Source: Sporosarcina sp. P33
GTDB lineage: Bacteria; Bacillota; Bacilli; Bacillales_A; Planococcaceae
DNA length: 64,000 nucleotides
Direction of reading: 5' to 3'
NCBI RefSeq assembly: GCF_002077155.1
Contig: NZ_CP015027.1
Location: 742,501 to 806,500 of the forward strand
Positions 1 to 64,000 of the stretch are shown one piece after another (the stretch's first letter is position 1; every line of letters begins with the position of its first letter). A program made the position numbers and the translations under genes. Below the pieces are notes generated by a model. It was not told the origin of the DNA and made no database searches. It worked only from the letters and a program-made list of their open reading frames with translations.

Positions 1-30
1 CGTCCTGAGCCAGGATCAAACTCTCCATAA
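1..30 (-). rRNA. 16S rRNA gene, 5' end only (partial)
   Basis: Read on the minus strand, the first 30 bases are the universal 16S start, with the AGAGTTTGATCCTGGCTCAG primer region followed by GACG. The gene continues out of the left edge. The exact mature 5' end is estimated from Bacillus 16S. It is transcribed away from the rest of the window by the promoters described at 315-343 and 402-431. Confidence 0.95.
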
Positions 31-308
31 GACCGGCCGCCGATTCGCAGCGGATTGCGTCGTCAGTTTCACTCGCTCAGTCGGTCACGTACGTTAGTAC
101 GCTCCCTTCTTCGCTCGATCACTTCCTAGCACTCCACTACGACTCGACACCCGATAGAATGAAAAATCGATTAGCTCGAGTTTCATTTGCTGGCATCAAT
201 TAAGATACTCATGTTGTTTATGTCATCGTTAAATGCATAAACTGTATTTCGTTAACGTTTTGCTGTTCAGTTTTCAAGGTTCGTGTTTGTCGTCTGTGTA
301 AAAGCGAC
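31..308 (-). other. rRNA operon leader region
   Basis: This is the untranslated stretch between the rRNA promoter and the 16S 5' end. It contains the GAAAACTGAACA segment (minus strand, near 265-280) that is common in Bacillales rRNA leaders and spacers. No credible reading frame is present. It probably contributes to 30S precursor processing and antitermination; boxA was not pinpointed. Confidence 0.6.
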
Positions 309-314
309 TTCTCT

Positions 315-343
315 ATATTACACTCGGCATTTCAATAAGTCAA
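315..343 (-). promoter_or_regulatory. rRNA operon sigma-A promoter
   Basis: On the minus strand the -35 is TTGACT (343-338) and the -10 is TAATAT (320-315) with a 17-bp spacer. An A/T-tract lies immediately upstream (344-365), as in UP-element-assisted rRNA promoters. Transcription would start near 308. Confidence 0.75.
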
Positions 344-401
344 CAACTTTTTAAAAAAAGTTTTTTTCGTTGTTTTGTTTATGTCCGAAGCGACAAGAAC
401 T

Positions 402-431
402 AATATACAATAGATCCGTTATAGAAATCAA
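402..431 (-). promoter_or_regulatory. Possible second, upstream rRNA promoter
   Basis: On the minus strand TTGATT (431-426) and TATATT (407-402) are separated by 18 bp. Tandem promoters are usual for Bacillales rRNA operons. The -35 overlaps the stop codon of the adjacent transporter gene. It is weaker than the proximal promoter and is a pattern match only. Confidence 0.4.
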
Positions 432-1330
432 GCCTTTTTTAAAAAAAGTTTTTCTTTTAATCTTTTTACATCAGCGATAAACAGCAGAACCCCCGTCAAT
501 ACAACGATTGCGCCTATTGTTTGAAGTGTTGTTATTTTTTCGTGCAAGATAAAGTACGCTGCTATGGAGGCGAATATCGGTTCAAATAAAGTCGCAATCG
601 ATACGACATTCGTGCTTACCCACTTCACCGCCCAGTTAAATAATGTGTGACCCAGCAGATTTGGCAGGATGGCCAGCGCCAGAAACCAGCCCCAATCCGA
701 AGCAGGGTAACCAAAAAACGGCTGTTGAATACTCACCACATAAAAGAACAAAGCAATAGAACTTACCGAATAGACAAGAAATGTGTAGGTAACGAGTGAT
801 ACTCTCTTGCGTACATTCTGTCCTATCAATAAGTAGGCTGTAACGAACGCGCAGCCAAGTAAAGCAAGGATATCTCCAAACAAAGCAGCACCGCTTACTT
901 GAAAGTCGCCCCAGCTGATAATACAACTGCCGGACAATGCAATGAATACAGCTGTCAGCATTTTGCCTGTGATGATCTCTTTAAAGAATAATGCAGTGCC
1001 AGCCAGTGCGAATATCGGCTGCAGCGTAACTAGTACGGTTGAACTGGCAACAGAAGTGTAGTTAAGGGATTCAAACCAAAGTATAAAATGAATAGCTAAA
1101 AACACTCCTGCACTTACAGTGAAAATCCAGTCTCTTCTATTCAGTGTTTTCACTTCGTTGCGATAGGAAAGTAAAAACAGCGGAAGCATAATAACTGCAG
1201 ATAAAAACATACGATAAAAGGCGATGACTCCTGCATCTGCTGTCGCCAGTTTCACAAAAATAGCAGAAAAGCCGATTGTGAGTACACCGATTGCGATTGG
1301 GATATACGGATGGATGGCGGGTTTATTCAA
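428..1330 (-). CDS. EamA/DMT-family membrane transporter
   Basis: A 300-residue protein of the drug/metabolite transporter superfamily with about ten predicted membrane segments arranged as two EamA repeats. The second repeat ends in the typical L-G-H-T-L-F-N-W-A motif region followed by E-P-I-F-A. Members export or import small metabolites such as amino acids; the substrate here cannot be told from sequence. The chosen start is TTG preceded by a GAAGTGA-type ribosome site. It is a single gene, divergent from the MgtC-like gene. Its 3' end abuts the rRNA promoter region, and no separate terminator was seen. Confidence 0.85.
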   Translation of the reverse strand: MNKPAIHPYIPIAIGVLTIGFSAIFVKLATADAGVIAFYRMFLSAVIMLPLFLLSYRNEVKTLNRRDWIFTVSAGVFLAIHFILWFESLNYTSVASSTVLVTLQPIFALAGTALFFKEIITGKMLTAVFIALSGSCIISWGDFQVSGAALFGDILALLGCAFVTAYLLIGQNVRKRVSLVTYTFLVYSVSSIALFFYVVSIQQPFFGYPASDWGWFLALAILPNLLGHTLFNWAVKWVSTNVVSIATLFEPIFASIAAYFILHEKITTLQTIGAIVVLTGVLLFIADVKRLKEKLFLKKA

Positions 1331-1454
1331 AATATCACTTCTCTTTCTGTCTCTTCTCCCATTACAATAGAATAAAGGGATGTTTACGGATATCTCCCCC
1401 TCGGATACAGTATAGAGGCTGTCTTCGTAATCTGTCAGTAAAGGAGGTTAATTC

Positions 1455-2177
1455 ATGCTCACACTGCTAAACGAGTCTTTTAATCAGGAAACACTTCTTA
1501 AAATCGGCGTCGCTCTCACCCTTAGCATCATAATGGGTGTGGAAAGAGAAATCAAAAAAAAGCCGATTGGATTAAAAACCAGTGCAGTCATCGCCACATT
1601 CAGCTGCCTGCTGACGATTATTTCAATCGAAGCTGCCTATCTGGTCCCCGCACGTGATGATATTAATATTACGATGGACCCTTTACGTCTGTCTGCACAA
1701 ATCGTCAGTGGAATCGGTTTCCTTGGAGCCGGCGCCATCCTCCGCAGAGATAACGACAACATCACCGGACTTACTACTGCCGCAATGATCTGGGGGGCTG
1801 CGGGAATTGGAATCGCGGTGGGCGCAGGTTTTTATATCGAAGCAACCTTTACAGTAATCAGTGTAATGATTGTTATTGAACTGCTTTCACCATTCCTGAG
1901 CAGGTTTGGTCCAAAACGATTACGGGCAAAAGAAGCGAATTGCACCATCATCATTACTCAAAAATCCAAAATTGACGATCTCGTACTTTATTTACGGGAA
2001 GAGAAAATGGAAATCGATCATATGCGTATCCGACAATTCCAAACTGATCAGCATCAATATCGGCATGAGCTGAATTTCAAATTAATAGCACAGCCAAAGA
2101 AGTCCACCACTTCCCTATATGTGGAATTGACGACTTTGCCTTACGTAGAGTCTGTAGAACTCGTAATTTACCCATAG
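1455..2177 (+). CDS. MgtC/SapB-family membrane protein
   Basis: 240 residues. The N-terminal two thirds carries the MgtC signature: G-x-E-R-E (about residues 28-32), the R-x-S-A-Q-I-V-S-G-I-G-F-L-G-A-G block (about 80-95), and several hydrophobic helices. A soluble ACT-like tail follows. MgtC proteins are linked to growth in low Mg2+ and to modulation of the F-ATPase or phosphate uptake; which applies here is unknown. The start ATG follows a strong AAAGGAGG. No M-box Mg2+ riboswitch was recognised in the 120-bp upstream gap. A terminator follows. Confidence 0.85.
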   Translation: MLTLLNESFNQETLLKIGVALTLSIIMGVEREIKKKPIGLKTSAVIATFSCLLTIISIEAAYLVPARDDINITMDPLRLSAQIVSGIGFLGAGAILRRDNDNITGLTTAAMIWGAAGIGIAVGAGFYIEATFTVISVMIVIELLSPFLSRFGPKRLRAKEANCTIIITQKSKIDDLVLYLREEKMEIDHMRIRQFQTDQHQYRHELNFKLIAQPKKSTTSLYVELTTLPYVESVELVIYP

Positions 2178-2209
2178 AAAAAGCCAAGTCGCATTGACCT
2201 GGCCACTGT

Positions 2210-2254
2210 GACTGAAGATTGAACCGTATGTACGGGTCTGTCTTCAGTCTTTTT
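2210..2254 (+). terminator. Intrinsic terminator of the mgtC-like gene
   Basis: GACTGAAGA pairs with TCTTCAGTC and is followed by TTTTT. It lies between two converging genes. Confidence 0.8.
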
Positions 2255-2263
2255 CTATCATAC

Positions 2264-3427
2264 TTATAAACTGCTCTTCAATAGAGTAAGAACTTCTTCT
2301 TGAGTTAATTGTGCAAAACCGCCAAGCGGACCGTTAACTGCAGCTTTCTCCGCAATCAGCTCCAATTTCGAGTCATCGATGTCATAGTCAGCAAGTGATA
2401 CGGGTGCGCCGATTTTCTTCCAATAGGCACTCAGACGATCGATTCCTTCCATCGCAATCTCTTCATCGGTCTTACCGGCAGGCTCCACACCGAACACATT
2501 AACTGCTAATTGCACATAACGCTTCGGATTTTTCGGGAACGTCTGCTTCATCCAATGCGGGAATAAAATTGCCAATCCCCCTGCGTGAGGAATATCGTAG
2601 ACAGCCGATACAGCGTGTTCAATATCATGCGTGCCCCAGTCTCCTCTCGTTCCCATCGATAAGAAACCGTTCAAACCCCATACCCCCGCAAACATCATGG
2701 CTTCGCGAAGCTCTATATTTTGAGGGTCTTCCACTAATTGTTCCCCAATCTTCATCACTGAACGGAGAGCCGCTTCACAGATTTCATCCTGGAATAGAGT
2801 ATTTTCTGCTGTGTGGAAATATTGTTCAAAAATATGCGACATCGTATCCACGATACCGTTAACCGTTTGGTCCAAGGGTACAGTCAACGTGTATGCAGGA
2901 TCCAGTATCGAGAATTTCGGATAGTTCAGCGGTCCTCCCCATCCATATTTCTCCTGTGTTTCTTCATTAGTGATAACAGAACCTGCATTCATTTCTGAAC
3001 TGGTCGCGGTTAATGTAAGAACCGTGCCAAACGGCAATGCTTCAGAAGGTCTTGCTTTGCCTATGACAAAGTCCCAAGGATCACCATCATATTTCGCAGC
3101 AGACGCAATCAATTTCGTACAGTCGATAACGGAACCGCCGCCCGCTGCAATAATGACGTCGATTTGGTGTTCTTTACACAGATCAGCACCTCTTTTAGCT
3201 GTCGTCAACCGGGGATTCGGCTCGACACCGGCCATTTCCACCACTTCAAAATCATTTTCATTCAGAAGCTGCAATAATTCATCGTATAATCCGTTACGCT
3301 TAATGCTGCCTCCGCCGTATACAAGCAGCACTTTTCTGCCATACCGTGCGAGTTCTTTAGGCAAACGCTGCAGCTGGCCTTCACCGAATAATAATTTAGT
3401 CGGATTATTGAAAATAAAATTATCCAA
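2264..3427 (-). CDS. yugJ: Iron-containing alcohol dehydrogenase, YugJ/BdhA type
   Basis: A group III NAD(P)H-dependent alcohol dehydrogenase (butanol dehydrogenase-like) that interconverts alcohols and aldehydes. The nucleotide-binding G-G-G-S motifs and the metal-ligand region ending in H-x-x-x-H ([17 protein letters not shown]) are present. I chose the TTG at 3427, eight bases after GGAGG, giving 387 residues. The longer frame back to 3484 adds 19 hydrophobic/basic residues with no ribosome site. Its neighbour yuzA is also its neighbour in B. subtilis, which supports the YugJ assignment over other paralogues. Confidence 0.85.
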
Positions 3428-3531
3428 TTCGTACGCCTCCTTCTTCCTATTCCCTATTATGAAAAAGATGTATTTATGATGCAAGTATAGTGTTCTGAAA
3501 AGAGGATATACTTTTTACAGGAGGAGATAAT

Positions 3532-3783
3532 ATGGAAACACTGCAAAAAGTTACACTGGCTATTGCGCTGATCGGCGCTTTAAATTGGGGAGTTGTCGGG
3601 ATTTTCCGCTTTGACGTCATTGCACAGCTGACAGAAGGAGCTTATCAGCCGCTGGCCCGTTTTCTCTATATTGTGATCGGACTGTCAGGAGTCATCGCAC
3701 TGCAGGTTCTCTTTACGTATTGGCGCAGGGAAGATGATCCAGAACTCGAGAAAGCCCCTTCTTCATCAATTGAACATGTGTAA
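3532..3783 (+). CDS. yuzA: DUF378 small membrane protein YuzA
   Basis: 83 residues with two membrane segments. The DUF378 pattern is clear: T-L-A-I-A-L-I-G-A-L-N-W-G-V-V-G followed by a second hydrophobic helix. The function of the family is unknown. The start follows CAGGAGG. It is divergent from yugJ, as in B. subtilis, and ends in its own terminator. Confidence 0.85.
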   Translation: METLQKVTLAIALIGALNWGVVGIFRFDVIAQLTEGAYQPLARFLYIVIGLSGVIALQVLFTYWRREDDPELEKAPSSSIEHV

Positions 3784-3786
3784 ATC

Positions 3787-3831
3787 GGATGTCCCGGAAG
3801 TTATGCTGCTTCCAGGGGTATCCTTTTTTAG
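3787..3831 (+). terminator. Intrinsic terminator of yuzA
   Basis: GGATGTCCCGGAAG pairs imperfectly with CTTCCAGGGGTATCC, followed by TTTTTT. The 5' arm is identical to that of the yuzB terminator at 31426. Confidence 0.75.
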
Positions 3832-3961
3832 TTTTGTGCTGCTTCATCAAGCTTCGTTGTGAAGTGGATGCAGACTGGCATCTATGAAAGCTTTGCGGCT
3901 CCAGCAGGGTACATTTCGGGAAAACACCGTTTGCATGCGATCCCCCAATACATATTGAAAT

Positions 3962-4016
3962 AAAAAAGAGCCCTCACCGGAAGTCGTTTCATAATGACTT
4001 CCGGGAAAGCTCTTTT
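3962..4016 (-). terminator. Intrinsic terminator of the glutamate dehydrogenase gene
   Basis: On the minus strand a long stem (AGAGC with inner CCGGAAGTC/GACTTCCGG) is followed by a T-run. The remaining 130 bp between the two terminators (3832-3961) shows nothing I can identify. Confidence 0.8.
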
Positions 4017-4024
4017 AATTAGTA

Positions 4025-5269
4025 TTAAACCCAGCCACGGAAACGGCTTGCTTCCGCTGTTTTGCGTACACCGATCATATATGCAGCCAGACGCATGTCA
4101 ATATTGCGCGTAGTTGCCACATTATATACGTTTTCAAATGCCGTAACCATCTTTTCCGTCATTTTCTCACGTACTTCTTCTTCAGACCAGTAGTACCCCA
4201 TATTATTTTGTACCCATTCAAAATACGATACTGTTACGCCGCCTGCACTCGCCAGCACGTCAGGCACAAGCAAAATACCGCGATCTGTCAGGATTTTTGT
4301 CGCTTCAGAAGTAGTCGGGCCATTCGCCGCTTCTACTACAATGTTTGCTTTAATGTTATGCGCATTCTTTTCAGTGATCTGATTTTCGATTGCAGCCGGC
4401 ACCAGAATATCACATTCCATTTCGAGCAATTCCGCGTTTGTCAGCGTATTGTCGAATAATGTAGTGACGGTCCCGAAGCTGTCACGACGATCAAGCAGAT
4501 AGTCAATGTCTAAGCCATCCGGATCATGAAGCGCGCCGTATGCATCGGAAATACCGATAACTTTTGCTCCTGCATCATGTAAGAACTTAGAAAGGAAACT
4601 GCCTGCGTTACCGAATCCTTGTACGATTACACGAGCGCCTTTCATATCAATATTACGGCGCTTTGCCGCTTCATTGATAATAATCGTTACCCCTTCAGCT
4701 GTCGCACGGTCACGTCCGTGAGAACCGCCGAGCACAACCGGTTTCCCTGTAATGAAACCTGGAGAGTTGAATTCATCGATTTTACTGTATTCATCCATCA
4801 TCCATGCCATGATCTGGGAGTTCGTGAACACGTCAGGTGCCGGAATGTCTTTTGCCGGTCCCATGACTTGACTTAACGCACGCACGTAGCCGCGGCTTAA
4901 ACGTTCTAATTCGCCCATGGACATTTCACGCGGATCACAGATGATGCCGCCTTTACCGCCGCCGTATGGCAAGTCCACAATTCCTGCTTTCAGTGTCATC
5001 CACATAGAAAGCGCCTTCACTTCATCAGCGTTAACGCCGGGGTGATAACGGACGCCGCCTTTTGTAGGGCCGACTGCATCATTGTGCTGTCCGCGGTATC
5101 CGGTAAATACTTTTACTTTCCCGTCATCCATTCGGACAGGAATACGTACTTCCACCATACGAAGTGGTTCTTTCAGTAGTTCATACATTCCTTCATCATA
5201 GCCTAGCTTTTCAAGTGCTTCTTTGATAACAACTTGCGTAGACGTAAATAGATTCAGGTTTTCTGTCAT
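4025..5269 (-). CDS. rocG: NAD-dependent glutamate dehydrogenase (RocG/GudB type)
   Basis: A 414-residue Glu/Leu/Phe/Val dehydrogenase that oxidises glutamate to 2-oxoglutarate and ammonia. The substrate site G-P-T-K-G-G (K70), the catalytic P-Y-G-G-G-K-G-G (K106) and the dinucleotide motif G-F-G-N-A-G (218-223) are all intact. It lies just downstream of rocD and rocA in the same direction, so it completes arginine/ornithine to 2-oxoglutarate. Sequence alone does not separate RocG from GudB; the symbol rests on that context. The 139-bp gap upstream suggests its own promoter. Confidence 0.9.
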   Translation of the reverse strand: MTENLNLFTSTQVVIKEALEKLGYDEGMYELLKEPLRMVEVRIPVRMDDGKVKVFTGYRGQHNDAVGPTKGGVRYHPGVNADEVKALSMWMTLKAGIVDLPYGGGKGGIICDPREMSMGELERLSRGYVRALSQVMGPAKDIPAPDVFTNSQIMAWMMDEYSKIDEFNSPGFITGKPVVLGGSHGRDRATAEGVTIIINEAAKRRNIDMKGARVIVQGFGNAGSFLSKFLHDAGAKVIGISDAYGALHDPDGLDIDYLLDRRDSFGTVTTLFDNTLTNAELLEMECDILVPAAIENQITEKNAHNIKANIVVEAANGPTTSEATKILTDRGILLVPDVLASAGGVTVSYFEWVQNNMGYYWSEEEVREKMTEKMVTAFENVYNVATTRNIDMRLAAYMIGVRKTAEASRFRGWV

Positions 5270-5408
5270 TGTATGGTTCGCCTCTTTGTTTGGTATTGTC
5301 TTTCACGCACACATTATAACACGGGCTGACCGAAACATCCACCCATCAATTCCAAACCTTTTCTGAATTTATCTTTCGCGCAAAAAAGATCGGGCATGTG
5401 AACCTGTT

Positions 5409-6602
5409 TTATGCGGCAAATACTGTGCGAATCTTTTCTAGCGCCCAGTCTAACTCCTCTTTTGTAATGATCAGCGGCGGGGCAAATCGAATCACTGTGT
5501 CATGCGTTTCTTTGCACAGCAGACCGAGTTCTTTCAGCTGCTCACAATAAGGACGTGCGCCTTCTGACAGCTCCATTCCAATGAACAGCCCCCGGCCGCG
5601 CACTTCTTTAATGGCAGGATGGGATAGTTTCTGCAGTTCAGACATGAAGTAATTTCCCAGTTCTTCCGACTTTTTCGCCAGTTCTTCCTGCTCCAATACA
5701 TCAATTGCTGCGATGGATACTGCACACGCCATTGGATTCCCGCCGAATGTTGAACCATGTGAACCTGGGTTGAATACGCCCAGTATGTCATCATTTGCCA
5801 GTACACAGGAAATAGGAAATACGCCGCCGCCAAGTGCTTTACCTAAAATATACATATCAGGCGTAACATCATCATAGTCACATGCAAACATTTTTCCCGT
5901 ACGGCACAGACCTGCCTGGATTTCATCTGCAATGAATAGAATGTTTTCTTTTTTACAAAGCTCGGAAGCTTCTTTCATAAAGCCTTCGGGCGGAATGACA
6001 ATCCCCGCCTCACCTTGGATCGGTTCAATCAGAAACGCCGCAGTATTGGCAGTAATAGCCGCTTTCAACGCTTCAATATCGCCGTATTCAACCAATTTAA
6101 TTCCCGGAAGCAATGGACCGAACCCTTTTTTATATTCCGGATCGGATGATAATGAAATTGCGCCAAGCGTACGGCCGTGGAAGTTTCCGACGCATGCAAT
6201 AATCTCTGCATGATTGCCCGCTACGCCTTTTACGTCATACGCCCAGCGTCTGGCTGCTTTTAACGCAGTCTCCACGGCTTCCGCACCGGTATTCATAGGC
6301 AGCACCATGTTTTTTCCCGAGAGCTTTGCCATCTTTTCGTACCATGGACCCAGCTGATCATTATGAAATGCGCGCGAAGTCAGCGTAACTCTGTCCGCCT
6401 GATCTTTTAACGCCTGAATAATCGCCGGATGACGGTGGCCCTGATTCACAGCGGAATACGCCGCCAGCATATCCATATATTTCGTGCCTTCCGGATCTTT
6501 TACCCACACACCTTCCGCTTCTGAAATTACAATTGGAAGCGGATGATAGTTATTCGCGCCGTATTTTTCTGTTTGATCAATAATCGCAGTCGTTTTTGTC
6601 AT
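5409..6602 (-). CDS. rocD: Ornithine aminotransferase
   Basis: A PLP-dependent class III aminotransferase converting ornithine plus 2-oxoglutarate to glutamate semialdehyde and glutamate. The PLP lysine is K255 in I-L-G-K-A-L-G-G-G, and the ring-binding Asp is in A-D-E-I-Q (D226). About 397 residues is family length. Two in-frame ATGs (6608 and 6602) follow GGAGG at 5 and 11 bases, so the start is uncertain by two codons. The gap to rocA is about 30 bases, so the two are surely one transcript. Confidence 0.92.
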
Positions 6603-6635
6603 ATTCATTCACTCCTCCACATTCTCTAGACCGGT

Positions 6636-8180
6636 TCACAGCATTTCTGAAGTCGTTTTCCCCTGCATATGCAGCTGCAAGTAATCCGGACCGCCAGCTT
6701 TGGAATCTGTACCTGACATATTGAAACCGCCAAATGGCTGATAGCCTACGATTGCCCCTGTACATCCCCTGTTGAAATACAAATTCCCAACGTGGAAGTC
6801 CTCGCGTGCCTGTTCAATGTGGCGGCGGTTGTTCGTAATGACCGCGCCCGTCAAGCCATAGTCCGTGTCATTGGCAAATTCAATCGCTTCGGTAAACGAG
6901 GAAGCTTTTGAAAGCGCCACAACCGGCCCGAATATTTCTTCCTGAGAAATGCGCGCTGCCGGATCCACATCTGCAAATACAGTCGGTGCTACAAAATATC
7001 CTTTGGAATCGTCACCGGTTCCGCCGGCAATCAGACGGCCTTCTTTCTTGCCTATCTCAATATAGTCCATAATTTTATCGTATGCCGCCTGATCGATAAC
7101 CGGTCCGGCAAGATTTTTGCTATCGGCGGGATCTCCCCAGTGGAACGCCTTCGTTAATTCTTCTACGCGTTTTACCACTTCATCGTAGACCTCTTCATGA
7201 ATAATTGCGCGGGAACACGCTGAACATTTCTGACCGCTGAAACCAAATGCCGATTTTACGATAGATTGGGCAGCCAGTTTCAGATCTGCTTCGTTATCGA
7301 CGACAATCGTATCTTTTCCGCCCATTTCCGCAATTACACGTTTCAGCCAAATTTGCCCGTCATGAACTTTCGCCGCACGTTCAAAAATGCGCGTACCTAC
7401 CTCACGGGATCCTGTAAATGATATAAAGCGGGTATCTTTATGATCGACCAGATAGTCTCCGATTTCGGAACCTGATCCTGGGATATAGTTGACAACACCT
7501 GCCGGTAAGCCGGCCTCTTCCAGCACTTCAATAAATTTATACGCAACCACTGTAGCGGTGGACGCCGGTTTCAGTAGTACCGTGTTACCTGTAACAAGTG
7601 CTCCAACTGTTGTGCCCGCCATGATCGCAAATGCAAAGTTCCATGGTGAGATGACTACCCCTACACCAAGCGGAATATAATCGAATCGGTTGTATTCACC
7701 CGGTCTGCTCTCGACTTTCATGCCATCTTTCAATGTAAGCATCTGTCTGCCGTAATATTCCAAGAAATCGATTCCTTCCGCCACGTCAGCATCCGCTTCA
7801 TTCCACGGCTTGCCGGCTTCTTTCGTAAGCAACGCGGAAAACTCAAATTTACGGCGTCTGACAATTGCTGCGGCTTTAAACAGCACATCCGCCCGGAATT
7901 CAGGCTTTACTTTTCTCCACGTCTCAAATGTTTCTTTCGCAACAGTCATCGCTTGCTCAGCTAAGCCGCGGCTCGCCTGCGAAACATTCCCGATAATTTC
8001 TTTTTTATTTGAAGGGTTGCTGGACGCAAGCTTCTGATCGGTCATGATGCGTTCTCCACCGATAATTAACGGGTAGTCTTCACCCAAGTAGCCTTCCACC
8101 GTCTTAAATCCCTGCTCGTATGCTTTGCGATTTTCTTCAACCGTAAAATCTGTAAAAGGTTCATGTTTGTATGGAATCAT
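6636..8180 (-). CDS. rocA: 1-pyrroline-5-carboxylate dehydrogenase
   Basis: A 514-residue aldehyde dehydrogenase of the P5C class, oxidising P5C/glutamate semialdehyde to glutamate with NAD+. It shows the S-P-W-N-F oxyanion region (N181), general base E285 in A-E-M-G-G-K-D, and catalytic C319 in S-G-Q-K-C-S. The start is preceded by AAAGGAGG. It is the first gene of rocA-rocD. The upstream region holds a perfect cre consensus and an ARG-box-like sequence, indicating carbon-catabolite and arginine control. Confidence 0.93.
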
Positions 8181-8228
8181 TTGGAATCAAATCCTCCTTT
8201 TAATTAGGGTGCAAAATATATTTGCGTT

Positions 8229-8242
8229 TGATAGCGTTTACA
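8229..8242. promoter_or_regulatory. CcpA cre site upstream of rocA
   Basis: TGATAGCGTTTACA (plus), or TGTAAACGCTATCA on the rocA strand, matches the cre consensus TGWAANCGNTNWCA at every fixed position. It lies 49-62 bases upstream of the rocA start codon, so catabolite repression of the operon is expected. Confidence 0.75.
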
Positions 8243-8258
8243 TTTATAATGATGCAAG
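8241..8258. promoter_or_regulatory. Candidate AhrC/ArgR ARG box upstream of rocA
   Basis: CATTTATAATGATGCAAG matches 14 of 18 positions of the B. subtilis ARG-box consensus as I recall it (CATGAATAAAAATKCAAK). It abuts the cre site. AhrC activates roc genes in B. subtilis. No -24/-12 (GG-N10-GC) sigma-54 promoter was found in this gap on either strand. Confidence 0.45.
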
Positions 8259-8357
8259 AAAACATGGCGCTTTGCAAGTGATTTGAAGAATTTTTTTCAT
8301 ATTCTGCTAATTTAGTAACGGGTACGCTATTAGGAATACGTTAGGAAGGTGTACAAC

Positions 8358-9659
8358 ATGAATGCCCAAGATAGATTACTGCACATATGCAATCAGTTTG
8401 CCGTCGATCATGCAAATATCGGGATACACGCCGTCGATGATTCAGGGCGGACGATCATTTATAATCGTAAAATGAAAGAAATTGAAGGGCTAAATCTTGA
8501 GGATATAAAAGATCATTCGATTGTTGAGTTGTTCAATTTTGATAAAAATGAAAGTACGCTGCTAAAAGTGCTGCAAAGCGGTGAACCCCAGCTTCGCGTA
8601 AAGCAAACGTATTGGAACACAAAAAAGACGGAAATTACAACGATGAATGACACGTATCCTGTTTATCACAAACAGCAGCTAGTCGGAGCGATCGAGTTTG
8701 CACAGGATATTACAGCACTAGAAAAATTCGTGCTGCAGCCGCTGCGCAAAACGCAGGCACCCGTGACATTCAATCAGCTGATTGCACATTCTGCTGCTAT
8801 GAAATCAGTAATTTCCACTGCAGAAAAAGCAGCTTCAGCCAAATTGCCTGTGCTCTTAATCGGTGAAACAGGAGTCGGCAAAGACCAGCTCGCTGAAGCA
8901 ATACATTATGATGCGTCCGCCGAGGAACAGGTTTTCCGCACTTTTCATTGCCTTCATGCAGATACAGACAATCTGCAGCAACTTGAACAAACCTTGCAGG
9001 ATGAGCCTCCGATGACATTATTCTGTGAACGGATCGACGGATTGCCGATTCCGCTGCAAAGAGCATTGTTATATGTCTTGCAGCAAACTTCCTCTCACCA
9101 GTTTATTGCCAGTATTGGAGACGATCCGGTGGAGCTCATTTCTTCGGGCGCATTACTGAAGGAATTATATTATTTTTTTGCATCGTTCACGATACGGATC
9201 CCCCCGCTGCGCAAGCGGACTGAAGATATTATTCCATTTGCGGATGCCTATCTGAGCCGCAAGAAGGAATCACTCGGAGCGGGGCTTATGCAAATTGATG
9301 AAGAAGTGAAGGAGCTGTTTTGTTCATACAGCTGGCCCGGAAATCTGCGGGAGCTTGCATTGCTGCTTGACGAAGTGTCGTCTATCCGGACAACAGAAGA
9401 GACATTGACAATCGGGATGCTGCCTGCCCAATTCAGGCAGAAGGCGGAGGCTGCGTCAAATGAAGCGCTGCAGCCGGGCGATTTCATTGTAAACAGCAAT
9501 GCTGCGCTTCCGCCGCTCGATCAATATTTGCGGGAGGCGGAACGGTATTATCTTCAAAAAGCGATGAAACTGCATAATGATAATATCACCAAAACCGCAA
9601 GTTCTCTTGGGATGAGCAGACAAAACTTACAATACCGTCTAAAAAAGCTGAGAGAATAA
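8358..9659 (+). CDS. RocR-like PAS/AAA+/Fis-HTH regulator with degenerate ATPase
   Basis: 433 residues: PAS sensor (about 15-125), AAA+ domain (about 137-345), Fis-type HTH (about 395-433). The PAS region and position opposite rocA resemble RocR, the sigma-54 activator of arginine catabolism. Walker A survives (G-E-T-G-V-G-K-D, 169-176) and W-P-G-N-L-R-E-L is intact. However, the segment that should carry GAFTGA is shortened and lacks it. Walker B reads T-L-F-C-E-R instead of L-F-L-D-E, and the usual F-R-E-D-L-Y-Y-R-L is L-L-K-E-L-Y-Y-F-F, losing the arginines. It probably cannot remodel sigma-54 polymerase and may act as a plain DNA-binding regulator. The ATG at 8358 follows AGGAAGG; the upstream GTG overlaps that site. 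Confidence 0.85.
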   Translation: MNAQDRLLHICNQFAVDHANIGIHAVDDSGRTIIYNRKMKEIEGLNLEDIKDHSIVELFNFDKNESTLLKVLQSGEPQLRVKQTYWNTKKTEITTMNDTYPVYHKQQLVGAIEFAQDITALEKFVLQPLRKTQAPVTFNQLIAHSAAMKSVISTAEKAASAKLPVLLIGETGVGKDQLAEAIHYDASAEEQVFRTFHCLHADTDNLQQLEQTLQDEPPMTLFCERIDGLPIPLQRALLYVLQQTSSHQFIASIGDDPVELISSGALLKELYYFFASFTIRIPPLRKRTEDIIPFADAYLSRKKESLGAGLMQIDEEVKELFCSYSWPGNLRELALLLDEVSSIRTTEETLTIGMLPAQFRQKAEAASNEALQPGDFIVNSNAALPPLDQYLREAERYYLQKAMKLHNDNITKTASSLGMSRQNLQYRLKKLRE

Positions 9660-9697
9660 AAACACACGAAAGCGGCAAAATGCTGCTTCCGTGTGTT
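9660..9697. terminator. Bidirectional terminator between the regulator and yugI
   Basis: ACACACGAAAGCGGCA pairs with TGCTGCTTCCGTGTGT around an AAA loop, with A- and T-runs at either end. It serves the two converging genes. Confidence 0.85.
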
Positions 9698-9698
9698 T

Positions 9699-10073
9699 TT
9701 AATGTCCGGATTGCTCGATCCAGTCCTGTAACTTATCCTTTAATGAGTTAAAACCATCTTTGTCCTGCTGATCCACGCGCTCCTGCAGTGACTGACGGGA
9801 ACGGTTATGATTCAAATAGGAACTGGGCGGTTCTTGCAACGCACGAATCGATAAACTGATTTTACTTGCTTCATCGTCTACATCCAATACTTTGACGCGG
9901 ACTTCCTGCCCTACTTCCAAAAAATCATGAATATCTTTTACGAATCCATACGTGATTTCAGAGATGTGCACTAACCCTTGCGTTGAAGCATCCAGTGATA
10001 CAAACGCACCGTACGGCTGTATTCCGGTCACTTTCCCGGTCAGCTCATCTCCTACTGCAAATTTGTGAGACAT
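9699..10073 (-). CDS. yugI: S1-domain RNA-binding protein (general stress protein 13)
   Basis: 124 residues with one N-terminal S1 OB-fold (about 5-75: G-x-V-T-G-I-Q-P-Y-G-A-F-V ... G-L-V-H-I-S-E) and a charged tail. This matches GSP13/YugI, a ribosome-associated stress protein in Bacillus. It is presumed to act in the cytoplasm on ribosomes or mRNA. Gene order with yugE and yugJ mirrors B. subtilis. Confidence 0.88.
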   Translation of the reverse strand: MSHKFAVGDELTGKVTGIQPYGAFVSLDASTQGLVHISEITYGFVKDIHDFLEVGQEVRVKVLDVDDEASKISLSIRALQEPPSSYLNHNRSRQSLQERVDQQDKDGFNSLKDKLQDWIEQSGH

Positions 10074-10154
10074 GCATAACAGCTCCCAATCTAAAGTAGT
10101 ATCTATTCTGCCATTCTGGCCGCTTCATAGTATACCATATTTCAGGAATTTGAA

Positions 10155-10184
10155 CAAAAAACCACCATTCAAATGAATAGCGGT
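10155..10184 (-). terminator. Intrinsic terminator of yugE
   Basis: On the minus strand ACCGCTATTC pairs with GAATGGTGGT and is followed by TTTTTT. Confidence 0.75.
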
Positions 10185-10196
10185 GTACATTCTGAG

Positions 10197-10457
10197 TTAT
10201 ACAATATGTTTGGCTTCATATTTAACTGCCATTAGCTTATAGGAAATATCCATGCATTTCTCTAAAGGTATCCAAATTTCATAGGTATGCTCATAGACAT
10301 TACGAATGCATTTGGCTAAGTCTGCCGGGTGGTCAATCCGGTCAAGTGCCGCCACTACTTCTGCTATTTCTGTGTCATATGCGTCTTCCCCTGCCCCGAA
10401 CGGATTCCATTGCTTCAGCAGTAAAACAGCTTTTCTGTTCATTTCTATGGTTTGCAC
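10197..10457 (-). CDS. yugE: DUF1871 family protein YugE
   Basis: 86 residues, acidic and helical, with no membrane segment. It matches the DUF1871 (YugE) pattern including W-N-P-F-G-x-G-x-D-x-Y-D-T-E and the central D-R-I-D-H. The family function is unknown. The start is GTG with AAGGTGA upstream. It is monocistronic, with its own terminator. Confidence 0.8.
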   Translation of the reverse strand: MQTIEMNRKAVLLLKQWNPFGAGEDAYDTEIAEVVAALDRIDHPADLAKCIRNVYEHTYEIWIPLEKCMDISYKLMAVKYEAKHIV

Positions 10458-10553
10458 GATTCGTCACCTTATTTGTGTTTTCTTTTTATCATAGCACAGC
10501 CATCCATAAGAAAAAAGAAAACTGTTATTCGCGTTACGTGTCAGCCGGGCCAA

Positions 10554-10590
10554 TAAAAAAGAACATCCCGGTCAATCGACGGGATGTTCC
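10554..10590 (-). terminator. Terminator overlapping the stop codon of the small membrane protein gene
   Basis: GAACATCCCG pairs with CGGGATGTTC, then TTTTTTATT on the minus strand. The 5' arm is the end of the coding sequence and the TGA lies in the loop. Confidence 0.75.
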
Positions 10591-10793
10591 TGATTGGCGT
10601 TCTGCCGACGTTCACGCAAAATACGCTGTTCCAGCTCTTTCGTTTCTTCTTCCTGCCGCTTGGACTTCTTAATGATCCAACGAAATACGATCAGCATCAG
10701 TGTCATAAAGATGACGAAAGAGATAGCTGCTGGAATGTATTCTGACTTATCTTCAGGAAAATAAAGAAACGGCATCAATAGAACGAAGTCCAT
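10572..10793 (-). CDS. Small single-pass membrane protein, function unknown
   Basis: 73 residues: a short N-terminal segment, one strong membrane helix (about 20-40), then a basic and glutamate-rich tail likely to form a coiled coil in the cytoplasm. No family was recognised. It has a clear AGGAGG site and starts 30 bases after ppiB in the same direction, so it is probably co-transcribed with it. Confidence 0.7.
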   Translation of the reverse strand: MDFVLLMPFLYFPEDKSEYIPAAISFVIFMTLMLIVFRWIIKKSKRQEEETKELEQRILRERRQNANQEHPVD

Positions 10794-10822
10794 GATAGTT
10801 TCCTCCTATGAATCAAATACGA

Positions 10823-11413
10823 TTACTTTTGAATAATTTCAATTGATTCGATTTTGATATCTTCTTTCGGCTTGTTGTCGCGGCCGCATTTTGTATTGGC
10901 GATGCTGTCGACAACGTCCATGCCTTCCACTACCTGTCCAAAGACTGTGTGCTTCTGATCTAAGTGAGGTGTTCCGCCGTTTTCTTCATATGCATCAGCA
11001 ATCTCATCCGGCCAGCCGCCTTTTTTCAATTGGGCTGCAGTAGCGCCTCCAAGTGAAGACGCCTGTACAATAAAGAACTGGCTTCCATTTGTGTTCGGGC
11101 CTGCATTTGCCATGGACAGTGCGCCGCGCAAGTTGAACAAGTTCATTGTGAATTCATCCTGGAATGTATTTCCGTAGATACTCTCTCCGCCCATACCTGT
11201 TCCAGTCGGGTCTCCGCCTTGAATCATGAATTCAGGAATAACACGGTGGAAAATAATTCCGTTATAATAGTCGTTTTCAGCGTGTGTCAGGAAATTTTCA
11301 ACCGTCTTCGGCGCATGCTCTTTAAAGAGCTTTATTTTGATCGGCCCCATTGTCGTGTTCATCACAACAAGTGCTTCGTTCTCTGCTACTTCAGTCGATA
11401 ATTGTGGATACAT
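10823..11413 (-). CDS. ppiB: Peptidyl-prolyl cis-trans isomerase, cyclophilin type
   Basis: A 196-residue cytoplasmic cyclophilin with no signal peptide. Conserved blocks are [28 protein letters not shown] and H-T-V-F-G-Q-V, holding the catalytic Arg/Phe/Met and the cyclosporin-pocket residues. It catalyses proline isomerisation in protein folding. The start follows GAGGAGG. It heads a two-gene unit with the small membrane protein. Confidence 0.9.
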
Positions 11414-11599
11414 GATATTCCTCCTCTGATTTGCGTGCCTGTTCGTTTTGGTGCATGTTTTGTATATGGAAACAGTCTATCATATATGGCTGGAAAATTC
11501 GATAATTGTAACTGTGACAGTTAGTTGACAATATGTTTTAGGAAGGGATAAAGCGCGGCGCTGAGGGGAAAAAGCGTTGATCATTAGTGGAAGCAGGGC

Positions 11600-11755
11600 G
11601 GGTTCGCTCATTAATTCGTATAAGCGCTCATAGTTCATGTGTAACCGCTCAATGTTCATCGCCAGCCGCCCTATCGCGATCCGTAACCGCTCACACTCTG
11701 CGCTGAAGCGCTCTATGACGAGCTGTAACCGCTCATTGCGTCATTGCGCGCTCCC
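11600..11755 (-). repeat. 21-bp periodic GAGCG repeat, locus 1
   Basis: On the minus strand GAGCG-like pentamers (CGCTC on plus) begin at 11605, 11625, 11646, 11667 (CGCCC), 11688, 11709 and 11730. The spacings are 20, 21, 21, 21, 21 and 21, with a last off-register copy near 11749. The 15-16 bases between motifs are not conserved. The surrounding intergenic stretch (11414-11969) contains nothing else recognisable apart from the flanking gene starts. The same motif and period occur at 52024-52665 and 63712-63850. Confidence 0.75.
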
Positions 11756-11969
11756 CCGCCCCCCAGCGTTTCTAGATCTTGATCGCACTCATACACTTCA
11801 AGAGTAAATAAGCGTCAATAACTTCAATGAGTTCTGGCATTACAAGTAATTTCATCCTGTGTACATCAATTGACTCTGACTGCAGGTGTAGGCACTATGT
11901 TTCCTTCGCCCGGCGAATTGTTTTATACTAATAACCAATTACTGTTCTACAGAAGGAAGGTGGCCGATT

Positions 11970-13211
11970 TTGAGTCGGCATAAGAAAAATTTTATTATCA
12001 TCTGGGTGACCAACTTCCTGGTTGCAGGCACGATGACAATGATTATGCCTTTCCTTTCGTTATATATTGATACGTTCGGAGATTATTCAGAGGCATATGT
12101 CCAGAAATGGGCGGGTCTGATTTTCGGGGCCACATTTATTACCGCGCTGATTATGTCACCTATTTGGGGGCGTTTTGCGGACCGTTATGGATTTAAGCCC
12201 ATTTTATTAATTAACGGCTTCGGGATTGCGACTTCTGTATTCTTGATGGGATTCGTCGATTCAGTGGAAGTCTTTTTTGTTTTACGGCTGTTGAATGGCC
12301 TTGTATCCGGTTTTCTGCCGACTTCACTTGCTTTTATTTCATCGCAGACACCCCGGGATGAGGCTGGTAAGATGCTTGGCACGCTGCAGATGGGCGGTGT
12401 CGCAGGTATGCTGTTCGGGCCGGTGCTGGGCGGACTGATGGCAGACAGCTTCGGTTTTGAATATACATTTATCATTACCTCCGTGTCTGTTGTGATCGCG
12501 GCACTCATTGTATTGATTGGGATAAAAGAGGAAACACGTGTGAAAGCACGCAAAGTCGTAAAGTATTCCAGGAAGGTAATAATAGGCGGATTATTCAAGC
12601 ACCGTCTGATGTTTAACGTCATGATCATTACAACATTGATACAAGTCGGGAACTTCAGTATTCAGCCGCTTCTGTCGCTCTATGTAGCGGATTTGACACA
12701 TGCGATGACCAATGTGGCGTTCCTGGCAGGATTAACGTTCAGCGCAACAGGTCTTGGAAATCTATTATTCGCCAGATACTGGGGGAAAATCGGTGATGAT
12801 ATTGGCTACGAAAAAGTACTTGGTATTTTACTTATCATGTCATTTGTCTTTATTATCCCGCAGGCATTTGTATCTTCTTTATGGCAATTGGTTCTGCTGC
12901 GGTTCCTGTTCGGTATCTCGACAGGCGGCATGATTCCGATTACTACAGCACTTGTCCGCCGGGAGGCACCTCTTGAAGTGCAGGGAGAAGTGATGGGTTA
13001 TAACACCAGCTTCCGGTTTCTTGGGAATATTGTAGGACCGATTTTCGGCGGGATTGTCAGCGGGTATATCGGTATTCCTTCGGTGTTCATCGTGACCGGT
13101 GTACTGTTTATGATCGGTTATTTATTGTTAACGCTGGCGATACGCCGGCCCACACAGGACTTCGAGCATTTTCTGGAAGACCGGCAAGTTGAAGCAGATC
13201 AGCACATATAA
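11970..13211 (+). CDS. MFS multidrug-type efflux transporter
   Basis: A 413-residue major facilitator with about 12 membrane helices and the loop 2-3 motif G-R-F-A-D-R-Y-G-F-K-P (motif A), typical of DHA1 drug/H+ antiporters. A related motif recurs after helix 8. The likely role is export of a small molecule; the substrate is unknown. The start is TTG seven bases after AAGGAAGGTGG. It is transcribed alone with its own terminator. Confidence 0.85.
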   Translation: MSRHKKNFIIIWVTNFLVAGTMTMIMPFLSLYIDTFGDYSEAYVQKWAGLIFGATFITALIMSPIWGRFADRYGFKPILLINGFGIATSVFLMGFVDSVEVFFVLRLLNGLVSGFLPTSLAFISSQTPRDEAGKMLGTLQMGGVAGMLFGPVLGGLMADSFGFEYTFIITSVSVVIAALIVLIGIKEETRVKARKVVKYSRKVIIGGLFKHRLMFNVMIITTLIQVGNFSIQPLLSLYVADLTHAMTNVAFLAGLTFSATGLGNLLFARYWGKIGDDIGYEKVLGILLIMSFVFIIPQAFVSSLWQLVLLRFLFGISTGGMIPITTALVRREAPLEVQGEVMGYNTSFRFLGNIVGPIFGGIVSGYIGIPSVFIVTGVLFMIGYLLLTLAIRRPTQDFEHFLEDRQVEADQHI

Positions 13212-13214
13212 GAT

Positions 13215-13247
13215 TGACCCCGTAAACAAAGTTTGCGGGGCTTTTTC
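13215..13247 (+). terminator. Intrinsic terminator of the MFS gene
   Basis: CCCCGTAAAC pairs with GTTTGCGGGG, followed by CTTTTT. Confidence 0.8.
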
Positions 13248-13332
13248 ATGCAATGATCCAAACGATGGCTGCCGATATATGTTATATTTTTCTAAAGTAT
13301 CATTAACGTGCGATGGATGGGAGGCTGCTTAG

Positions 13333-15186
13333 TTGAAACAAATAGTCGGCTTGGTGATTACACTTGCTTGCGTTCCACTGTTAGTATTTATTCAAAATCA
13401 GATTCAGGCCGAGACTGTACAGACAGAAACACTGCAGGCGTCTATCCGCGATGCAGTGAAACTGGACGTCCCCGTCATGCGGTCGCCTATACAGATGAAA
13501 GACCGCAACGGTAAGCTTTTTGCGGAAGAATATGTTGAATGGCGGCGGCCGATTGACTTGCAAGATATGACGTTCTTCACTCGTCAACTATTTTTAAAAA
13601 GTGAAGACCGGACGTTTTATGAACACCGCGGTTATGATATCGCCGCCATTATTCGTGCGTTTACAGTCAACGCAGCCGCGGATGATAAAAGGCAAGGCGC
13701 TTCTACCATCACTCAGCAAGTCGTGCGTCTGCGTTATTTATCGACCGAAAAAACATATGAACGTAAATTCAAAGAACTGTTTCTCGCTGCAGAACTGGAA
13801 AAACAGTCGACGAAGGACGAGATTTTGGAAATGTATTTGAATGAAATGTATTTCGGCAATCAAGTATACGGAATTGGCGGAGCGGCAACCTATTATTTCA
13901 GCCGCCCGTTAGAAAAGCTGAATGAGGCAGAAATTGCATTTTTGGCGGCGATTCCGAATAATCCGTCGCTCTATAATCCAATCAAGCATTTCGATAAAAC
14001 GAAAGAACGCCAAGTACGGCTCCTTCGGGTGCTGACGGACCAGCAGGTGATCACGCCTGAGCAATTTGAAGAATACCGTCAGCTGCCGATTACTTTACAC
14101 GTCAAGAAAAAAGAACAATTTTATCCGATGTACAGCTCATACGTATTGGAAGAATTGAAAGAACTCATTGCGCAGACGGAGGGACTGGATGCCTCTATGC
14201 AAAAAGCCCGGACACCTGAAGAGCGGCAGCGCTGGCAGAATGAAATTAATAGACGCACGCGCGATGTCATCAGCAAAGGCGTGACGATTGAAACCGCACT
14301 GGATCCCTCGAAGCAGCAGCATGATGAAAATCGGCTGAATGCACTGATTGGAACCGGCGGCGTGCAGGCCGGAGCGGCTGTCATCGATAATGAAATGCGG
14401 GAAATCATCAGTCTGTATGCCGGTTCTGGCTATAAGAAAACCGATTTCAACCGCGCCTATCAGGCAGTGCGGCAACCCGGGTCCGCGATTAAGCCGTTCC
14501 TTGTCTACGCCCCGTTCTTTGAAAGTGGCCCTTATCACGCCGACACACCGGTCAACAGCAGCAACATTTGCATAGGCGGCTATTGCCCAACGAACTTTGG
14601 CAATTATCAATTTGGCACCACTTCTGTGCGGGAAGCCTTTCGCAACAGTTATAACACAACGGCTGTCCGCCTATTGCAGCGTGTAGGCATCGATACGGCA
14701 TTTGCTCATCTGGAACCCTTCCACTTCCGGCACTTTGTCGAAGCGGACCGCACTTATCCTGCCGCTCTTGGCGGTTTTTCAAAAGGCGTTACACCGCTTG
14801 AACTGGCGGGTGCGGCTACCGGCTTTATTGACGGAATGTACATACCTCCCCGCGCTATCCGTTCAGTGAAAGACTCTACAGGGGAAGTGCTTTATAAATG
14901 GAAGGATACGACAAAGGCGGTCTGGTCCCCTTCCACCGTCAGCAGTATCCGGTCACTTATGCAGGAAGTCGTGCTCAACGGCACTGGTGAAGGAATTGCA
15001 CATACTACTGGTTATACTGGAGCAAAAACCGGCACGACAGATTCATTCAAAGACTTGTGGGCAGTCGGCATGAACGACCGCTATACTTCTGCGGTATGGA
15101 TTGGCTATGACCGGCCGAAACCGATTCCGCGTCTGCGTGACCAGAAAATTCATCTTCGCGCCTTTTCTTCCACGATGAGACCATAA
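13333..15186 (+). CDS. Class A penicillin-binding protein (PBP1A family)
   Basis: A 617-residue bifunctional peptidoglycan synthase, membrane-anchored by an N-terminal helix (about 4-20). The GT51 glycosyltransferase has catalytic E91 in S-E-D-R-T-F-Y-E-H-R-G and Q-G-A-S-T-I-T-Q-Q (121-129). The transpeptidase has S384-A-I-K387, S439-Y-N441 and K565-T-G. All catalytic residues are present. It is shorter than PonA and close in length to PBP4/PbpD-type enzymes, but I do not assign a paralogue name. The start is TTG after GGGAGG. Confidence 0.9.
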   Translation: MKQIVGLVITLACVPLLVFIQNQIQAETVQTETLQASIRDAVKLDVPVMRSPIQMKDRNGKLFAEEYVEWRRPIDLQDMTFFTRQLFLKSEDRTFYEHRGYDIAAIIRAFTVNAAADDKRQGASTITQQVVRLRYLSTEKTYERKFKELFLAAELEKQSTKDEILEMYLNEMYFGNQVYGIGGAATYYFSRPLEKLNEAEIAFLAAIPNNPSLYNPIKHFDKTKERQVRLLRVLTDQQVITPEQFEEYRQLPITLHVKKKEQFYPMYSSYVLEELKELIAQTEGLDASMQKARTPEERQRWQNEINRRTRDVISKGVTIETALDPSKQQHDENRLNALIGTGGVQAGAAVIDNEMREIISLYAGSGYKKTDFNRAYQAVRQPGSAIKPFLVYAPFFESGPYHADTPVNSSNICIGGYCPTNFGNYQFGTTSVREAFRNSYNTTAVRLLQRVGIDTAFAHLEPFHFRHFVEADRTYPAALGGFSKGVTPLELAGAATGFIDGMYIPPRAIRSVKDSTGEVLYKWKDTTKAVWSPSTVSSIRSLMQEVVLNGTGEGIAHTTGYTGAKTGTTDSFKDLWAVGMNDRYTSAVWIGYDRPKPIPRLRDQKIHLRAFSSTMRP

Positions 15187-15228
15187 AAGCCTTGCAGGTC
15201 CGTTAACCGGATCAGCACGGCTTTTCAT
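15186..15228. terminator. Bidirectional terminator between the PBP gene and yufK
   Basis: AAAAGCC...GGTCCG pairs with CGGATC...GGCTTTT. The stem sits between two convergent stop codons. Confidence 0.7.
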
Positions 15229-15229
15229 A

Positions 15230-15802
15230 TTACGTAGTCGGATTGGCCAGCGGAATGCTCGCAAGCAATCCATTATACAGACGGAACACGATATAAATAA
15301 GCCCCGCGAGCAAAACACTCCAGATAATGATTTGGAAGAAAATTAATCCGACAGTATGTGTCAGCGGCATGAACGGACTTAATGTATATATGACGTAGAC
15401 GAAGTAGATAAATGTGGTGACGCTGAAGATCAGCACCAGCGCTTTCCATGATTGAATACCGGCTAATGAAACCAATGCCCCGATGAAGTAAATTAAGGCA
15501 CCCGACTTCGATGCGCTGTAAGAAGCATCCGCCTCTTCTTTCAGGAAAAACTGTAACGCCGTCTCGTGAATCGTAACAGCAATCAATTTTAAAGCCGCGA
15601 TGACCATAAAGAATAACAGTGTATACATTGTTAATAAGAAAATCCGTAATTGCAGATCGGATAAAAACTCGCGCATTCCCTGGTACAGACCGATTTCTTT
15701 AAAGAAAATCAAAGTCTCACCGACACTGTACACACCGAACGTCAGACTGAACAGGACAACGCTGACGAATGGCAAGTAACTGAATAAATATGGATTGTTC
15801 AT
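15230..15802 (-). CDS. yufK: YufK-like membrane protein (DUF5366)
   Basis: 190 residues with about five membrane helices and no catalytic motif. The sequence and its position divergent from mrpA match YufK of B. subtilis; its function is unknown. The ATG at 15802 follows GAGGTG. The TTG at 15814 overlaps that ribosome site and was not used. Confidence 0.65.
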   Translation of the reverse strand: MNNPYLFSYLPFVSVVLFSLTFGVYSVGETLIFFKEIGLYQGMREFLSDLQLRIFLLTMYTLLFFMVIAALKLIAVTIHETALQFFLKEEADASYSASKSGALIYFIGALVSLAGIQSWKALVLIFSVTTFIYFVYVIYTLSPFMPLTHTVGLIFFQIIIWSVLLAGLIYIVFRLYNGLLASIPLANPTT

Positions 15803-15989
15803 ACTGCACCTCAAAAATATTTTTTCACCCTCCTAATAATATAAGAAGGAAGTCGAATAAAGCAATAATTGGTCAACTGTCGGCTATGCAATTTGAAATG
15901 TTTTACGCTATACTAACAAATACGCCCACGCATATAACATGCACCATTTACTTTTACGATGAAAGAACATGTACGGAAGGAGGATTCTC

Positions 15990-18398
15990 TTGGAATTCGT
16001 GTTATTGATTTTTTTACCTGTAATCTTCGCGTTATTTGTTCCTTTGGCATATAAAAGAATCAAAGGAATACATACGGGTTGGTTCGTTTTACTCGTCCCG
16101 CTGGTGCTGTTTGGCTATTACGCCGGCTTCTTGCCATTGGTGATGGATGGCGGTCATGCTATTTCTGAACTGCAATGGATTCCTTCGCTTGGTATTGTAT
16201 TTACATCATACATAGATGGTCTCAGTTTATTGTTTACACTATTGATTACCGGAATCGGCTCACTGGTCGTATTGTATTCTGTGTTTTACATGGACAGTAA
16301 AAAAGAGAATCTTGGAAGCTTTTATGTTTACCTGCTGATTTTCATGACCGCTATGCTTGGGGTTGTTCAGTCGGACAATACGATGACACTCTATTTGTTC
16401 TGGGAGTTAACATCTATTTCATCCTTCTTATTGATCGGCTTCTGGTATACAAAAGACAAATCACGCTTTGGTGCGCTGAAGTCGATGATGATTACCGTGT
16501 TCGGCGGATTGATGATGCTCGGGGGCTTTATTTTACTTAATATTATGGGGGGAACATTCTCTATCCGGGAATTAATCGCCCAGGCTCCTGAACTTGCAAA
16601 TCAGCCCTACTTTATGCTGGCGTTAGTATTGATCTTGTTAGGCGCGTTCACCAAATCAGCACAGTTTCCGTTCTATATTTGGCTGCCGGATGCCATGGAA
16701 GCGCCCACGCCGGTCAGTGCATATCTACACTCCGCCACGATGGTTAAGGCGGGTATCTATTTGGTTGCACGTTTCACGCCAATTTTCGGGTCATCGTCCG
16801 TCTGGATCTGGCTCGTCACAGGAATCGGGTTGCTGACGCTGTTCTGGGGATCATTCTTTGCAGTAAAGCAAACCGATTTGAAAGCGATTTTAGCATTTTC
16901 AACAGTCAGTCAATTGGGGCTGATTATGTCGCTCCTTGGTGCAGGCGCTATTTCTTATCATACGACTGCAGCCATATTCAGTTTTGCGACATATGCAGCG
17001 ATTTTCCATTTGATTAACCATGCGACATTTAAGGGCGGTCTCTTCATGATTGCAGGTATCATCGACCATGAAACCGGTACCCGAGATATCCGGAAGCTTG
17101 GCGGGCTGATGAGTATTATGCCGATAAGTTTTACGGTTGCATTGATCGGTTCATTGTCAATGGCCGGCCTGCCTCCATTCAACGGATTCCTCAGTAAAGA
17201 AATGTTTTTGGAATCTATGGCAGCGCTTCAACACTTTGAACTGTACAACTTTGATACTTGGGGAATCCTTTTCCCGATTGTCGCTTGGATTGCAAGCGTC
17301 TTCACGTTTACGTACAGTCTGTATTTTGTTTTGAAAACATTTATCGGACAGAAGAAATTCGAGCAATTGCCGAAGCAGCCTCACGAAGCACCGATTGGTA
17401 TGCTGGCAGCTCCGATGATCCTGGCAAGCCTGGTTATCATTATTTTCTTCATACCGAATCTGGTCGGCAAATGGATTATTAAACCGGCCGTCATGGCGGT
17501 TCAGCCTACATTGTACGCCAGCCCGTCTGCTGTCGATATTCACGTGAAGGCATGGCATGGTTTTGGTTCAGTCGGCTTATGGCTTACGGTAGGTGTCATC
17601 GTATTCGGCACACTGTTATATCTGACTATTCCAAAATGGCAGCCGTTCTATCGTATCCAGCCGGACAGGCTGTCGCTGAATGCAGGGTATGACGCGTTAA
17701 TGCGCGGAAGTGAAAGAGGAATGAACCGCGTTTCCCGTCTGTATATGACAGGTAAAATCCGAACGTATTTATTATATATGTTTGCTTTCCTGTCTGTTTC
17801 GATCATCGCGGTGCTGTTCATCAAAGATGCGTTCATCGTTGATATGAACAGTTTTGCAGCGATTACGTTGTATGGCGTGCTGAATGGACTGGTGCTGCTG
17901 CTATCAGTCGGCTTCGTCGTATTTGCGAAGTCACGTCTTGCCGCCATCATTGCGCTCGGCGGCGTCGGTTATTCCGTCGCATTATTCTTTGTGATCTTTA
18001 AAGCGCCTGACCTGGCATTGACACAGCTTGTGATTGAGACCGTGTCTGTTGCATTATTCTTGCTGGCATTTAAACATTTGCCCGCACTTCAAACACACGG
18101 CGAGACGGCAAGCCATAAAGTCGTCAACCTGATTGTTTCATTAAGCGTGGGTGTGATGGTGACATTAGTTGCCTTATCCAGCCACTCACAAAAATTAATC
18201 CCTTCGATTTCGCAGTACTACAAAGACACGGTCGCAACAGAAGCCGGCGGCGGAAATATCGTCAACGTCATTCTCGTGGATTACCGTGGATTTGATACGC
18301 TGTTTGAAATTGCAGTTCTCGCTATTGCAGGGATTGCGGTACTGGGCATGATTCGCCTGCGCGTATCGAGAAAGGAGCCGACTGATGAAAACAAATGA
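15990..18398 (+). CDS. mrpA: Mrp Na+/H+ antiporter subunit A
   Basis: The large subunit of the seven-part cation/proton antiporter in the cell membrane. It is related to NuoL and has a C-terminal MrpA-specific extension with further helices (total about 20). Conserved proton-path residues appear in L-F-W-E-L-T-S and in the L-P-D-A-M-E-A-P-T-P-V-S-A block. 802 residues is the usual length. The start is TTG, six bases after GGAAGGAGG; an ATG at 15969 lies before the ribosome site. It is the first gene of mrpABCDEFG and overlaps mrpB by 14 bases. Confidence 0.93.
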   Translation: MEFVLLIFLPVIFALFVPLAYKRIKGIHTGWFVLLVPLVLFGYYAGFLPLVMDGGHAISELQWIPSLGIVFTSYIDGLSLLFTLLITGIGSLVVLYSVFYMDSKKENLGSFYVYLLIFMTAMLGVVQSDNTMTLYLFWELTSISSFLLIGFWYTKDKSRFGALKSMMITVFGGLMMLGGFILLNIMGGTFSIRELIAQAPELANQPYFMLALVLILLGAFTKSAQFPFYIWLPDAMEAPTPVSAYLHSATMVKAGIYLVARFTPIFGSSSVWIWLVTGIGLLTLFWGSFFAVKQTDLKAILAFSTVSQLGLIMSLLGAGAISYHTTAAIFSFATYAAIFHLINHATFKGGLFMIAGIIDHETGTRDIRKLGGLMSIMPISFTVALIGSLSMAGLPPFNGFLSKEMFLESMAALQHFELYNFDTWGILFPIVAWIASVFTFTYSLYFVLKTFIGQKKFEQLPKQPHEAPIGMLAAPMILASLVIIIFFIPNLVGKWIIKPAVMAVQPTLYASPSAVDIHVKAWHGFGSVGLWLTVGVIVFGTLLYLTIPKWQPFYRIQPDRLSLNAGYDALMRGSERGMNRVSRLYMTGKIRTYLLYMFAFLSVSIIAVLFIKDAFIVDMNSFAAITLYGVLNGLVLLLSVGFVVFAKSRLAAIIALGGVGYSVALFFVIFKAPDLALTQLVIETVSVALFLLAFKHLPALQTHGETASHKVVNLIVSLSVGVMVTLVALSSHSQKLIPSISQYYKDTVATEAGGGNIVNVILVDYRGFDTLFEIAVLAIAGIAVLGMIRLRVSRKEPTDENK

Positions 18399-18807
18399 TG
18401 TCATTTTACAAACCGCAACAAAAGTAGTGTTTTTCATCATCTTTCTGTTCTCGATTCATATCTTTTTCGTGGGTCATTATGCACCAGGGGGAGGATTTGT
18501 CGGCGGCTTGCTGACGACAGGTGCTATCGTATTGCTGCTGCTCGCGTTTGATTTGAAAACGATCCAGCAAATTCTTCCTTTCAACTTTACGATCGTTACG
18601 GCAATCGGTCTTGTGCTGGCTCTAAGTACGGCGGGTGCATCAATTTTCTTCAATGTGCCGTTCTTTACGCACGCATATGATGATTTCAATTTGCCGTTAT
18701 TTGGCAAGACTTCCCTTCATACCGCTATGTTTTTTGACAGCGGCGTGTACTTGGTAGTGGTCGGCTCCGCCATCACGATAATCCAGTCGATTGGAGGCGA
18801 TGACTGA
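18385..18807 (+). CDS. mrpB: Mrp Na+/H+ antiporter subunit B
   Basis: 140 residues with four membrane helices and the MnhB/MrpB motif F-V-G-H-Y-A-P-G-G-G-F-V-G-G-L. It is needed for complex assembly and Na+ export at high pH. Its start lies inside the end of mrpA and its stop overlaps the mrpC start, so translation is coupled. Confidence 0.92.
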   Translation: MKTNDVILQTATKVVFFIIFLFSIHIFFVGHYAPGGGFVGGLLTTGAIVLLLLAFDLKTIQQILPFNFTIVTAIGLVLALSTAGASIFFNVPFFTHAYDDFNLPLFGKTSLHTAMFFDSGVYLVVVGSAITIIQSIGGDD

Positions 18808-19148
18808 TGGAATTTATTTTATCCATTCTCATTGGTGTGCTGTTTACGGCGGCCGTGTACTTGATCCTTTCAAGAAGTTTATTGAAAGTCATTTTAGGTA
18901 CCGGTCTGCTCAGTCATGGTGCCCATTTGCTCATTTTGACAATGGGAGGTCTTGGAGGTTCAGCACCTCCAGTATTGATTGACGGTATAACGGATTTCGC
19001 AGATCCACTGCCTCAGGCGCTGATCTTAACGGCGATTGTCATCAGTTTCGGTGTGACAGCGGTCATACTCGTCATGGCGTATCGTATGTACGCCGTACAC
19101 CAGACAGATAATATGAATGAATTGAGAGGGAATGATGAACATGATTAA
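18807..19148 (+). CDS. mrpC: Mrp Na+/H+ antiporter subunit C
   Basis: 113 residues, NuoK-like, with three membrane helices and the G-x-x-L-L-S-H-G-A-H-L motif. It is part of the MrpA-D module. Its ATG overlaps the mrpB stop (TGATG), and its end overlaps the mrpD start by 14 bases. Confidence 0.92.
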   Translation: MEFILSILIGVLFTAAVYLILSRSLLKVILGTGLLSHGAHLLILTMGGLGGSAPPVLIDGITDFADPLPQALILTAIVISFGVTAVILVMAYRMYAVHQTDNMNELRGNDEHD

Positions 19149-20625
19149 TCTTCTTTTATTTCCGATCATTATTCCTTTCTTTTTCGCGATGATTTTAATG
19201 TTCTTCAAAGAGCAGGTAGTCATCCAAAGAGTTTTGACACTAATCGGATTGGCTCTCAGTCTAGTTGCTTCTTGTTGGCTTGTCGCGACAGTAAAGACCG
19301 AAGGAATCCAAACCGTGACGCTCGGAAGCTGGCCCGCACCATTCGGTATATCCATGGTGTCGGATATGTTTTCCGCACTGCTCGTCACAACAACGATTTT
19401 GATCACGTTCTTTGTTGTTTTGTACAGCTTTTCATCAATCGGCATAGAAAGAGAGCGTTTTTTCTACTACCCTGCCATCCTGTTCATGATTACAGGTATT
19501 AACGGGGCTTTCACGACCGGGGATATTTTCAATATGTTCGTATTCTTCGAAGTGCTGCTGATCGCGTCGTACCTGCTTATCGTACTGGGCGGCGAAAAAA
19601 GACAGCTGCGCGAATCCATCAAGTACATATTGGTGAATGTAATTTCATCTGCGATTTTCGTCATCGCGGTAGCTTATTTGTATTCCGTGGTCGGAACATT
19701 AAACATGGCGGACATTTCGGTGAAGATTGCTGAAATCAATCAGCCGGGAATCATTTCCGTCATCGCCATTTTGTTTTTGATCGTATTTGGTATTAAAGGG
19801 GCAATCTTTCCTTTGTATTTCTGGCTCCCCGGATCGTACGCTGCACCGCCGATTCCTGTCTTGGCATTATTTGGTGCCCTGCTGACAAAAGTCGGTGTCT
19901 ATGCGATCACGCGGACCTATACTTTATTTTTCGTTCATGACATTGGGTTCACCCATCAATTCCTGCTCGTTCTGTCGATATTGACAATCATTGCAGGCTG
20001 TATCGGTGCCCTTGCATACTTCGATTTGAAACAAATTATTATTTACAACATCATCATCGCAGTAGGCGTCATTCTGTTTGGCGTGGCTCAAATGAACACG
20101 GCAGGACTGGAAGGTGCCGTCTACTATTTGATTCACGATATGTTAATTAAAGGTGCGCTGTTCGTGTTGATCGGGATTATTATTTATGTGACCGGCACAT
20201 CGAACTTGCGTGAAATGGGCGGTCTCATCAAGACGCACGGCACGCTGGGCTGGACGTATTTAATTGCGGCTTTCGGTCTTGCCGGCATTCCTCCGTTAAG
20301 CGGATTTATCGGAAAGGTGCTCATCGCAAAAGGCGCATTTGAAGCAGATCATGCGTTCAGCAGTGTGATCGTCTTGGCTTCGAGCCTGATTGTGCTGCTG
20401 TCTGTTATACGGATTTTCATTTATGCCTTTTGGGGCCCGCAGCAGCATGTATTGCCAGCCCGGGATCAGCGCGTATACCGTCAGATGATGCTGCCGGCAG
20501 TCATGCTTGTACTCATCACAGCGGCGTACGGTGTCGGTGCGGAATGGCTCATGCCATATATGAAGGATGCTGCTGATGTGCTGGCGGATCCGTCAATCTA
20601 TATAAATGCGGTGTTAAAGGAGTAG
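19135..20625 (+). CDS. mrpD: Mrp Na+/H+ antiporter subunit D
   Basis: About 496 residues with 14 predicted helices, homologous to NuoM/NuoN. The conserved helix-5 glutamate (F-V-F-F-E-V-L-L-I-A-S-Y) and the later K-G-A-I-F-P-L-Y-F-W-L-P block are present. Three ATGs are possible (19132, 19135, 19141) behind GAGAGGG; I used the second. It is fourth in the operon. Confidence 0.92.
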   Translation: MNMINLLLFPIIIPFFFAMILMFFKEQVVIQRVLTLIGLALSLVASCWLVATVKTEGIQTVTLGSWPAPFGISMVSDMFSALLVTTTILITFFVVLYSFSSIGIERERFFYYPAILFMITGINGAFTTGDIFNMFVFFEVLLIASYLLIVLGGEKRQLRESIKYILVNVISSAIFVIAVAYLYSVVGTLNMADISVKIAEINQPGIISVIAILFLIVFGIKGAIFPLYFWLPGSYAAPPIPVLALFGALLTKVGVYAITRTYTLFFVHDIGFTHQFLLVLSILTIIAGCIGALAYFDLKQIIIYNIIIAVGVILFGVAQMNTAGLEGAVYYLIHDMLIKGALFVLIGIIIYVTGTSNLREMGGLIKTHGTLGWTYLIAAFGLAGIPPLSGFIGKVLIAKGAFEADHAFSSVIVLASSLIVLLSVIRIFIYAFWGPQQHVLPARDQRVYRQMMLPAVMLVLITAAYGVGAEWLMPYMKDAADVLADPSIYINAVLKE

Positions 20626-20631
20626 AGGTCA

Positions 20632-21114
20632 ATGGCTTTTCAGATACTTTTAAATTTCTTCATTGCAGTCGTTTGGATGTTCATGACAAGTTCATTGACA
20701 CCTTCTACGTTCATTATTGGGTATATTATCGGGTTGTTGATGATTATCATGACGCGCCGCTATTTCAGGAGCCGCCTTTACGTCTGGCGGATCTGGTCTG
20801 CATTGAAACTGACCGCAATCTTTTTGCGGGAGCTGATCATGTCGAATATTTCTGTGCTGATGCTGGTTATCAAACCAGACCTATCGACGATGCAGCCAAT
20901 GTTCTTCGCGTTGCCGACTGAACTTGAGCAAGATTGGGAGATTACGCTGTTATCAAGTTTAATTACATTAACACCCGGCACGGTCGTTGTTCATGTTTCC
21001 GATGATCAGCGCACACTGTACATCCATGCCATTGATGTAGATGACGTGGATGAAGCAATTGACTCAATTAAAAACACATTCGAGAAAGCCATTATGGAGG
21101 TGAGCCGGGGATGA
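20632..21114 (+). CDS. mrpE: Mrp Na+/H+ antiporter subunit E
   Basis: 160 residues: two or three N-terminal membrane helices and a soluble C-terminal part with the family pattern L-T-P-G-T-V-V-V-H-V and I-H-A-I-D-V. It follows mrpD by six bases and overlaps mrpF by four (ATGA). Confidence 0.92.
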   Translation: MAFQILLNFFIAVVWMFMTSSLTPSTFIIGYIIGLLMIIMTRRYFRSRLYVWRIWSALKLTAIFLRELIMSNISVLMLVIKPDLSTMQPMFFALPTELEQDWEITLLSSLITLTPGTVVVHVSDDQRTLYIHAIDVDDVDEAIDSIKNTFEKAIMEVSRG

Positions 21115-21392
21115 ACCTGTTTTATTCTGTCTGTCTCGTGCTGGTCATCTTGTCTATGCTCGGATTGCTGTATCGTGTATGGAAAGGGCCTTCTGTTCCG
21201 GATCGGCTCGTTGCACTGGATGCGGTTGGTGTCATGCTGATTTCCGCTATCGCACTGCTGTCCATCCTGTTAGATACACCCTTCTTCATCGATGCAATTC
21301 TGCTGATTGCGATTATGTCGTTCATCGGTACGGTGTCCTTCTCTAAATTCATTGAGAGAGGAGAGATTATCGAACGTGGATCTGATCGCTGA
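21111..21392 (+). CDS. mrpF: Mrp Na+/H+ antiporter subunit F
   Basis: 93 residues with three membrane helices and the family motif G-P-S-V-P-D-R-L-V-A-L-D, including the functionally important Asp pair. In B. subtilis the subunit is also linked to bile-salt efflux. Its end overlaps mrpG by 17 bases. Confidence 0.92.
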   Translation: MNLFYSVCLVLVILSMLGLLYRVWKGPSVPDRLVALDAVGVMLISAIALLSILLDTPFFIDAILLIAIMSFIGTVSFSKFIERGEIIERGSDR

Positions 21393-21756
21393 TAGTATTA
21401 TCATATTGCTAGTTACTGTGGGAATCATTTTTACGATTGTCACCGTCATAGGGATTTTACGGCTGCCGGATGTGTATACACGTGCGCACGCTGCATCGAA
21501 AAGCGCCACGCTCGGTGTCATGAGTTTATTGCTCGGGGTATTCTTCAACTTTTGGTGGAATGAAGGCCATTTCAGTATTCAGCTGCTGCTCGGTATCGTC
21601 TTCTTATTCATCACTTCTCCAATCGGCGGTCACTTGATGACACGCGCTGCTTATATGTCAGGAGTTCAACCGACAAAGTTAACAGTCGGGGATGATTTAA
21701 AGAAAGCGATAAAAAAGAAGCGCGAAGAAATAGAGAAAACCACGCAGGAGGATTGA
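21376..21756 (+). CDS. mrpG: Mrp Na+/H+ antiporter subunit G
   Basis: 126 residues with three membrane helices and the signature I-L-R-L-P-D-V-Y-T-R-A-H-A-A-S-K-S-A-T-L-G. I chose the GTG at 21376, inside the end of mrpF and behind GAGAGGAGAG. The open frame extends upstream to 21307, but that part is a shadow of mrpF. It is the last gene, followed at once by a terminator. Confidence 0.92.
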   Translation: MDLIADSIIILLVTVGIIFTIVTVIGILRLPDVYTRAHAASKSATLGVMSLLLGVFFNFWWNEGHFSIQLLLGIVFLFITSPIGGHLMTRAAYMSGVQPTKLTVGDDLKKAIKKKREEIEKTTQED

Positions 21757-21777
21757 TCCTCTCTGCGTGGTTTTTTT
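21740..21777 (+). terminator. Terminator of the mrp operon
   Basis: CCACGCAGGAGGA pairs with CCTCTCTGCGTGG, followed by TTTTTTT. The stem begins inside the mrpG coding end. Confidence 0.85.
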
Positions 21778-22018
21778 AATAGTATGGATAATAAGGATAG
21801 TAAGGCGGGTAATACGGATAGTTATAATAAGGCGGATAATATCCTCCAAAGCCGCCACCGTAACCGTAGCCGTAGCCCGGCGAAAACGCGTTACCGAGGA
21901 ATCCTCCGACTAATCCGCCAAGGAATGGCGCTCCGAATCCAAAACCTCCCCCGTAGCCACCGCCGTGACCGCCTCTGTGGCCGCCTCCGTAACCGCCTCT
22001 ATAACTGTTTCTTGTCAT
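21776..22018 (-). CDS. Glycine/tyrosine-rich small protein
   Basis: 80 residues of low complexity: a Gly/His-rich N-terminal third (G-G-G-H-R-G-G-H repeats), a short hydrophobic centre (F-G-F-G-A-P-F-L-G-G-L-V-G-G-F-L-G-N-A) and a C-terminal tail of Tyr/Pro (P-Y-Y-P-P-Y-Y). There is no signal peptide. A good AAGGGGGA ribosome site supports translation. The composition resembles small spore-coat or surface proteins of spore formers, but I do not recognise a named family. The last codons reach into the mrp terminator. Confidence 0.65.
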   Translation of the reverse strand: MTRNSYRGGYGGGHRGGHGGGYGGGFGFGAPFLGGLVGGFLGNAFSPGYGYGYGGGFGGYYPPYYNYPYYPPYYPYYPYY

Positions 22019-22088
22019 TCAAGCTCCCCCTTTCCCTTTATCCTATGCCCGCTGATAAAAGTGGATTGGGGAAAGAGCCCAACTGTGA

Positions 22089-23603
22089 TTATTCCTGTTC
22101 TTCTGTTTCAGCAGCCAGACGCTCTACAAACGTCGCCAATGTACGCACCATCACGCCTGTCGCGCCCTTAGGACCAAGCACATGCGAACTCGCCGCATCA
22201 GAAGTGCCCGCAATGTCTAAATGAATCCAAGGTGTATCGCCGACAAATTCTCCAACGAAGCCGCCGCCGAAAATCATATGGCCATCGCGCCCAGGTGAGT
22301 TGTTCAAGTCCGCCACATCACTTTTACGAATCCGCTTACGGTCATTTTCCGTTAACGGCAGCCGCCAGATGAACTCCCCTGTTTCCTCCGCTGCCTCTTG
22401 GAATTGCTTATAGAACTCATCATTATTTGTCAGTGTGCCAGTTTTGTCATTGCCAAGCGCCACAATGACACCGCCTGTCAATGTCGCTACATCGATCAAA
22501 TACTCTGCACCTGCCTGCTTCGCATATGTCACCGCATCAGCCAGCACTAAACGGCCTTCCGCATCTGTATTCAGCACTTCAATCGTCTTGCCGCTGAGCG
22601 AGGTGATGACATCATCCGGCTTGAATGCATTTCCAGAAATCATGTTATCAGTAGAGGCGATGACCGCAATGACATTCTTTTTCGGTCTGGACTCTCCTAT
22701 GATGCACATAGCGCCCAGAACGGCTGCAGCGCCACCCATATCACCTTTCATGCCGACCATGCCTTCACGGGGCTTCAGTGAGTAGCCGCCCGTATCGTAC
22801 GTAATTCCCTTGCCGACTAACCCAATGACATCTTCCCACTGTTCCGTAGCCTGATATTTCAGCACGATCAGCCGAGGCTCTTCCACAGAACCTTGGTTTA
22901 CTGCAAGAATTGCGCCCATGCCTAGCTCTTCCATCTCCGCTTTGCCAAGAATATCGATTTCCAGATCATAGCTGTCTGCCAATTCACGTGCATAATCTGC
23001 CATTTTAGCCGGTGTCAATAAATTCGGCGGCACATTGACAAGTGTCCGCGCTTCATTGACTGCATGCGCATAAATCATACCGACTTCGCCTGCCGCTTTG
23101 ACACTTTCCTCATCTGACGCCGTAATGAAAGTAACTGAAGTGAGCGGCACATCTGCTTCGTTGGAGGATGTCTGGAACCCTTCATAGACGTAAGAACCCA
23201 TGCCAATGCCTTCCGACGCCAAGTATGCGACGTCATCGCAACTGATTTCGTCATTGCAGAACGGTGCTGTCCAGACGCTCACAGTGCGCACACGGTCTTT
23301 GTGCAGCTGTTTGCCTACTGCTGCAAACAGTTCGCGCAGCGGCTGCTCAGCAAGCTCCTTTTGCTTTCCTGCACCTACAAAGTAGACTCTCTTGTAGGAT
23401 TGTTTCGATAATGCCGGCATTTTTGTAATCGCTTTAAATTTCTGCTGAACGTCATGCGATTTAATCCAGTCCGGAAGAGATGGATGGAATGCTTCGGCAA
23501 ACTGATCAAAGCCCTCTACATTTTCCGGGTGATCGGGCACTCCGATAATAAGTGCCTCTACTTCTTTTTGATCAATTGCGGATGCAGTTTCTACGTTTAT
23601 CAT
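22089..23603 (-). CDS. pepA: Leucyl aminopeptidase (M17)
   Basis: A 504-residue cytosolic dizinc aminopeptidase that releases N-terminal residues from peptides. The M17 signature N-T-D-A-E-G-R-L-V-L-A-D-A is present, with the metal ligands in K-G-I-T-Y-D-T-G-G and K-G-D-M-G-G-A-A. It corresponds to YuiE of B. subtilis and, as there, sits beside yuiD. The start follows GGGAGGATC. Confidence 0.92.
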   Translation of the reverse strand: MINVETASAIDQKEVEALIIGVPDHPENVEGFDQFAEAFHPSLPDWIKSHDVQQKFKAITKMPALSKQSYKRVYFVGAGKQKELAEQPLRELFAAVGKQLHKDRVRTVSVWTAPFCNDEISCDDVAYLASEGIGMGSYVYEGFQTSSNEADVPLTSVTFITASDEESVKAAGEVGMIYAHAVNEARTLVNVPPNLLTPAKMADYARELADSYDLEIDILGKAEMEELGMGAILAVNQGSVEEPRLIVLKYQATEQWEDVIGLVGKGITYDTGGYSLKPREGMVGMKGDMGGAAAVLGAMCIIGESRPKKNVIAVIASTDNMISGNAFKPDDVITSLSGKTIEVLNTDAEGRLVLADAVTYAKQAGAEYLIDVATLTGGVIVALGNDKTGTLTNNDEFYKQFQEAAEETGEFIWRLPLTENDRKRIRKSDVADLNNSPGRDGHMIFGGGFVGEFVGDTPWIHLDIAGTSDAASSHVLGPKGATGVMVRTLATFVERLAAETEEQE

Positions 23604-23717
23604 CTGTTGATCCTCCCTTTTCTTTACGGTTTCCCCCTACTAGTATAGACTAGTCAGATTAGCACTTCCAACCACAAGGATTGTTCGGTTTTCTCAACGA
23701 TTCGCTGATCATTATGG

Positions 23718-23723
23718 TATACT
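23718..23723 (+). promoter_or_regulatory. Extended -10 promoter for yuiD
   Basis: TGGTATACT is an extended -10 (TG-N-TATACT) 37 bases before the yuiD start. No good -35 is visible, as is common for this class. Confidence 0.5.
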
Positions 23724-23759
23724 GATTGCTAAACTAAGACAGAAACGGAGTGGAATCAC

Positions 23760-24236
23760 TTGGCTATTTTTGAAAACATACCGCTCCTCGCAGCGCTGTT
23801 CGCCATTCTATTTGCCCAATTCGTAAAAATACCGATTCATTTTTTATTGACACGTAAACTGGATTTCGGTCTAATGACTTCTACTGGCGGCATGCCCAGC
23901 TCCCACTCAGCAGCCGTCACCGCACTGACGACTGCAATTGCGTTTGAAGCCGGTCTGGATTCCCCTTTGTTTGCGGTTTCTGCCATCTTCGCAGTCATCG
24001 TCATGTTCGACGCGACCGGCATCCGCTACCAGGCGGGACAGCAGGCCGTCATCATCAACCAGATGCGGTCTGATTTTCAAGTGTTCGTCGACGATATCAA
24101 AGGCTGGCCGAAGAAGGACAACGAAACCAAAATTCAGGAACTCAAAACCTTGCTCGGCCACAAACCAAACGAAGTATTCTTCGGCGCCCTGACAGGAATT
24201 CTTATCTCGATCTTTACGTATACCGTGATTTTGTGA
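23760..24236 (+). CDS. yuiD: Divergent PAP2 family protein YuiD (DUF212)
   Basis: 158 residues with about four membrane helices. The family blocks G-G-M-P-S-S-H-S-A and D-A-T-G-I-R-Y-Q-A-G-x-Q-A, with G-H-K-P-N-E-V-F-F-G near the end, are intact. DUF212 is distantly related to acid phosphatase/vanadium peroxidases, but no activity is established. The start is TTG behind CGGAGTGG. Confidence 0.88.
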   Translation: MAIFENIPLLAALFAILFAQFVKIPIHFLLTRKLDFGLMTSTGGMPSSHSAAVTALTTAIAFEAGLDSPLFAVSAIFAVIVMFDATGIRYQAGQQAVIINQMRSDFQVFVDDIKGWPKKDNETKIQELKTLLGHKPNEVFFGALTGILISIFTYTVIL

Positions 24237-24315
24237 GTGGAAAGCACGTCGGTTTCTGGTTTCAGAAAAGTAACTGGCTGCTGCTGCGTAAGCGTTGTTC
24301 TGCTTTTATTTCGGG

Positions 24316-25710
24316 TCATGATAACACAGGCCGACGTCATTGTAATGATAGAAGCTAAACGGCATTGAACCCGCTGCGGCGCTGGCGGATGGCTTCCGTT
24401 TAGTGAGCGAATGTCGTTTAGGCTACTGATTTTTGAAATGTGACGGGCAAGTGCTGTGCGGATGTTTTTCTGCTTTTTGCATCGAAAACGTAATACACCA
24501 GTTGCCGTCATTGTTGTAAGAGAAGCAAGACGGCATCGAACTCACTACGGCGCTGGCGGATGGCTACGCAATGAGCCAGACAGAAAGACCGCCTGGCTGT
24601 CTCATCACTTCGCCGACCGCTTGTAAGGCGCCTCCGTTTAGTTAGGGGGAAGCAGAACATGACACGTCATTTTCTAAAGCATACGCCAGTCGGCAACAAG
24701 TCACTGCACTTCTTCTCTTTTAAAAGAGTACATGCACAGCCTCCACTCAGCAGCGCAGGCACAACTGCGGGGTCGGCCGAAGTCATGAGACAACTGGCGC
24801 GCCCTTTGCCAGCTGGCTCATGACGTAAGGCAATCCTCCACGTGCCTGCGCGGGTCCAAAGAGTAGACACTCGCTAACTCCAATCCCCGACAAAAAGTCG
24901 AGCTACGATCCCAAAACAGAGACAGAACGGCATTGAACCCACTGCGGCGCTGGCGGATGGCTACGCAATGAGCCAGACAGGAAGACCGCCTGGCTGTCTC
25001 ATCACTTCGCCAACCGCTTGTAAGGCGCCTCCGTTTAGTTAGGGGAAGCAGAACATGACACGTCATTTGCCAAAGCATACGCTAGTCGTCTACCAGTCAC
25101 TGCACCTCTTCCCTTTTAAAAATGTAACCTGACTTGCTCCCACTCAGCAGCGCAGGCACAACTGCGGGGTCGGCCGAAGTCATGAGACAACTGGCGCGTA
25201 CTTCGCCAGCTGGCTCATGACGAAAGGCAATCCCCCACGTGCCTGTGCGGGTCCAAACAGCGGACACTCGCTAACTTCAATCCCCGACAACGAGTCGAGC
25301 TACGATCCCAAAACAGAGACAGAACGGCATTGAACCCACTGCGGCGCTGGCGGATGGCTACGCAATGAGCCAGACAGGAAGTACACCTGGCTGTCTCATC
25401 ACTTCGCCGACCGCTTGGGAGGCGCCTCCGTTCAGTAAGGGGTAAGCAGAAGATGACACGTCTTTTGCCAATGCATACACCAGTCACCAAGCAGTCACGG
25501 AACTTCTTCTCTTTTAAACTACAACCTAGATTGCTTCCACTCAGCAGCGCAGGCACAACTGCGGGGTCAGCCGAAGTCATGAGACAACTGGCGGCGCACT
25601 ATCGCCAGCTGGCTCATGACGTAAGGCAATCCCCCACGTGCCTGCGCGGGTCCTAAACGCTGACACTCACTAATTACAAACCCCAACACCCAGTCGAGCT
25701 ACGACCCAGC
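24316..25710. repeat. Tandem array of ~396-bp noncoding units, each with two paired-arm elements
   Basis: Three near-full copies of one unit follow each other with period 397 and 396 bp (first landmark ACGGCAT at about 24530, 24927 and 25323), after a diverged half copy at 24316-24400. Element A of each unit pairs ATGAGCCAGACAGG with CCTGGCTGTCTCAT (imperfect). Element B (24750-24852, 25146-25247, 25544-25647) has outer arms GCGCAGGCAC/GTGCCTGCGC and inner arms GTCATGAGACAACTGGCG/CGCCAGCTGGCTCATGAC; copy 2 reads GTGCCTGTGC in its outer 3' arm. Open frames across the array are short, lack ribosome sites and shift between copies, so I treat it as noncoding. A terminator closes the array. Confidence 0.85.
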
Positions 25711-25712
25711 AC

Positions 25713-25774
25713 AAAAAAACGGAGCTGTAACAAGACGTCGTAAGCTACGACTTCCTGTACAGCCCCGTTTTTTT
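25713..25774. terminator. Bidirectional terminator between repeat array and yuiB
   Basis: AAAAAAACGG-GCTGTA-GTCGTA pairs with TACGAC-TACAGC-CCGTTTTTTT. It is symmetric, so it can end yuiB transcripts on one strand and array transcripts on the other. Confidence 0.85.
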
Positions 25775-25798
25775 CATGTCCAAACATAACAAAACGCA

Positions 25799-26125
25799 TC
25801 AAAACATCTGATACCCCATCCTGCGCAGCGCCTTCATGACAAAGCCTGCGATAATTGCGCCGACAAGGCCACTCGCCAAGATTACGATATCCACTGCATG
25901 AAGCGACATAATGTTCGCCCCGAGCTCACTGAAAGCAAATCCAGGCTTTGTAATGTACTGATACATCGGAACATCATCAATAATGAAAACTACGATTATC
26001 GGATACACAATTGCCATAAGCCACGTCATGCGCAGCAGCATATTCACTAAAAAGCCGATACCGAAAAACATAACGATAAATATTAAGATCGATAGCAAAA
26101 CTTGTGCTACAGATATAGTTTGCAT
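25799..26125 (-). CDS. yuiB: YuiB family membrane protein
   Basis: 108 residues with three strong membrane helices. It matches YuiB, found next to yumB in Bacillus; the function is unknown. I chose the ATG at 26125, nine bases after GGAGG, over the longer frame to 26149, whose extra residues overlap the ribosome site. Confidence 0.78.
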   Translation of the reverse strand: MQTISVAQVLLSILIFIVMFFGIGFLVNMLLRMTWLMAIVYPIIVVFIIDDVPMYQYITKPGFAFSELGANIMSLHAVDIVILASGLVGAIIAGFVMKALRRMGYQMF

Positions 26126-26308
26126 GCCTGCTAACCTCCAGTTCATCACTTCAACATTTTACAGGATGACCCGACAGCTTTCAATAGAACAAGACAGAGA
26201 ACCGCAGACGTTCTGTGCAGTTGTCATGAATTCTTAAAATCTGACAGCCGAATTTACCCGCCAGGCAGGCTCCCAAAGTTGACTTACTTCTATTATTGTA
26301 GAAGGCAT

Positions 26309-26338
26309 AAAAAAACACCCGCCGAAGCGAGCGTTTTT
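26309..26338 (-). terminator. Intrinsic terminator of yumB
   Basis: On the minus strand CGCTCGC and GGCGGGTG pair around a TTC loop, followed by TTTTTTT. Confidence 0.7.
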
Positions 26339-26346
26339 CAAAGACA

Positions 26347-27561
26347 TTATAAAATGTTGAATTTACCTTTTTTGATCGTTAAGCCTAGGCCGCCAATCAT
26401 AAATAATGCGCGGTTATCAATCATTTTTTTCATAAATGACGCTTTTGCGCCTGTCACTTTTTTATCGAATACGACACCGATAGCGTCAGAATCGCCAAGT
26501 GAGCAAACACTTCCTTTTAGATCCGGTACAAATTCCGCTGTCGGCTTGCCCTTCATCAGTGCGATGATGTTATTTGCGATCATATCCCCTTGCTGCATAG
26601 CAATCTGTGCAGTTGGAGGATATGGCCGGTTGATTGCTTCGTTGATCATCAATGCACAGTCTCCGACTACGAATACATCATCGAATCCTGGCGCACGCAT
26701 ATCCTTTTCAACTTTTACTCGTGCACGCATGTTTTCAATGCCTGATTCTTCGATTAAACGGTTTCCGCGGACACCCGCTGCCCATACAACTGTACCAGCT
26801 TTAATGAATTCAAATTCATCTTCACCTTTTTTGATCTTGACGCCCTCAGGAGTTGCTTCTACAACCGGCGTGCCGATAGAGAATTCTACACCTTTCGCGC
26901 CCAATTGGCGGACTGCATAATCCACTAGTTCAGGATCAAAGCCCGGCAAAACCATCGGTGCGGCTTCTACACATAATATGCGCACTTTTTTAGCAGGTAC
27001 GTCATATTCTTTACATAGCTCTGGCACACGGTCTCCAAGCTCACCTAAATACTCGATTCCTGTGAAGCCTGCTCCGCCGACGATAATTGTCAACCGGCTG
27101 TCGTCTTTGACTTCTTCAGTAGACCAAGTAGCAAATTGATATTCCATATGATCACGGATTTGACGTGCAGCATTGACGTTTGCAATGGAAAGTGCATACT
27201 TGTCCAACCCTGGAATGCCGAATGTTTCACCTTCAAAACCAAGTCCGATTACTAGATAATCGTATGTATGCGATCCAAGATTTGTCTTTACGCTCTTTGT
27301 CGCCACATCGATTCCAGTAACTTCTGCCTGGATGAACTTTACTTTATTACTATTGATGACACTTGAGATATCATAGCGCACCTGCTCTGGCGTCAATGTG
27401 CCTGCAGCCGCTTCGTGCAGCCATGTAGATTCATAATGATACTCATTTTTATTGATGAGAACGATGTCCGCCTCATCTGCACCTAATGACTTTTGTAAAT
27501 TGACAACGGTCATCAAGCCACCGTAACCTGCTCCCAATACTAAGATTGTCGGTCTTTTCAC
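26347..27561 (-). CDS. yumB: Type II NADH dehydrogenase-like FAD oxidoreductase (YumB)
   Basis: 404 residues with an N-terminal FAD-binding V-L-G-A-G-Y-G-G-L, a second dinucleotide fold near [10 protein letters not shown], and the C-terminal F-V-V-G-D-C-A motif of NDH-2 flavoproteins. It probably passes electrons from NAD(P)H to quinone at the membrane face without pumping protons. I used the GTG at 27561; the earlier GTG is part of the AAAGGTGG ribosome site. A good promoter lies upstream. Confidence 0.85.
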
Positions 27562-27681
27562 GTAAATCGAAACCACCTTTGAGTTTATTAAATGCCGAGT
27601 ACGTGTAAAAACAATCTTTCATTGGTTTTACGCAGTGCCGGACATTTAGTTTAATATTAATATAAACTAGCTTTCATTCTT

Positions 27682-27710
27682 ATAGTAGACCTTTTGGGCA
27701 TATTTTTCAA
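27682..27710 (-). promoter_or_regulatory. Sigma-A promoter of yumB
   Basis: On the minus strand TTGAAA (27710-27705) and TACTAT (27687-27682) are 17 bp apart, giving a 5' leader of about 115 bases. Confidence 0.5.
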
Positions 27711-27812
27711 CCGAATTATTATTGTGCAAATAATCAATTATGAACCGTAATATGCCTCCGGTGTAAAAAGACAAAACTGATCCCGCTTCATTCTCAAAGT
27801 GTGGCAGTCTGT

Positions 27813-28175
27813 TTATTCACAATCTGCTGGTGCCCCTGCTTTTTTAGCAGTTCTGAATGAAGTCCCGCATCCGCAGTTCGCAATGGCATTCGGATTGTCA
27901 ATGGTGAAGCCTCCGCCCATCAAAGACTCCTTGTAATCCACTTTTGTGCCTTCCAAAATGGCTGCATCTTCATCTTTGACCAGTACAGGAATACCATGCG
28001 CAGTATAAGAAATATCATCATCTTCTTTTTCCTGTGCAAAGCCTAGACCATATGTTAATCCGCTGCATCCTCCGCCATTGACGGATACGCGCAGAAATGA
28101 ACCTTCTTCTTCATTATGAGTCATCATTTTTTTTACGTGAAATGCCGCTGCTTCTGTAATTTCTACTGGATTCAT
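27813..28175 (-). CDS. yutM: A-type Fe-S carrier (IscA/ErpA/SufA family)
   Basis: 120 residues of the HesB/IscA family with the three cluster-ligand cysteines: G-G-G-C-S-G and the C-terminal C-G-C-G. It carries Fe-S clusters from a scaffold such as SufU/SufBCD to client enzymes, probably including LipA nearby. It corresponds to YutM of B. subtilis. It is divergent from the DUF2225 gene. Confidence 0.88.
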   Translation of the reverse strand: MNPVEITEAAAFHVKKMMTHNEEEGSFLRVSVNGGGCSGLTYGLGFAQEKEDDDISYTAHGIPVLVKDEDAAILEGTKVDYKESLMGGGFTIDNPNAIANCGCGTSFRTAKKAGAPADCE

Positions 28176-28300
28176 CTATATTCACACTCACTTTCCACGA
28201 TTTGTTCTATCATATCAATCTTTTTCACCGTATTGCAAACAAATAGTCCCCCTAATAGGTCTTTTTTGCTGTATAATAAGACTCAGGACAGAAAGGAATG

Positions 28301-29005
28301 ATGACTGTGGAAATCAGCCCATTTTACGATAAGAAAATGCATTGTTTACTTTGTAAAGAGCATTTTTCTACTACCAAAATCCGTTCACGTCAAGTAAGAG
28401 TTATTGATCACGACAGCGATTTTAGACCCATTTATATAAACAAGGAAATTAACCCTATTTTTTATAATGTTGCCGTATGTCCGAATTGCGGTTTTGCCTT
28501 CACTGATGATTTTGCACCTTATTTCGCACCAGGCACGAAAGAAATGATCGCCCAAAATATTACTGCCAAGTGGCGCAGCCGTTCATTCGGAGGGATCCGC
28601 ACGAAAGAACAGGCAATTGAAGCCTATAAGCTCGCGTATTTAAGCGCCAATTTCAAGAAAGAAAAACACTTGACGATGGCAGGTATGATGCTCCGTATCG
28701 CATGGATTTACCGGGAAGATGAAAACCGTGCAAAAGAGATGCGGTATCTGGAAATTTCACGAAATTTGTACATTCAAGCTTTTTCTGAAGGTGATTATGT
28801 CGGCACTCAGATGTCCGAAACCCGCGTTCAATATATAATTGCCGAGTTGTCGTGGCGCATCAATGACCGTGCGGAAGCAATCCGGAACTTTTCCAGAGTC
28901 ATCGAAACACAAAATAGATCCACTGAGCCCACAGTTATTCAAATGGCCAAAGATCGCTGGCAAGAAATCCGGGATGAAGAAACCGCCATAAAGGCAGTTA
29001 AATAA
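28301..29005 (+). CDS. DUF2225 protein with two CxxC zinc-type motifs
   Basis: About 234 residues. An N-terminal pair of C-L-L-C and C-P-N-C suggests a zinc ribbon, and the rest is helical and TPR-like. The family is common in Bacillales and unstudied. Start codons at 28298, 28301 and GTG 28307 are all possible behind AGAAAGG. It ends at a bidirectional terminator shared with yutI. Confidence 0.8.
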   Translation: MTVEISPFYDKKMHCLLCKEHFSTTKIRSRQVRVIDHDSDFRPIYINKEINPIFYNVAVCPNCGFAFTDDFAPYFAPGTKEMIAQNITAKWRSRSFGGIRTKEQAIEAYKLAYLSANFKKEKHLTMAGMMLRIAWIYREDENRAKEMRYLEISRNLYIQAFSEGDYVGTQMSETRVQYIIAELSWRINDRAEAIRNFSRVIETQNRSTEPTVIQMAKDRWQEIRDEETAIKAVK

Positions 29006-29007
29006 TC

Positions 29008-29049
29008 AAAGCCGTGCAAAGAAGATGAAACTTCCTTACACGGCTTTCT
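29008..29049. terminator. Bidirectional terminator between the DUF2225 gene and yutI
   Basis: AAAGCCGTG pairs with CACGGCTTT with an inner GAAG/CTTC stem, between convergent genes. Confidence 0.8.
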
Positions 29050-29062
29050 TGTTAAATAAAAA

Positions 29063-29302
29063 TTAAAAGACCTGTTCGACTTCTACAACGCCTGGCACTT
29101 CTTCAAGCAATGCACGTTCAATACCGGCTTTTAATGTAATCGTTGAGCTTGGGCACGTTCCGCATGCGCCTAAGAGACGCAACTTCACAATTCCTTCGTC
29201 GATATCCACCAGTTCGCAGTCCCCTCCGTCTCGCAAGAGGAATGGGCGCAATTTATCTAGCACTTCTTTTACCGGCTCATATAATTTAGTATCTGTTGTC
29301 AT
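29063..29302 (-). CDS. yutI: NifU C-terminal domain Fe-S scaffold (Nfu)
   Basis: About 79 residues, a stand-alone Nfu domain with the cluster motif C-G-T-C in [11 protein letters not shown]. It delivers 4Fe-4S clusters. It corresponds to YutI. The ATG at 29302 has GAGTGA at good distance; a GTG at 29311 sits too close to AGGAG. It is divergent from yuzD. Confidence 0.87.
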
Positions 29303-29386
29303 TGTAATCACTCTCTCCTTTCCTTATACTTATTATAAACTGCCCAGCAGAAAAAATCCAATAATGAATCGGAGGTTTGACTTTTT

Positions 29387-29713
29387 ATGACCCAATCACC
29401 AGTAACCATTGAAGTTTACGGAGCAGAAGTGATCTGTGCAAGCTGCGTAAATGCTCCTTCTTCCAAAGATACGTATGAGTGGCTCGAGGCGGCAATATCA
29501 AGAAAGTACCCTGAACAGCCATTTACGATTACGTATATTGATATCAACTCAGACATTACTGAACCCAGACAGCAGGAAATTGCGGAGAAAATTCGCGATG
29601 ACGAGTACTTTTATCCTCTAGTTATGATTGGCGGCGAAATGATCGGTGAAGGCCACATTCAGCTAAAACCGGTTTTCACTGCACTGGAAACACATGGATA
29701 TCAATCCCAATAA
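29387..29713 (+). CDS. yuzD: DUF1462 thioredoxin-like protein YuzD
   Basis: 108 residues with a thioredoxin-like fold and the family pair C-A-S-C near residue 17-20 (V-I-C-A-S-C-V-N-A-P-S-S). It is described in Bacillus as a putative disulfide oxidoreductase; its partner is unknown. Its place beside the Nfu gene suggests a role in Fe-S or thiol metabolism. It has its own terminator. Confidence 0.82.
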   Translation: MTQSPVTIEVYGAEVICASCVNAPSSKDTYEWLEAAISRKYPEQPFTITYIDINSDITEPRQQEIAEKIRDDEYFYPLVMIGGEMIGEGHIQLKPVFTALETHGYQSQ

Positions 29714-29775
29714 ATTGATAATCAGACGAATTAATTGAGAACAAGCATGTTGGTTCTTCCGTCTGCTTTGCACGA

Positions 29776-29813
29776 GAAGCGTGCCGTTCTGTGATGAACG
29801 GCCGCTTCTTTTT
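29776..29813 (+). terminator. Intrinsic terminator of yuzD
   Basis: GAAGCGTGCCGTTC pairs with GAACGGCCGCTTC, followed by TTTTT. A second inverted repeat (CAGACG/CGTCTG) lies just upstream at 29723-29764. Confidence 0.75.
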
Positions 29814-29964
29814 ATGTATCTTCCCACAAGCCGGGCTGACGATTTTGCCCTCTATAAATTCTCAATTTAAAACTACTGTCGCACCCAGCAGCAAAACAAA
29901 AAGAGCTTTCAAAGAAATTCGCATGGCGGCGACTTTCCTGAAAACCCATTCTGTATGTTGCATT

Positions 29965-31032
29965 TTAACCGTTATGCCATTTGTACATCCACAGCAATCC
30001 GGATTTCATCAGACGTGCGATTCTTCCTGTAACGGTACGATCCGCCAAGTACGCAAATCCTTGTTTCTTTCCAAGTGAACCCATGAAGCCTTTTAACTTC
30101 AGCTCTGGCATTTCCGGCATTAACGGCTCGTCCTTCCAGACCAGACGCAGCACTTGTACAATCTGCTCTCCCTGAACTTCTGCCAGCTGGGCACTCGGCG
30201 CATGCGGAAGCGCAGCGACATCTCCCACTACGTAGATGTTCGTGTAGCTTGGAACCTGATGGTACTGGTTGAGCACGATACGGCCCGAACGGTCTTTTTG
30301 AACAGTGAGGTCTTCAATGACTTTGCCGGGCTTAATACCAGCTGTCCAAACGACAGCGTCGATGTCGATCGTTTCTTCATGATTATATAGAACTGATTCG
30401 CCCACTTTGGTGATATTTGAGTTTGCGACCACTTCCACGTCGTTCTGATCAAACCAACCCTTTACGAAGTTACTTAATCGTTCAGGGAAGTCACGCAAAA
30501 TACGCGGACTTCTGTCAAATAGTTTAATTTTCAAATCAGGCCGGCTCTCACGTAATTCACTTGCCAACTCGATTCCGCTCAGTCCTGCACCGACAATACC
30601 TACCGTCGCACCGTCGCCAAGCCCAAGTAATGTCTGATAGGTTTTGCGGGACTTCCCAATCGTCTGAATGCTCAGTGTGTGTTCTGCAGCACCCGGCACG
30701 TTATGGAAGTTATCTTCGCTCCCCAGGCCAATTACGAGCTCATCATACGGAATGGCACGGCCATCTGCCAGCAATACTTCATTTTCCTCCGGCTTGATTT
30801 CCTGAATCTCACCTTCTATCACTTTCAGCTGGTCATGAACTGGAATGGCTACCCGGACATCAGAATCAGGAACTGTTCCTGCCGCCAGTGCATAAAATTC
30901 CGTTTTCAAACTATGAAACAGGGTACGGTCTACAAGAGTAATTTCTATATCGCTCGGCAATTCTTTATTCAGCAAACGCAGCAGAATTCGCATATTACCA
31001 TAGCCGGCACCCAGTAAAAGTAATTTTCTCAT
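29965..31032 (-). CDS. yutJ: NADH dehydrogenase-like FAD oxidoreductase (YutJ)
   Basis: 355 residues, a paralogue of yumB with L-G-A-G-Y-G-N-M at the N-terminal FAD site, V-G-A-G-L-S-G-I-E-L-A for the second nucleotide and V-V-G-D-V-A near the end. It is probably a membrane-associated NDH-2 or related quinone reductase. It corresponds to YutJ. No terminator is evident in the 150 bp downstream. It is divergent from yuzB. Confidence 0.83.
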   Translation of the reverse strand: MRKLLLLGAGYGNMRILLRLLNKELPSDIEITLVDRTLFHSLKTEFYALAAGTVPDSDVRVAIPVHDQLKVIEGEIQEIKPEENEVLLADGRAIPYDELVIGLGSEDNFHNVPGAAEHTLSIQTIGKSRKTYQTLLGLGDGATVGIVGAGLSGIELASELRESRPDLKIKLFDRSPRILRDFPERLSNFVKGWFDQNDVEVVANSNITKVGESVLYNHEETIDIDAVVWTAGIKPGKVIEDLTVQKDRSGRIVLNQYHQVPSYTNIYVVGDVAALPHAPSAQLAEVQGEQIVQVLRLVWKDEPLMPEMPELKLKGFMGSLGKKQGFAYLADRTVTGRIARLMKSGLLWMYKWHNG

Positions 31033-31171
31033 ATAGTTCTCCTTCTATGTCTATTTTCATGTTGCATCTCATTTGTTATTATAACAGTTTGTGATGACTT
31101 TCACAATATACCTAGTTCGTTGACGCTTACGTAAAAAAAGAGTACCATTTCTAATAGGCGAGGTGAGAAAG

Positions 31172-31408
31172 ATGAATCCCATCGTGGAGTTTTGTATCAG
31201 CAATTTGGCGAATGGTTCTTACCCCGTATTCGAGACATTGGAGCGGGATCCAAACATCGATGTGCTGGAATACGGCTGTTTAAGTTATTGTACAAAATGC
31301 AGTGATACGTTATATGCAATTGTGAACGGTGAATTAGTCGAAGCGGAGACCGCGGATGAATTGTCAGCACGAATTTATCAGTTCATTGAAGAGAATCCAC
31401 TTTTTTAA
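31172..31408 (+). CDS. yuzB: DUF1450 protein YuzB
   Basis: 78 residues with three cysteines in the family arrangement (F-C-I-S-N-L ... Y-G-C-L-S-Y-C-T-K-C). The protein is probably a small redox or Fe-S-related factor; the function is unknown. The ATG at 31172 follows GAGGTGAG; the in-frame GTG at 31163 is within that site. Confidence 0.85.
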   Translation: MNPIVEFCISNLANGSYPVFETLERDPNIDVLEYGCLSYCTKCSDTLYAIVNGELVEAETADELSARIYQFIEENPLF

Positions 31409-31425
31409 TAGCATAAAAAAACAAC

Positions 31426-31468
31426 GGATGTCCCGGAAGTTGCCAAACTTCAAGGTACATCCTTTTTT
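31426..31468 (+). terminator. Intrinsic terminator of yuzB
   Basis: GGATGT...GGAAGTT pairs with AACTTC...ACATCC, then TTTTTT. The first 16 bases are the same as in the yuzA terminator. Confidence 0.8.
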
Positions 31469-31548
31469 ATGCGGTTTTACGTGTTCGCAGTGATTGAGCA
31501 ATGTGCGGAATTAGCTTCCCTGCTCCCTTTTCTGACAGTCATTTAGCG

Positions 31549-31590
31549 AAAAAGCTGCACAGGAAGTTGTTGCGCTTCTTGTGCAGCTTT
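31549..31590 (-). terminator. Intrinsic terminator of yutE-yutF
   Basis: On the minus strand AAAAGCTGCACAAGAAG pairs with CTTCCTGTGCAGCTTTTT. Confidence 0.75.
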
Positions 31591-31593
31591 TGT

Positions 31594-32361
31594 TTATTTC
31601 GGCCAATCGGCAAGACCGGATAAAATATATGTCGGACGCTTTGCTTTTTGCAGCACTTCTTCCATTGGTGTGACGCCGGTGGCAACGTACGCCGTATCGA
31701 TGCCATAGCGTATGCCCGCCATAATATCTGTATCATAATTATCTCCGATTAATATCATCTCTTCTTTTTCATAGTTCCCCTGCTGCTGAATGAATTCAAG
31801 CATATACGGCTCAGGTTTACCTACGACGAGCGGCGATGTTTCAGTTGCCGCTTCCATCAGCTTCAGAAAAGATCCGTTGCCGGGAACCAGTCCTTTTTCA
31901 GTCGGAAATTTAATGTCTTGATTGGTGCCTAAAAAATGCGCTCCATTGCGTATCGCAAGGCAGGCTTCAGCAATTTTTCCGTAAGTAATCTGGCGGTCAA
32001 GCCCCATCAGCACGATATCCGGATTGGCGTCCGTGAGTTCAATCTGTTCTTCTTCCAACGCTTCTTTCAGTCCCGCTTCTCCAATCATCATGACGCGGGC
32101 GCCTGCATAATGCTGCTTACAATAACGGGCAAGTGCTGTCGCTGAATTCATAATACGATCCACTTCCGTCCGGACACCGAACCTCGCTAATTTCTTTTGC
32201 TGGGCTCCCCGTGTCAGCGCGGCGTTGTTCGTAATGAAATATGTATCAGCACCTTTCGCCTGAAGCTCTGTCACAAAATCCACTGCTTCCTGAATCGGTT
32301 CACTTCCGCGATACATTGTGCCGTCCAAATCAAAACAATACGCTTGATACTGTCTCATCAT
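31594..32361 (-). CDS. yutF: HAD-IIA family phosphatase YutF
   Basis: 255 residues of the NagD-like HAD subfamily IIA. Motif I is D-L-D-G-T-M-Y-R-G, motif II is F-I-T-N-N, and motif IV is I-G-D-N-Y-D-T-D. It is a cytosolic phosphatase of broad sugar-phosphate or nucleotide type; the substrate is unknown. Its start overlaps the yutE stop by four bases, giving translational coupling. Confidence 0.88.
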   Translation of the reverse strand: MMRQYQAYCFDLDGTMYRGSEPIQEAVDFVTELQAKGADTYFITNNAALTRGAQQKKLARFGVRTEVDRIMNSATALARYCKQHYAGARVMMIGEAGLKEALEEEQIELTDANPDIVLMGLDRQITYGKIAEACLAIRNGAHFLGTNQDIKFPTEKGLVPGNGSFLKLMEAATETSPLVVGKPEPYMLEFIQQQGNYEKEEMILIGDNYDTDIMAGIRYGIDTAYVATGVTPMEEVLQKAKRPTYILSGLADWPK

Positions 32362-32804
32362 TCAGTTGGCAGAAACGCTGAAACCGGTCCTAATTCATTC
32401 GTCAAATAATCACGGACTTGGCCCGGGAATAGCTTGAGCTCATTCAGAGTTTCACGAATAGATGTTTCAACAGCCTCTGTATCGACTTCCATAAATTGGC
32501 GAACAATCATCGGGCGCAATGAAATAAACGCTTTCAGCGGTACTGACTGTTCAGATTGAATGACTTTTTCATCTTCGAGTATATCGATAATATCATCATA
32601 ACTCCCCGGATCACGCATAATAAACCCGTCAATCATCGAGTTTCCTACATCAATAATGCCTTCAATCAAGCCATGTGCAATTCGCTCCACAGCCAGTTTG
32701 TTTACTTCGTTTTGCTGCCAGCTTGATTCCTTTTCAAAGATGCTTATCAATTGCTCCATATACGCTAAAGTCTTACTGATTTTATTTTGGTCCACAAAAT
32801 ACAT
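32358..32804 (-). CDS. yutE: DUF86/HepT-like HEPN protein YutE
   Basis: 148 residues, all helical, of the DUF86 (HepT-like) group. The HEPN ribonuclease motif R-x4-6-H should fall at L-R-P-M-I-V-R-Q-F, but the histidine is absent, so toxin RNase activity is unlikely. No MNT nucleotidyltransferase antitoxin gene is adjacent. The protein is probably a housekeeping relative, cotranscribed with yutF. Confidence 0.78.
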   Translation of the reverse strand: MYFVDQNKISKTLAYMEQLISIFEKESSWQQNEVNKLAVERIAHGLIEGIIDVGNSMIDGFIMRDPGSYDDIIDILEDEKVIQSEQSVPLKAFISLRPMIVRQFMEVDTEAVETSIRETLNELKLFPGQVRDYLTNELGPVSAFLPTE

Positions 32805-32862
32805 AATGTTCTTCCTCCTCGTTTACTTCCTGTCTCTATCTTACCATATTTTCAACGAAACA

Positions 32863-32906
32863 AATAAAAGCACAGGGCTAATTTTAGTCTGCCCGGTGCT
32901 TTTATT
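32863..32906 (-). terminator. Intrinsic terminator of lipA-yutD
   Basis: AAAAGCAC with CCGGGC pairs with GCCC and GTGCTTTT, ending in a T-rich tail on the minus strand. Confidence 0.7.
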
Positions 32907-32907
32907 T

Positions 32908-33279
32908 TTATTGATTTGTATTAGAAGCAGTCGCGGATTCAGATTGTACTTCTTCTGCTGTTTCCGTTTCAGCGGATACAGGTTTTACTTTTCCGATCTT
33001 CTTCAGAATGAAATACGCACAGCCGAAATTGCAATATTCATAAATATAATCCTGAACTGTGCTGATTTTCGTTTCATAAGTAGATTTGGAATTACGATCT
33101 TCAAAAAAACCTTTTAATCGTAACTGCCCGTATCCCCAGTCGCCTAAAATATAATCATACTTCAGCAGCACTTCGCTAAACCGTTCATTCAAAGCTTCTT
33201 CATCGAAACCTTCACGAAACTCTTTCGCGATCTCGTACTGCGTATTCTCTAAAATAACCATCTTCTGCTTCACTTCCAT
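32908..33279 (-). CDS. yutD: YutD family protein
   Basis: 123 residues. It matches YutD, including the Y-D-Y-I-L-G-D-W-G-Y-G-Q-L-R-L-K-G-F block and a later F-I-L-K-K-I. The C-terminal 25 residues are Glu/Ala/Thr-rich and probably disordered. The function is unknown. Its ATG directly follows the lipA stop, with no intergenic base. Confidence 0.82.
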   Translation of the reverse strand: MEVKQKMVILENTQYEIAKEFREGFDEEALNERFSEVLLKYDYILGDWGYGQLRLKGFFEDRNSKSTYETKISTVQDYIYEYCNFGCAYFILKKIGKVKPVSAETETAEEVQSESATASNTNQ

Positions 33280-34245
33280 TTACCTGCTCGCTTGCTCTTC
33301 AAGTTTCAGCAGCTCTTCACCTTGGCGCTGTTTCTCTTTCGCCGAAGCATTAACTTGCTCGTCTGCGTGGTAGCTTGAGCGTACAAGCGGCCCTGCCTCA
33401 CAATGAGAGAACCCTTTAGACATTGCAATTTTACGCAATTCTCCAAACTCATCAGGCGAATAATATTTTACCACTTTTGCGTGCTTTTTTGTCGGCTGCA
33501 AGTACTGGCCGATCGTCATGATATCGACATTATGCGCGCGAAGATCGTCCATGGTTTCAATGATTTCTTCCACTGTTTCCCCAAGTCCGACCATCAGGGA
33601 AGACTTCGTCGGGATCTCTGGATACATTTCTTTGGCACGTGCCAGCAGTTCAAGTGAACGGTCATACGTTGCACGCGCACGAATTCTAGGTGTCAAACGG
33701 CGTACAGTTTCAATATTATGGTTCAGGATATCCGGTTTTGCGTCCATCAGACGCTGCAGGTTCTCCCGGTCGCCGCCCATATCAGAAGGCAGCACTTCAA
33801 TACTTGTGAATGGATTTTTCCGGCGGATGGCACGGATTGTTTCTGCAAAAATAGCAGATCCTCCGTCTTTTAGATCGTCACGCGCTACGGCAGTTACGAC
33901 GGCATGCTTTAAATTCATTAATTCGACAGATTCCGCTACGCGTTCCGGTTCAGCTGTATCGAGTTCATTCGGCAGACCTGTCTTTACTGCGCAGAAACGG
34001 CAAGCTCTTGTACATACAGCACCTAAGATCATAAAGGTAGCAGTACGCCGCTCTCCCCAGCACTCGTGAATGTTCGGGCAGCGCGCTTCTTCACAAACCG
34101 TATTTAAGTTTTTCTCACGCATTAACTTTTTTAGACCTGTATAGTTCTCGTTGGTGTTCAGCTTAATCTTAAGCCAATCCGGCTTCTTTATATGCTCTGT
34201 TTTTCTTCCAGTCTCAGGTTTGCATGACAATGGTACCGACTCCAT
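33280..34245 (-). CDS. lipA: Lipoyl synthase
   Basis: A 321-residue radical-SAM enzyme that inserts two sulfur atoms into octanoyl groups on carrier proteins such as GcvH. It has the auxiliary-cluster cysteines [12 protein letters not shown] and the radical-[11 protein letters not shown], and ends with R-S-S-Y-H-A. The N-terminus is about 20 residues longer than the B. subtilis protein, with only a weak GAGAAGAA site, so the start is less certain. Confidence 0.92.
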
Positions 34246-34383
34246 TCTGTTGATAAATTCTTCTCATGTCAATGTAACATAAATTCAGATAACGTTCAAT
34301 TACAGATAGTGCCGGCTTCAGACGATGATGTGAATATATCGGGTGCGGAAGATCTACTGCCGTAACTTTCCCGCTTTTCATAT

Positions 34384-34418
34384 AAAAACACCTGCAGCTA
34401 AAGCCCGGCTGCAGGTGT
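34384..34418 (-). terminator. Intrinsic terminator after the metS-like gene
   Basis: On the minus strand ACACCTGCAGC pairs with GCTGCAGGTGT, followed by TTTTATA. Confidence 0.8.
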
Positions 34419-34427
34419 ACATGATCA

Positions 34428-34562
34428 TTAATCAATTTTGAATTTCTTTTTGAATTTACTCAGTATCGTAGCATAAAAGATGCTGATAAATAGACCGCCC
34501 CAGATGATCATCACGCCGACCAGCATCATGAGGATTGCAGAACCGCTCATTCCTGTATCCAT
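34428..34562 (-). CDS. metS: Small subunit of NSS amino-acid transporter (MetS-like)
   Basis: A 44-residue single-helix protein: short polar start, hydrophobic helix (about 9-33), basic C-terminal K-F-K-K-K-F-K. Its ATG immediately follows the stop of the NSS transporter gene, with AAGGGGGG as ribosome site. This matches the MetP-MetS arrangement, in which the tiny subunit is needed for methionine/alanine uptake. The substrate here is not proven. Confidence 0.8.
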   Translation of the reverse strand: MDTGMSGSAILMMLVGVMIIWGGLFISIFYATILSKFKKKFKID

Positions 34563-36080
34563 TTACAGCCCCCCTTTTTCATCATAATCGGTAGTGATTC
34601 TAGTGTTGTTTTTCCATTTCAGTGAAGTGAACACAATTGACATTACAAATGCGCCAATCGCTACCGGCCAGCCGATTGTCCATAAGAACGACGTCGGATA
34701 CCCTTCATAGTTTTCTGCCATATTGTCTTGGATCAGGAAGAACAGCATAGTTCCCAATACTAACGGTGTGATGAAGATTAATGAAAGCTTCCACCACCAG
34801 CCGAGCTGAATATCTGAAACTGCATTGGCATGTTTCTCAAACACGCCAAGCTTTCTGAATACCCAAGCCAGTAAGATCACTTCGACCAGACCGATGACAG
34901 CAATACCGAATTGGTTGATGAAGTAATCTGCGACATCCAGGAAGTAGAGTCCGCCTTTCGTTGCGTACAGCATCGAGATCGCTGTAGAAAGTCCGACACC
35001 GATTGTTACTGAACGCCGTCTTGACATATTGAATTTATCAGACATACCTGCAATATACGTTTCACAAATCGAAATGAGTGAAGTGATACCTGCAAGGGTT
35101 AAGGACAGGAAGAAGAATGCGCCGAACAGGCCGTTTAATCCCGGCATCTGATTGATGATTTCCGGGAACACAACGAAGGCGAGCCCTACACCGGCCGTGG
35201 CTACATCTGCTACAGCCACGCCTTGATTTGTTGCCATGAATCCAAGCACTGCGAAAACCCCGATACCCGCAAGTAATTCCACGGAGGAGTTTGCGAAACC
35301 TGTAATGAATGCGTTATTTGTAATATCCGATTTCTTCGGCAAATAACTTGAATACGTAATCATGATCGCAAATGCGATGGACAAACTGAAGAAAATATGG
35401 CCGTAAGCGGCAACCCACACACGCGGATTCAATAGTTTGTCGACATCCGGTTTAAAGAATGCATCTAATCCTACCATAGCACCGTCAAGTGTAATCGCAC
35501 GAATGACGACGAATAAGAACAGTAAGAAGAGAACAGGAATAAATATCCGATTCGCCAGCTCGATTCCTTTTTTGACACCGCCAAGCAAGATAATGTAACA
35601 AATAACCCATACCAGCAAGAGCGGCAATACTACGCCACCGACTAATCCGCCGACTTCTCCAGGATTATCTGCTAGTTTCAGAACATCTCCAAAGAAGAAT
35701 GCTTCAGGATCTTTCCCCCATGATAAACCGAATGAATAGACCGTGTATTTCATGGCCCATGCAATAATGACCGCATAGTAAGTGGAAATTACAAAGGATA
35801 CGAAAATTCCCCACCAGCCAAGAAATTCTGTCTTCTTACCATTCAGCCGGAAAAATGAAAGCGGTGCTGATCCCCGATACTTATGACCAATTGTGAATTC
35901 CATAATTAAAATCGGAATACCGGCTGTTAAAAGTGCAAATAAATACGGGATAAAAAATGCGCCTCCGCCATTTTCATACGCGACGTAAGGAAAGCGCCAA
36001 ATGTTTCCGAGTCCGATTGCCGAACCGACCGCAGCCAATATAAAACCGGCTCTCGTTCCCCACTGTGAACGATTCTCCAT
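34563..36080 (-). CDS. Sodium-dependent NSS-family amino-acid transporter (MetP-like large subunit)
   Basis: 505 residues, about 12 membrane helices. The NSS signature A-A-V-G-S-A-I-G-L-G-N-I-W-R-F-P-Y (about 16-33) holds the Na+ and substrate sites. The family moves amino acids with Na+. With the small subunit immediately downstream it is best read as a methionine/alanine importer, but another neutral amino acid is possible. The start follows AGAGGTGAT. Confidence 0.87.
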   Translation of the reverse strand: MENRSQWGTRAGFILAAVGSAIGLGNIWRFPYVAYENGGGAFFIPYLFALLTAGIPILIMEFTIGHKYRGSAPLSFFRLNGKKTEFLGWWGIFVSFVISTYYAVIIAWAMKYTVYSFGLSWGKDPEAFFFGDVLKLADNPGEVGGLVGGVVLPLLLVWVICYIILLGGVKKGIELANRIFIPVLFLLFLFVVIRAITLDGAMVGLDAFFKPDVDKLLNPRVWVAAYGHIFFSLSIAFAIMITYSSYLPKKSDITNNAFITGFANSSVELLAGIGVFAVLGFMATNQGVAVADVATAGVGLAFVVFPEIINQMPGLNGLFGAFFFLSLTLAGITSLISICETYIAGMSDKFNMSRRRSVTIGVGLSTAISMLYATKGGLYFLDVADYFINQFGIAVIGLVEVILLAWVFRKLGVFEKHANAVSDIQLGWWWKLSLIFITPLVLGTMLFFLIQDNMAENYEGYPTSFLWTIGWPVAIGAFVMSIVFTSLKWKNNTRITTDYDEKGGL

Positions 36081-36196
36081 ACAACGATCACCTCTCTTTT
36101 TGTTATTTTACAAAACTTATTACCATTCAATGTATTCTGACAACTCTAGTTCTGTATATTTAGTATAAACAGGACAATTCAAGATGTCAAAACAAA

Positions 36197-36238
36197 TTTA
36201 GACTAAGAATGAAGGTTTTATCACTCTTAGTCTAAATC
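36197..36238 (-). terminator. Probable terminator of the NhaC-family gene
   Basis: A perfect 12-bp inverted repeat (TTTAGACTAAGA/TCTTAGTCTAAA) with a T-rich but interrupted tail on the minus strand. Confidence 0.6.
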
Positions 36239-36245
36239 ATAATCT

Positions 36246-37814
36246 TTATGCAGTTTGCGCTGCCCGCTGTTTCCCTTTTGCGTTCCAGTACACAAATAAA
36301 GCTATCAGAATAATAATAACCGCCGCAAGTCCAATCCATACGGAACCAGTCACACCAAGAGTGAAGTATCCGGCGACCGCCACACTGGCTGCCACAAGCG
36401 CATAAGGCAACTGTGTCGCCACGTGATCGATATGATTACAGCCCGCTCCCGTAGATGAAAGGATCGTTGTATCTGAGATCGGTGAACAATGGTCCCCAAA
36501 TACCGCGCCTGCCAGTACAGCAGACAATGCCGGGAGCAATAATTCCGGTGCCGCATTGACCATAATTGTTCCTGCAATCGGCATGAGAATACCGAACGAC
36601 CCCCATGACGTACCTGTCGAGAATGCCATCAGTCCTGCTAATATGAAAATCAAAACAGGCAGGAAGGCAACCGGGATATTCAGCTTCTCTACCATAGTAG
36701 ATAAGAAGAGGCCTGTATCAAGTGTTGCTATCAATTCTGTTAATCCCCATGCAAGGATTAAGATTAAAATAGCCGGCATCATTGCTCTGATTCCACTAAT
36801 GAACGCACGCCCCATCCAGGAAACGCTTGCCGTTTCATTCTCTTTCATTTGCAGTGCATACAGCAGCATCGCAAGCAATGTGGCAGTAATGCCCCCGGTT
36901 ACCAGAGAAAACGGTACATCTGTATTCTCGAAAATTGCCCAAATATCGAAGATCCCCGCCTCTTTATAACCTGTGTAAATCATCATGCCAAGAGTTACAG
37001 CAATCAGCGTCACAATCGGCGCGACGAGATCACGGACTTTACCGTGTGTATGCTCAGGAAATTCCTCTTTCAGTTCGCCGGGAATTTCTTTTTTTGGATC
37101 ATACAATAAACCTTCATTGTTCGCGCGATCTTCGTGCTTTTTCATTTCAAAGAAATCATTGTTTGTCCAGGCAAAGAAAAAGACCATGGATAACGTAGCA
37201 ATGACGTAGAAATTCATGGGCGCCATCATGATGAATGCTGTCAGCGGTGAATAACTGACCGCTGCCGTCGTGCCCAAAATCAGTGCAAGCTGTCCAATCA
37301 GGAATGCACCCCAGCTGGAAATCGGTGAGACAACACAAATAGGGGCAGACGTAGAGTCAATGAAATATGCCAGTTTCGCACGTGAAATCCTGTGCTGATC
37401 GGTAATCGGTCTGGCAATCTGTCCAACTGCCAATGCGTTGAAATAATCATCAACGAAAATAGCAATTCCTAGAATCATAGTCAGCAGCTTTGCACCGCGT
37501 TTCGTACGGATGCGTGTTACCGCCCAGCGTGCAAACGCCGCACTGCCTCCTGACAGGCTGACAAATGCGGTAATGACACCAAGCAATAATAAAAATAACA
37601 TAATGAATATATTATATGTATTCAAACCGCCGTCCCAAAATGAAATAGTCACAGCTGTCCAAATACCTTTCAGCGTCTCCAGCGGAGCAAATTCCGCAAT
37701 AAGTAAAGCAGCTGTAAGAATGCCTGCTCCTAATGATAATAATACTCTCCTCGTCACCAACACCATCACGATGGCGATAATAGGAGGCAAAATAGAGACC
37801 CACGTTCCGATCAT
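36246..37814 (-). CDS. NhaC-family transporter, probably lysine-specific
   Basis: 522 residues with about 12 membrane helices. The NhaC blocks are intact, including F-V-D-D-Y-F-N-A-L-A-V-G, S-T-S-A-P-I-C-V-V-S-P-I-S-S-W-G and the late A-V-F-G-D-H-C-S-P-I-S-D-T. NhaC proteins are Na+/H+ antiporters, but some members under lysine riboswitches (called LysW in comparative studies) are proposed lysine transporters. The riboswitch and terminator upstream place this gene in that group. I used the ATG at 37814 behind GAGGAGG, not the longer frame that runs into the leader. Confidence 0.85.
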   Translation of the reverse strand: MIGTWVSILPPIIAIVMVLVTRRVLLSLGAGILTAALLIAEFAPLETLKGIWTAVTISFWDGGLNTYNIFIMLFLLLLGVITAFVSLSGGSAAFARWAVTRIRTKRGAKLLTMILGIAIFVDDYFNALAVGQIARPITDQHRISRAKLAYFIDSTSAPICVVSPISSWGAFLIGQLALILGTTAAVSYSPLTAFIMMAPMNFYVIATLSMVFFFAWTNNDFFEMKKHEDRANNEGLLYDPKKEIPGELKEEFPEHTHGKVRDLVAPIVTLIAVTLGMMIYTGYKEAGIFDIWAIFENTDVPFSLVTGGITATLLAMLLYALQMKENETASVSWMGRAFISGIRAMMPAILILILAWGLTELIATLDTGLFLSTMVEKLNIPVAFLPVLIFILAGLMAFSTGTSWGSFGILMPIAGTIMVNAAPELLLPALSAVLAGAVFGDHCSPISDTTILSSTGAGCNHIDHVATQLPYALVAASVAVAGYFTLGVTGSVWIGLAAVIIILIALFVYWNAKGKQRAAQTA

Positions 37815-37915
37815 TGTAATTCCTCCTCTTTCTGGTTGATAGATGATATCGAAATGCAGAAGGTCTTCTGAAGGGCGGAAAGACAGCACCAACAACGGAT
37901 TGCTGATATTGCCAG

Positions 37916-37962
37916 CAAAAAGCCGACTCCAACAGGTCGTTACGAACGTGTGGGAGTCGGCC
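37916..37962 (-). terminator. Riboswitch-controlled terminator before the NhaC-family gene
   Basis: On the minus strand GCCGACTCC pairs with GGAGTCGGC, followed by TTTTT. It lies between the lysine aptamer and the gene, so ligand binding most likely stops transcription here. Confidence 0.8.
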
Positions 37963-38015
37963 GGACAATATCTCTGCTGGTCATTGAGTCATGTACATCA
38001 AGTGCAGGTCATCTG

Positions 38016-38187
38016 GCTACTGTAGCTCTCCATACATTTGTCGCTGTATGACAGTGTCATTCCTCTTTGAAATGACCCCAACTTGAGAAGCGGACTCTTC
38101 TCAAACTTCGGCACTGCCTCCTTTTGCTGGCGGTCTTCGACGTCACTCTCTCACCAGGTACTTATAAGCAATGCAGCCTCTACGTAA
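38016..38187 (-). ncRNA. Lysine riboswitch (L box)
   Basis: On the minus strand the conserved pieces appear in order: AGAGGCTGC near the 5' end, GGCAGTGCCGAAG, CTGTCA, and GGAGAGCTAC at the 3' end. P1 forms from GTAG and CTAC. It is followed by an intrinsic terminator and an NhaC-family gene, the usual arrangement for repression by lysine. Confidence 0.87.
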
Positions 38188-38209
38188 GTCTCGATATTCT
38201 TCTTGTATC

Positions 38210-38238
38210 AGTGTAGCAATAATCGACATTGTTCACAA
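38210..38238 (-). promoter_or_regulatory. Sigma-A promoter for the lysine riboswitch transcript
   Basis: On the minus strand TTGTGA (38238-38233) and TACACT (38215-38210), spacer 17 bp, put the start about 15-20 bases before the aptamer. Confidence 0.55.
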
Positions 38239-38244
38239 TACCTT

Positions 38245-39012
38245 TTACTCCGTATCTTCCAGAGGCACTTCTATCTGTGCGGGTGTCTGTTCACCCTTTG
38301 AATAAATTTGCGGAACTTTCCCTCTGATTAAGCCCATGGCAATGGGAATTTCCTGCTCTACAACACTTTTGCTGGTCGCTAATGGCACAATAATTTGTAC
38401 ATTGACCTGCAATTTGAGATTCACTTCCACATACGCATTATTGATTCCAAATTCCCGTATATTCGTATCGACAGTGGCATGGACATCCCCAACAACATGA
38501 AAACGGATGGGGATTTTCGGACCGAGGTTACCGATCAGCGGGATATTGGTCGCCTGACCGAGCGGTACGAAGAAGACGATCCCTTGCTCTTTCTCCATGC
38601 GATCGGGATTGTATTCAAGATCACCAAGCGGCGGCAGCATATCCAGATCTCCGCCTTCTGCACGTTCCAGATGATCTTCTACGAGCTGATGGATTTCGGA
38701 CATCACCTGGCTGATGATTTCCGCGTTAAATTTCGTTGTCACCGTATCTTTCGTGTCATCCGGCACATTCTCAATGATTTCATTGACATCATAGACACTG
38801 GTGGTACGGTTTTGGATAGCCTGGCTTATGACGTGACTCGCTATTTTTTGAGTTTGGACTTCGGCATATTGTGTATAGATCGGGGTCAATTGTTTATTGA
38901 CAGTGTAGAAAAACATAGCGACTGCCACGAAAATAGACGGAATGACAAAGCGCAGGATATTTTTGCCGTAGTGATGTCTCTTCGGCCGTTTTTGATTCGT
39001 ATAAAACCGCAT
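38245..39012 (-). CDS. yunB: Sporulation protein YunB
   Basis: 255 residues: a basic N-terminus, one membrane helix (about 25-42), then a soluble domain. YunB in B. subtilis is made in the mother cell and is needed for normal sporulation. Its presence argues that the host forms endospores. The ribosome site GGAGG lies in the 3' arm of a strong hairpin (39017-39053). Confidence 0.85.
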   Translation of the reverse strand: MRFYTNQKRPKRHHYGKNILRFVIPSIFVAVAMFFYTVNKQLTPIYTQYAEVQTQKIASHVISQAIQNRTTSVYDVNEIIENVPDDTKDTVTTKFNAEIISQVMSEIHQLVEDHLERAEGGDLDMLPPLGDLEYNPDRMEKEQGIVFFVPLGQATNIPLIGNLGPKIPIRFHVVGDVHATVDTNIREFGINNAYVEVNLKLQVNVQIIVPLATSKSVVEQEIPIAMGLIRGKVPQIYSKGEQTPAQIEVPLEDTE

Positions 39013-39016
39013 AAAT

Positions 39017-39053
39017 ACGCCTCCTGCTACACATTATGCGAAGCAGGAGGCGT
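39017..39053 (-). promoter_or_regulatory. Hairpin that covers the yunB ribosome-binding site
   Basis: A perfect 11-bp inverted repeat, ACGCCTCCTGC and GCAGGAGGCGT, lies between yunD and yunB. On the message the 3' arm contains the GGAGG seven bases before the yunB ATG. The lack of a T-run argues against a simple terminator. Confidence 0.6.
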
Positions 39054-39058
39054 ACATA

Positions 39059-40438
39059 CTAGCCTTCATTAAAATATTTTCTTCCGTACCAGCCGAGCAC
39101 ATCACGAAGCATTTCCGGCATGATATATTCTTTCGGAGCTTCTTTCAGCAGCGGAAAAAAATAGCCGAACGTAAACATATCGAGTGTTGCAAGAGTATAG
39201 GTGCTGCCGGGTTCCACCAATCGGTTTCCTGCGAATAATTGTCCGTCGCTGTTAAGGAATAAATGCTCATGAATCATGCTGCCCATCAATGTGCCGCGGA
39301 AACCCAGACCTCTGATCGGCAGTTCTGTCCATTTGGGATCCAGTGACTGCTCGTAGATTGTCAGCAAGTCCTCTCCGTCTAAACGAACTAGGCATGGATT
39401 GATCGGATGCGGCAGCAGCGAGTGGAGGTCACCTTTCGTCACCCAGCCTTCATCCAGACTGCCGAGAAAAATGCCGGCGTTAAACAGCGCACAATCTGCA
39501 TCCAAATAAGTCAGCAATGCACGGCCAAACAGCGAAGACAAGGGACTGTTTCCTGTCAGCCGCTGCGGCAGGGCGGACGGATTATAAAAAACAGGCACTT
39601 CCAGAGCTTCTTCTCCTTCATTCAGATAGCCGTTCACTTCTGCGACATCTTCTTCTGTCCGCTTCATTAACTGTGTCGGGAACACTTCTGCAGTCATATG
39701 AAGTACTTGATTCGTCATGCGGTCGACGTCCACCTGGATGTGGCCGACATAATGACCGAACTTTTCGGCTGCTGCAATCAACGTGTCGTTGTGCCATTCC
39801 CCATTCTGGAGTAAATGGTGAGTATGGCCGCCTAAAATGACATCGAATTCTGGACGTTCCGCCGCAAGCAGACGATCTTCATTGATGCCTAAATGCGACA
39901 GGCAAATCACCACATCGCATTGCGGCCGCAGACTTTTAGCCACTTCTTTGAGCGCTGCATGCGGCTCCGTAACGCGCCAGCCCAGCTGCTCATAGAACGC
40001 ATAATACGGCGCAGTGGCACCTGTGATGCCGATCCGCACGCCGTCTGCCGTCTCCAGAATCTTTGATGTCTTCGCCCAGTAAGGTAACGCACCGTCCAAG
40101 TCTGTTAAATTACAAAGCACCACGTCAAACTGAGCATCTTCATACAACGCATTCAATGATTCTTTCGACATCGTGATGCCTTCATTATTGCCGATTGTCA
40201 CGGTATCGTACTCTGCCTCATTGAGCAGGTCAATATTTCCTTTGCCTTCCGTGCCTTCAGTAAATGGGTGGGATCTGTCGATATGATCACCGATATCAAA
40301 TAAGAAAACCGCTTCTCCCTTTGCTTCCGCCTGCTGCTTGCGCTGTTTCAGAAAGCGGGAAATCTGCGGCCAGTTTTCAAAATGACTATGCACATCATTC
40401 GTATGATAAATATGAATTGTCGCTACTGTTTCTTCCAT
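39059..40438 (-). CDS. yunD: Metallophosphoesterase / 5'-nucleotidase-like protein YunD
   Basis: About 459 residues. The N-terminal metallophosphatase has H-T-N-D-V-H-S-H, F-D-I-G-D-H-I-D, G-N-N-E and G-G-H-T-H-H; the C-terminal 5'-nucleotidase domain follows. There is no signal peptide, so it is cytosolic, unlike secreted UshA-type enzymes. It probably hydrolyses nucleotides or UDP-sugars. The ATG at 40438 was chosen; upstream TTG codons overlap the end of yunE. Confidence 0.85.
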   Translation of the reverse strand: MEETVATIHIYHTNDVHSHFENWPQISRFLKQRKQQAEAKGEAVFLFDIGDHIDRSHPFTEGTEGKGNIDLLNEAEYDTVTIGNNEGITMSKESLNALYEDAQFDVVLCNLTDLDGALPYWAKTSKILETADGVRIGITGATAPYYAFYEQLGWRVTEPHAALKEVAKSLRPQCDVVICLSHLGINEDRLLAAERPEFDVILGGHTHHLLQNGEWHNDTLIAAAEKFGHYVGHIQVDVDRMTNQVLHMTAEVFPTQLMKRTEEDVAEVNGYLNEGEEALEVPVFYNPSALPQRLTGNSPLSSLFGRALLTYLDADCALFNAGIFLGSLDEGWVTKGDLHSLLPHPINPCLVRLDGEDLLTIYEQSLDPKWTELPIRGLGFRGTLMGSMIHEHLFLNSDGQLFAGNRLVEPGSTYTLATLDMFTFGYFFPLLKEAPKEYIMPEMLRDVLGWYGRKYFNEG

Positions 40439-40443
40439 ATACG

Positions 40444-41268
40444 TCAACCCCAAATCCCCTCATAGATGGAACGCAGTCCAAAGACGAGTAAAATGATGCG
40501 AATGACCAAAACCAGCGTATCTGATTTCATTTTGCCATTCAAATACGCACCGAGCATTCCGCCGAAATAGGCGCCTGGCACGACCGGAATCGTATAGAGC
40601 CACGGCACATGCCCGAGAGAAATATGCGAAATTGAATTTACGATGGATGACAGGAATACCATCAGCATCGATGTGGCCACTGCTACGTGCGGAGGGAAAA
40701 GGAACAGCAAAATCATCGCAGGAACGATCATGGTGCCGCCGCCGATTCCAAATAACCCCGATGTCAGTCCAATAAATAATGACAGGAGGATGGCAAACCA
40801 GATCGGATAGCCGTAGATATGCGCCTTACCCTGCGGATCTGTGAATGTCACTTTCCTTCCGTTTTCCACAAACCAGCGAATCGGCTTCAAATATTTTCTC
40901 GTTAATAACAGTGTAGACAAGACAATTAATAATATGCCGAAAAATAGATTAAATGATTGCAAACTAACATTTTTATTGATGAACGCGCCAATAATGATCC
41001 CGGGTATACTCGCTGTAAAAAATAGCAGGGCACTGCGGTAATCGATTGTCCTGACTTTCATGTATGATATGGTCGAGCCAAGTCCGTTCGCGATCATCAT
41101 AATGACCGATAAACCGACTACACTTTGTGGCGTAATATCAGGAATTAGGCCAAGATTCAGCCCGACAAATAATGTGACGGGCACCAGAATTGTTCCGCCG
41201 CCGAGCCCGGCAATCGAGCCGATTACACCCGAAGCCAGACCGATTAAGGCCAGCACTGCAAATTCCAT
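40444..41268 (-). CDS. yunE: TauE/SafE-family membrane exporter YunE
   Basis: 274 residues with about eight membrane helices and the repeated G-L-G-G-G-T and G-I-G-G-G-T motifs of the TauE/SafE family, linked to sulfite or sulfoacetate export. It corresponds to YunE. Its start overlaps the yunF stop (TAATG), so yunF-yunE-yunD form one unit. Confidence 0.88.
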   Translation of the reverse strand: MEFAVLALIGLASGVIGSIAGLGGGTILVPVTLFVGLNLGLIPDITPQSVVGLSVIMMIANGLGSTISYMKVRTIDYRSALLFFTASIPGIIIGAFINKNVSLQSFNLFFGILLIVLSTLLLTRKYLKPIRWFVENGRKVTFTDPQGKAHIYGYPIWFAILLSLFIGLTSGLFGIGGGTMIVPAMILLFLFPPHVAVATSMLMVFLSSIVNSISHISLGHVPWLYTIPVVPGAYFGGMLGAYLNGKMKSDTLVLVIRIILLVFGLRSIYEGIWG

Positions 41269-42128
41269 TACTGATCCCCCTCAAATAAATCCAGCTGCTC
41301 GGTGAGTGGCTGACCATACTCTATGTTGACCAGATCCGCGAATTGCTTAGCGTTCTTCGCAGCATGCTGACCGGAGTTGTTATTAAATATAACGAATACT
41401 TCCTGTGTTTGTTTTTCAAGGTGTTTGACGACATCGCGCATACTCTCTAATTCTTTTTCATTATAATCATAAAGGTAGCGCACTTTACGCCACGCTTTAC
41501 TGTCTCCCATTGTATTGACCCATCCTTTGTCATTGCGTCCATGAAGACGCAGCAGCACCTTCGGATCGGTCGCAGCCGGCACGAGCGGCACACTGCCGTC
41601 CCCGACCTGCGGCTCATCACAGACAACATGGATGATGTTTAAACTCTTCAGGAAATCCAATGTCTTCTCCCGGTAGGCAGGTGAGTACCAAGATTGGTGG
41701 CGAAACTCTACCGCAACCGGCAGCGGCTGTAACTGATCATGCACATAGCGGATACGGTCGACGTTTTCTTTCCGGCAATCAAACCACGGCGGAAATTGCA
41801 CAAGGATCATCGCCAGTTTCCCTGCTTCCACAAACGACGTCAATGACAGCTTGAATTGTGAGAACATCTCCTCTTCAGAATCATACGGCAGCTTCCCCCG
41901 CTGATGGCCGGTAATACCTTGATAGGCTTTCACAATGAACCGAAAATCAGCAGGAGTTTCCTCCGTCCATTTATCCATCACTTTTTTGGATTGTATAGCA
42001 TAAAACGTCGAATCAAGTTCGACAATTGGAAAGTGTTTGCTGTAATCAATGAGCTTTTTATTCGCTATTGTTTTTTCATTATACAGGCTTGGATGGTCTC
42101 CCCACCCTGTCAGGCCAACATGTATCAC
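41268..42128 (-). CDS. yunF: DUF72 family protein YunF
   Basis: 286 residues with a TIM-barrel-like DUF72 domain: G-L-T-G-W-G-D-H near the start, then E-L-D-S-T-F-Y and V-E-F-R-H-Q-S-W. The function is unknown. It starts behind AGGAGGGGG and is the first gene of the yunFED group. Confidence 0.87.
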   Translation of the reverse strand: MIHVGLTGWGDHPSLYNEKTIANKKLIDYSKHFPIVELDSTFYAIQSKKVMDKWTEETPADFRFIVKAYQGITGHQRGKLPYDSEEEMFSQFKLSLTSFVEAGKLAMILVQFPPWFDCRKENVDRIRYVHDQLQPLPVAVEFRHQSWYSPAYREKTLDFLKSLNIIHVVCDEPQVGDGSVPLVPAATDPKVLLRLHGRNDKGWVNTMGDSKAWRKVRYLYDYNEKELESMRDVVKHLEKQTQEVFVIFNNNSGQHAAKNAKQFADLVNIEYGQPLTEQLDLFEGDQ

Positions 42129-42389
42129 GGAAAGTTCCCCCTCCTTTTAGCTTTCATTCAGTGTATCATATCTCATGTGTTTTCGGAAAAGTCATACGCT
42201 GCAGCTCACTTTTTCCTTTTTGGAGTTTCATTGCATAAACTTCTGCTATTTGCGCTTATTTTCTTGGTGGGGCGGGGTTGTTTGGTGTGCCGCTGCGCTA
42301 TTTGGCGACGGGACCGCGCATTCTCTTCGCGCAATAGCATTATATCTCGCCGCGACCAAGCATTACATTTCTTCCAAATCAAACACACG
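42129..42389. other. Intergenic region without identified features
   Basis: Between yunF and the rhodanese terminator I found no gene, RNA motif or repeat. It should hold the yunF promoter; none is convincing by eye. The G-rich run around 42266-42276 is unexplained. Confidence 0.5.
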
Positions 42390-42431
42390 CGAAAAAGCGT
42401 CCCGGGTTATTGCACCCAAGACGCTTTTTCT
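42390..42431 (-). terminator. Terminator of the grx-rhodanese operon
   Basis: GAAAAAGCGTC pairs with GACGCTTTTTC around a loop holding CCGGGTTATTGCACCC. It is symmetric. Confidence 0.8.
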
Positions 42432-42435
42432 ATCC

Positions 42436-42789
42436 TTACTCCCGCCACGCGCTCATGCCGCCGCGCACATTCGTTACATTCGTATACCCGGCTTTTTTCA
42501 ACTGCCCTGCGGCATTCATGCTGCGCATGCCGCTTTGACAAATCAAAATGATTTCCTGCTCTTTCGGTAATGACGCCATCTGATTTTTCAACAGATTCAG
42601 CGGGATGTTTTTGAATAACGGAATATGACGCTCTTTATATTCTGCAGGCGTACGGACATCTATAAACTGAACGTTACGGTCTTTCATTCTTCCTTTTAAT
42701 TCTTCTGTTGTGATGATGTTCACGCCTTTTGCCGGCTTCATTCGCCAGACTACTGCTATGACGATCAGCGCAATGAAAATCCAACCCAT
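42436..42789 (-). CDS. Membrane-anchored rhodanese-like sulfurtransferase
   Basis: 117 residues: an N-terminal membrane helix (about 3-15), then a rhodanese domain with I-D-V-R-T-P-A-E-Y and active cysteine C84 in L-I-C-Q-S-G-M-R-S. It handles sulfane sulfur as a cysteine persulfide. It is third in an operon with a glutaredoxin and a small CxxC protein under a CsoR/CstR-like operator. The start follows GGGAGG. Confidence 0.87.
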   Translation of the reverse strand: MGWIFIALIVIAVVWRMKPAKGVNIITTEELKGRMKDRNVQFIDVRTPAEYKERHIPLFKNIPLNLLKNQMASLPKEQEIILICQSGMRSMNAAGQLKKAGYTNVTNVRGGMSAWRE

Positions 42790-42804
42790 TGTTGCGGCCT
42801 CCCT

Positions 42805-42957
42805 TTAGTGTGTCCATTCCATGATGACTAGGATGATTCCCATCACCACAAACGCTGCATGGCCTATACAGAAGCGGGGAAATAATTTCTTTTCCATTTC
42901 CTCCGCCGTTTGAACTGTACACGATCTGCAGAATAAGAGCTGTTTGACTTTATTCAT
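42805..42957 (-). CDS. Small CxxC membrane protein between glutaredoxin and rhodanese
   Basis: 50 residues. It has C10-R-S-C13 near the N-terminus, a third cysteine at C30, and a C-terminal membrane helix (about 33-46). The ATG overlaps the glutaredoxin stop as ATGA, and the next gene begins 15 bases later, so it is tightly inside the operon. No family was recognised. A thiol or metal role is inferred from the cysteines and neighbours. Confidence 0.7.
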   Translation of the reverse strand: MNKVKQLLFCRSCTVQTAEEMEKKLFPRFCIGHAAFVVMGIILVIMEWTH

Positions 42958-43190
42958 GCGTCCAATGCGGCCTGAACACTTGCCGGATCAAAGCCGAGTA
43001 TCCATTTGCCGTTTAACAGTGTTTGAGGCACACCCATCTGTCCAGTCGTTTCAACCAGGCGCTGCCCTGCCGCCGAGTCTGTAGTGATATTAATCGTTTC
43101 ATAAGGCACATGAATTTCCTCAAGATAATTCGTCATCATCGTGCAGTATGGACAAGTAGATGAAACATAAACTGTTGCTTTTGCTGTCAT
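42954..43190 (-). CDS. Glutaredoxin-like protein
   Basis: 78 residues with the classical C13-P-Y-C16 site, the cis-proline in G-V-P-Q-T, and G-F-D near the end. It is expected to reduce disulfides or persulfides, or to bind an Fe-S cluster. It is the first gene of the three-gene operon, behind AAAAGGAG. Confidence 0.88.
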   Translation of the reverse strand: MTAKATVYVSSTCPYCTMMTNYLEEIHVPYETINITTDSAAGQRLVETTGQMGVPQTLLNGKWILGFDPASVQAALDA

Positions 43191-43223
43191 TTGAAAAACT
43201 CCTTTTATCTAGTTAGTATCTTC

Positions 43224-43252
43224 ATTATATACCCCCACAGGTATAAAATCAA
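43224..43252 (-). promoter_or_regulatory. Promoter with CsoR/CstR-type operator in its spacer
   Basis: On the minus strand TTGATT (43252-43247) and TATAAT (43229-43224) are 17 bp apart. The spacer and its edge hold ATACCTGTGGGGGTAT (43244-43229), a G-rich inverted repeat of the ATACC-N6-GGTAT type bound by CsoR-family sensors of copper or persulfide. Repressor binding would block the promoter. No CsoR-family gene is in the window. Confidence 0.65.
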
Positions 43253-43311
43253 CGAATTGATTTCACTTATGAGACTTTTTCTCTTCGGCTAACTACTTTA
43301 TTGATCCATAC

Positions 43312-43350
43312 AAAAAAATCGGAGTGTCTGAAATTCACACGCCGATTTTT
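43312..43350 (-). terminator. Terminator of the nitronate monooxygenase gene
   Basis: AAAAATCGG pairs with CCGATTTTT with inner GTGT/ACAC. It is usable on the minus strand. Confidence 0.75.
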
Positions 43351-43396
43351 ATTGTAGTATAAACGAAACGCGGGTCCGGCAGTTGATACTGAAGAA

Positions 43397-44374
43397 TTAT
43401 CTGCCTGCCGTGTTGACTGTATCACCAATTAATTTATTTTTCGCTTGGTTATATTGGTCTGTTAATTGTCCGACATAGTCTTTGATCGGCTGTACTTTAT
43501 TGATTACGCCGATTCCCTGACCGCAGCCCCAAATATCTTTCCACGCTTTTTTGCTGCCCTCTCCGCCAAAATTCATTTGGGAAGGATCACTTTCCGGCAA
43601 GTTGTCCGGATCCAAACCGGAAGCACGAATTGATGGAGCTAAATAATTTCCGTGTACGCCAGTGAAATAGTTGCTGTAGACGATATCATCAGAAGTTGCG
43701 TCTAGGATCGCTTGCTTATATTCATTAACGGCTCTTGCTTCTTCTGTCGCAATAAATGGTGAACCAATGTAAGCAAAATCTGCCCCCATCGCTTCTGCCG
43801 CTAAGACGCTTCCCCCGGTTGCGATAGAACCGCCAAGTACCAGCGGCCCATCAAACCATTCGCGGATTTCCTGAATGAGCGCAAATGGACTCTTTGGCCC
43901 TGCATGCCCTCCAGCCCCTGCCGCTACCGCAATTAAACCGTCTGCGCCTTTTTCAATGGCTTTCTTTGCAAACGTATTATTAATTACATCGTGCAAGACG
44001 ATTCCGCCATAGCTGTGTGCAGCCTCGTAGACATCTTCTCTTGCACCGAGTGATGTAATTATGATGGGAACTTTATACTTCACGCAAAGCTCCATATCTT
44101 CCTGCAGTCTTTCATTTGACCGGTGAACAATTTGGTTAATCGCAAACGGCGCAGCGGGCTTATGCGGATTCTTCGCATTATAATCTGCCAGTTCTTCTGT
44201 AATCTCAATGAGCCATTCTTCAAATTGAGCGATCGGTCTTGCATTTAAAGAAGGCATGGAACCGATAATCCCCGCTTTACACTGCTCGATCACGGTCTTT
44301 GGGTTACTGATAATAAACATAGGCGAAGCAATCACTGGAATACTCATACTCTTTTTCAATTCTGCTATATTCAT
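43397..44374 (-). CDS. Nitronate monooxygenase family flavoprotein
   Basis: 325 residues with an FMN-binding TIM barrel and the blocks P-V-I-A-S-P-M-F-I, G-A-G-G-H-A-G and I-A-T-G-G-S-V. The family includes nitronate monooxygenases and enoyl-ACP reductase FabK relatives; the substrate is not determined. The ATG at 44374 follows AAGGGGAG. The promoter carries a palindrome also found before the MarR gene upstream, so it is probably the target of that regulator. Confidence 0.82.
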   Translation of the reverse strand: MNIAELKKSMSIPVIASPMFIISNPKTVIEQCKAGIIGSMPSLNARPIAQFEEWLIEITEELADYNAKNPHKPAAPFAINQIVHRSNERLQEDMELCVKYKVPIIITSLGAREDVYEAAHSYGGIVLHDVINNTFAKKAIEKGADGLIAVAAGAGGHAGPKSPFALIQEIREWFDGPLVLGGSIATGGSVLAAEAMGADFAYIGSPFIATEEARAVNEYKQAILDATSDDIVYSNYFTGVHGNYLAPSIRASGLDPDNLPESDPSQMNFGGEGSKKAWKDIWGCGQGIGVINKVQPIKDYVGQLTDQYNQAKNKLIGDTVNTAGR

Positions 44375-44394
44375 CTTGTACACTCCCCTTTATT

Positions 44395-44408
44395 CGTAAG
44401 CGCTTTCA
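44395..44408. promoter_or_regulatory. Near-consensus cre site before the nitronate monooxygenase gene
   Basis: CGTAAGCGCTTTCA matches TGWAANCGNTNWCA except at the first base. It lies in the 5' leader, where CcpA could act as a roadblock. Confidence 0.45.
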
Positions 44409-44484
44409 ATTCAGTGATTAAAAGAATAATGTAAAAAATCCCGTACATTCTTCAATTAAATTAAATGTAAGCAAGCATACGATG

Positions 44485-44527
44485 CATGTATATACATGTA
44501 TTGTACCGCTTTTTTTTGACTTGTCAA
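44485..44527 (-). promoter_or_regulatory. Promoter and MarR-type operator of the nitronate monooxygenase gene
   Basis: On the minus strand TTGACA (44527-44522), 16-bp spacer, TACAAT (44505-44500), then directly CATGTATATACATG (44498-44485), a perfect 14-bp palindrome at the expected start point. The same core recurs before the MarR gene. Confidence 0.7.
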
Positions 44528-44613
44528 TCAATTTAGTAATATGACTTTCTTATTTTCACTTCTTCTGGCGTGAACCATTATAAATCAGCGGAATCTAGTT
44601 TATTCCTCTGGCT

Positions 44614-45078
44614 TCAGATTTCCAAATCATCGATGACATTTTGTAGATCATGCAGTTTATTTAATAAGTCCATATACTCTTCTTTGCCCATAGCTCCTTC
44701 AATTTGTTCCTGTACTTTTGTCCAGATAGGTGTCGCATTGTTCAATTTCTCATATCCGGCAGCCGTCACAGAAACCACTTTTGTCCGAGAATCCTGCGCA
44801 GCACGCTCAATAGTTACCAGCCCAGAGTCCTTTAAAATGTTCAGGTTACGGGTCACGGTTGTTTGGTCAAGCAGCATGATTTCACTCAGCTTACTTATAG
44901 AAATGTCCGGCAACGTGTAAATATTCCCAAGCATATAATACTGTGTGATTTTTAGCCCTGTCGGTTTCAGGAGTTTATTGTAAAGCTGCGTCAGAGATCC
45001 TGACACCGTCCGCAGATTCGCACAAGCGCACACTTCAATCACGTAATTCGCCTGTTCTTGATCCAGTTTTTTCTCCAT
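44614..45078 (-). CDS. MarR-family transcriptional regulator
   Basis: About 154 residues with a winged helix (I-S-K-L-S-E-I-M-L-L-D-Q-T-T-V-T-R-N-L). N-terminal cysteines C17 and C19 could give redox or electrophile sensing, as in OhrR-like members; this is inference. Its own leader and the next gene's promoter carry the palindrome TGTATATACA, so it probably represses both. The ATG at 45078 is eight bases after GGAG. Confidence 0.83.
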   Translation of the reverse strand: MEKKLDQEQANYVIEVCACANLRTVSGSLTQLYNKLLKPTGLKITQYYMLGNIYTLPDISISKLSEIMLLDQTTVTRNLNILKDSGLVTIERAAQDSRTKVVSVTAAGYEKLNNATPIWTKVQEQIEGAMGKEEYMDLLNKLHDLQNVIDDLEI

Positions 45079-45140
45079 GCCTGTCACTCCCTGCTTTACA
45101 TTTTAAAAAAGTTCCGGCTAATTCATTATTGATATCGTAG

Positions 45141-45182
45141 CATTTTCATTTATCCATGTATATACATAGGCAAATGAAAATG
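45141..45182. promoter_or_regulatory. Extended palindrome upstream of the MarR gene
   Basis: A 42-bp near-palindrome: outer arms CATTTTCATTT/AAATGAAAATG (perfect, 11 bp) and centre CATGTATATACATA. It is the likely autoregulatory operator. Confidence 0.65.
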
Positions 45183-45219
45183 AACGTTTTACTGTGCGGC
45201 TTATAACTCTTTCACCAAA

Positions 45220-45252
45220 TAAAAAAACTGGCTCATCCTTTAGATGAGCCAG
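45220..45252 (-). terminator. Terminator of the suf operon
   Basis: CTGGCTCAT pairs with ATGAGCCAG, followed on the minus strand by TTTTTTT. Confidence 0.85.
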
Positions 45253-45264
45253 AAATTTGTTGAT

Positions 45265-46662
45265 TTATCCGATTGAACCTTCCATTTCAAACTTGATCAG
45301 TCGGTTCATTTCTACCGCATATTCCATCGGCAGTTCTTTTGTAAATGGCTCGATAAAGCCCATTACGATCATTTCCGTTGCTTCCAATTCAGGAATACCG
45401 CGGCTCATCAAGTAGAAGAGCTGCTCTTCGGAAACTTTTGATACTTTTGCTTCGTGTTCCAATGAAATGTTGTCATTCAAGATTTCATTGTACGGAATCG
45501 TATCAGAAGTGGACAGTTTATCCATAATCAATGTATCACACTCAATGTTGGCACGAGCTCCATCCGCTTTACGTCCGAAGTGGACGATTCCGCGGTACGT
45601 TACTTTTCCGCCGTGTTGAGAGATAGATTTTGAAACAATAGTAGAAGACGTGTTAGGTGCCAAGTGCATCATTTTCGCGCCGGCATCCTGATGCTGTCCT
45701 TTACCTGCAAGTGCGATGGATAATGTCAGACCGCGTGAGCCTTCACCTTTTAAGATGACTGCCGGGTATTTCATCGTCAATTTAGAACCGATGTTCCCGT
45801 CAATCCATTCCATCGTTGCATTTTCTTCACATACTGCACGCTTTGTTACCAAGTTATAGACGTTGTTCGCCCAGTTTTGGATTGTCGTGTAACGGCAATA
45901 TGCGTCTTTCTTAATGATAATCTCAACAACCGCACTATGCAGTGAGTTCGTTGTGTAGACAGGTGCTGTACAGCCTTCTACGTAGTGAACGCTTGCGCCT
46001 TCGTCCACGATGATCAGCGTACGCTCGAACTGTCCCATATTTTCCGAGTTAATACGGAAATATGCCTGCAGCGGAGTCTCAACTTTCACGCCTGGCGGTA
46101 CATAGATGAATGAACCACCTGACCAGACAGCAGAGTTCAGCGCTGAGAATTTATTGTCAGAATTCGGAATAACTGTACCCCAGTACTTCTTGAATAGTTC
46201 TTCGTTTTCAAGAAGTGCAGAATCTGTGTCTTTAAAGACAATTCCGAGATCTGTAAGTTCTTCTTTCATGTTGTGGTAAACCACTTCAGATTCATACTGT
46301 GCAGATACACCTGCCAAGTATTTTTGTTCTGCTTCCGGAATACCCAATTTATCAAACGTACGCTTGATTTCCTCAGGTACTTCATCCCAAGAAGTTTCTG
46401 TTGCTTCAGATGGTTTAACGTAATACGTGATTTCATCGAAATTCAATGAATTCAAGTCTCCGCCCCACTGCGGCATTGGCTTGCTGTAAAAAATCTCAAG
46501 AGATTTTAAACGGTAATCCAACATCCATTGCGGCTCTTCTTTCATAGCAGAAATTTCTTCTACTATTTCACGTGTCAGACCGCGTTCTGAACGGAACACA
46601 GAAACGTCTTTATCGTGGAAACCATACTTATAATCACCGATTTCGGGCATTTGTTTCGCCAT
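45265..46662 (-). CDS. sufB: Fe-S cluster assembly protein SufB
   Basis: A 465-residue scaffold subunit of SufBCD, with a right-handed beta-helix core and the family C-terminal block [17 protein letters not shown]. It builds Fe-S clusters from SufU-delivered sulfur with SufC ATPase. It is the last gene of sufCDSUB; the gap to sufU is 42 bases. Confidence 0.95.
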
Positions 46663-46704
46663 TATTATTCCTCCGTCCCATAATTGCTCGTACTATGGCC
46701 AAGG

Positions 46705-49668
<2,964 letters not shown>

Positions 49669-49686
49669 TTTAAGTCGTCCCCTTTC

Positions 49687-50466
49687 TTATGCTTCTTGTC
49701 CAACTGTCTCGTCTTCAATACCAAGCTCTTCTTTAATCCAGTCATATCCTTGGCTCTCAAGTTTCTCAGCCAATTCAGGTCCGCCAGTTTTGACGATTCT
49801 GCCCTGCATGATGATGTGCACGTGATCCGGCTTGATATAGTTCAACAAGCGCTGATAGTGAGTGATGATCAGGCAGCCGAAGCCTTCGCCGCGCATTTCA
49901 TTGATTCCTTTAGAAACAACTTTCAATGCATCGATATCCAGACCTGAGTCAATTTCGTCAAGTACTGCAAATTTTGGTTTCAACATCATAAGCTGAAGAA
50001 TTTCGTTGCGCTTTTTCTCTCCGCCTGAGAAACCTTCGTTCAAATAACGTGTTGCCATATCTTCATCCATTTCCAGGAACTCCATCTTGCTGTCCAGTTC
50101 ACGGATAAATTTCATCAAGGAAATTTCGTCGCCCTCTTCACGACGGGCATTCATTCCTGAACGCAGGAAATCTGCGTTTGTTACGCCAGTGATTTCACTT
50201 GGATACTGCATTGCAAGGAACAAACCAGCTTTCGCACGCTCATCCACTTCCATTGCCAGAACGTCTTCTCCATCAATTGTGATGCTTCCAGATGTAACTT
50301 CATATTTCGGGTGTCCCATAATTGCAGATGCAAGTGTGGATTTCCCCGTACCATTGGGACCCATGATTGCATGGATCTCATTTGTATTTATTGTTAAGGT
50401 AACACCCTTCAAGATTTCTTTGCCCTCAATTTGGACATGAAGATCTTTAATTTCCAAAGTTGCCAT
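49687..50466 (-). CDS. sufC: Fe-S cluster assembly ATPase SufC
   Basis: A 259-residue ABC-type ATPase. Walker A is G-P-N-G-T-G-K-S-T, the signature is F-S-G-G-E-K-K-R, and Walker B is F-A-V-L-D-E-I-D-S-G-L-D. It is the first gene of sufCDSUB. The ATG at 50466 follows GGAGG; the longer frame to 50571 has no ribosome site and is leader. A PerR/Fur-like sequence TTATAATGATTCTTA lies at 50576-50562 in the leader region. Confidence 0.95.
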   Translation of the reverse strand: MATLEIKDLHVQIEGKEILKGVTLTINTNEIHAIMGPNGTGKSTLASAIMGHPKYEVTSGSITIDGEDVLAMEVDERAKAGLFLAMQYPSEITGVTNADFLRSGMNARREEGDEISLMKFIRELDSKMEFLEMDEDMATRYLNEGFSGGEKKRNEILQLMMLKPKFAVLDEIDSGLDIDALKVVSKGINEMRGEGFGCLIITHYQRLLNYIKPDHVHIIMQGRIVKTGGPELAEKLESQGYDWIKEELGIEDETVGQEA

Positions 50467-50693
50467 TCCAATACCTCCAGTATGATCACTTGAATGGTTT
50501 ATCCATTCTCTATTTAGTATCATTCTAATCTTAACCCATATTTGATTCGGTTGCAAATGTTTAAGAATCATTATAAATTATAAGCAAATTCATTGATTCT
50601 ATGGGCCTCTATGAAATTTCACAGTTTATCATTTTTCAATTGACAACTAATGAATGAGAATCAACGAGAGATTAGTACATAAGAATTAGACAG

Positions 50694-50723
50694 AAAAAAG
50701 CCAGTCAAATGACCGGCTTTTTC
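50694..50723 (-). terminator. Terminator of the dicarboxylate symporter gene
   Basis: AAAAAGCCGGTCA pairs with TGACTGGCTTTTTT on the minus strand. Confidence 0.85.
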
Positions 50724-50729
50724 TCTGTA

Positions 50730-51911
50730 CTATGCTTTTTTTGTAAAACGGTCGACGATCATTGCAAGTGCGCCGTCGCCTGTAACATTTGTTGCTGTTC
50801 CGAAACTGTCCTGTGCCAGGTACAGCGCAATCATTAACGCCACCATAGCGTCAGTGAATCCAAGCATGGTGGAAAGAAGTCCAGTTGCCGCTACTACTGC
50901 ACCGCCCGGCACACCCGGGGCTGCAATCATCGTAACGCCCAGCATGAAAATAAATTGCAGATACATGCCAAAGCTAATGTCGAATCCATTCATCAGCATG
51001 ACGCCGATAGAGCAAGACACAATTGTGATCGTACTGCCTGACAAGTGAATAGTCGCAAACAGCGGCACCGCAAAATTTGTCACCCGTTCAGAAGCGCCGG
51101 TCTTTTTCGCCTGACGCAGTGTAACAGGAATCGTTGCGGCTGATGATTGCGTGCCGATTGCTGTTAAATAAGCAGGCAGCATCGTTTTCATCAGGACAAA
51201 CGGATTACGTTTATTCAATGTACCTGCCACTGTATACTGGAATGTCAGCATAATCAGATGAAGAATGATAATCATGATAAATACCAGGATAAATACAGAC
51301 AATACATTTGCCACTTCACCGGTATACGTCATATTTAAGAAAATCCCGAAGATATGAAACGGCAGCAGCGGAATGATTACGACAGAAATAACTTTATCGA
51401 TAATCAAGTTGAACTCTTCAAAGAATGACAGCATCGTCTTTCCCTTAATCGCCGCCATGCCAATTCCAAGCACGAATGCCATGAGCAGCGCCGTCATAAT
51501 TCCCATCATCGGCGCCATTTCCATCTCAAAGAAGGCTTCTCCGGCAGCACGTGCACCTTCCGCAATCTCTGCATCAGTGGATTGATGAATAAAATTAGGC
51601 AGAATAGTCGATGCCGCAGCATACGCGAGCAATCCTGCGGTAATGGTGGAGCCATAGGCAAACGCTGCAGACATTCCCAGCAGCTTCCCTGACCCCGCCC
51701 CGAGCTTCGCAATACTTGGCGCGATAAACGCAATAATGATGAGTGGCACAATAAAGTTCAAGAATCCGCCAAACAACATATTGAACGTGGCTGCTAATCG
51801 AACGAACCAGTTCGCGAAACCTTCATGAATCGCGGGCAGCAATAATCCAAGTCCGATCGCCAGCGCAATGGCTATCAAAATACGCCAAATAAGCCCTAGT
51901 TTAAACTTCAC
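50730..51911 (-). CDS. Dicarboxylate/amino acid:cation symporter (DAACS family)
   Basis: 393 residues with about eight membrane helices and two re-entrant hairpins. The serine-rich hairpin (T-Q-S-S-A-A-T-I-P-V-T), the P-G-V-P-G-G-A hairpin tip and the N-V-T-G-D-G-A substrate block near the C-terminus fit this family. It takes up glutamate, serine/threonine or dicarboxylates with Na+ or H+; which one is not clear. The start is GTG behind GAGGAGG. Confidence 0.87.
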   Translation of the reverse strand: MKFKLGLIWRILIAIALAIGLGLLLPAIHEGFANWFVRLAATFNMLFGGFLNFIVPLIIIAFIAPSIAKLGAGSGKLLGMSAAFAYGSTITAGLLAYAAASTILPNFIHQSTDAEIAEGARAAGEAFFEMEMAPMMGIMTALLMAFVLGIGMAAIKGKTMLSFFEEFNLIIDKVISVVIIPLLPFHIFGIFLNMTYTGEVANVLSVFILVFIMIIILHLIMLTFQYTVAGTLNKRNPFVLMKTMLPAYLTAIGTQSSAATIPVTLRQAKKTGASERVTNFAVPLFATIHLSGSTITIVSCSIGVMLMNGFDISFGMYLQFIFMLGVTMIAAPGVPGGAVVAATGLLSTMLGFTDAMVALMIALYLAQDSFGTATNVTGDGALAMIVDRFTKKA

Positions 51912-52023
51912 AATACGTCCTCCTCAAATACACATATGTATGACTGAAACAACACAACTTTACCACAAGAGCGGGGAATAGAGAAGAAAATATTTTAGTT
52001 TATTTAGTGTCTTTGCTGCGGGG

Positions 52024-52665
52024 ATGAGCGGGTGGCGGGCGGCTATGAGCGGACGCGATGCGGCATTGAGCGCGTGGCGGGCGGCTAAGAGCGGGTGTGA
52101 AGACGCATTGAGCGCGTGGACGGCGGCTATGAGCGGGTGTGAAGCCGCATTGAGCGCGTGGCGGGCAGCTATGAGCGGACGCGATGACGCATTGAGCGCG
52201 TGGACGGTGGCTATGAGCTGAGGCGAAGTGGCATTGAGCGCGTGGCGAACTGCTAAGAGCGGATGCGATGCCGCATTGAGCGCGTGGACGGCGGCTATGA
52301 GCGGATACGAAGTCGCATTGAGCGCGTGGACGGCGGCTATGAGCGGGTGTGAAGCCGCATTGAGCGCGTGGCGGGTAGCTATGAGCGGACGCGAAGACGC
52401 ATTGAGCACGTGGACGGTGGCTATGAGCGGACGCGATGCCGCGTTGAGCGCGTGGACGGCGGCTATGAGCGGATACGATGCCGCGTTGAGCGCGTGGACG
52501 GCGGCTATGAGCGGATACGAAGACGCATTGAGCGCGTGGACGGCGGTTATGAGCGGGTGTGAAGCCGCATTGAGCGCGTGGCGGGCAGCTATGAGCGGAC
52601 GCGATGACGCATTGAGCGCGTGGACGGCAGCTATGAGCGGATACACAGCAACTATGAGCGCGTAA
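52024..52665 (+). repeat. 21/42-bp periodic TGAGCG repeat array, locus 2
   Basis: About 31 consecutive 21-bp units, alternating ATGAGCGG-type and TTGAGCGCG-type, make about fifteen 42-bp units. Every unit keeps GAGCG (one GAGCT at 52213, one GAGCA at 52404) and is otherwise variable. The period is a multiple of three, so long frames are open on both strands (14-residue repeats such as A-L-S-A-W-T-A-A-M-S-G), but none has a credible ribosome site and I do not call a gene. It sits in the intergenic region 51912-52732 between the symporter and metQ. Confidence 0.9.
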
Positions 52666-52693
52666 CACCATATATGAACTCTATTTCCAATAT

Positions 52694-52723
52694 AAAAACC
52701 GGCAGCTGCTCCAGCTGCCGGCC
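52694..52723 (-). terminator. Terminator of the metNPQ operon
   Basis: CCGGCAGCTG pairs with CAGCTGCCGG, followed by TTTTTATA on the minus strand. Confidence 0.85.
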
Positions 52724-52732
52724 TTCTATTCA

Positions 52733-53587
52733 TTATTTTACTGGAACTACTGATCCAGACCATTCTTCTACGATGAAATCTTGGATTTGTTCTGAAGTTA
52801 ACACTTCTATCAATGCTTTGATTGCGTCGCTGTCTTCGTTACCGCTCTTTACAGCGATTACGTTAACGTAAGGAGACTCTGAATCTTCCAAAGCGATCGC
52901 ATCTTCCATTGGATTTAAGCCGGCGTCGATTGCGAAGTTTGAGTTGATCAATAATGCGTCGCCTTCATCATTTTTGTACAATTGCGGCATTAATGCTGCT
53001 TCGTAGTTTGCGTCAAACTCCAAGTTCTTCGGATTTTCAACGATATCTTCTACTTCCGCCTTCACTTTTTCCACATCGTCAGCAAGCTTGATCAAACCTT
53101 TTTCTTCAAGCATAGCCAGTACGCGCCCGTGATCCGCTACAGAGTTACTGATTAAGATCGTTGCACCATCAGGAAGTTCTTCCAATGAATCATATTTCTT
53201 TGAGTAGACACCGATCGGCTCGATGTGAATTGCACCTGCATTGACAAAATCATAACCGAAATCTGCAATTTGACTCTCTAGATATGGAATGTGCTGGAAA
53301 TAGTTCGCATCCAATGTGCCTTCATCCAAATCTTTGTTTGGCAGTACATAATCTGTGTAGCTCTCAATCTTCAAATCGTACCCTTTTTCAGCCAATAGTG
53401 GCTTCGCCTTTTCTAAAATTACTGCGTGCGGCGTGTTGGACGCTCCGACTGTCAAAGTCGTTTTGTCGCCCTTTTCTGCGTCATCTGCATCCTGTGCCGC
53501 ATCTTTGCTGTTATCATCTTTTGTGCCGCATGCTGCCAGTGCCAGCACAAGTGCCGCCGCGAATAGACCAAATAAAAACTTCTTCAT
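52733..53587 (-). CDS. metQ: Methionine ABC transporter substrate-binding lipoprotein
   Basis: About 284 residues. A signal peptide ends at the lipobox L-A-A-C (Cys about 19), followed by an NlpA/MetQ domain with the G-A-S-N-T-P-H start and the N-Y-F-Q-H motif. It is anchored outside the membrane and binds methionine. It is the last gene of metNPQ. The ATG at 53587 is preferred to the GTG at 53593. Confidence 0.92.
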   Translation of the reverse strand: MKKFLFGLFAAALVLALAACGTKDDNSKDAAQDADDAEKGDKTTLTVGASNTPHAVILEKAKPLLAEKGYDLKIESYTDYVLPNKDLDEGTLDANYFQHIPYLESQIADFGYDFVNAGAIHIEPIGVYSKKYDSLEELPDGATILISNSVADHGRVLAMLEEKGLIKLADDVEKVKAEVEDIVENPKNLEFDANYEAALMPQLYKNDEGDALLINSNFAIDAGLNPMEDAIALEDSESPYVNVIAVKSGNEDSDAIKALIEVLTSEQIQDFIVEEWSGSVVPVK

Positions 53588-53653
53588 CTTCACATTTCTC
53601 CCTCTCCATTACTGGATTATATTTATGGTTGACAGGTTTCCCTGAAAATCCTG

Positions 53654-54322
53654 TTATCGCTTGTCCATACGTTTTACAAAGAAATCACCGATAAACTGAA
53701 TGATGAATACGATGATCAAAACTAAAATTGTCGCCATCATCGTCACATCGCCGCGGTTACGCTGGAACCCTTCCAAATACGCAAGTGTACCGAGTCCCCC
53801 GGCGCCGATTACCCCTGCCATCGCTGTATATCCGACCAGCGCAATTGACGTCACTGTAATCCCAGACACTAGCGCGGGCATGGATTCAGGCAACAGCACT
53901 TTGAAAATGATGGTAGAAGTTTTCGCACCCATTGAACGTGCCGCTTCGATAACTCCTTTATCAATTTCTTGCAGCGCAATCAGCACCATGCGTCCGTAGA
54001 ACGGTGCTGCGCCGATAATTAACGCTGGCAACGCGGCATTCGGTCCGCGCATACTTCCAATAAGCAAATTAGTCAGAGGCAGCAATAAAATAATCAAAAT
54101 GATAAACGGAATGGACCGGAACACATTGACAAATGCCCCTGTAAAGACATTGGTGATTTTATTGGCCCAGAGTTGCCCCGGACTTGTCAGGAATAGCAGC
54201 AAACCGAGTGCGACACCAAAAATAAACGTGAATAACGTGGAGTACGCGGACATATAAAGTGTCTCTCCCGTCGCCGCCCACATTTTCTCCCAATTGACGT
54301 TCGGGAACCACTGCTCAATCAT
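53654..54322 (-). CDS. metP: Methionine ABC transporter permease
   Basis: 222 residues with five membrane helices and the ABC-coupling motif E-A-A-R-S-M-G-A-K-T. It is the MetI/MetP-type channel for methionine. It overlaps metN by eight bases. Confidence 0.92.
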   Translation of the reverse strand: MIEQWFPNVNWEKMWAATGETLYMSAYSTLFTFIFGVALGLLLFLTSPGQLWANKITNVFTGAFVNVFRSIPFIILIILLLPLTNLLIGSMRGPNAALPALIIGAAPFYGRMVLIALQEIDKGVIEAARSMGAKTSTIIFKVLLPESMPALVSGITVTSIALVGYTAMAGVIGAGGLGTLAYLEGFQRNRGDVTMMATILVLIIVFIIQFIGDFFVKRMDKR

Positions 54323-55340
54323 TCTTCAGCACCTCCGTCTTCACTTCATTGGCATCTAAGAAAGCGATCGCTTCATCAACAACCGCCGCGTCCCCTGCCA
54401 GCTGCAAGACCAGTGTGCCGTACGCGCCGTCCCGTGTAGTCGAGATATTTCCCTGGACGATATTGACCTCAATCGGGTATTTCCGGATCAGCTCAGCAAG
54501 GACAGGCTGCTCTGTACGCTCCCCGATGAAGGCTAGCTTAATCAGCTTTCCGTGTGGAGTTTCCTCCTGCAGGTGTGCGATCGCTGCGTCTGTATCGCCA
54601 GTGTCGGTCACCTGTGAAATAAAACGCTTTGTAATGTCAGCCTGCGGAGATTGAAAGACGTCGAGCACGTTGCCGATCTCCACGACCTTCCCTGCTTCCA
54701 TGACTGCTACACGATGGCAAATCTTACGGATAACATGCATTTCATGCGTGATAAGGACAATAGTCAGTCCAAGACGTTCATTGATGTCTGTCAATAAATC
54801 GAGGATTGCATTTGTCGTTTCAGGATCAAGCGCGGATGTCGCTTCATCACAAAGCAGTACTTCCGGGTCATTCGCAAGTGCGCGCGCGATGCCGACACGT
54901 TGTTTTTGACCGCCTGATAACTGTGCGGGATAAGCTTTTTCACGGCCAGTCAACCCGACCAGATCTATCAGTTCTTTTACTTTTTGCTTGCGAACCGATT
55001 TTTTCACACCCGCAATTTCGAGCGGGAACATAATATTCTCTTCCACGGTTCTTGACCACAGCAAGTTAAAGTGCTGGAAGATCATACTGATTTTCTGACG
55101 GGCATTGCGAAGACCGGCTCCTTTTAATGTCGTCATTTCCTGTCCGTGAATCATAATGCTGCCGGACGTGGGTGTTTCAAGACCATTCAGCAGCCGAATC
55201 AAAGTACTTTTTCCTGCACCACTGTAACCGATGACGCCGAAAATTTCTCCTTCTTTGATGGTTAGCGATACATCATCTACCGCGATTATTTCTGAACGGT
55301 TCAAATGGAATTTTTTATGAACGTTTGTTAGTTGAATCAT
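54315..55340 (-). CDS. metN: Methionine ABC transporter ATP-binding protein
   Basis: 341 residues. Walker A is G-Y-S-G-A-G-K-S-T, the signature is L-S-G-G-Q-K-Q-R, and Walker B is V-L-L-C-D-E-A-T-S-A-L-D. A C-terminal NIL domain (about 265-341) gives inhibition by internal methionine. It is the first gene after the SAM riboswitch. The ATG at 55340 follows GAGGTGG; upstream GTGs are part of that site. Confidence 0.93.
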   Translation of the reverse strand: MIQLTNVHKKFHLNRSEIIAVDDVSLTIKEGEIFGVIGYSGAGKSTLIRLLNGLETPTSGSIMIHGQEMTTLKGAGLRNARQKISMIFQHFNLLWSRTVEENIMFPLEIAGVKKSVRKQKVKELIDLVGLTGREKAYPAQLSGGQKQRVGIARALANDPEVLLCDEATSALDPETTNAILDLLTDINERLGLTIVLITHEMHVIRKICHRVAVMEAGKVVEIGNVLDVFQSPQADITKRFISQVTDTGDTDAAIAHLQEETPHGKLIKLAFIGERTEQPVLAELIRKYPIEVNIVQGNISTTRDGAYGTLVLQLAGDAAVVDEAIAFLDANEVKTEVLKND

Positions 55341-55422
55341 TTTCTGCACCACCTCATGTAATCCTCTTTCATTGTCTTCTAACGCCTGCCGGAGCTTAAC
55401 GGCGTCTTTCGCTTTTGGTAAT

Positions 55423-55455
55423 AAAAAAACCTTTCTGCGGACAAGCAGAAAGGCC
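55423..55455 (-). terminator. SAM-riboswitch-controlled terminator
   Basis: On the minus strand GGCCTTTCTGC pairs with GCAGAAAGGTT, followed by TTTTT. It lies between the SAM aptamer and metN. Confidence 0.85.
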
Positions 55456-55484
55456 GAACGTATAAGTCATTATGTACGTTTCCA

Positions 55485-55593
55485 TTTCTCTCATCTGTCA
55501 AAGCGACTTGCTCTGAGTGAATTGGCACCATTTCACAAATGTGACGGTTGCCGGGCTTCATAGGGCACTTCCCTCCACCGCTCTATATAAGAG
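55485..55593 (-). ncRNA. SAM-I riboswitch (S box)
   Basis: On the minus strand the S-box landmarks occur in order: CTCTTAT...AGAG, GGTGGAGGGA, GATGAAGCCCGGCAACC (here with CTATGAAGCC), GGTGCCAATTC and the closing GATGAGAG. SAM binding should favour the terminator downstream and lower metNPQ when methionine is plentiful. Confidence 0.95.
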
Positions 55594-55617
55594 TTTTGTA
55601 TTCAGTTGATTACCCTA

Positions 55618-55647
55618 CTTATACCACACATTGAATTCCATTGTCAA
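55618..55647 (-). promoter_or_regulatory. Sigma-A promoter of metNPQ
   Basis: TTGACA (55647-55642) and TATAAG (55623-55618) are 18 bp apart on the minus strand. The -35 overlaps the yusE stop codon. Confidence 0.7.
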
Positions 55648-55943
55648 CTGAGTTTCCCGAGTAGAAACGGCACGGATTGAAAGGCATAAATCTTTTCAAT
55701 TGGCTGCCCTTTACGATGAATGAGCAGGCACGGCACACTTTCGATTTCATATTCAATTGCAATTTCCTGAACATAGTTTAAATCTGCTTTTCCGATAGGT
55801 AACTTCGGACGCATCGTTTCAATTACATTCAGCATTTTGGAAGCAACTGCACATGTACCGCACATCGGGGTAAATAAATAGAAAGCGGCCACTTGCTCTG
55901 CCGCCTGTGCACGCTGCCAGTCTTCTATTGTCCAGTTATTCAT
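55644..55943 (-). CDS. yusE: Thioredoxin-like protein YusE
   Basis: 99 residues with a thioredoxin fold, active site C28-G-T-C31 and the cis-proline in S-V-P-C. It corresponds to YusE. It overlaps the end of yusF by eight bases, so the two are co-translated. The target is unknown. Confidence 0.85.
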   Translation of the reverse strand: MNNWTIEDWQRAQAAEQVAAFYLFTPMCGTCAVASKMLNVIETMRPKLPIGKADLNYVQEIAIEYEIESVPCLLIHRKGQPIEKIYAFQSVPFLLGKLS

Positions 55944-56289
55944 GAGGTCCACCTGCCAAGTAGTTCGGATGTACTTTAAAATTGGCGGCCGCTAAAATGG
56001 CAGCCAATAATTTGACGGGGGTCGTTTCCACTTCACGGTAGAGACGGTCCGTATATAAATGTCTCGCTTCCGGATACAGTTGTTTGAAGAGCTTGCGAAT
56101 AGAATCGCCTGAAGCGTCCGCATCCAGAAAAACGAAGAGTTCCTGTTGTTCGTAGGGTGCCAGCAGTTCTTCAATATGGTACGGACTGATGGTGCCGTTA
56201 GTACAGAGAATCTCCACCGGCTCAGCAAGGATCGGCAACAGCCGCTTGCGGTCGGAGCCGCCTTCCACAATTAGAACTTTCGTGTCCAT
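55936..56289 (-). CDS. yusF: Toprim-domain protein YusF
   Basis: 117 residues forming a stand-alone toprim domain: V-E-G-G-S-D-R near the N-terminus and the F-L-D-A-D-A-S-G-D metal motif. These small toprim proteins resemble the RNase M5 core, but their role is unknown. It lies between gcvH and yusE. Confidence 0.85.
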   Translation of the reverse strand: MDTKVLIVEGGSDRKRLLPILAEPVEILCTNGTISPYHIEELLAPYEQQELFVFLDADASGDSIRKLFKQLYPEARHLYTDRLYREVETTPVKLLAAILAAANFKVHPNYLAGGPHE

Positions 56290-56309
56290 GCTGTTTCCTC
56301 CCAGCGTAT

Positions 56310-56336
56310 AAAAAAAGCGCTGAAACGTTCCAGCGC
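56310..56336 (-). terminator. Terminator after gcvH
   Basis: GCGCTG and CAGCGC pair around GAACGTTT, followed by TTTTTT on the minus strand. Confidence 0.75.
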
Positions 56337-56351
56337 ATTTAAATTTCGGTA

Positions 56352-56732
56352 TTATTCAGCTGTCATTTCCTCGTACTGCTCAGCTGTCATTAACGCATCA
56401 AGTTCAGCTTTATCTTCGATTTCGACAACAACCATCCACGCATCTTCATATGGAGATTCGTTAACTAATTCCGGGCTGTCTTCCAGATTTTCGTTTACTT
56501 CCACAACTTTACCAGTCAGTGGAGCGTATAATTCTGAAACAGTTTTCACTGATTCAACGCTTCCGAAAGGCTCGTCTGATTTCAATTGATCGCCTACTTG
56601 CGGCAATTCAACGAACACGATGTCCCCCAGTTCAGACTGTGCGAAATGTGTGATTCCAATTCGGTATTTACCGTCTTCTTCTTTTACCCATTCATGCTCT
56701 TCTGAATAACGCAATTCTTTTGGTGTGCTCAT
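56352..56732 (-). CDS. gcvH: Glycine cleavage system H protein
   Basis: 126 residues. The lipoylated lysine is K63 in [11 protein letters not shown], with the E-H-E-W-V start typical of the family. It shuttles the aminomethyl group in glycine cleavage and in Bacillus also serves as lipoyl relay, linking it to LipA. It is alone here, without gcvT/gcvP, as in B. subtilis. Confidence 0.95.
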
Positions 56733-56808
56733 GTCGTTACCTCCAAAATTATAATAGTTTGTCTTTATTCAGTTTGCCATAGTTCCCCTGTAAAAACAAG
56801 AAACTAAA

Positions 56809-57168
56809 TCATTTCTTCCACGTTTCTGAAAACGCGGTTTCATTAAATCCGACGGTAACTTTTTGGCCGTCAGAGACGATCGGCCGTTTAATGAGCATCC
56901 CGTCCGAAGCGAGCAATGTGATTTTTTCATCGTCTGTCATAGTTGGCAGTTTGTCTTTTAAGTTAAGCTCACGATATTTCTTGCCGCTTGTGTTGAACAA
57001 CTTTTTCATTTCAAGGCCGGAGTTCTTGATCATCGTGCGCAGTTCGTCTTCGCCTGGAGGTTGTTCTGCAATGTTTTTTTCCTCGAATGAAATCCCTTCA
57101 TTCTCAAGCCATTTCTTCGCTTTGCGGCACGTGGTGCATTTTGGATAGCCGTAGTATGTCATAGTCAT
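56809..57168 (-). CDS. yusI: ArsC/Spx-family protein YusI
   Basis: 119 residues with the thioredoxin-like ArsC fold and C11-T-T-C14. It resembles Spx/MgsR-type proteins but corresponds to YusI; function unproven. I chose the ATG at 57168, eight bases after GGAGG. The open frame to 57417 continues through the GC-rich noncoding element and is not coding. Confidence 0.88.
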   Translation of the reverse strand: MTMTYYGYPKCTTCRKAKKWLENEGISFEEKNIAEQPPGEDELRTMIKNSGLEMKKLFNTSGKKYRELNLKDKLPTMTDDEKITLLASDGMLIKRPIVSDGQKVTVGFNETAFSETWKK

Positions 57169-57261
57169 AATGGAATCCTCCTTTTTTTCAGTATAGCAAA
57201 TAAGCGTATGCTGATGCCAACCAAGCGACGGGTCACTTTTTTTAGACTTTGAGAGGCTGGA

Positions 57262-57415
57262 GTTTGGCCAGGGGCGGGGATGGGCGCTTCGGAGGGGACG
57301 CTTTCCCGAGGGCCCGCGGTGAGCCAGCCAGGTCGCGTTGCTTCCTTTGGCTGTCTCGCCTGTCGGGCTGATCCTCCGGGAGTCGCCTCTCCTGCGCGCC
57401 AATCCCTTGCAACGC
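57262..57415 (-). repeat. GC-rich structured noncoding element
   Basis: The stretch is far richer in G+C than its surroundings and holds nested inverted repeats: GAGACAGCCA with TGGCTGGCTC, and outer CCCGGAGG with CCCTCGGG (minus strand). The inner arms resemble those in the 24.3-25.7 kb array. Only one copy lies in this window. The following 57416-57622 shows no gene or motif I can name. Confidence 0.6.
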
Positions 57416-57622
57416 AAGCGGGTGATACTTATTGATGCTCACTGAATTGGAGTTGTAATCGTTATACAAGTATCTGAACTTGAACTTCATCAGGTTCTAA
57501 GACAAATTTAATTTCCAAACTACTTATAGGGCGTAATCCAAGTCCCGCCGCTATTCACGCAGGATTGAAGCGGGGCTGATGGCGGCTCCCAATGGATTAG
57601 CCAGAGCTTCAACCCGCACCAC

Positions 57623-57650
57623 AAAAAAACGCCCCACACAGGAGGCGTCT
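57623..57650 (-). terminator. Terminator of the fadNAE operon
   Basis: ACGCC and GGCGT pair with a TCCTGTGT-type loop, followed by TTTTTTT on the minus strand. Confidence 0.7.
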
Positions 57651-57664
57651 AGTGTACGTTATAA

Positions 57665-59437
57665 TTACACGATGTATTTTTCTGCTTCGATCAGCTTTTC
57701 TGCCGCTTCACGCTTTTTCGCAATCAGGTTGTATGGATTGTTACGAGTCAGCTTGCGCAATGCAGAGAGCATCATGCGCTGGTTGTCGCCGTCGACTGCT
57801 GCGAGCAGTATTTCTTTCGCCGCCGCTTCGATGCGTCCAAACGCTTCCTGACAGAAGATTTGTGTATAAAGAAGCTTTTGGTTCTCTTTCTCTTCGCCGT
57901 TTTTGCTGATCGCTTTTTCCGTACGCAGCAAAGCAGACTCCATTCCGAAAATGTCGTTGGCGATGTCTGCGATGTTGACCAGGATTTCTTGTTCCTGATC
58001 GAGCTTCGTGCCGTAGCGCTGTGCTGCCAGTCCTGCGGCAAGGATACCGACCTTCTTCGCATTCTTCACGAGTACTCTCTCCTGCGCCAATGCTTCGTCG
58101 CCCACTTCTTCAGGCATCATCATCAACAGCTCTTCCTGCAGCGCCTGTGCCTGCTGCAGCAATGGCAGTTCGCCTTTCATTGCTTTCTTCAGGAATGTCC
58201 CAGGAACGATCATTCGGTTGATTTCATTCGTACCTTCAAAGATCCGGTTAATACGGGAATCGCGGTAGATGCGCTCCACTTCGTACTCTGCCATGAAGCC
58301 GTAGCCTCCGTGAATTTGAACTGCTTCATCGGAAATGTAATCCAGCACTTCGGATCCTACCACTTTGTTAATGGAACATTCGATAGCATATTCCGCAATG
58401 GAAGCCGCCACTTTAGCGCCATCTTTTTGCTCATCTGGGCTCATCGCCGCATTGCGCTCTTCAAAGTATCCGACCGTACGGTAAATCAAGCTCTCTGTTG
58501 CATACAGCATAGAAGCCATCGTACCGAACTTTTCTTTCGTCAAGTTGAATGAAGAAATCGGTGTGTCGAACTGCTTCCGCTGATTCGCGTACTTAATAGC
58601 CAGCTCAAGTGCACGCTTCGATCCGCCGATTGTACCTACTCCGAGTTTGTAGCGTCCGATGTTCAAAATATTGAACGCAATAATGTGGCCGCGCCCGATT
58701 TCTCCTAATAAGTTTTCCACAGGCACTTCTGCATCTTCGAGGATTAATGTACGTGTAGAAGATGATTTGATGCCCATTTTCTTCTCTTCCGGCCCTACAG
58801 AAACACCCGGATAGTCTCTTTCAACAATAAATGCCGTGAACTTTTCGCCGTCCACTTTCGCATATACGACAAAGACATCAGCAAATGCAGAGTTTGTAAT
58901 CCATTGCTTCTCACCATTCAATACGTAGTGAGTGCCCGCAGCATTTAATGTAGCAGTTGTCTTGGCACCCAGTGCGTCAGAACCCGAGCTTGGCTCCGTC
59001 AATGCGTAAGCGGAGATTTTCGTGCCGCTTGCAGAGTTCGGCAAGTACTTCATCTTTTGCTCATGATTACCGAACAGTACGATTGGCAACGTACCGATTC
59101 CCACGTGTGCGCCGTGAGTAATCGAGAAGCCGCCAGCTACGGACAATTTTTCCGCAATCAATGCAGACGAAATTTTATCCAGTCCAAGACCTTCATACTC
59201 TTCCGGAATATCTGCCGCAAGAAGTCCCAGATCGCCCGCTTTCTTCAGCAATGTCACGGAGTTTTCAAACTCGTGATTTTCGAGCTTTTCAATCAGCGGC
59301 GCCACGTCATTTTTAACGTACTCTTCCGTTGTTTTGGCAATCATTTTTTGCTCTTCTGTGAAATCTTCCGGTGTGAATACGCGTGATGCGTCCATATCCT
59401 CCGTTAAAAATGCTCCGCCCTTTACGAATTCTGTCAT
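57665..59437 (-). CDS. fadE: Acyl-CoA dehydrogenase FadE
   Basis: About 590 residues: an acyl-CoA dehydrogenase core (I-T-N-S-A-F-A-D, Y-G-F-M-A-E-Y-E-V-E-R-I-Y-R-D, F-E-G-T-N-E-I-N-R) with an extra C-terminal helical domain as in YusJ. It does the first oxidation of beta-oxidation with FAD. Two good starts exist, ATG 59464 behind GGGGG and ATG 59437 behind GGAGGG. I used the latter because N-T-M-T-E-F-V-K-G-G-A-F-L fits family starts; it may be nine residues longer. Confidence 0.92.
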   Translation of the reverse strand: MTEFVKGGAFLTEDMDASRVFTPEDFTEEQKMIAKTTEEYVKNDVAPLIEKLENHEFENSVTLLKKAGDLGLLAADIPEEYEGLGLDKISSALIAEKLSVAGGFSITHGAHVGIGTLPIVLFGNHEQKMKYLPNSASGTKISAYALTEPSSGSDALGAKTTATLNAAGTHYVLNGEKQWITNSAFADVFVVYAKVDGEKFTAFIVERDYPGVSVGPEEKKMGIKSSSTRTLILEDAEVPVENLLGEIGRGHIIAFNILNIGRYKLGVGTIGGSKRALELAIKYANQRKQFDTPISSFNLTKEKFGTMASMLYATESLIYRTVGYFEERNAAMSPDEQKDGAKVAASIAEYAIECSINKVVGSEVLDYISDEAVQIHGGYGFMAEYEVERIYRDSRINRIFEGTNEINRMIVPGTFLKKAMKGELPLLQQAQALQEELLMMMPEEVGDEALAQERVLVKNAKKVGILAAGLAAQRYGTKLDQEQEILVNIADIANDIFGMESALLRTEKAISKNGEEKENQKLLYTQIFCQEAFGRIEAAAKEILLAAVDGDNQRMMLSALRKLTRNNPYNLIAKKREAAEKLIEAEKYIV

Positions 59438-59495
59438 AGTGTTTCCCTCCATAGCTTTAGTCATAGTATTTCCCCCTGTTTGAACGTTTTTTTAT

Positions 59496-60671
59496 TTATA
59501 GAACTTCAAATACTCCCGCTGCACCCATTCCGCCGCCGATACACATCGTAACGACACCGTATTTTTTCCCTTGACGTTTCAGTTCATTAATTAATTTTAA
59601 TGTTAAGACGGTTCCTGTGGCCCCCAGCGGATGACCTGTCGCGATCGCACCGCCGTTGACATTCACTTTTTCCATATCTAGTCCAAGCTCACGGATGACA
59701 GCAAGTGACTGGGAAGCAAATGCTTCATTCAGCTCCCACAGATCGATATCTTCAATAGAAAGCCCTGCAATTTTCAATGCTTTTGGCACTGCTTCAATCG
59801 GCCCGATCCCCATGATTTCGGGTGGTACGCCGCCTACTGCGAATGAAAGGAATTTCGCCAATGGCTTCAATCCGCGCTGCTCTGCAACTTCTGAATCCAT
59901 GACCAAAACCATTCCAGCACCGTCAGACGTCTGTGATGCGTTTCCTGCCGTAACAGAACCTTTGGCTGCGAACGCGGGGCGCAATTTACCTAGCACCTCT
60001 TTGGTTGTTCCCGGGCGCACGCCTTCATCCATCTCGAAGACCATTTGCTGCTCCTGATACTTGCCGTCGTCACCGACAAAACGCTTCGTAACTTCAACCG
60101 GAACGATTTCATCGACAAATTTTCCTTCTTTAATGGCTGCTTCTGCACGCTTATGTGATTCTACTGCGAATGCATCCTGATCTTCGCGGGAGATGCCATA
60201 CTTTTGCGCCACTTGCTCCGCTGTATGTCCCATTCCCATGTAGTATTCAGGAGCTTCTTCCGCTAATTTAAAGTTTGGACGAATCGTATTCCCCATCATC
60301 GGCACCATACTCATCGACTCGACGCCGCCCGCCAAAATTGCTTCTGAGTGGCCAAGCATAATACGCTCTGCCGCATAAGCGATAGACTGCAAACCTGACG
60401 AACAAAAACGGTTGATCGTAACGGCAGGTGTCGTATCCGGTAACCCAGCCAGCGCGCCAATATTTCGCGCTACGTTCATTCCCTGTTCTGCTTCAGGCAT
60501 GGCACAGCCGATAATTACATCATCAATCGGCCCGTCATAATTTCCTGCACGCTTCAATGTTTCCTTTATCGTCAGCGCCCCGAGATCATCAGGACGGACA
60601 GTCGCTAAAGATCCTCTTCCTGCTTTTCCTATCGGTGTTCGAGCACCGGCTACAATTACTGCTTCACGCAT
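59496..60671 (-). CDS. fadA: Acetyl-CoA C-acyltransferase (3-ketoacyl-CoA thiolase) FadA
   Basis: 391 residues. Nucleophile C90 is in N-R-F-C-S-S-G, the second-site G-H-P-L-G-A-T-G and the final C-I-G-G-G-M-G are intact. It cleaves 3-ketoacyl-CoA with CoA. It is the middle gene of fadN-fadA-fadE. Confidence 0.94.
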
Positions 60672-60698
60672 TCTGTTTCCTCCTTTAACTATCTCTCA

Positions 60699-63083
60699 TC
60701 AGTTACGTAACGGTTTGCCCTTTACAAGCATATGCTGCATGCGCTGCTGCGATTTCGGCTCTGCCACCAAACTTAAAAATGCTTCGCGCTCTAAATCTAG
60801 TAAGTACTGTTCATCGACACGCGTGCCATACGGAATTTTACCGCCTGCCAAGACGTATGCCAGTTTCTTCGCGATTTTCAAGTCATGTTCACTGATGAAA
60901 CCGGATCCGTACATCCCTTCAGCTGCCAGCAATAACGTTGCATAGCCTGAATCGCCAGTCACTGGAACTTTCTCTTTTTTCGGCGCTGTATAGCCTGCTT
61001 CATATAGAGACAATGCCGCTTGCTTCGCATCGTAGATCTGATGATCGGGATTGACGCTCACGCTATCCGCAAAGTCTAAGAAGTTATTTTCTCTTGCTTC
61101 ATCGGCAGAAGTTGATACTTTTGCCATCGCAATCGATTCAAACACTTTATTGGCAATGTGCTGGTAATCAGTCGGCACACCGTTCGGCAAACCTTTTAAA
61201 TGTTTCTGATACAGGTTGACGTTACCGCCGCCGCCTGGTATTAAGCCTACCCCTGCTTCCACTAATCCCATATACGTTTCCATAGATGCCTGAATATGCG
61301 CTGCCGGCAGACAAACTTCCGCCCCGCCGCCAAGCGTCATTTGGAACGGTGCTGCAACGACCGGTTTGCTGCTGTATTTAATTTTCATCATCGCATTCTG
61401 GAATGAACGGATTACAAAATCGAGTTCAAAGATATTATCATCCTGTGCTTCCATCAAGATCATGCCAAGGTTCGCACCGACACAGAAGTTTTTCCCCTGA
61501 TTACCGATGACAAGCCCTTTAAAGTTCTTCTCCACTTCATCTACTGCGAAGTTGATCATCTGAATGATATCAAGGCCGATCGCATTAGATTGTGAATGGA
61601 ATTCCAGTAATGCTACGCCGTCTCCAAGGTCAATCAGGCTTGCACCCGAGTTTTTCTTGATAACACCATGTTTTTTCTTGTATTGCTTAAGGTTGATCGC
61701 TTTTTCATTCACTTGTACAGCCTGATAATCTGAACCGTCGAAGTAGTACAGATCGCCGTCTATTTCTTTATAGAAAGTTTCATAGCCCTTATCGAGCAGC
61801 GACTGTACGAAAGCAGGAATTTCTTTGCCCTCTTCTTTCAGCAGACCGACAGACTTTTGCACGCCGATCGCATCCCATATCTCAAACGGTCCCTGTGACC
61901 ATCCGAAGCCCCATTTCATCGCGTTATCGATCGCGACGATATCATCGGCAATCTCACCGTGAAGCTGTGCGGCGTAAAGCATCGTCGGTGTTAACGTATT
62001 CCATAAAATCTCTCCTGCACGATCTTTAGCGTAAACCAGCGTCTTTATCTTATTAGCCAAACCTTTTTGCTGATTCGCCATTTCAATTGAAGGCGCTTTC
62101 ATTTTCTGTGTAGGAATATATTCAAGCGTTCTCATATCCAGTTCTAGAATGTCGCGGTCTTTCTTAACATAGAAGCCTTGTTTTGCTTTTGCTCCGATCC
62201 AGCCATTCTCAATCATTTTTGTTACGACATCCGGCAATTCAAACGTTCTCTGTTCATCGCCGGCCGTTTGATCATAGACGTTTTTCGCAACATGCATATA
62301 CGTATCAAGCCCCACTACATCCAATGTACGGAATGTCGCGGATTTCGGACGTCCAATTAATGTGCCGGTAATAGAATCGATTTCACCGATTGTATAGCCG
62401 CGTTCAAGCATTTCGTGCAATGTGACTTGCAGGCCGTACGTGCCAATGCGGTTAGCAATAAAGTTCGGAGTATCTTTCGCAATTACGACTCCCTTGCCTA
62501 AACGATCTTCGCCGAACACTGTCATGAACTCCACCACTTCTGGCGATGTCGTCTGAGTAGGAATAATCTCAAGCAATTTCAAGTATCTTGGAGGATTGAA
62601 GAAGTGTGTTCCAAGGAAGTGTTTCTGAAAATCTTCCGAACGTCCTTCTGCCATCGCTTCAATGCTGATGCCTGATGTATTAGATGAAATAATTGTTCCC
62701 GGTTTTCGTACGGTTTCAATCTTTTCATACAAACTCTTTTTAATATCTAAGTTTTCAACGACGACCTCAATGATCCAATCCACATCTTTCAATTGATCTA
62801 AATGGTCCTCGAAATTTCCCGGTGTAATTAATGAAAGGTTATTCTTCGTTGTCAAAGGTGCCGGTTTCTGTTTCAGCAATTTCTCCAATGCCCCTGCTGC
62901 AAACTTGTTGCGGAATTTCGGATTTTCCGCCGTTAATCCTTTTGCTTCATCATCCGCCCCCAATTTCGGCGGTACGATATCCAGCAAAAGAACAGGAATG
63001 CCAATATTGGCCAAATGCGCTGCAATACCAGAACCCATAACTCCAGATCCTAAAACTGCCGCTTTTCTAATTTGATAAGTCAC
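60699..63083 (-). CDS. fadN: 3-hydroxyacyl-CoA dehydrogenase / enoyl-CoA hydratase FadN
   Basis: 794 residues: an N-terminal dehydrogenase with G-S-G-V-M-G-S-G-I-A, its helical domain, and a C-terminal crotonase-like hydratase (about 480-680). It does both middle steps of beta-oxidation. The start is GTG seven bases after GGAGG; the open frame to 63125 runs over the FadR box. It is the first gene of the operon, about 75 bases after the start point. Confidence 0.94.
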   Translation of the reverse strand: MTYQIRKAAVLGSGVMGSGIAAHLANIGIPVLLLDIVPPKLGADDEAKGLTAENPKFRNKFAAGALEKLLKQKPAPLTTKNNLSLITPGNFEDHLDQLKDVDWIIEVVVENLDIKKSLYEKIETVRKPGTIISSNTSGISIEAMAEGRSEDFQKHFLGTHFFNPPRYLKLLEIIPTQTTSPEVVEFMTVFGEDRLGKGVVIAKDTPNFIANRIGTYGLQVTLHEMLERGYTIGEIDSITGTLIGRPKSATFRTLDVVGLDTYMHVAKNVYDQTAGDEQRTFELPDVVTKMIENGWIGAKAKQGFYVKKDRDILELDMRTLEYIPTQKMKAPSIEMANQQKGLANKIKTLVYAKDRAGEILWNTLTPTMLYAAQLHGEIADDIVAIDNAMKWGFGWSQGPFEIWDAIGVQKSVGLLKEEGKEIPAFVQSLLDKGYETFYKEIDGDLYYFDGSDYQAVQVNEKAINLKQYKKKHGVIKKNSGASLIDLGDGVALLEFHSQSNAIGLDIIQMINFAVDEVEKNFKGLVIGNQGKNFCVGANLGMILMEAQDDNIFELDFVIRSFQNAMMKIKYSSKPVVAAPFQMTLGGGAEVCLPAAHIQASMETYMGLVEAGVGLIPGGGGNVNLYQKHLKGLPNGVPTDYQHIANKVFESIAMAKVSTSADEARENNFLDFADSVSVNPDHQIYDAKQAALSLYEAGYTAPKKEKVPVTGDSGYATLLLAAEGMYGSGFISEHDLKIAKKLAYVLAGGKIPYGTRVDEQYLLDLEREAFLSLVAEPKSQQRMQHMLVKGKPLRN

Positions 63084-63106
63084 GTGCAATCCTCCCTTTT
63101 CAACTT

Positions 63107-63124
63107 TGAATGAATGCTCATTCA
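63107..63124. promoter_or_regulatory. FadR-type operator before fadN
   Basis: TGAATGAATGCTCATTCA is a near-perfect inverted repeat matching the Bacillus FadR box (TGAATGANTANTCATTCA). It lies in the leader, where binding would block elongation until long-chain acyl-CoA releases FadR. Confidence 0.8.
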
Positions 63125-63163
63125 TTTCTGGCGTAAAAAAAATACGCGTTGCTTATAAATGCT

Positions 63164-63192
63164 AGTATAAATCATTTGAAACTATTTCGCAA
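63164..63192 (-). promoter_or_regulatory. Sigma-A promoter of fadNAE
   Basis: On the minus strand TTGCGA (63192-63187) and TATACT (63169-63164), spacer 17 bp. Confidence 0.6.
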
Positions 63193-63290
63193 TATTTAAT
63201 TGCTATTTAATCAGATTTTTTAAAATAAGCAATAAAATACCCAATGCTCTATAATCATTGTACACTATTCATTGAATGGAGGCGATAATT

Positions 63291-63611
63291 GTGAAACAAA
63301 TTACATCTGCAGAAGAATTCAACGAAATCATTGCAAACGATCAGCCCGTACTGGTGAAGTTCGAGGCAGACTGGTGCCCTGACTGTAAGCGCATGGATAT
63401 GTTTATCGATCCGATTGTGGAGAAATACGATAACTATACATGGTATGAAGCGGATCGTGACGTTATTCCTGAAATTGCTGAAAAGTATGAAGTAATGGGG
63501 ATTCCTAGTCTGCTTATTTTCCAGAACGGTGAGAAGCATGCACACTTGCACAGCGCGAATGCCAAGTCCCCTGCTCAGGTGACAGAATTTTTGGATGGCG
63601 TAAAGATCTGA
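63291..63611 (+). CDS. Thioredoxin-like protein
   Basis: 106 residues with active site W-C29-P-D-C32-K and the cis-proline in G-I-P-S-L-L-I-F. It is a YdbP/YtpP-like cytosolic thioredoxin; the partner is unknown. The GTG at 63291 follows TGGAGG; the ATG at 63276 overlaps that site. It is divergent from fadN. Confidence 0.87.
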   Translation: MKQITSAEEFNEIIANDQPVLVKFEADWCPDCKRMDMFIDPIVEKYDNYTWYEADRDVIPEIAEKYEVMGIPSLLIFQNGEKHAHLHSANAKSPAQVTEFLDGVKI

Positions 63612-63633
63612 ACCGTTGATTTCTGACACACGA

Positions 63634-63671
63634 AAATGCTGAGAACCTTCTCGTTCTCAGCATTTGTTTTA
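63634..63671 (+). terminator. Intrinsic terminator of the thioredoxin-like gene
   Basis: AAATGCTGAGAA pairs with TTCTCAGCATTT, then GTTTTATTT. Confidence 0.75.
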
Positions 63672-63711
63672 TTTATGTGTGATTTTTGCAGGCTAAGATC
63701 GCTTGCCCCGA

Positions 63712-63850
63712 TGTTATGAGCGCTTGACTTTTGACATTGAGCGCGCCGCTTGATGTTATGAGCGGCTAACCGATAACATTAAGCGCTGGCCGGGATGTAT
63801 GAGCGCCCAGCCGGCAACATTGAGCGCCTGCCGTTGTTTTATGTGCGCCC
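63712..63850 (+). repeat. 21-bp periodic TGAGCG repeat, locus 3
   Basis: GAGCG-like pentamers begin at 63718, 63739, 63760, 63781 (AAGCG), 63801, 63822 and 63843 (GTGCG), spacings 21, 21, 21, 20, 21, 21. A degenerate copy (GATCG, 63697) is also in register. The sequences between are unrelated to one another and to locus 2. No coding frame is plausible. Confidence 0.75.
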
Positions 63851-63894
63851 AGCTTTTCATCCAGTTCCACTTATTAATGAAGGAGGAGTTTTAT

Positions 63895-64000
63895 ATGTCC
63901 AAATATATAGACGTCCAAGGCAAGTCTCAGTATGACCATGATATTCACCCCGGCTACCGCCCCTCGGCATGCGGGCCTGTTACAGCTTTTGTTTTGCTGC
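63895..64000 (+). CDS. C39-like peptidase-fold protein, 5' end only
   Basis: The first 35 codons of a gene cut by the right edge, behind a strong AAGGAGGAG. The peptide reaches R-P-S-A-C-G-P-V-T-A-F, which resembles the active-site cysteine block of C39/papain-like proteins, with a Gln/His-containing stretch before it. The rest is not visible, so the family is tentative. Confidence 0.5.
   Translation, partial: MSKYIDVQGKSQYDHDIHPGYRPSACGPVTAFVLL

Follow-up and report, generated by a model that had tools for sequence, protein, structure and literature searches.

Fork-oriented arrays of 21-bp units between genes in Sporosarcina: putative protein-binding sites that may act as polar barriers

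The Sal-box/TTF-I and Fob1 barriers of eukaryotes lie at rDNA ends, and REP/BIME elements are extragenic palindromic repeats found in many copies, often at 3' ends. Chi, KOPS and SRS are short, asymmetric, replication-oriented motifs that are dispersed as single sites; Chi of B. subtilis is AGCGG, the SRS motif is GAGAAGGG, and the known segregation guide motifs are likewise short single sites. A minisatellite reportedly lies inside a MITE of Porphyromonas gingivalis. Ter sites are single sites of 23 bp (Tus) or 32 bp (RTP) (PMC13220808). Here we describe arrays of 21-bp units in Sporosarcina; no description of such arrays was found in Rfam or in the titles and abstract beginnings of the papers listed by literature searches aimed at them.

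The stretch of DNA that was analysed (the window) comprises 64,000 nucleotides of the chromosome of Sporosarcina sp. P33 (3,235,441 bp; genome G000 below). It holds one long array and two short ones, and the features needed here are the following:

52024..52665, minus strand: 21-bp array of 31 units, core CGCTC on the minus strand (GAGCG on the plus strand), two unit types alternating
52733..53593, minus strand: metQ-like NlpA lipoprotein gene (Pfam PF03180, E 9.9e-83), 5' of the array in the CGCTC orientation
52697..52721, minus strand: terminator-like hairpin of metQ, a stem-loop and T tract; a T-tract hairpin follows metQ in relatives too
50730..51911, minus strand: sodium:dicarboxylate symporter gene (Pfam PF00375, E 3.8e-89), 3' of the array
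51964..52023, minus strand: 3' flank of the array; a statistical feature over loci, 60-bp 3' flanks being on average A/C-rich on the CGCTC strand
11605..11734, plus strand: short array of 6 exact cores whose first unit is AT-rich and 20 bp long; it lies between divergent genes and opposes the fork
63718..63826, minus strand: short array of 5 exact cores between two plus-strand (lagging-strand) genes, with the fork

An earlier note on the window had counted about 31 GAGCG units at 21-bp steps, and this count was borne out: 31 steps are in phase at 52026-52660 and 29 of them carry GAGCG exactly, while 52215 has GAGCT and 52404 has GAGCA. All 29 exact copies within 52024-52665 fall in the single 21-bp phase that starts at 52026, whereas 500 shuffles of the bases of the array gave at most 3 in phase. 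The note had also proposed growth by 42-bp duplication, with which the analysis agrees. The two unit types do alternate, as growth by 42-bp steps would produce: identity averages 83% between units two apart and 52% between adjacent ones. TRF reports a period of 42 with 14.7 copies, and the longest exact repeat is 80 bp (at 52128 and 52548). The first core lies about 35 bp past the terminator-like hairpin of metQ. The long array is orthologous to one at 919645 in G018, and the short array at 11605..11734 has orthologues at 879991 in G018 and 929771 in G030. Elsewhere in the window, at 24530-25708, a 397-bp unit stands in three tandem copies that match at 89%.

The GAGCG periodicity, looked for in relatives, recurs as phase-locked homologues at other loci and in other species. 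Three cores at exact 21-bp steps were found at 494 places in the P33 chromosome, against 0 for a reversed control pattern, and the stretches fetched from it hold at least 35 arrays with four or more exact cores. The triple-core pattern is present in 47 of 68 Sporosarcina genomes, P33 included, with a maximum of 535 matches per genome (0 to 26 for the reversed control), and the CGCTC triple was not found in the other 21. Outside the genus, 5 of 53 genomes have 1 to 5 matches each, and the viral contigs scanned have mostly one match per contig among the matches listed. Relatives for the array counts were picked as single-contig genomes having matches, and the counts take in only chains of at least four exact CGCTC cores and thus miss other cores; the arrays of G018 are drawn from among the matches listed (86 in all), and the regions fetched from G049 cover 12 of its 16 matches, the other four all lying with the fork by position. 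Of the 80 named metQ loci that were compared, from Bacillales and relatives, eight have an identity of at least 0.55 at a lag of 21 bp: three in Sporosarcina, two in Psychrobacillus and one each in Lysinibacillus, Jeotgalibacillus and Bacillus sp. FJAT-22090. Several of these eight have cores that are indistinct or other than CGCTC; if they are homologous, the period has been kept while the core drifted between lineages. A repeat family with a 52-bp lag was also observed near metQ in Neobacillus, Bacillus, Peribacillus and relatives, with identities of 0.68-0.98 at seven of the 80 loci (L087, L092, L094, L100, L110, L116 and L122) and 0.56 at two more.

Most cores are 21 bp apart: seven genomes have 2554 spacings in the range 18-24 bp, of which 2392 measure 21 bp, 132 measure 20 bp and 11 measure 22 bp, and the 20-bp spacing accounts for 39 of 193 first spacings compared with 93 of 2361 later ones. 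The first 20-bp unit is AT-rich, near CGCTCATTAATTCGTATAAG. Arrays of the P33 genome have in common the motif [C/T]AA[C/G]CGCTCA[T/A][A/T], with little information elsewhere in the unit, and array sizes range from 4 to 68 cores chromosome-wide. Some short arrays share an ordered head and might be dispersed copies of one ancestral element, but orthologous loci account for at least part of them.

Mapped against gene ends and against origin and terminus, the arrays lie between called genes and are mostly oriented with the fork. In the P33 genome the location between genes is partly built in, since the gene-calling scripts omit open reading frames within arrays. At rRNA operons, four arrays begin about 65 bp past the 5S gene (P33 has eight 5S genes). 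The other array neighbours, as judged by Pfam for 30 proteins, are ordinary genes, for example those for the ribonucleotide reductase small chain, SHMT, leucyl- and tyrosyl-tRNA synthetases and a Fur-family protein. Of 116 array loci, 53 have a terminator-like hairpin upstream on the strand of the array and 33 have one on the opposite strand, a modest excess. In G045, insertion-sequence-like genes were seen inside or beside 21-bp arrays at loci L134, L137, L146 and L154, as if arrays were favoured targets. Among these genes are a 390-aa ORF that occurs four times with an identical beginning and an IS66-like set, identified by eye.

Fork direction was assigned by placing the origin at dnaA and the terminus at its antipode. 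The leading strand carries CGCTC at 80 loci and the lagging strand at 20, with one tie (101 loci in seven single-contig genomes, orthologues and insertion-split arrays merged; p 1.1e-9); before split arrays were merged the counts were 93:22:1. The arrays with the fork number 31 of 35 in P33, 37 of 38 in G045, 5 of 5 in G054 and 7 of 9 in G061; the polarity is moderate in G030 (32 of 43) and in G018 (29 of 38 among the matches listed) and weak in G049 (9 of 14). Since CGCTC outside arrays is commoner on the lagging strand (1061, against 806 leading, in 1.35 Mb of fetched stretches), the bias does not come from background skew. Gene direction as its cause is opposed by convergent pairs, where 34 loci are with the fork and 6 against, and by lagging-strand codirectional pairs (7:2, a class that still includes insertion-sequence neighbours), few of which are clean. 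By eye, the clean ones with the fork are G045 324149, 3097104 and 2751519, G049 181801 and G000 806218. One clean case is against it, G030 2180145, where the array follows its genes; G049 3059122, whose neighbours are uncertain, is against it as well. Leading-strand codirectional loci divide 30:7 with the one tie, divergent loci 2:4 and unassigned loci 7:1, and all eight 5S genes of P33 are directed along the assumed forks. Arrays against the fork have a median of 7 units (n=33) and those with it 15 (n=160; p 4e-4), and one chromosome arm holds more arrays. The earlier note had ventured a nucleoid or replication element: the orientation does follow replication, and a nucleoid role is one of several possibilities.

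Many arrays also keep their place and orientation between species. Of the array pairs in which both 2.5-kb flanks match between species, 129 have the same orientation and 6 are flipped, and flipped orthologous arrays are a natural inversion test. In one intergenic spot, the arrays at G018 2498793 and G030 2408804 are flipped relative to those at G000 2324203 and G054 1466166. The gap-free filter of a unit-by-unit test kept 2 of the 129 orthologous pairs, both between G018 and G030, with identities of 0.70 and 0.78 in register and 0.29-0.47 when shifted. In their 13 units, none of the 65 core sites differed, against 50 of 130 spacer sites (positions 8-17); fourfold sites of metQ changed at 31 of 105 between these genomes, which places the spacer at or above the synonymous rate. 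A gap-free stretch of the metQ arrays of G061 and G043 has no core change and about ten spacer changes, with 10 of 114 fourfold sites changed. A broader profile over 29 pairs (0.025 of core and 0.488 of spacer positions changed) points the same way, with a bias that comes from the aligner taking its register from the cores.

At the metQ locus itself, 30 loci were kept as the best MetQ matches of 68 genomes. An array is present in 11 of them: nine reach a lag-21 identity of 0.5 or more, and those of G024 and G055 were recognised by reading the sequence. G056 and G047 have 2-3 units; in the remaining 17, whose first 150 bp were read, the lag-21 identity peaks at 0.36-0.46, much as it does at other lags. 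Directly after the metQ terminator of G048 and G028 comes the leader of the next gene. Most metQ loci are thus without an array, and together with the 21 congeners that lack the CGCTC triple this indicates that arrays are dispensable or are replaced by others. Their intergenic place, their mostly replication-directed orientation and a core that is kept while the rest of the repeat drifts make it probable that the arrays have some function.

Asymmetric, near-invariant, phased sites that are kept in place and run mostly one way per arm are best explained by a bound protein. Our main reading, to which we give a probability of roughly 0.35, is that these are helically phased, putative protein-binding arrays at gene ends that act as polar barriers or insulators. 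Each array would be a row of recognition sites with the core CGCTCA[T/A][A/T], one per two helical turns. A protein occupying the sites along one face of the helix could form a polar roadblock. At gene or operon ends it would insulate the adjacent transcription units, its orientation letting through forks that come from the origin and stopping wrong-way forks or transcription complexes; long arrays would lengthen through tandem duplication of one or two units. A roadblock that normal forks can pass is favoured by the position at gene ends and by an orientation that follows the fork and not the genes, and one prevailing orientation per arm is the layout that polar fork-barrier sites would have if they formed an extended set. 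Beyond sites under constraint and oriented with replication, every step is one that we infer. The protein-binding array proposed in the earlier note has partial support, from its phase-locked homologues and, where testable, from a core that evolves much more slowly than the spacer; the binding protein is putative. A bolder form of the barrier, in which phased protein arrays at gene ends, rRNA operons included, are inherited in place as genome-wide one-way gates that let forks pass from origin to terminus only, is more doubtful.

Several results weigh against a polar barrier. The wrong orientation is found at 20 of the 101 loci, divergent pairs divide 2:4, and G049 shows a weak polarity (9:5), G018 and G030 a moderate one (29:9 among the matches listed, and 32:11). 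In addition, arrays are dispensable or replaced in relatives and more numerous in one arm, the unit-by-unit test of constraint covers 13 units in 2 of the 129 orthologous pairs, and a compositional skew of the flanks, described below, is left unexplained by a barrier. The terminus adds a further exception. The gene rtp lies close to the antipode of dnaA in P33 (PF02334 match at 174113, E 1.3e-38), G018, G030 and G061; the RTP match exceeds the cut-off in 9 of the 68 Sporosarcina genomes, a single clade nearest the window by MetQ that includes G018 (197744) and G030 (206808), and no match over the cut-off was found in the other 59. The nearest arrays flanking rtp face each other in G018, G019, G024 and G001, as would be predicted for a place where forks meet, which as one case, the loci being related by descent, lends weak support. 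In G061 both arrays around rtp are on the same strand, and in G018 and G030 a further array beyond the rtp pair has the opposite orientation, breaking the facing pattern in all three. The arrays were rejected as RTP-Ter sites: in the 7 genomes read, the 260 bp upstream of rtp contain neither CGCTC nor GAGCG, and arrays are present in G049 and G054, which have no RTP match (that of G045 is below the cut-off). A different motif, TGGTTCCAA[A/T]TAATCC, is conserved upstream of rtp in these 7 genomes and may be the ter site of rtp.

A replication-dependent minisatellite is an unlikely alternative to the barrier, if the least unlikely one. Arrays would expand by slippage mainly where the CGCTC strand is the lagging template and survive between genes with no function, which suits the 42-bp alternation, the greater length of with-fork arrays, and the presence, absence and 2-3-unit forms at metQ. 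Tandem duplication of a short unit is indeed seen, but the unit is not free of constraint (0 of 65 against 50 of 130), and this contrast, the recurrence of one core at unrelated loci, the near absence of 22-bp spacings beside those of 21 and 20 bp, and conservation in place are all unaccounted for. We consider it less likely again that the arrays guide segregation or loop extrusion, a DNA motor (SpoIIIE/SftA or SMC) reading their polarity for direction or unloading. One prevailing orientation per arm and a strongly asymmetric core would be expected of such a guide; the arrays, however, are tandem, sit at gene ends and are denser in one arm, whereas known guides are single, and the SRS motif GAGAAGGG is unrelated to the core. 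An identity with KOPS or SRS was rejected on the same tandem arrangement and unrelated octamer.

The flanks bear on two further alternatives. On the CGCTC strand, an array is on average preceded by 60 bp rich in G/T and followed by 60 bp rich in A/C: over 99 loci the keto skew is +0.18 on the 5' side (positive at 77) and -0.24 on the 3' side (negative at 85), while it is near 0 in 227 control intergenic regions (126 codirectional, 70 divergent and 31 convergent). The skew has the same sign across gene classes, being weakest at lagging-strand codirectional genes (0.08 and -0.13, n=11), fades within 90 bp of the array, and is symmetric under reverse complement in the arrays of the seven genomes. 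Bidirectional Rho termination, with the A/C-rich flanks as rut sites for RNA crossing the array from either side, would draw on this skew and on the position after genes. It is improbable, given an orientation that follows the fork even at convergent pairs, G045 arrays that are not C-rich on the CGCTC strand, and a 21-bp phased core for which Rho has no need. A recombination or break hotspot, in which the core is Chi-like or a nuclease site and the skew reflects deamination of exposed 3' strands, is slightly more improbable. Symmetry under reverse complement is what would be expected around breaks, but the skew fades within 90 bp, and AGCGG is biased to the leading strand outside arrays (1716 leading, 1193 lagging), matches the lagging strand in arrays, and is not at the core in 8 G054 matches; this reversal also led us to reject identity with Chi.

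Other identities were set aside more readily. REP/BIME-like RNA or DNA hairpins were rejected, as 12 arrays showed no excess folding under RNA parameters (mean z, one value per strand: +0.58 and +0.21 relative to mononucleotide shuffles, -0.22 and -1.00 relative to block shuffles), and Rfam at its gathering threshold gave no match in 50000-55000. The earlier note was right to discount both a CRISPR and a coding array. The array is without long identical repeats, only a 5-8 bp core is constant, and the spacers are duplicated in tandem. A 7-residue repeat protein or small ORF family is scarcely credible: two minus frames are open across the array and an ORF there matches Pfam MDD_C above the cut-off (27.7 vs 23.2 bits), but the two frames are open simultaneously, other loci have 20-bp units that would throw the reading out of frame, the match looks like low-complexity chance, and CGCTCATAG, a stop in that frame, occurs in many G045 units.

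If the barrier reading is true, many Sporosarcina chromosomes hold dozens of selected, directional extragenic DNA elements, and the arrays offer a direct test of how transcription units are separated and replication kept one-way in bacteria, for which the many natural copies, flipped ones included, are a ready experiment. Even if the barrier fails, 21-bp phasing and a near-invariant core across species are a strong clue to a new DNA-binding factor.

In comparison with known systems, the arrays resemble the Tus/RTP Ter sites in being asymmetric and opposite in the two chromosome arms (a bias of 80:20:1, not a rule) and in that the species of the window has an RTP gene; Ter sites, however, are single, whereas these are arrays of 4-68 cores found chromosome-wide, with a core that is not in the 260 bp upstream of rtp, and they also occur in genomes with no RTP match. 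Like the Sal-box/TTF-I and Fob1 barriers they are repeated asymmetric sites just past rRNA transcription units, although those systems are eukaryotic, most arrays here follow ordinary genes, and the barrier is putative. They share with REP/BIME elements their many intergenic copies, often 3' of genes, but differ in lacking excess folding, in fork polarity and in a fixed 21-bp period. Chi, KOPS and SRS are also short asymmetric motifs oriented along replication, yet they have other sequences and are dispersed singly, and the AGCGG match in arrays is reversed relative to AGCGG elsewhere. Finally, bacterial minisatellites likewise consist of tandem units between genes, whereas here the core is constrained where tested, and the arrays occupy many loci and keep their place and fork orientation.
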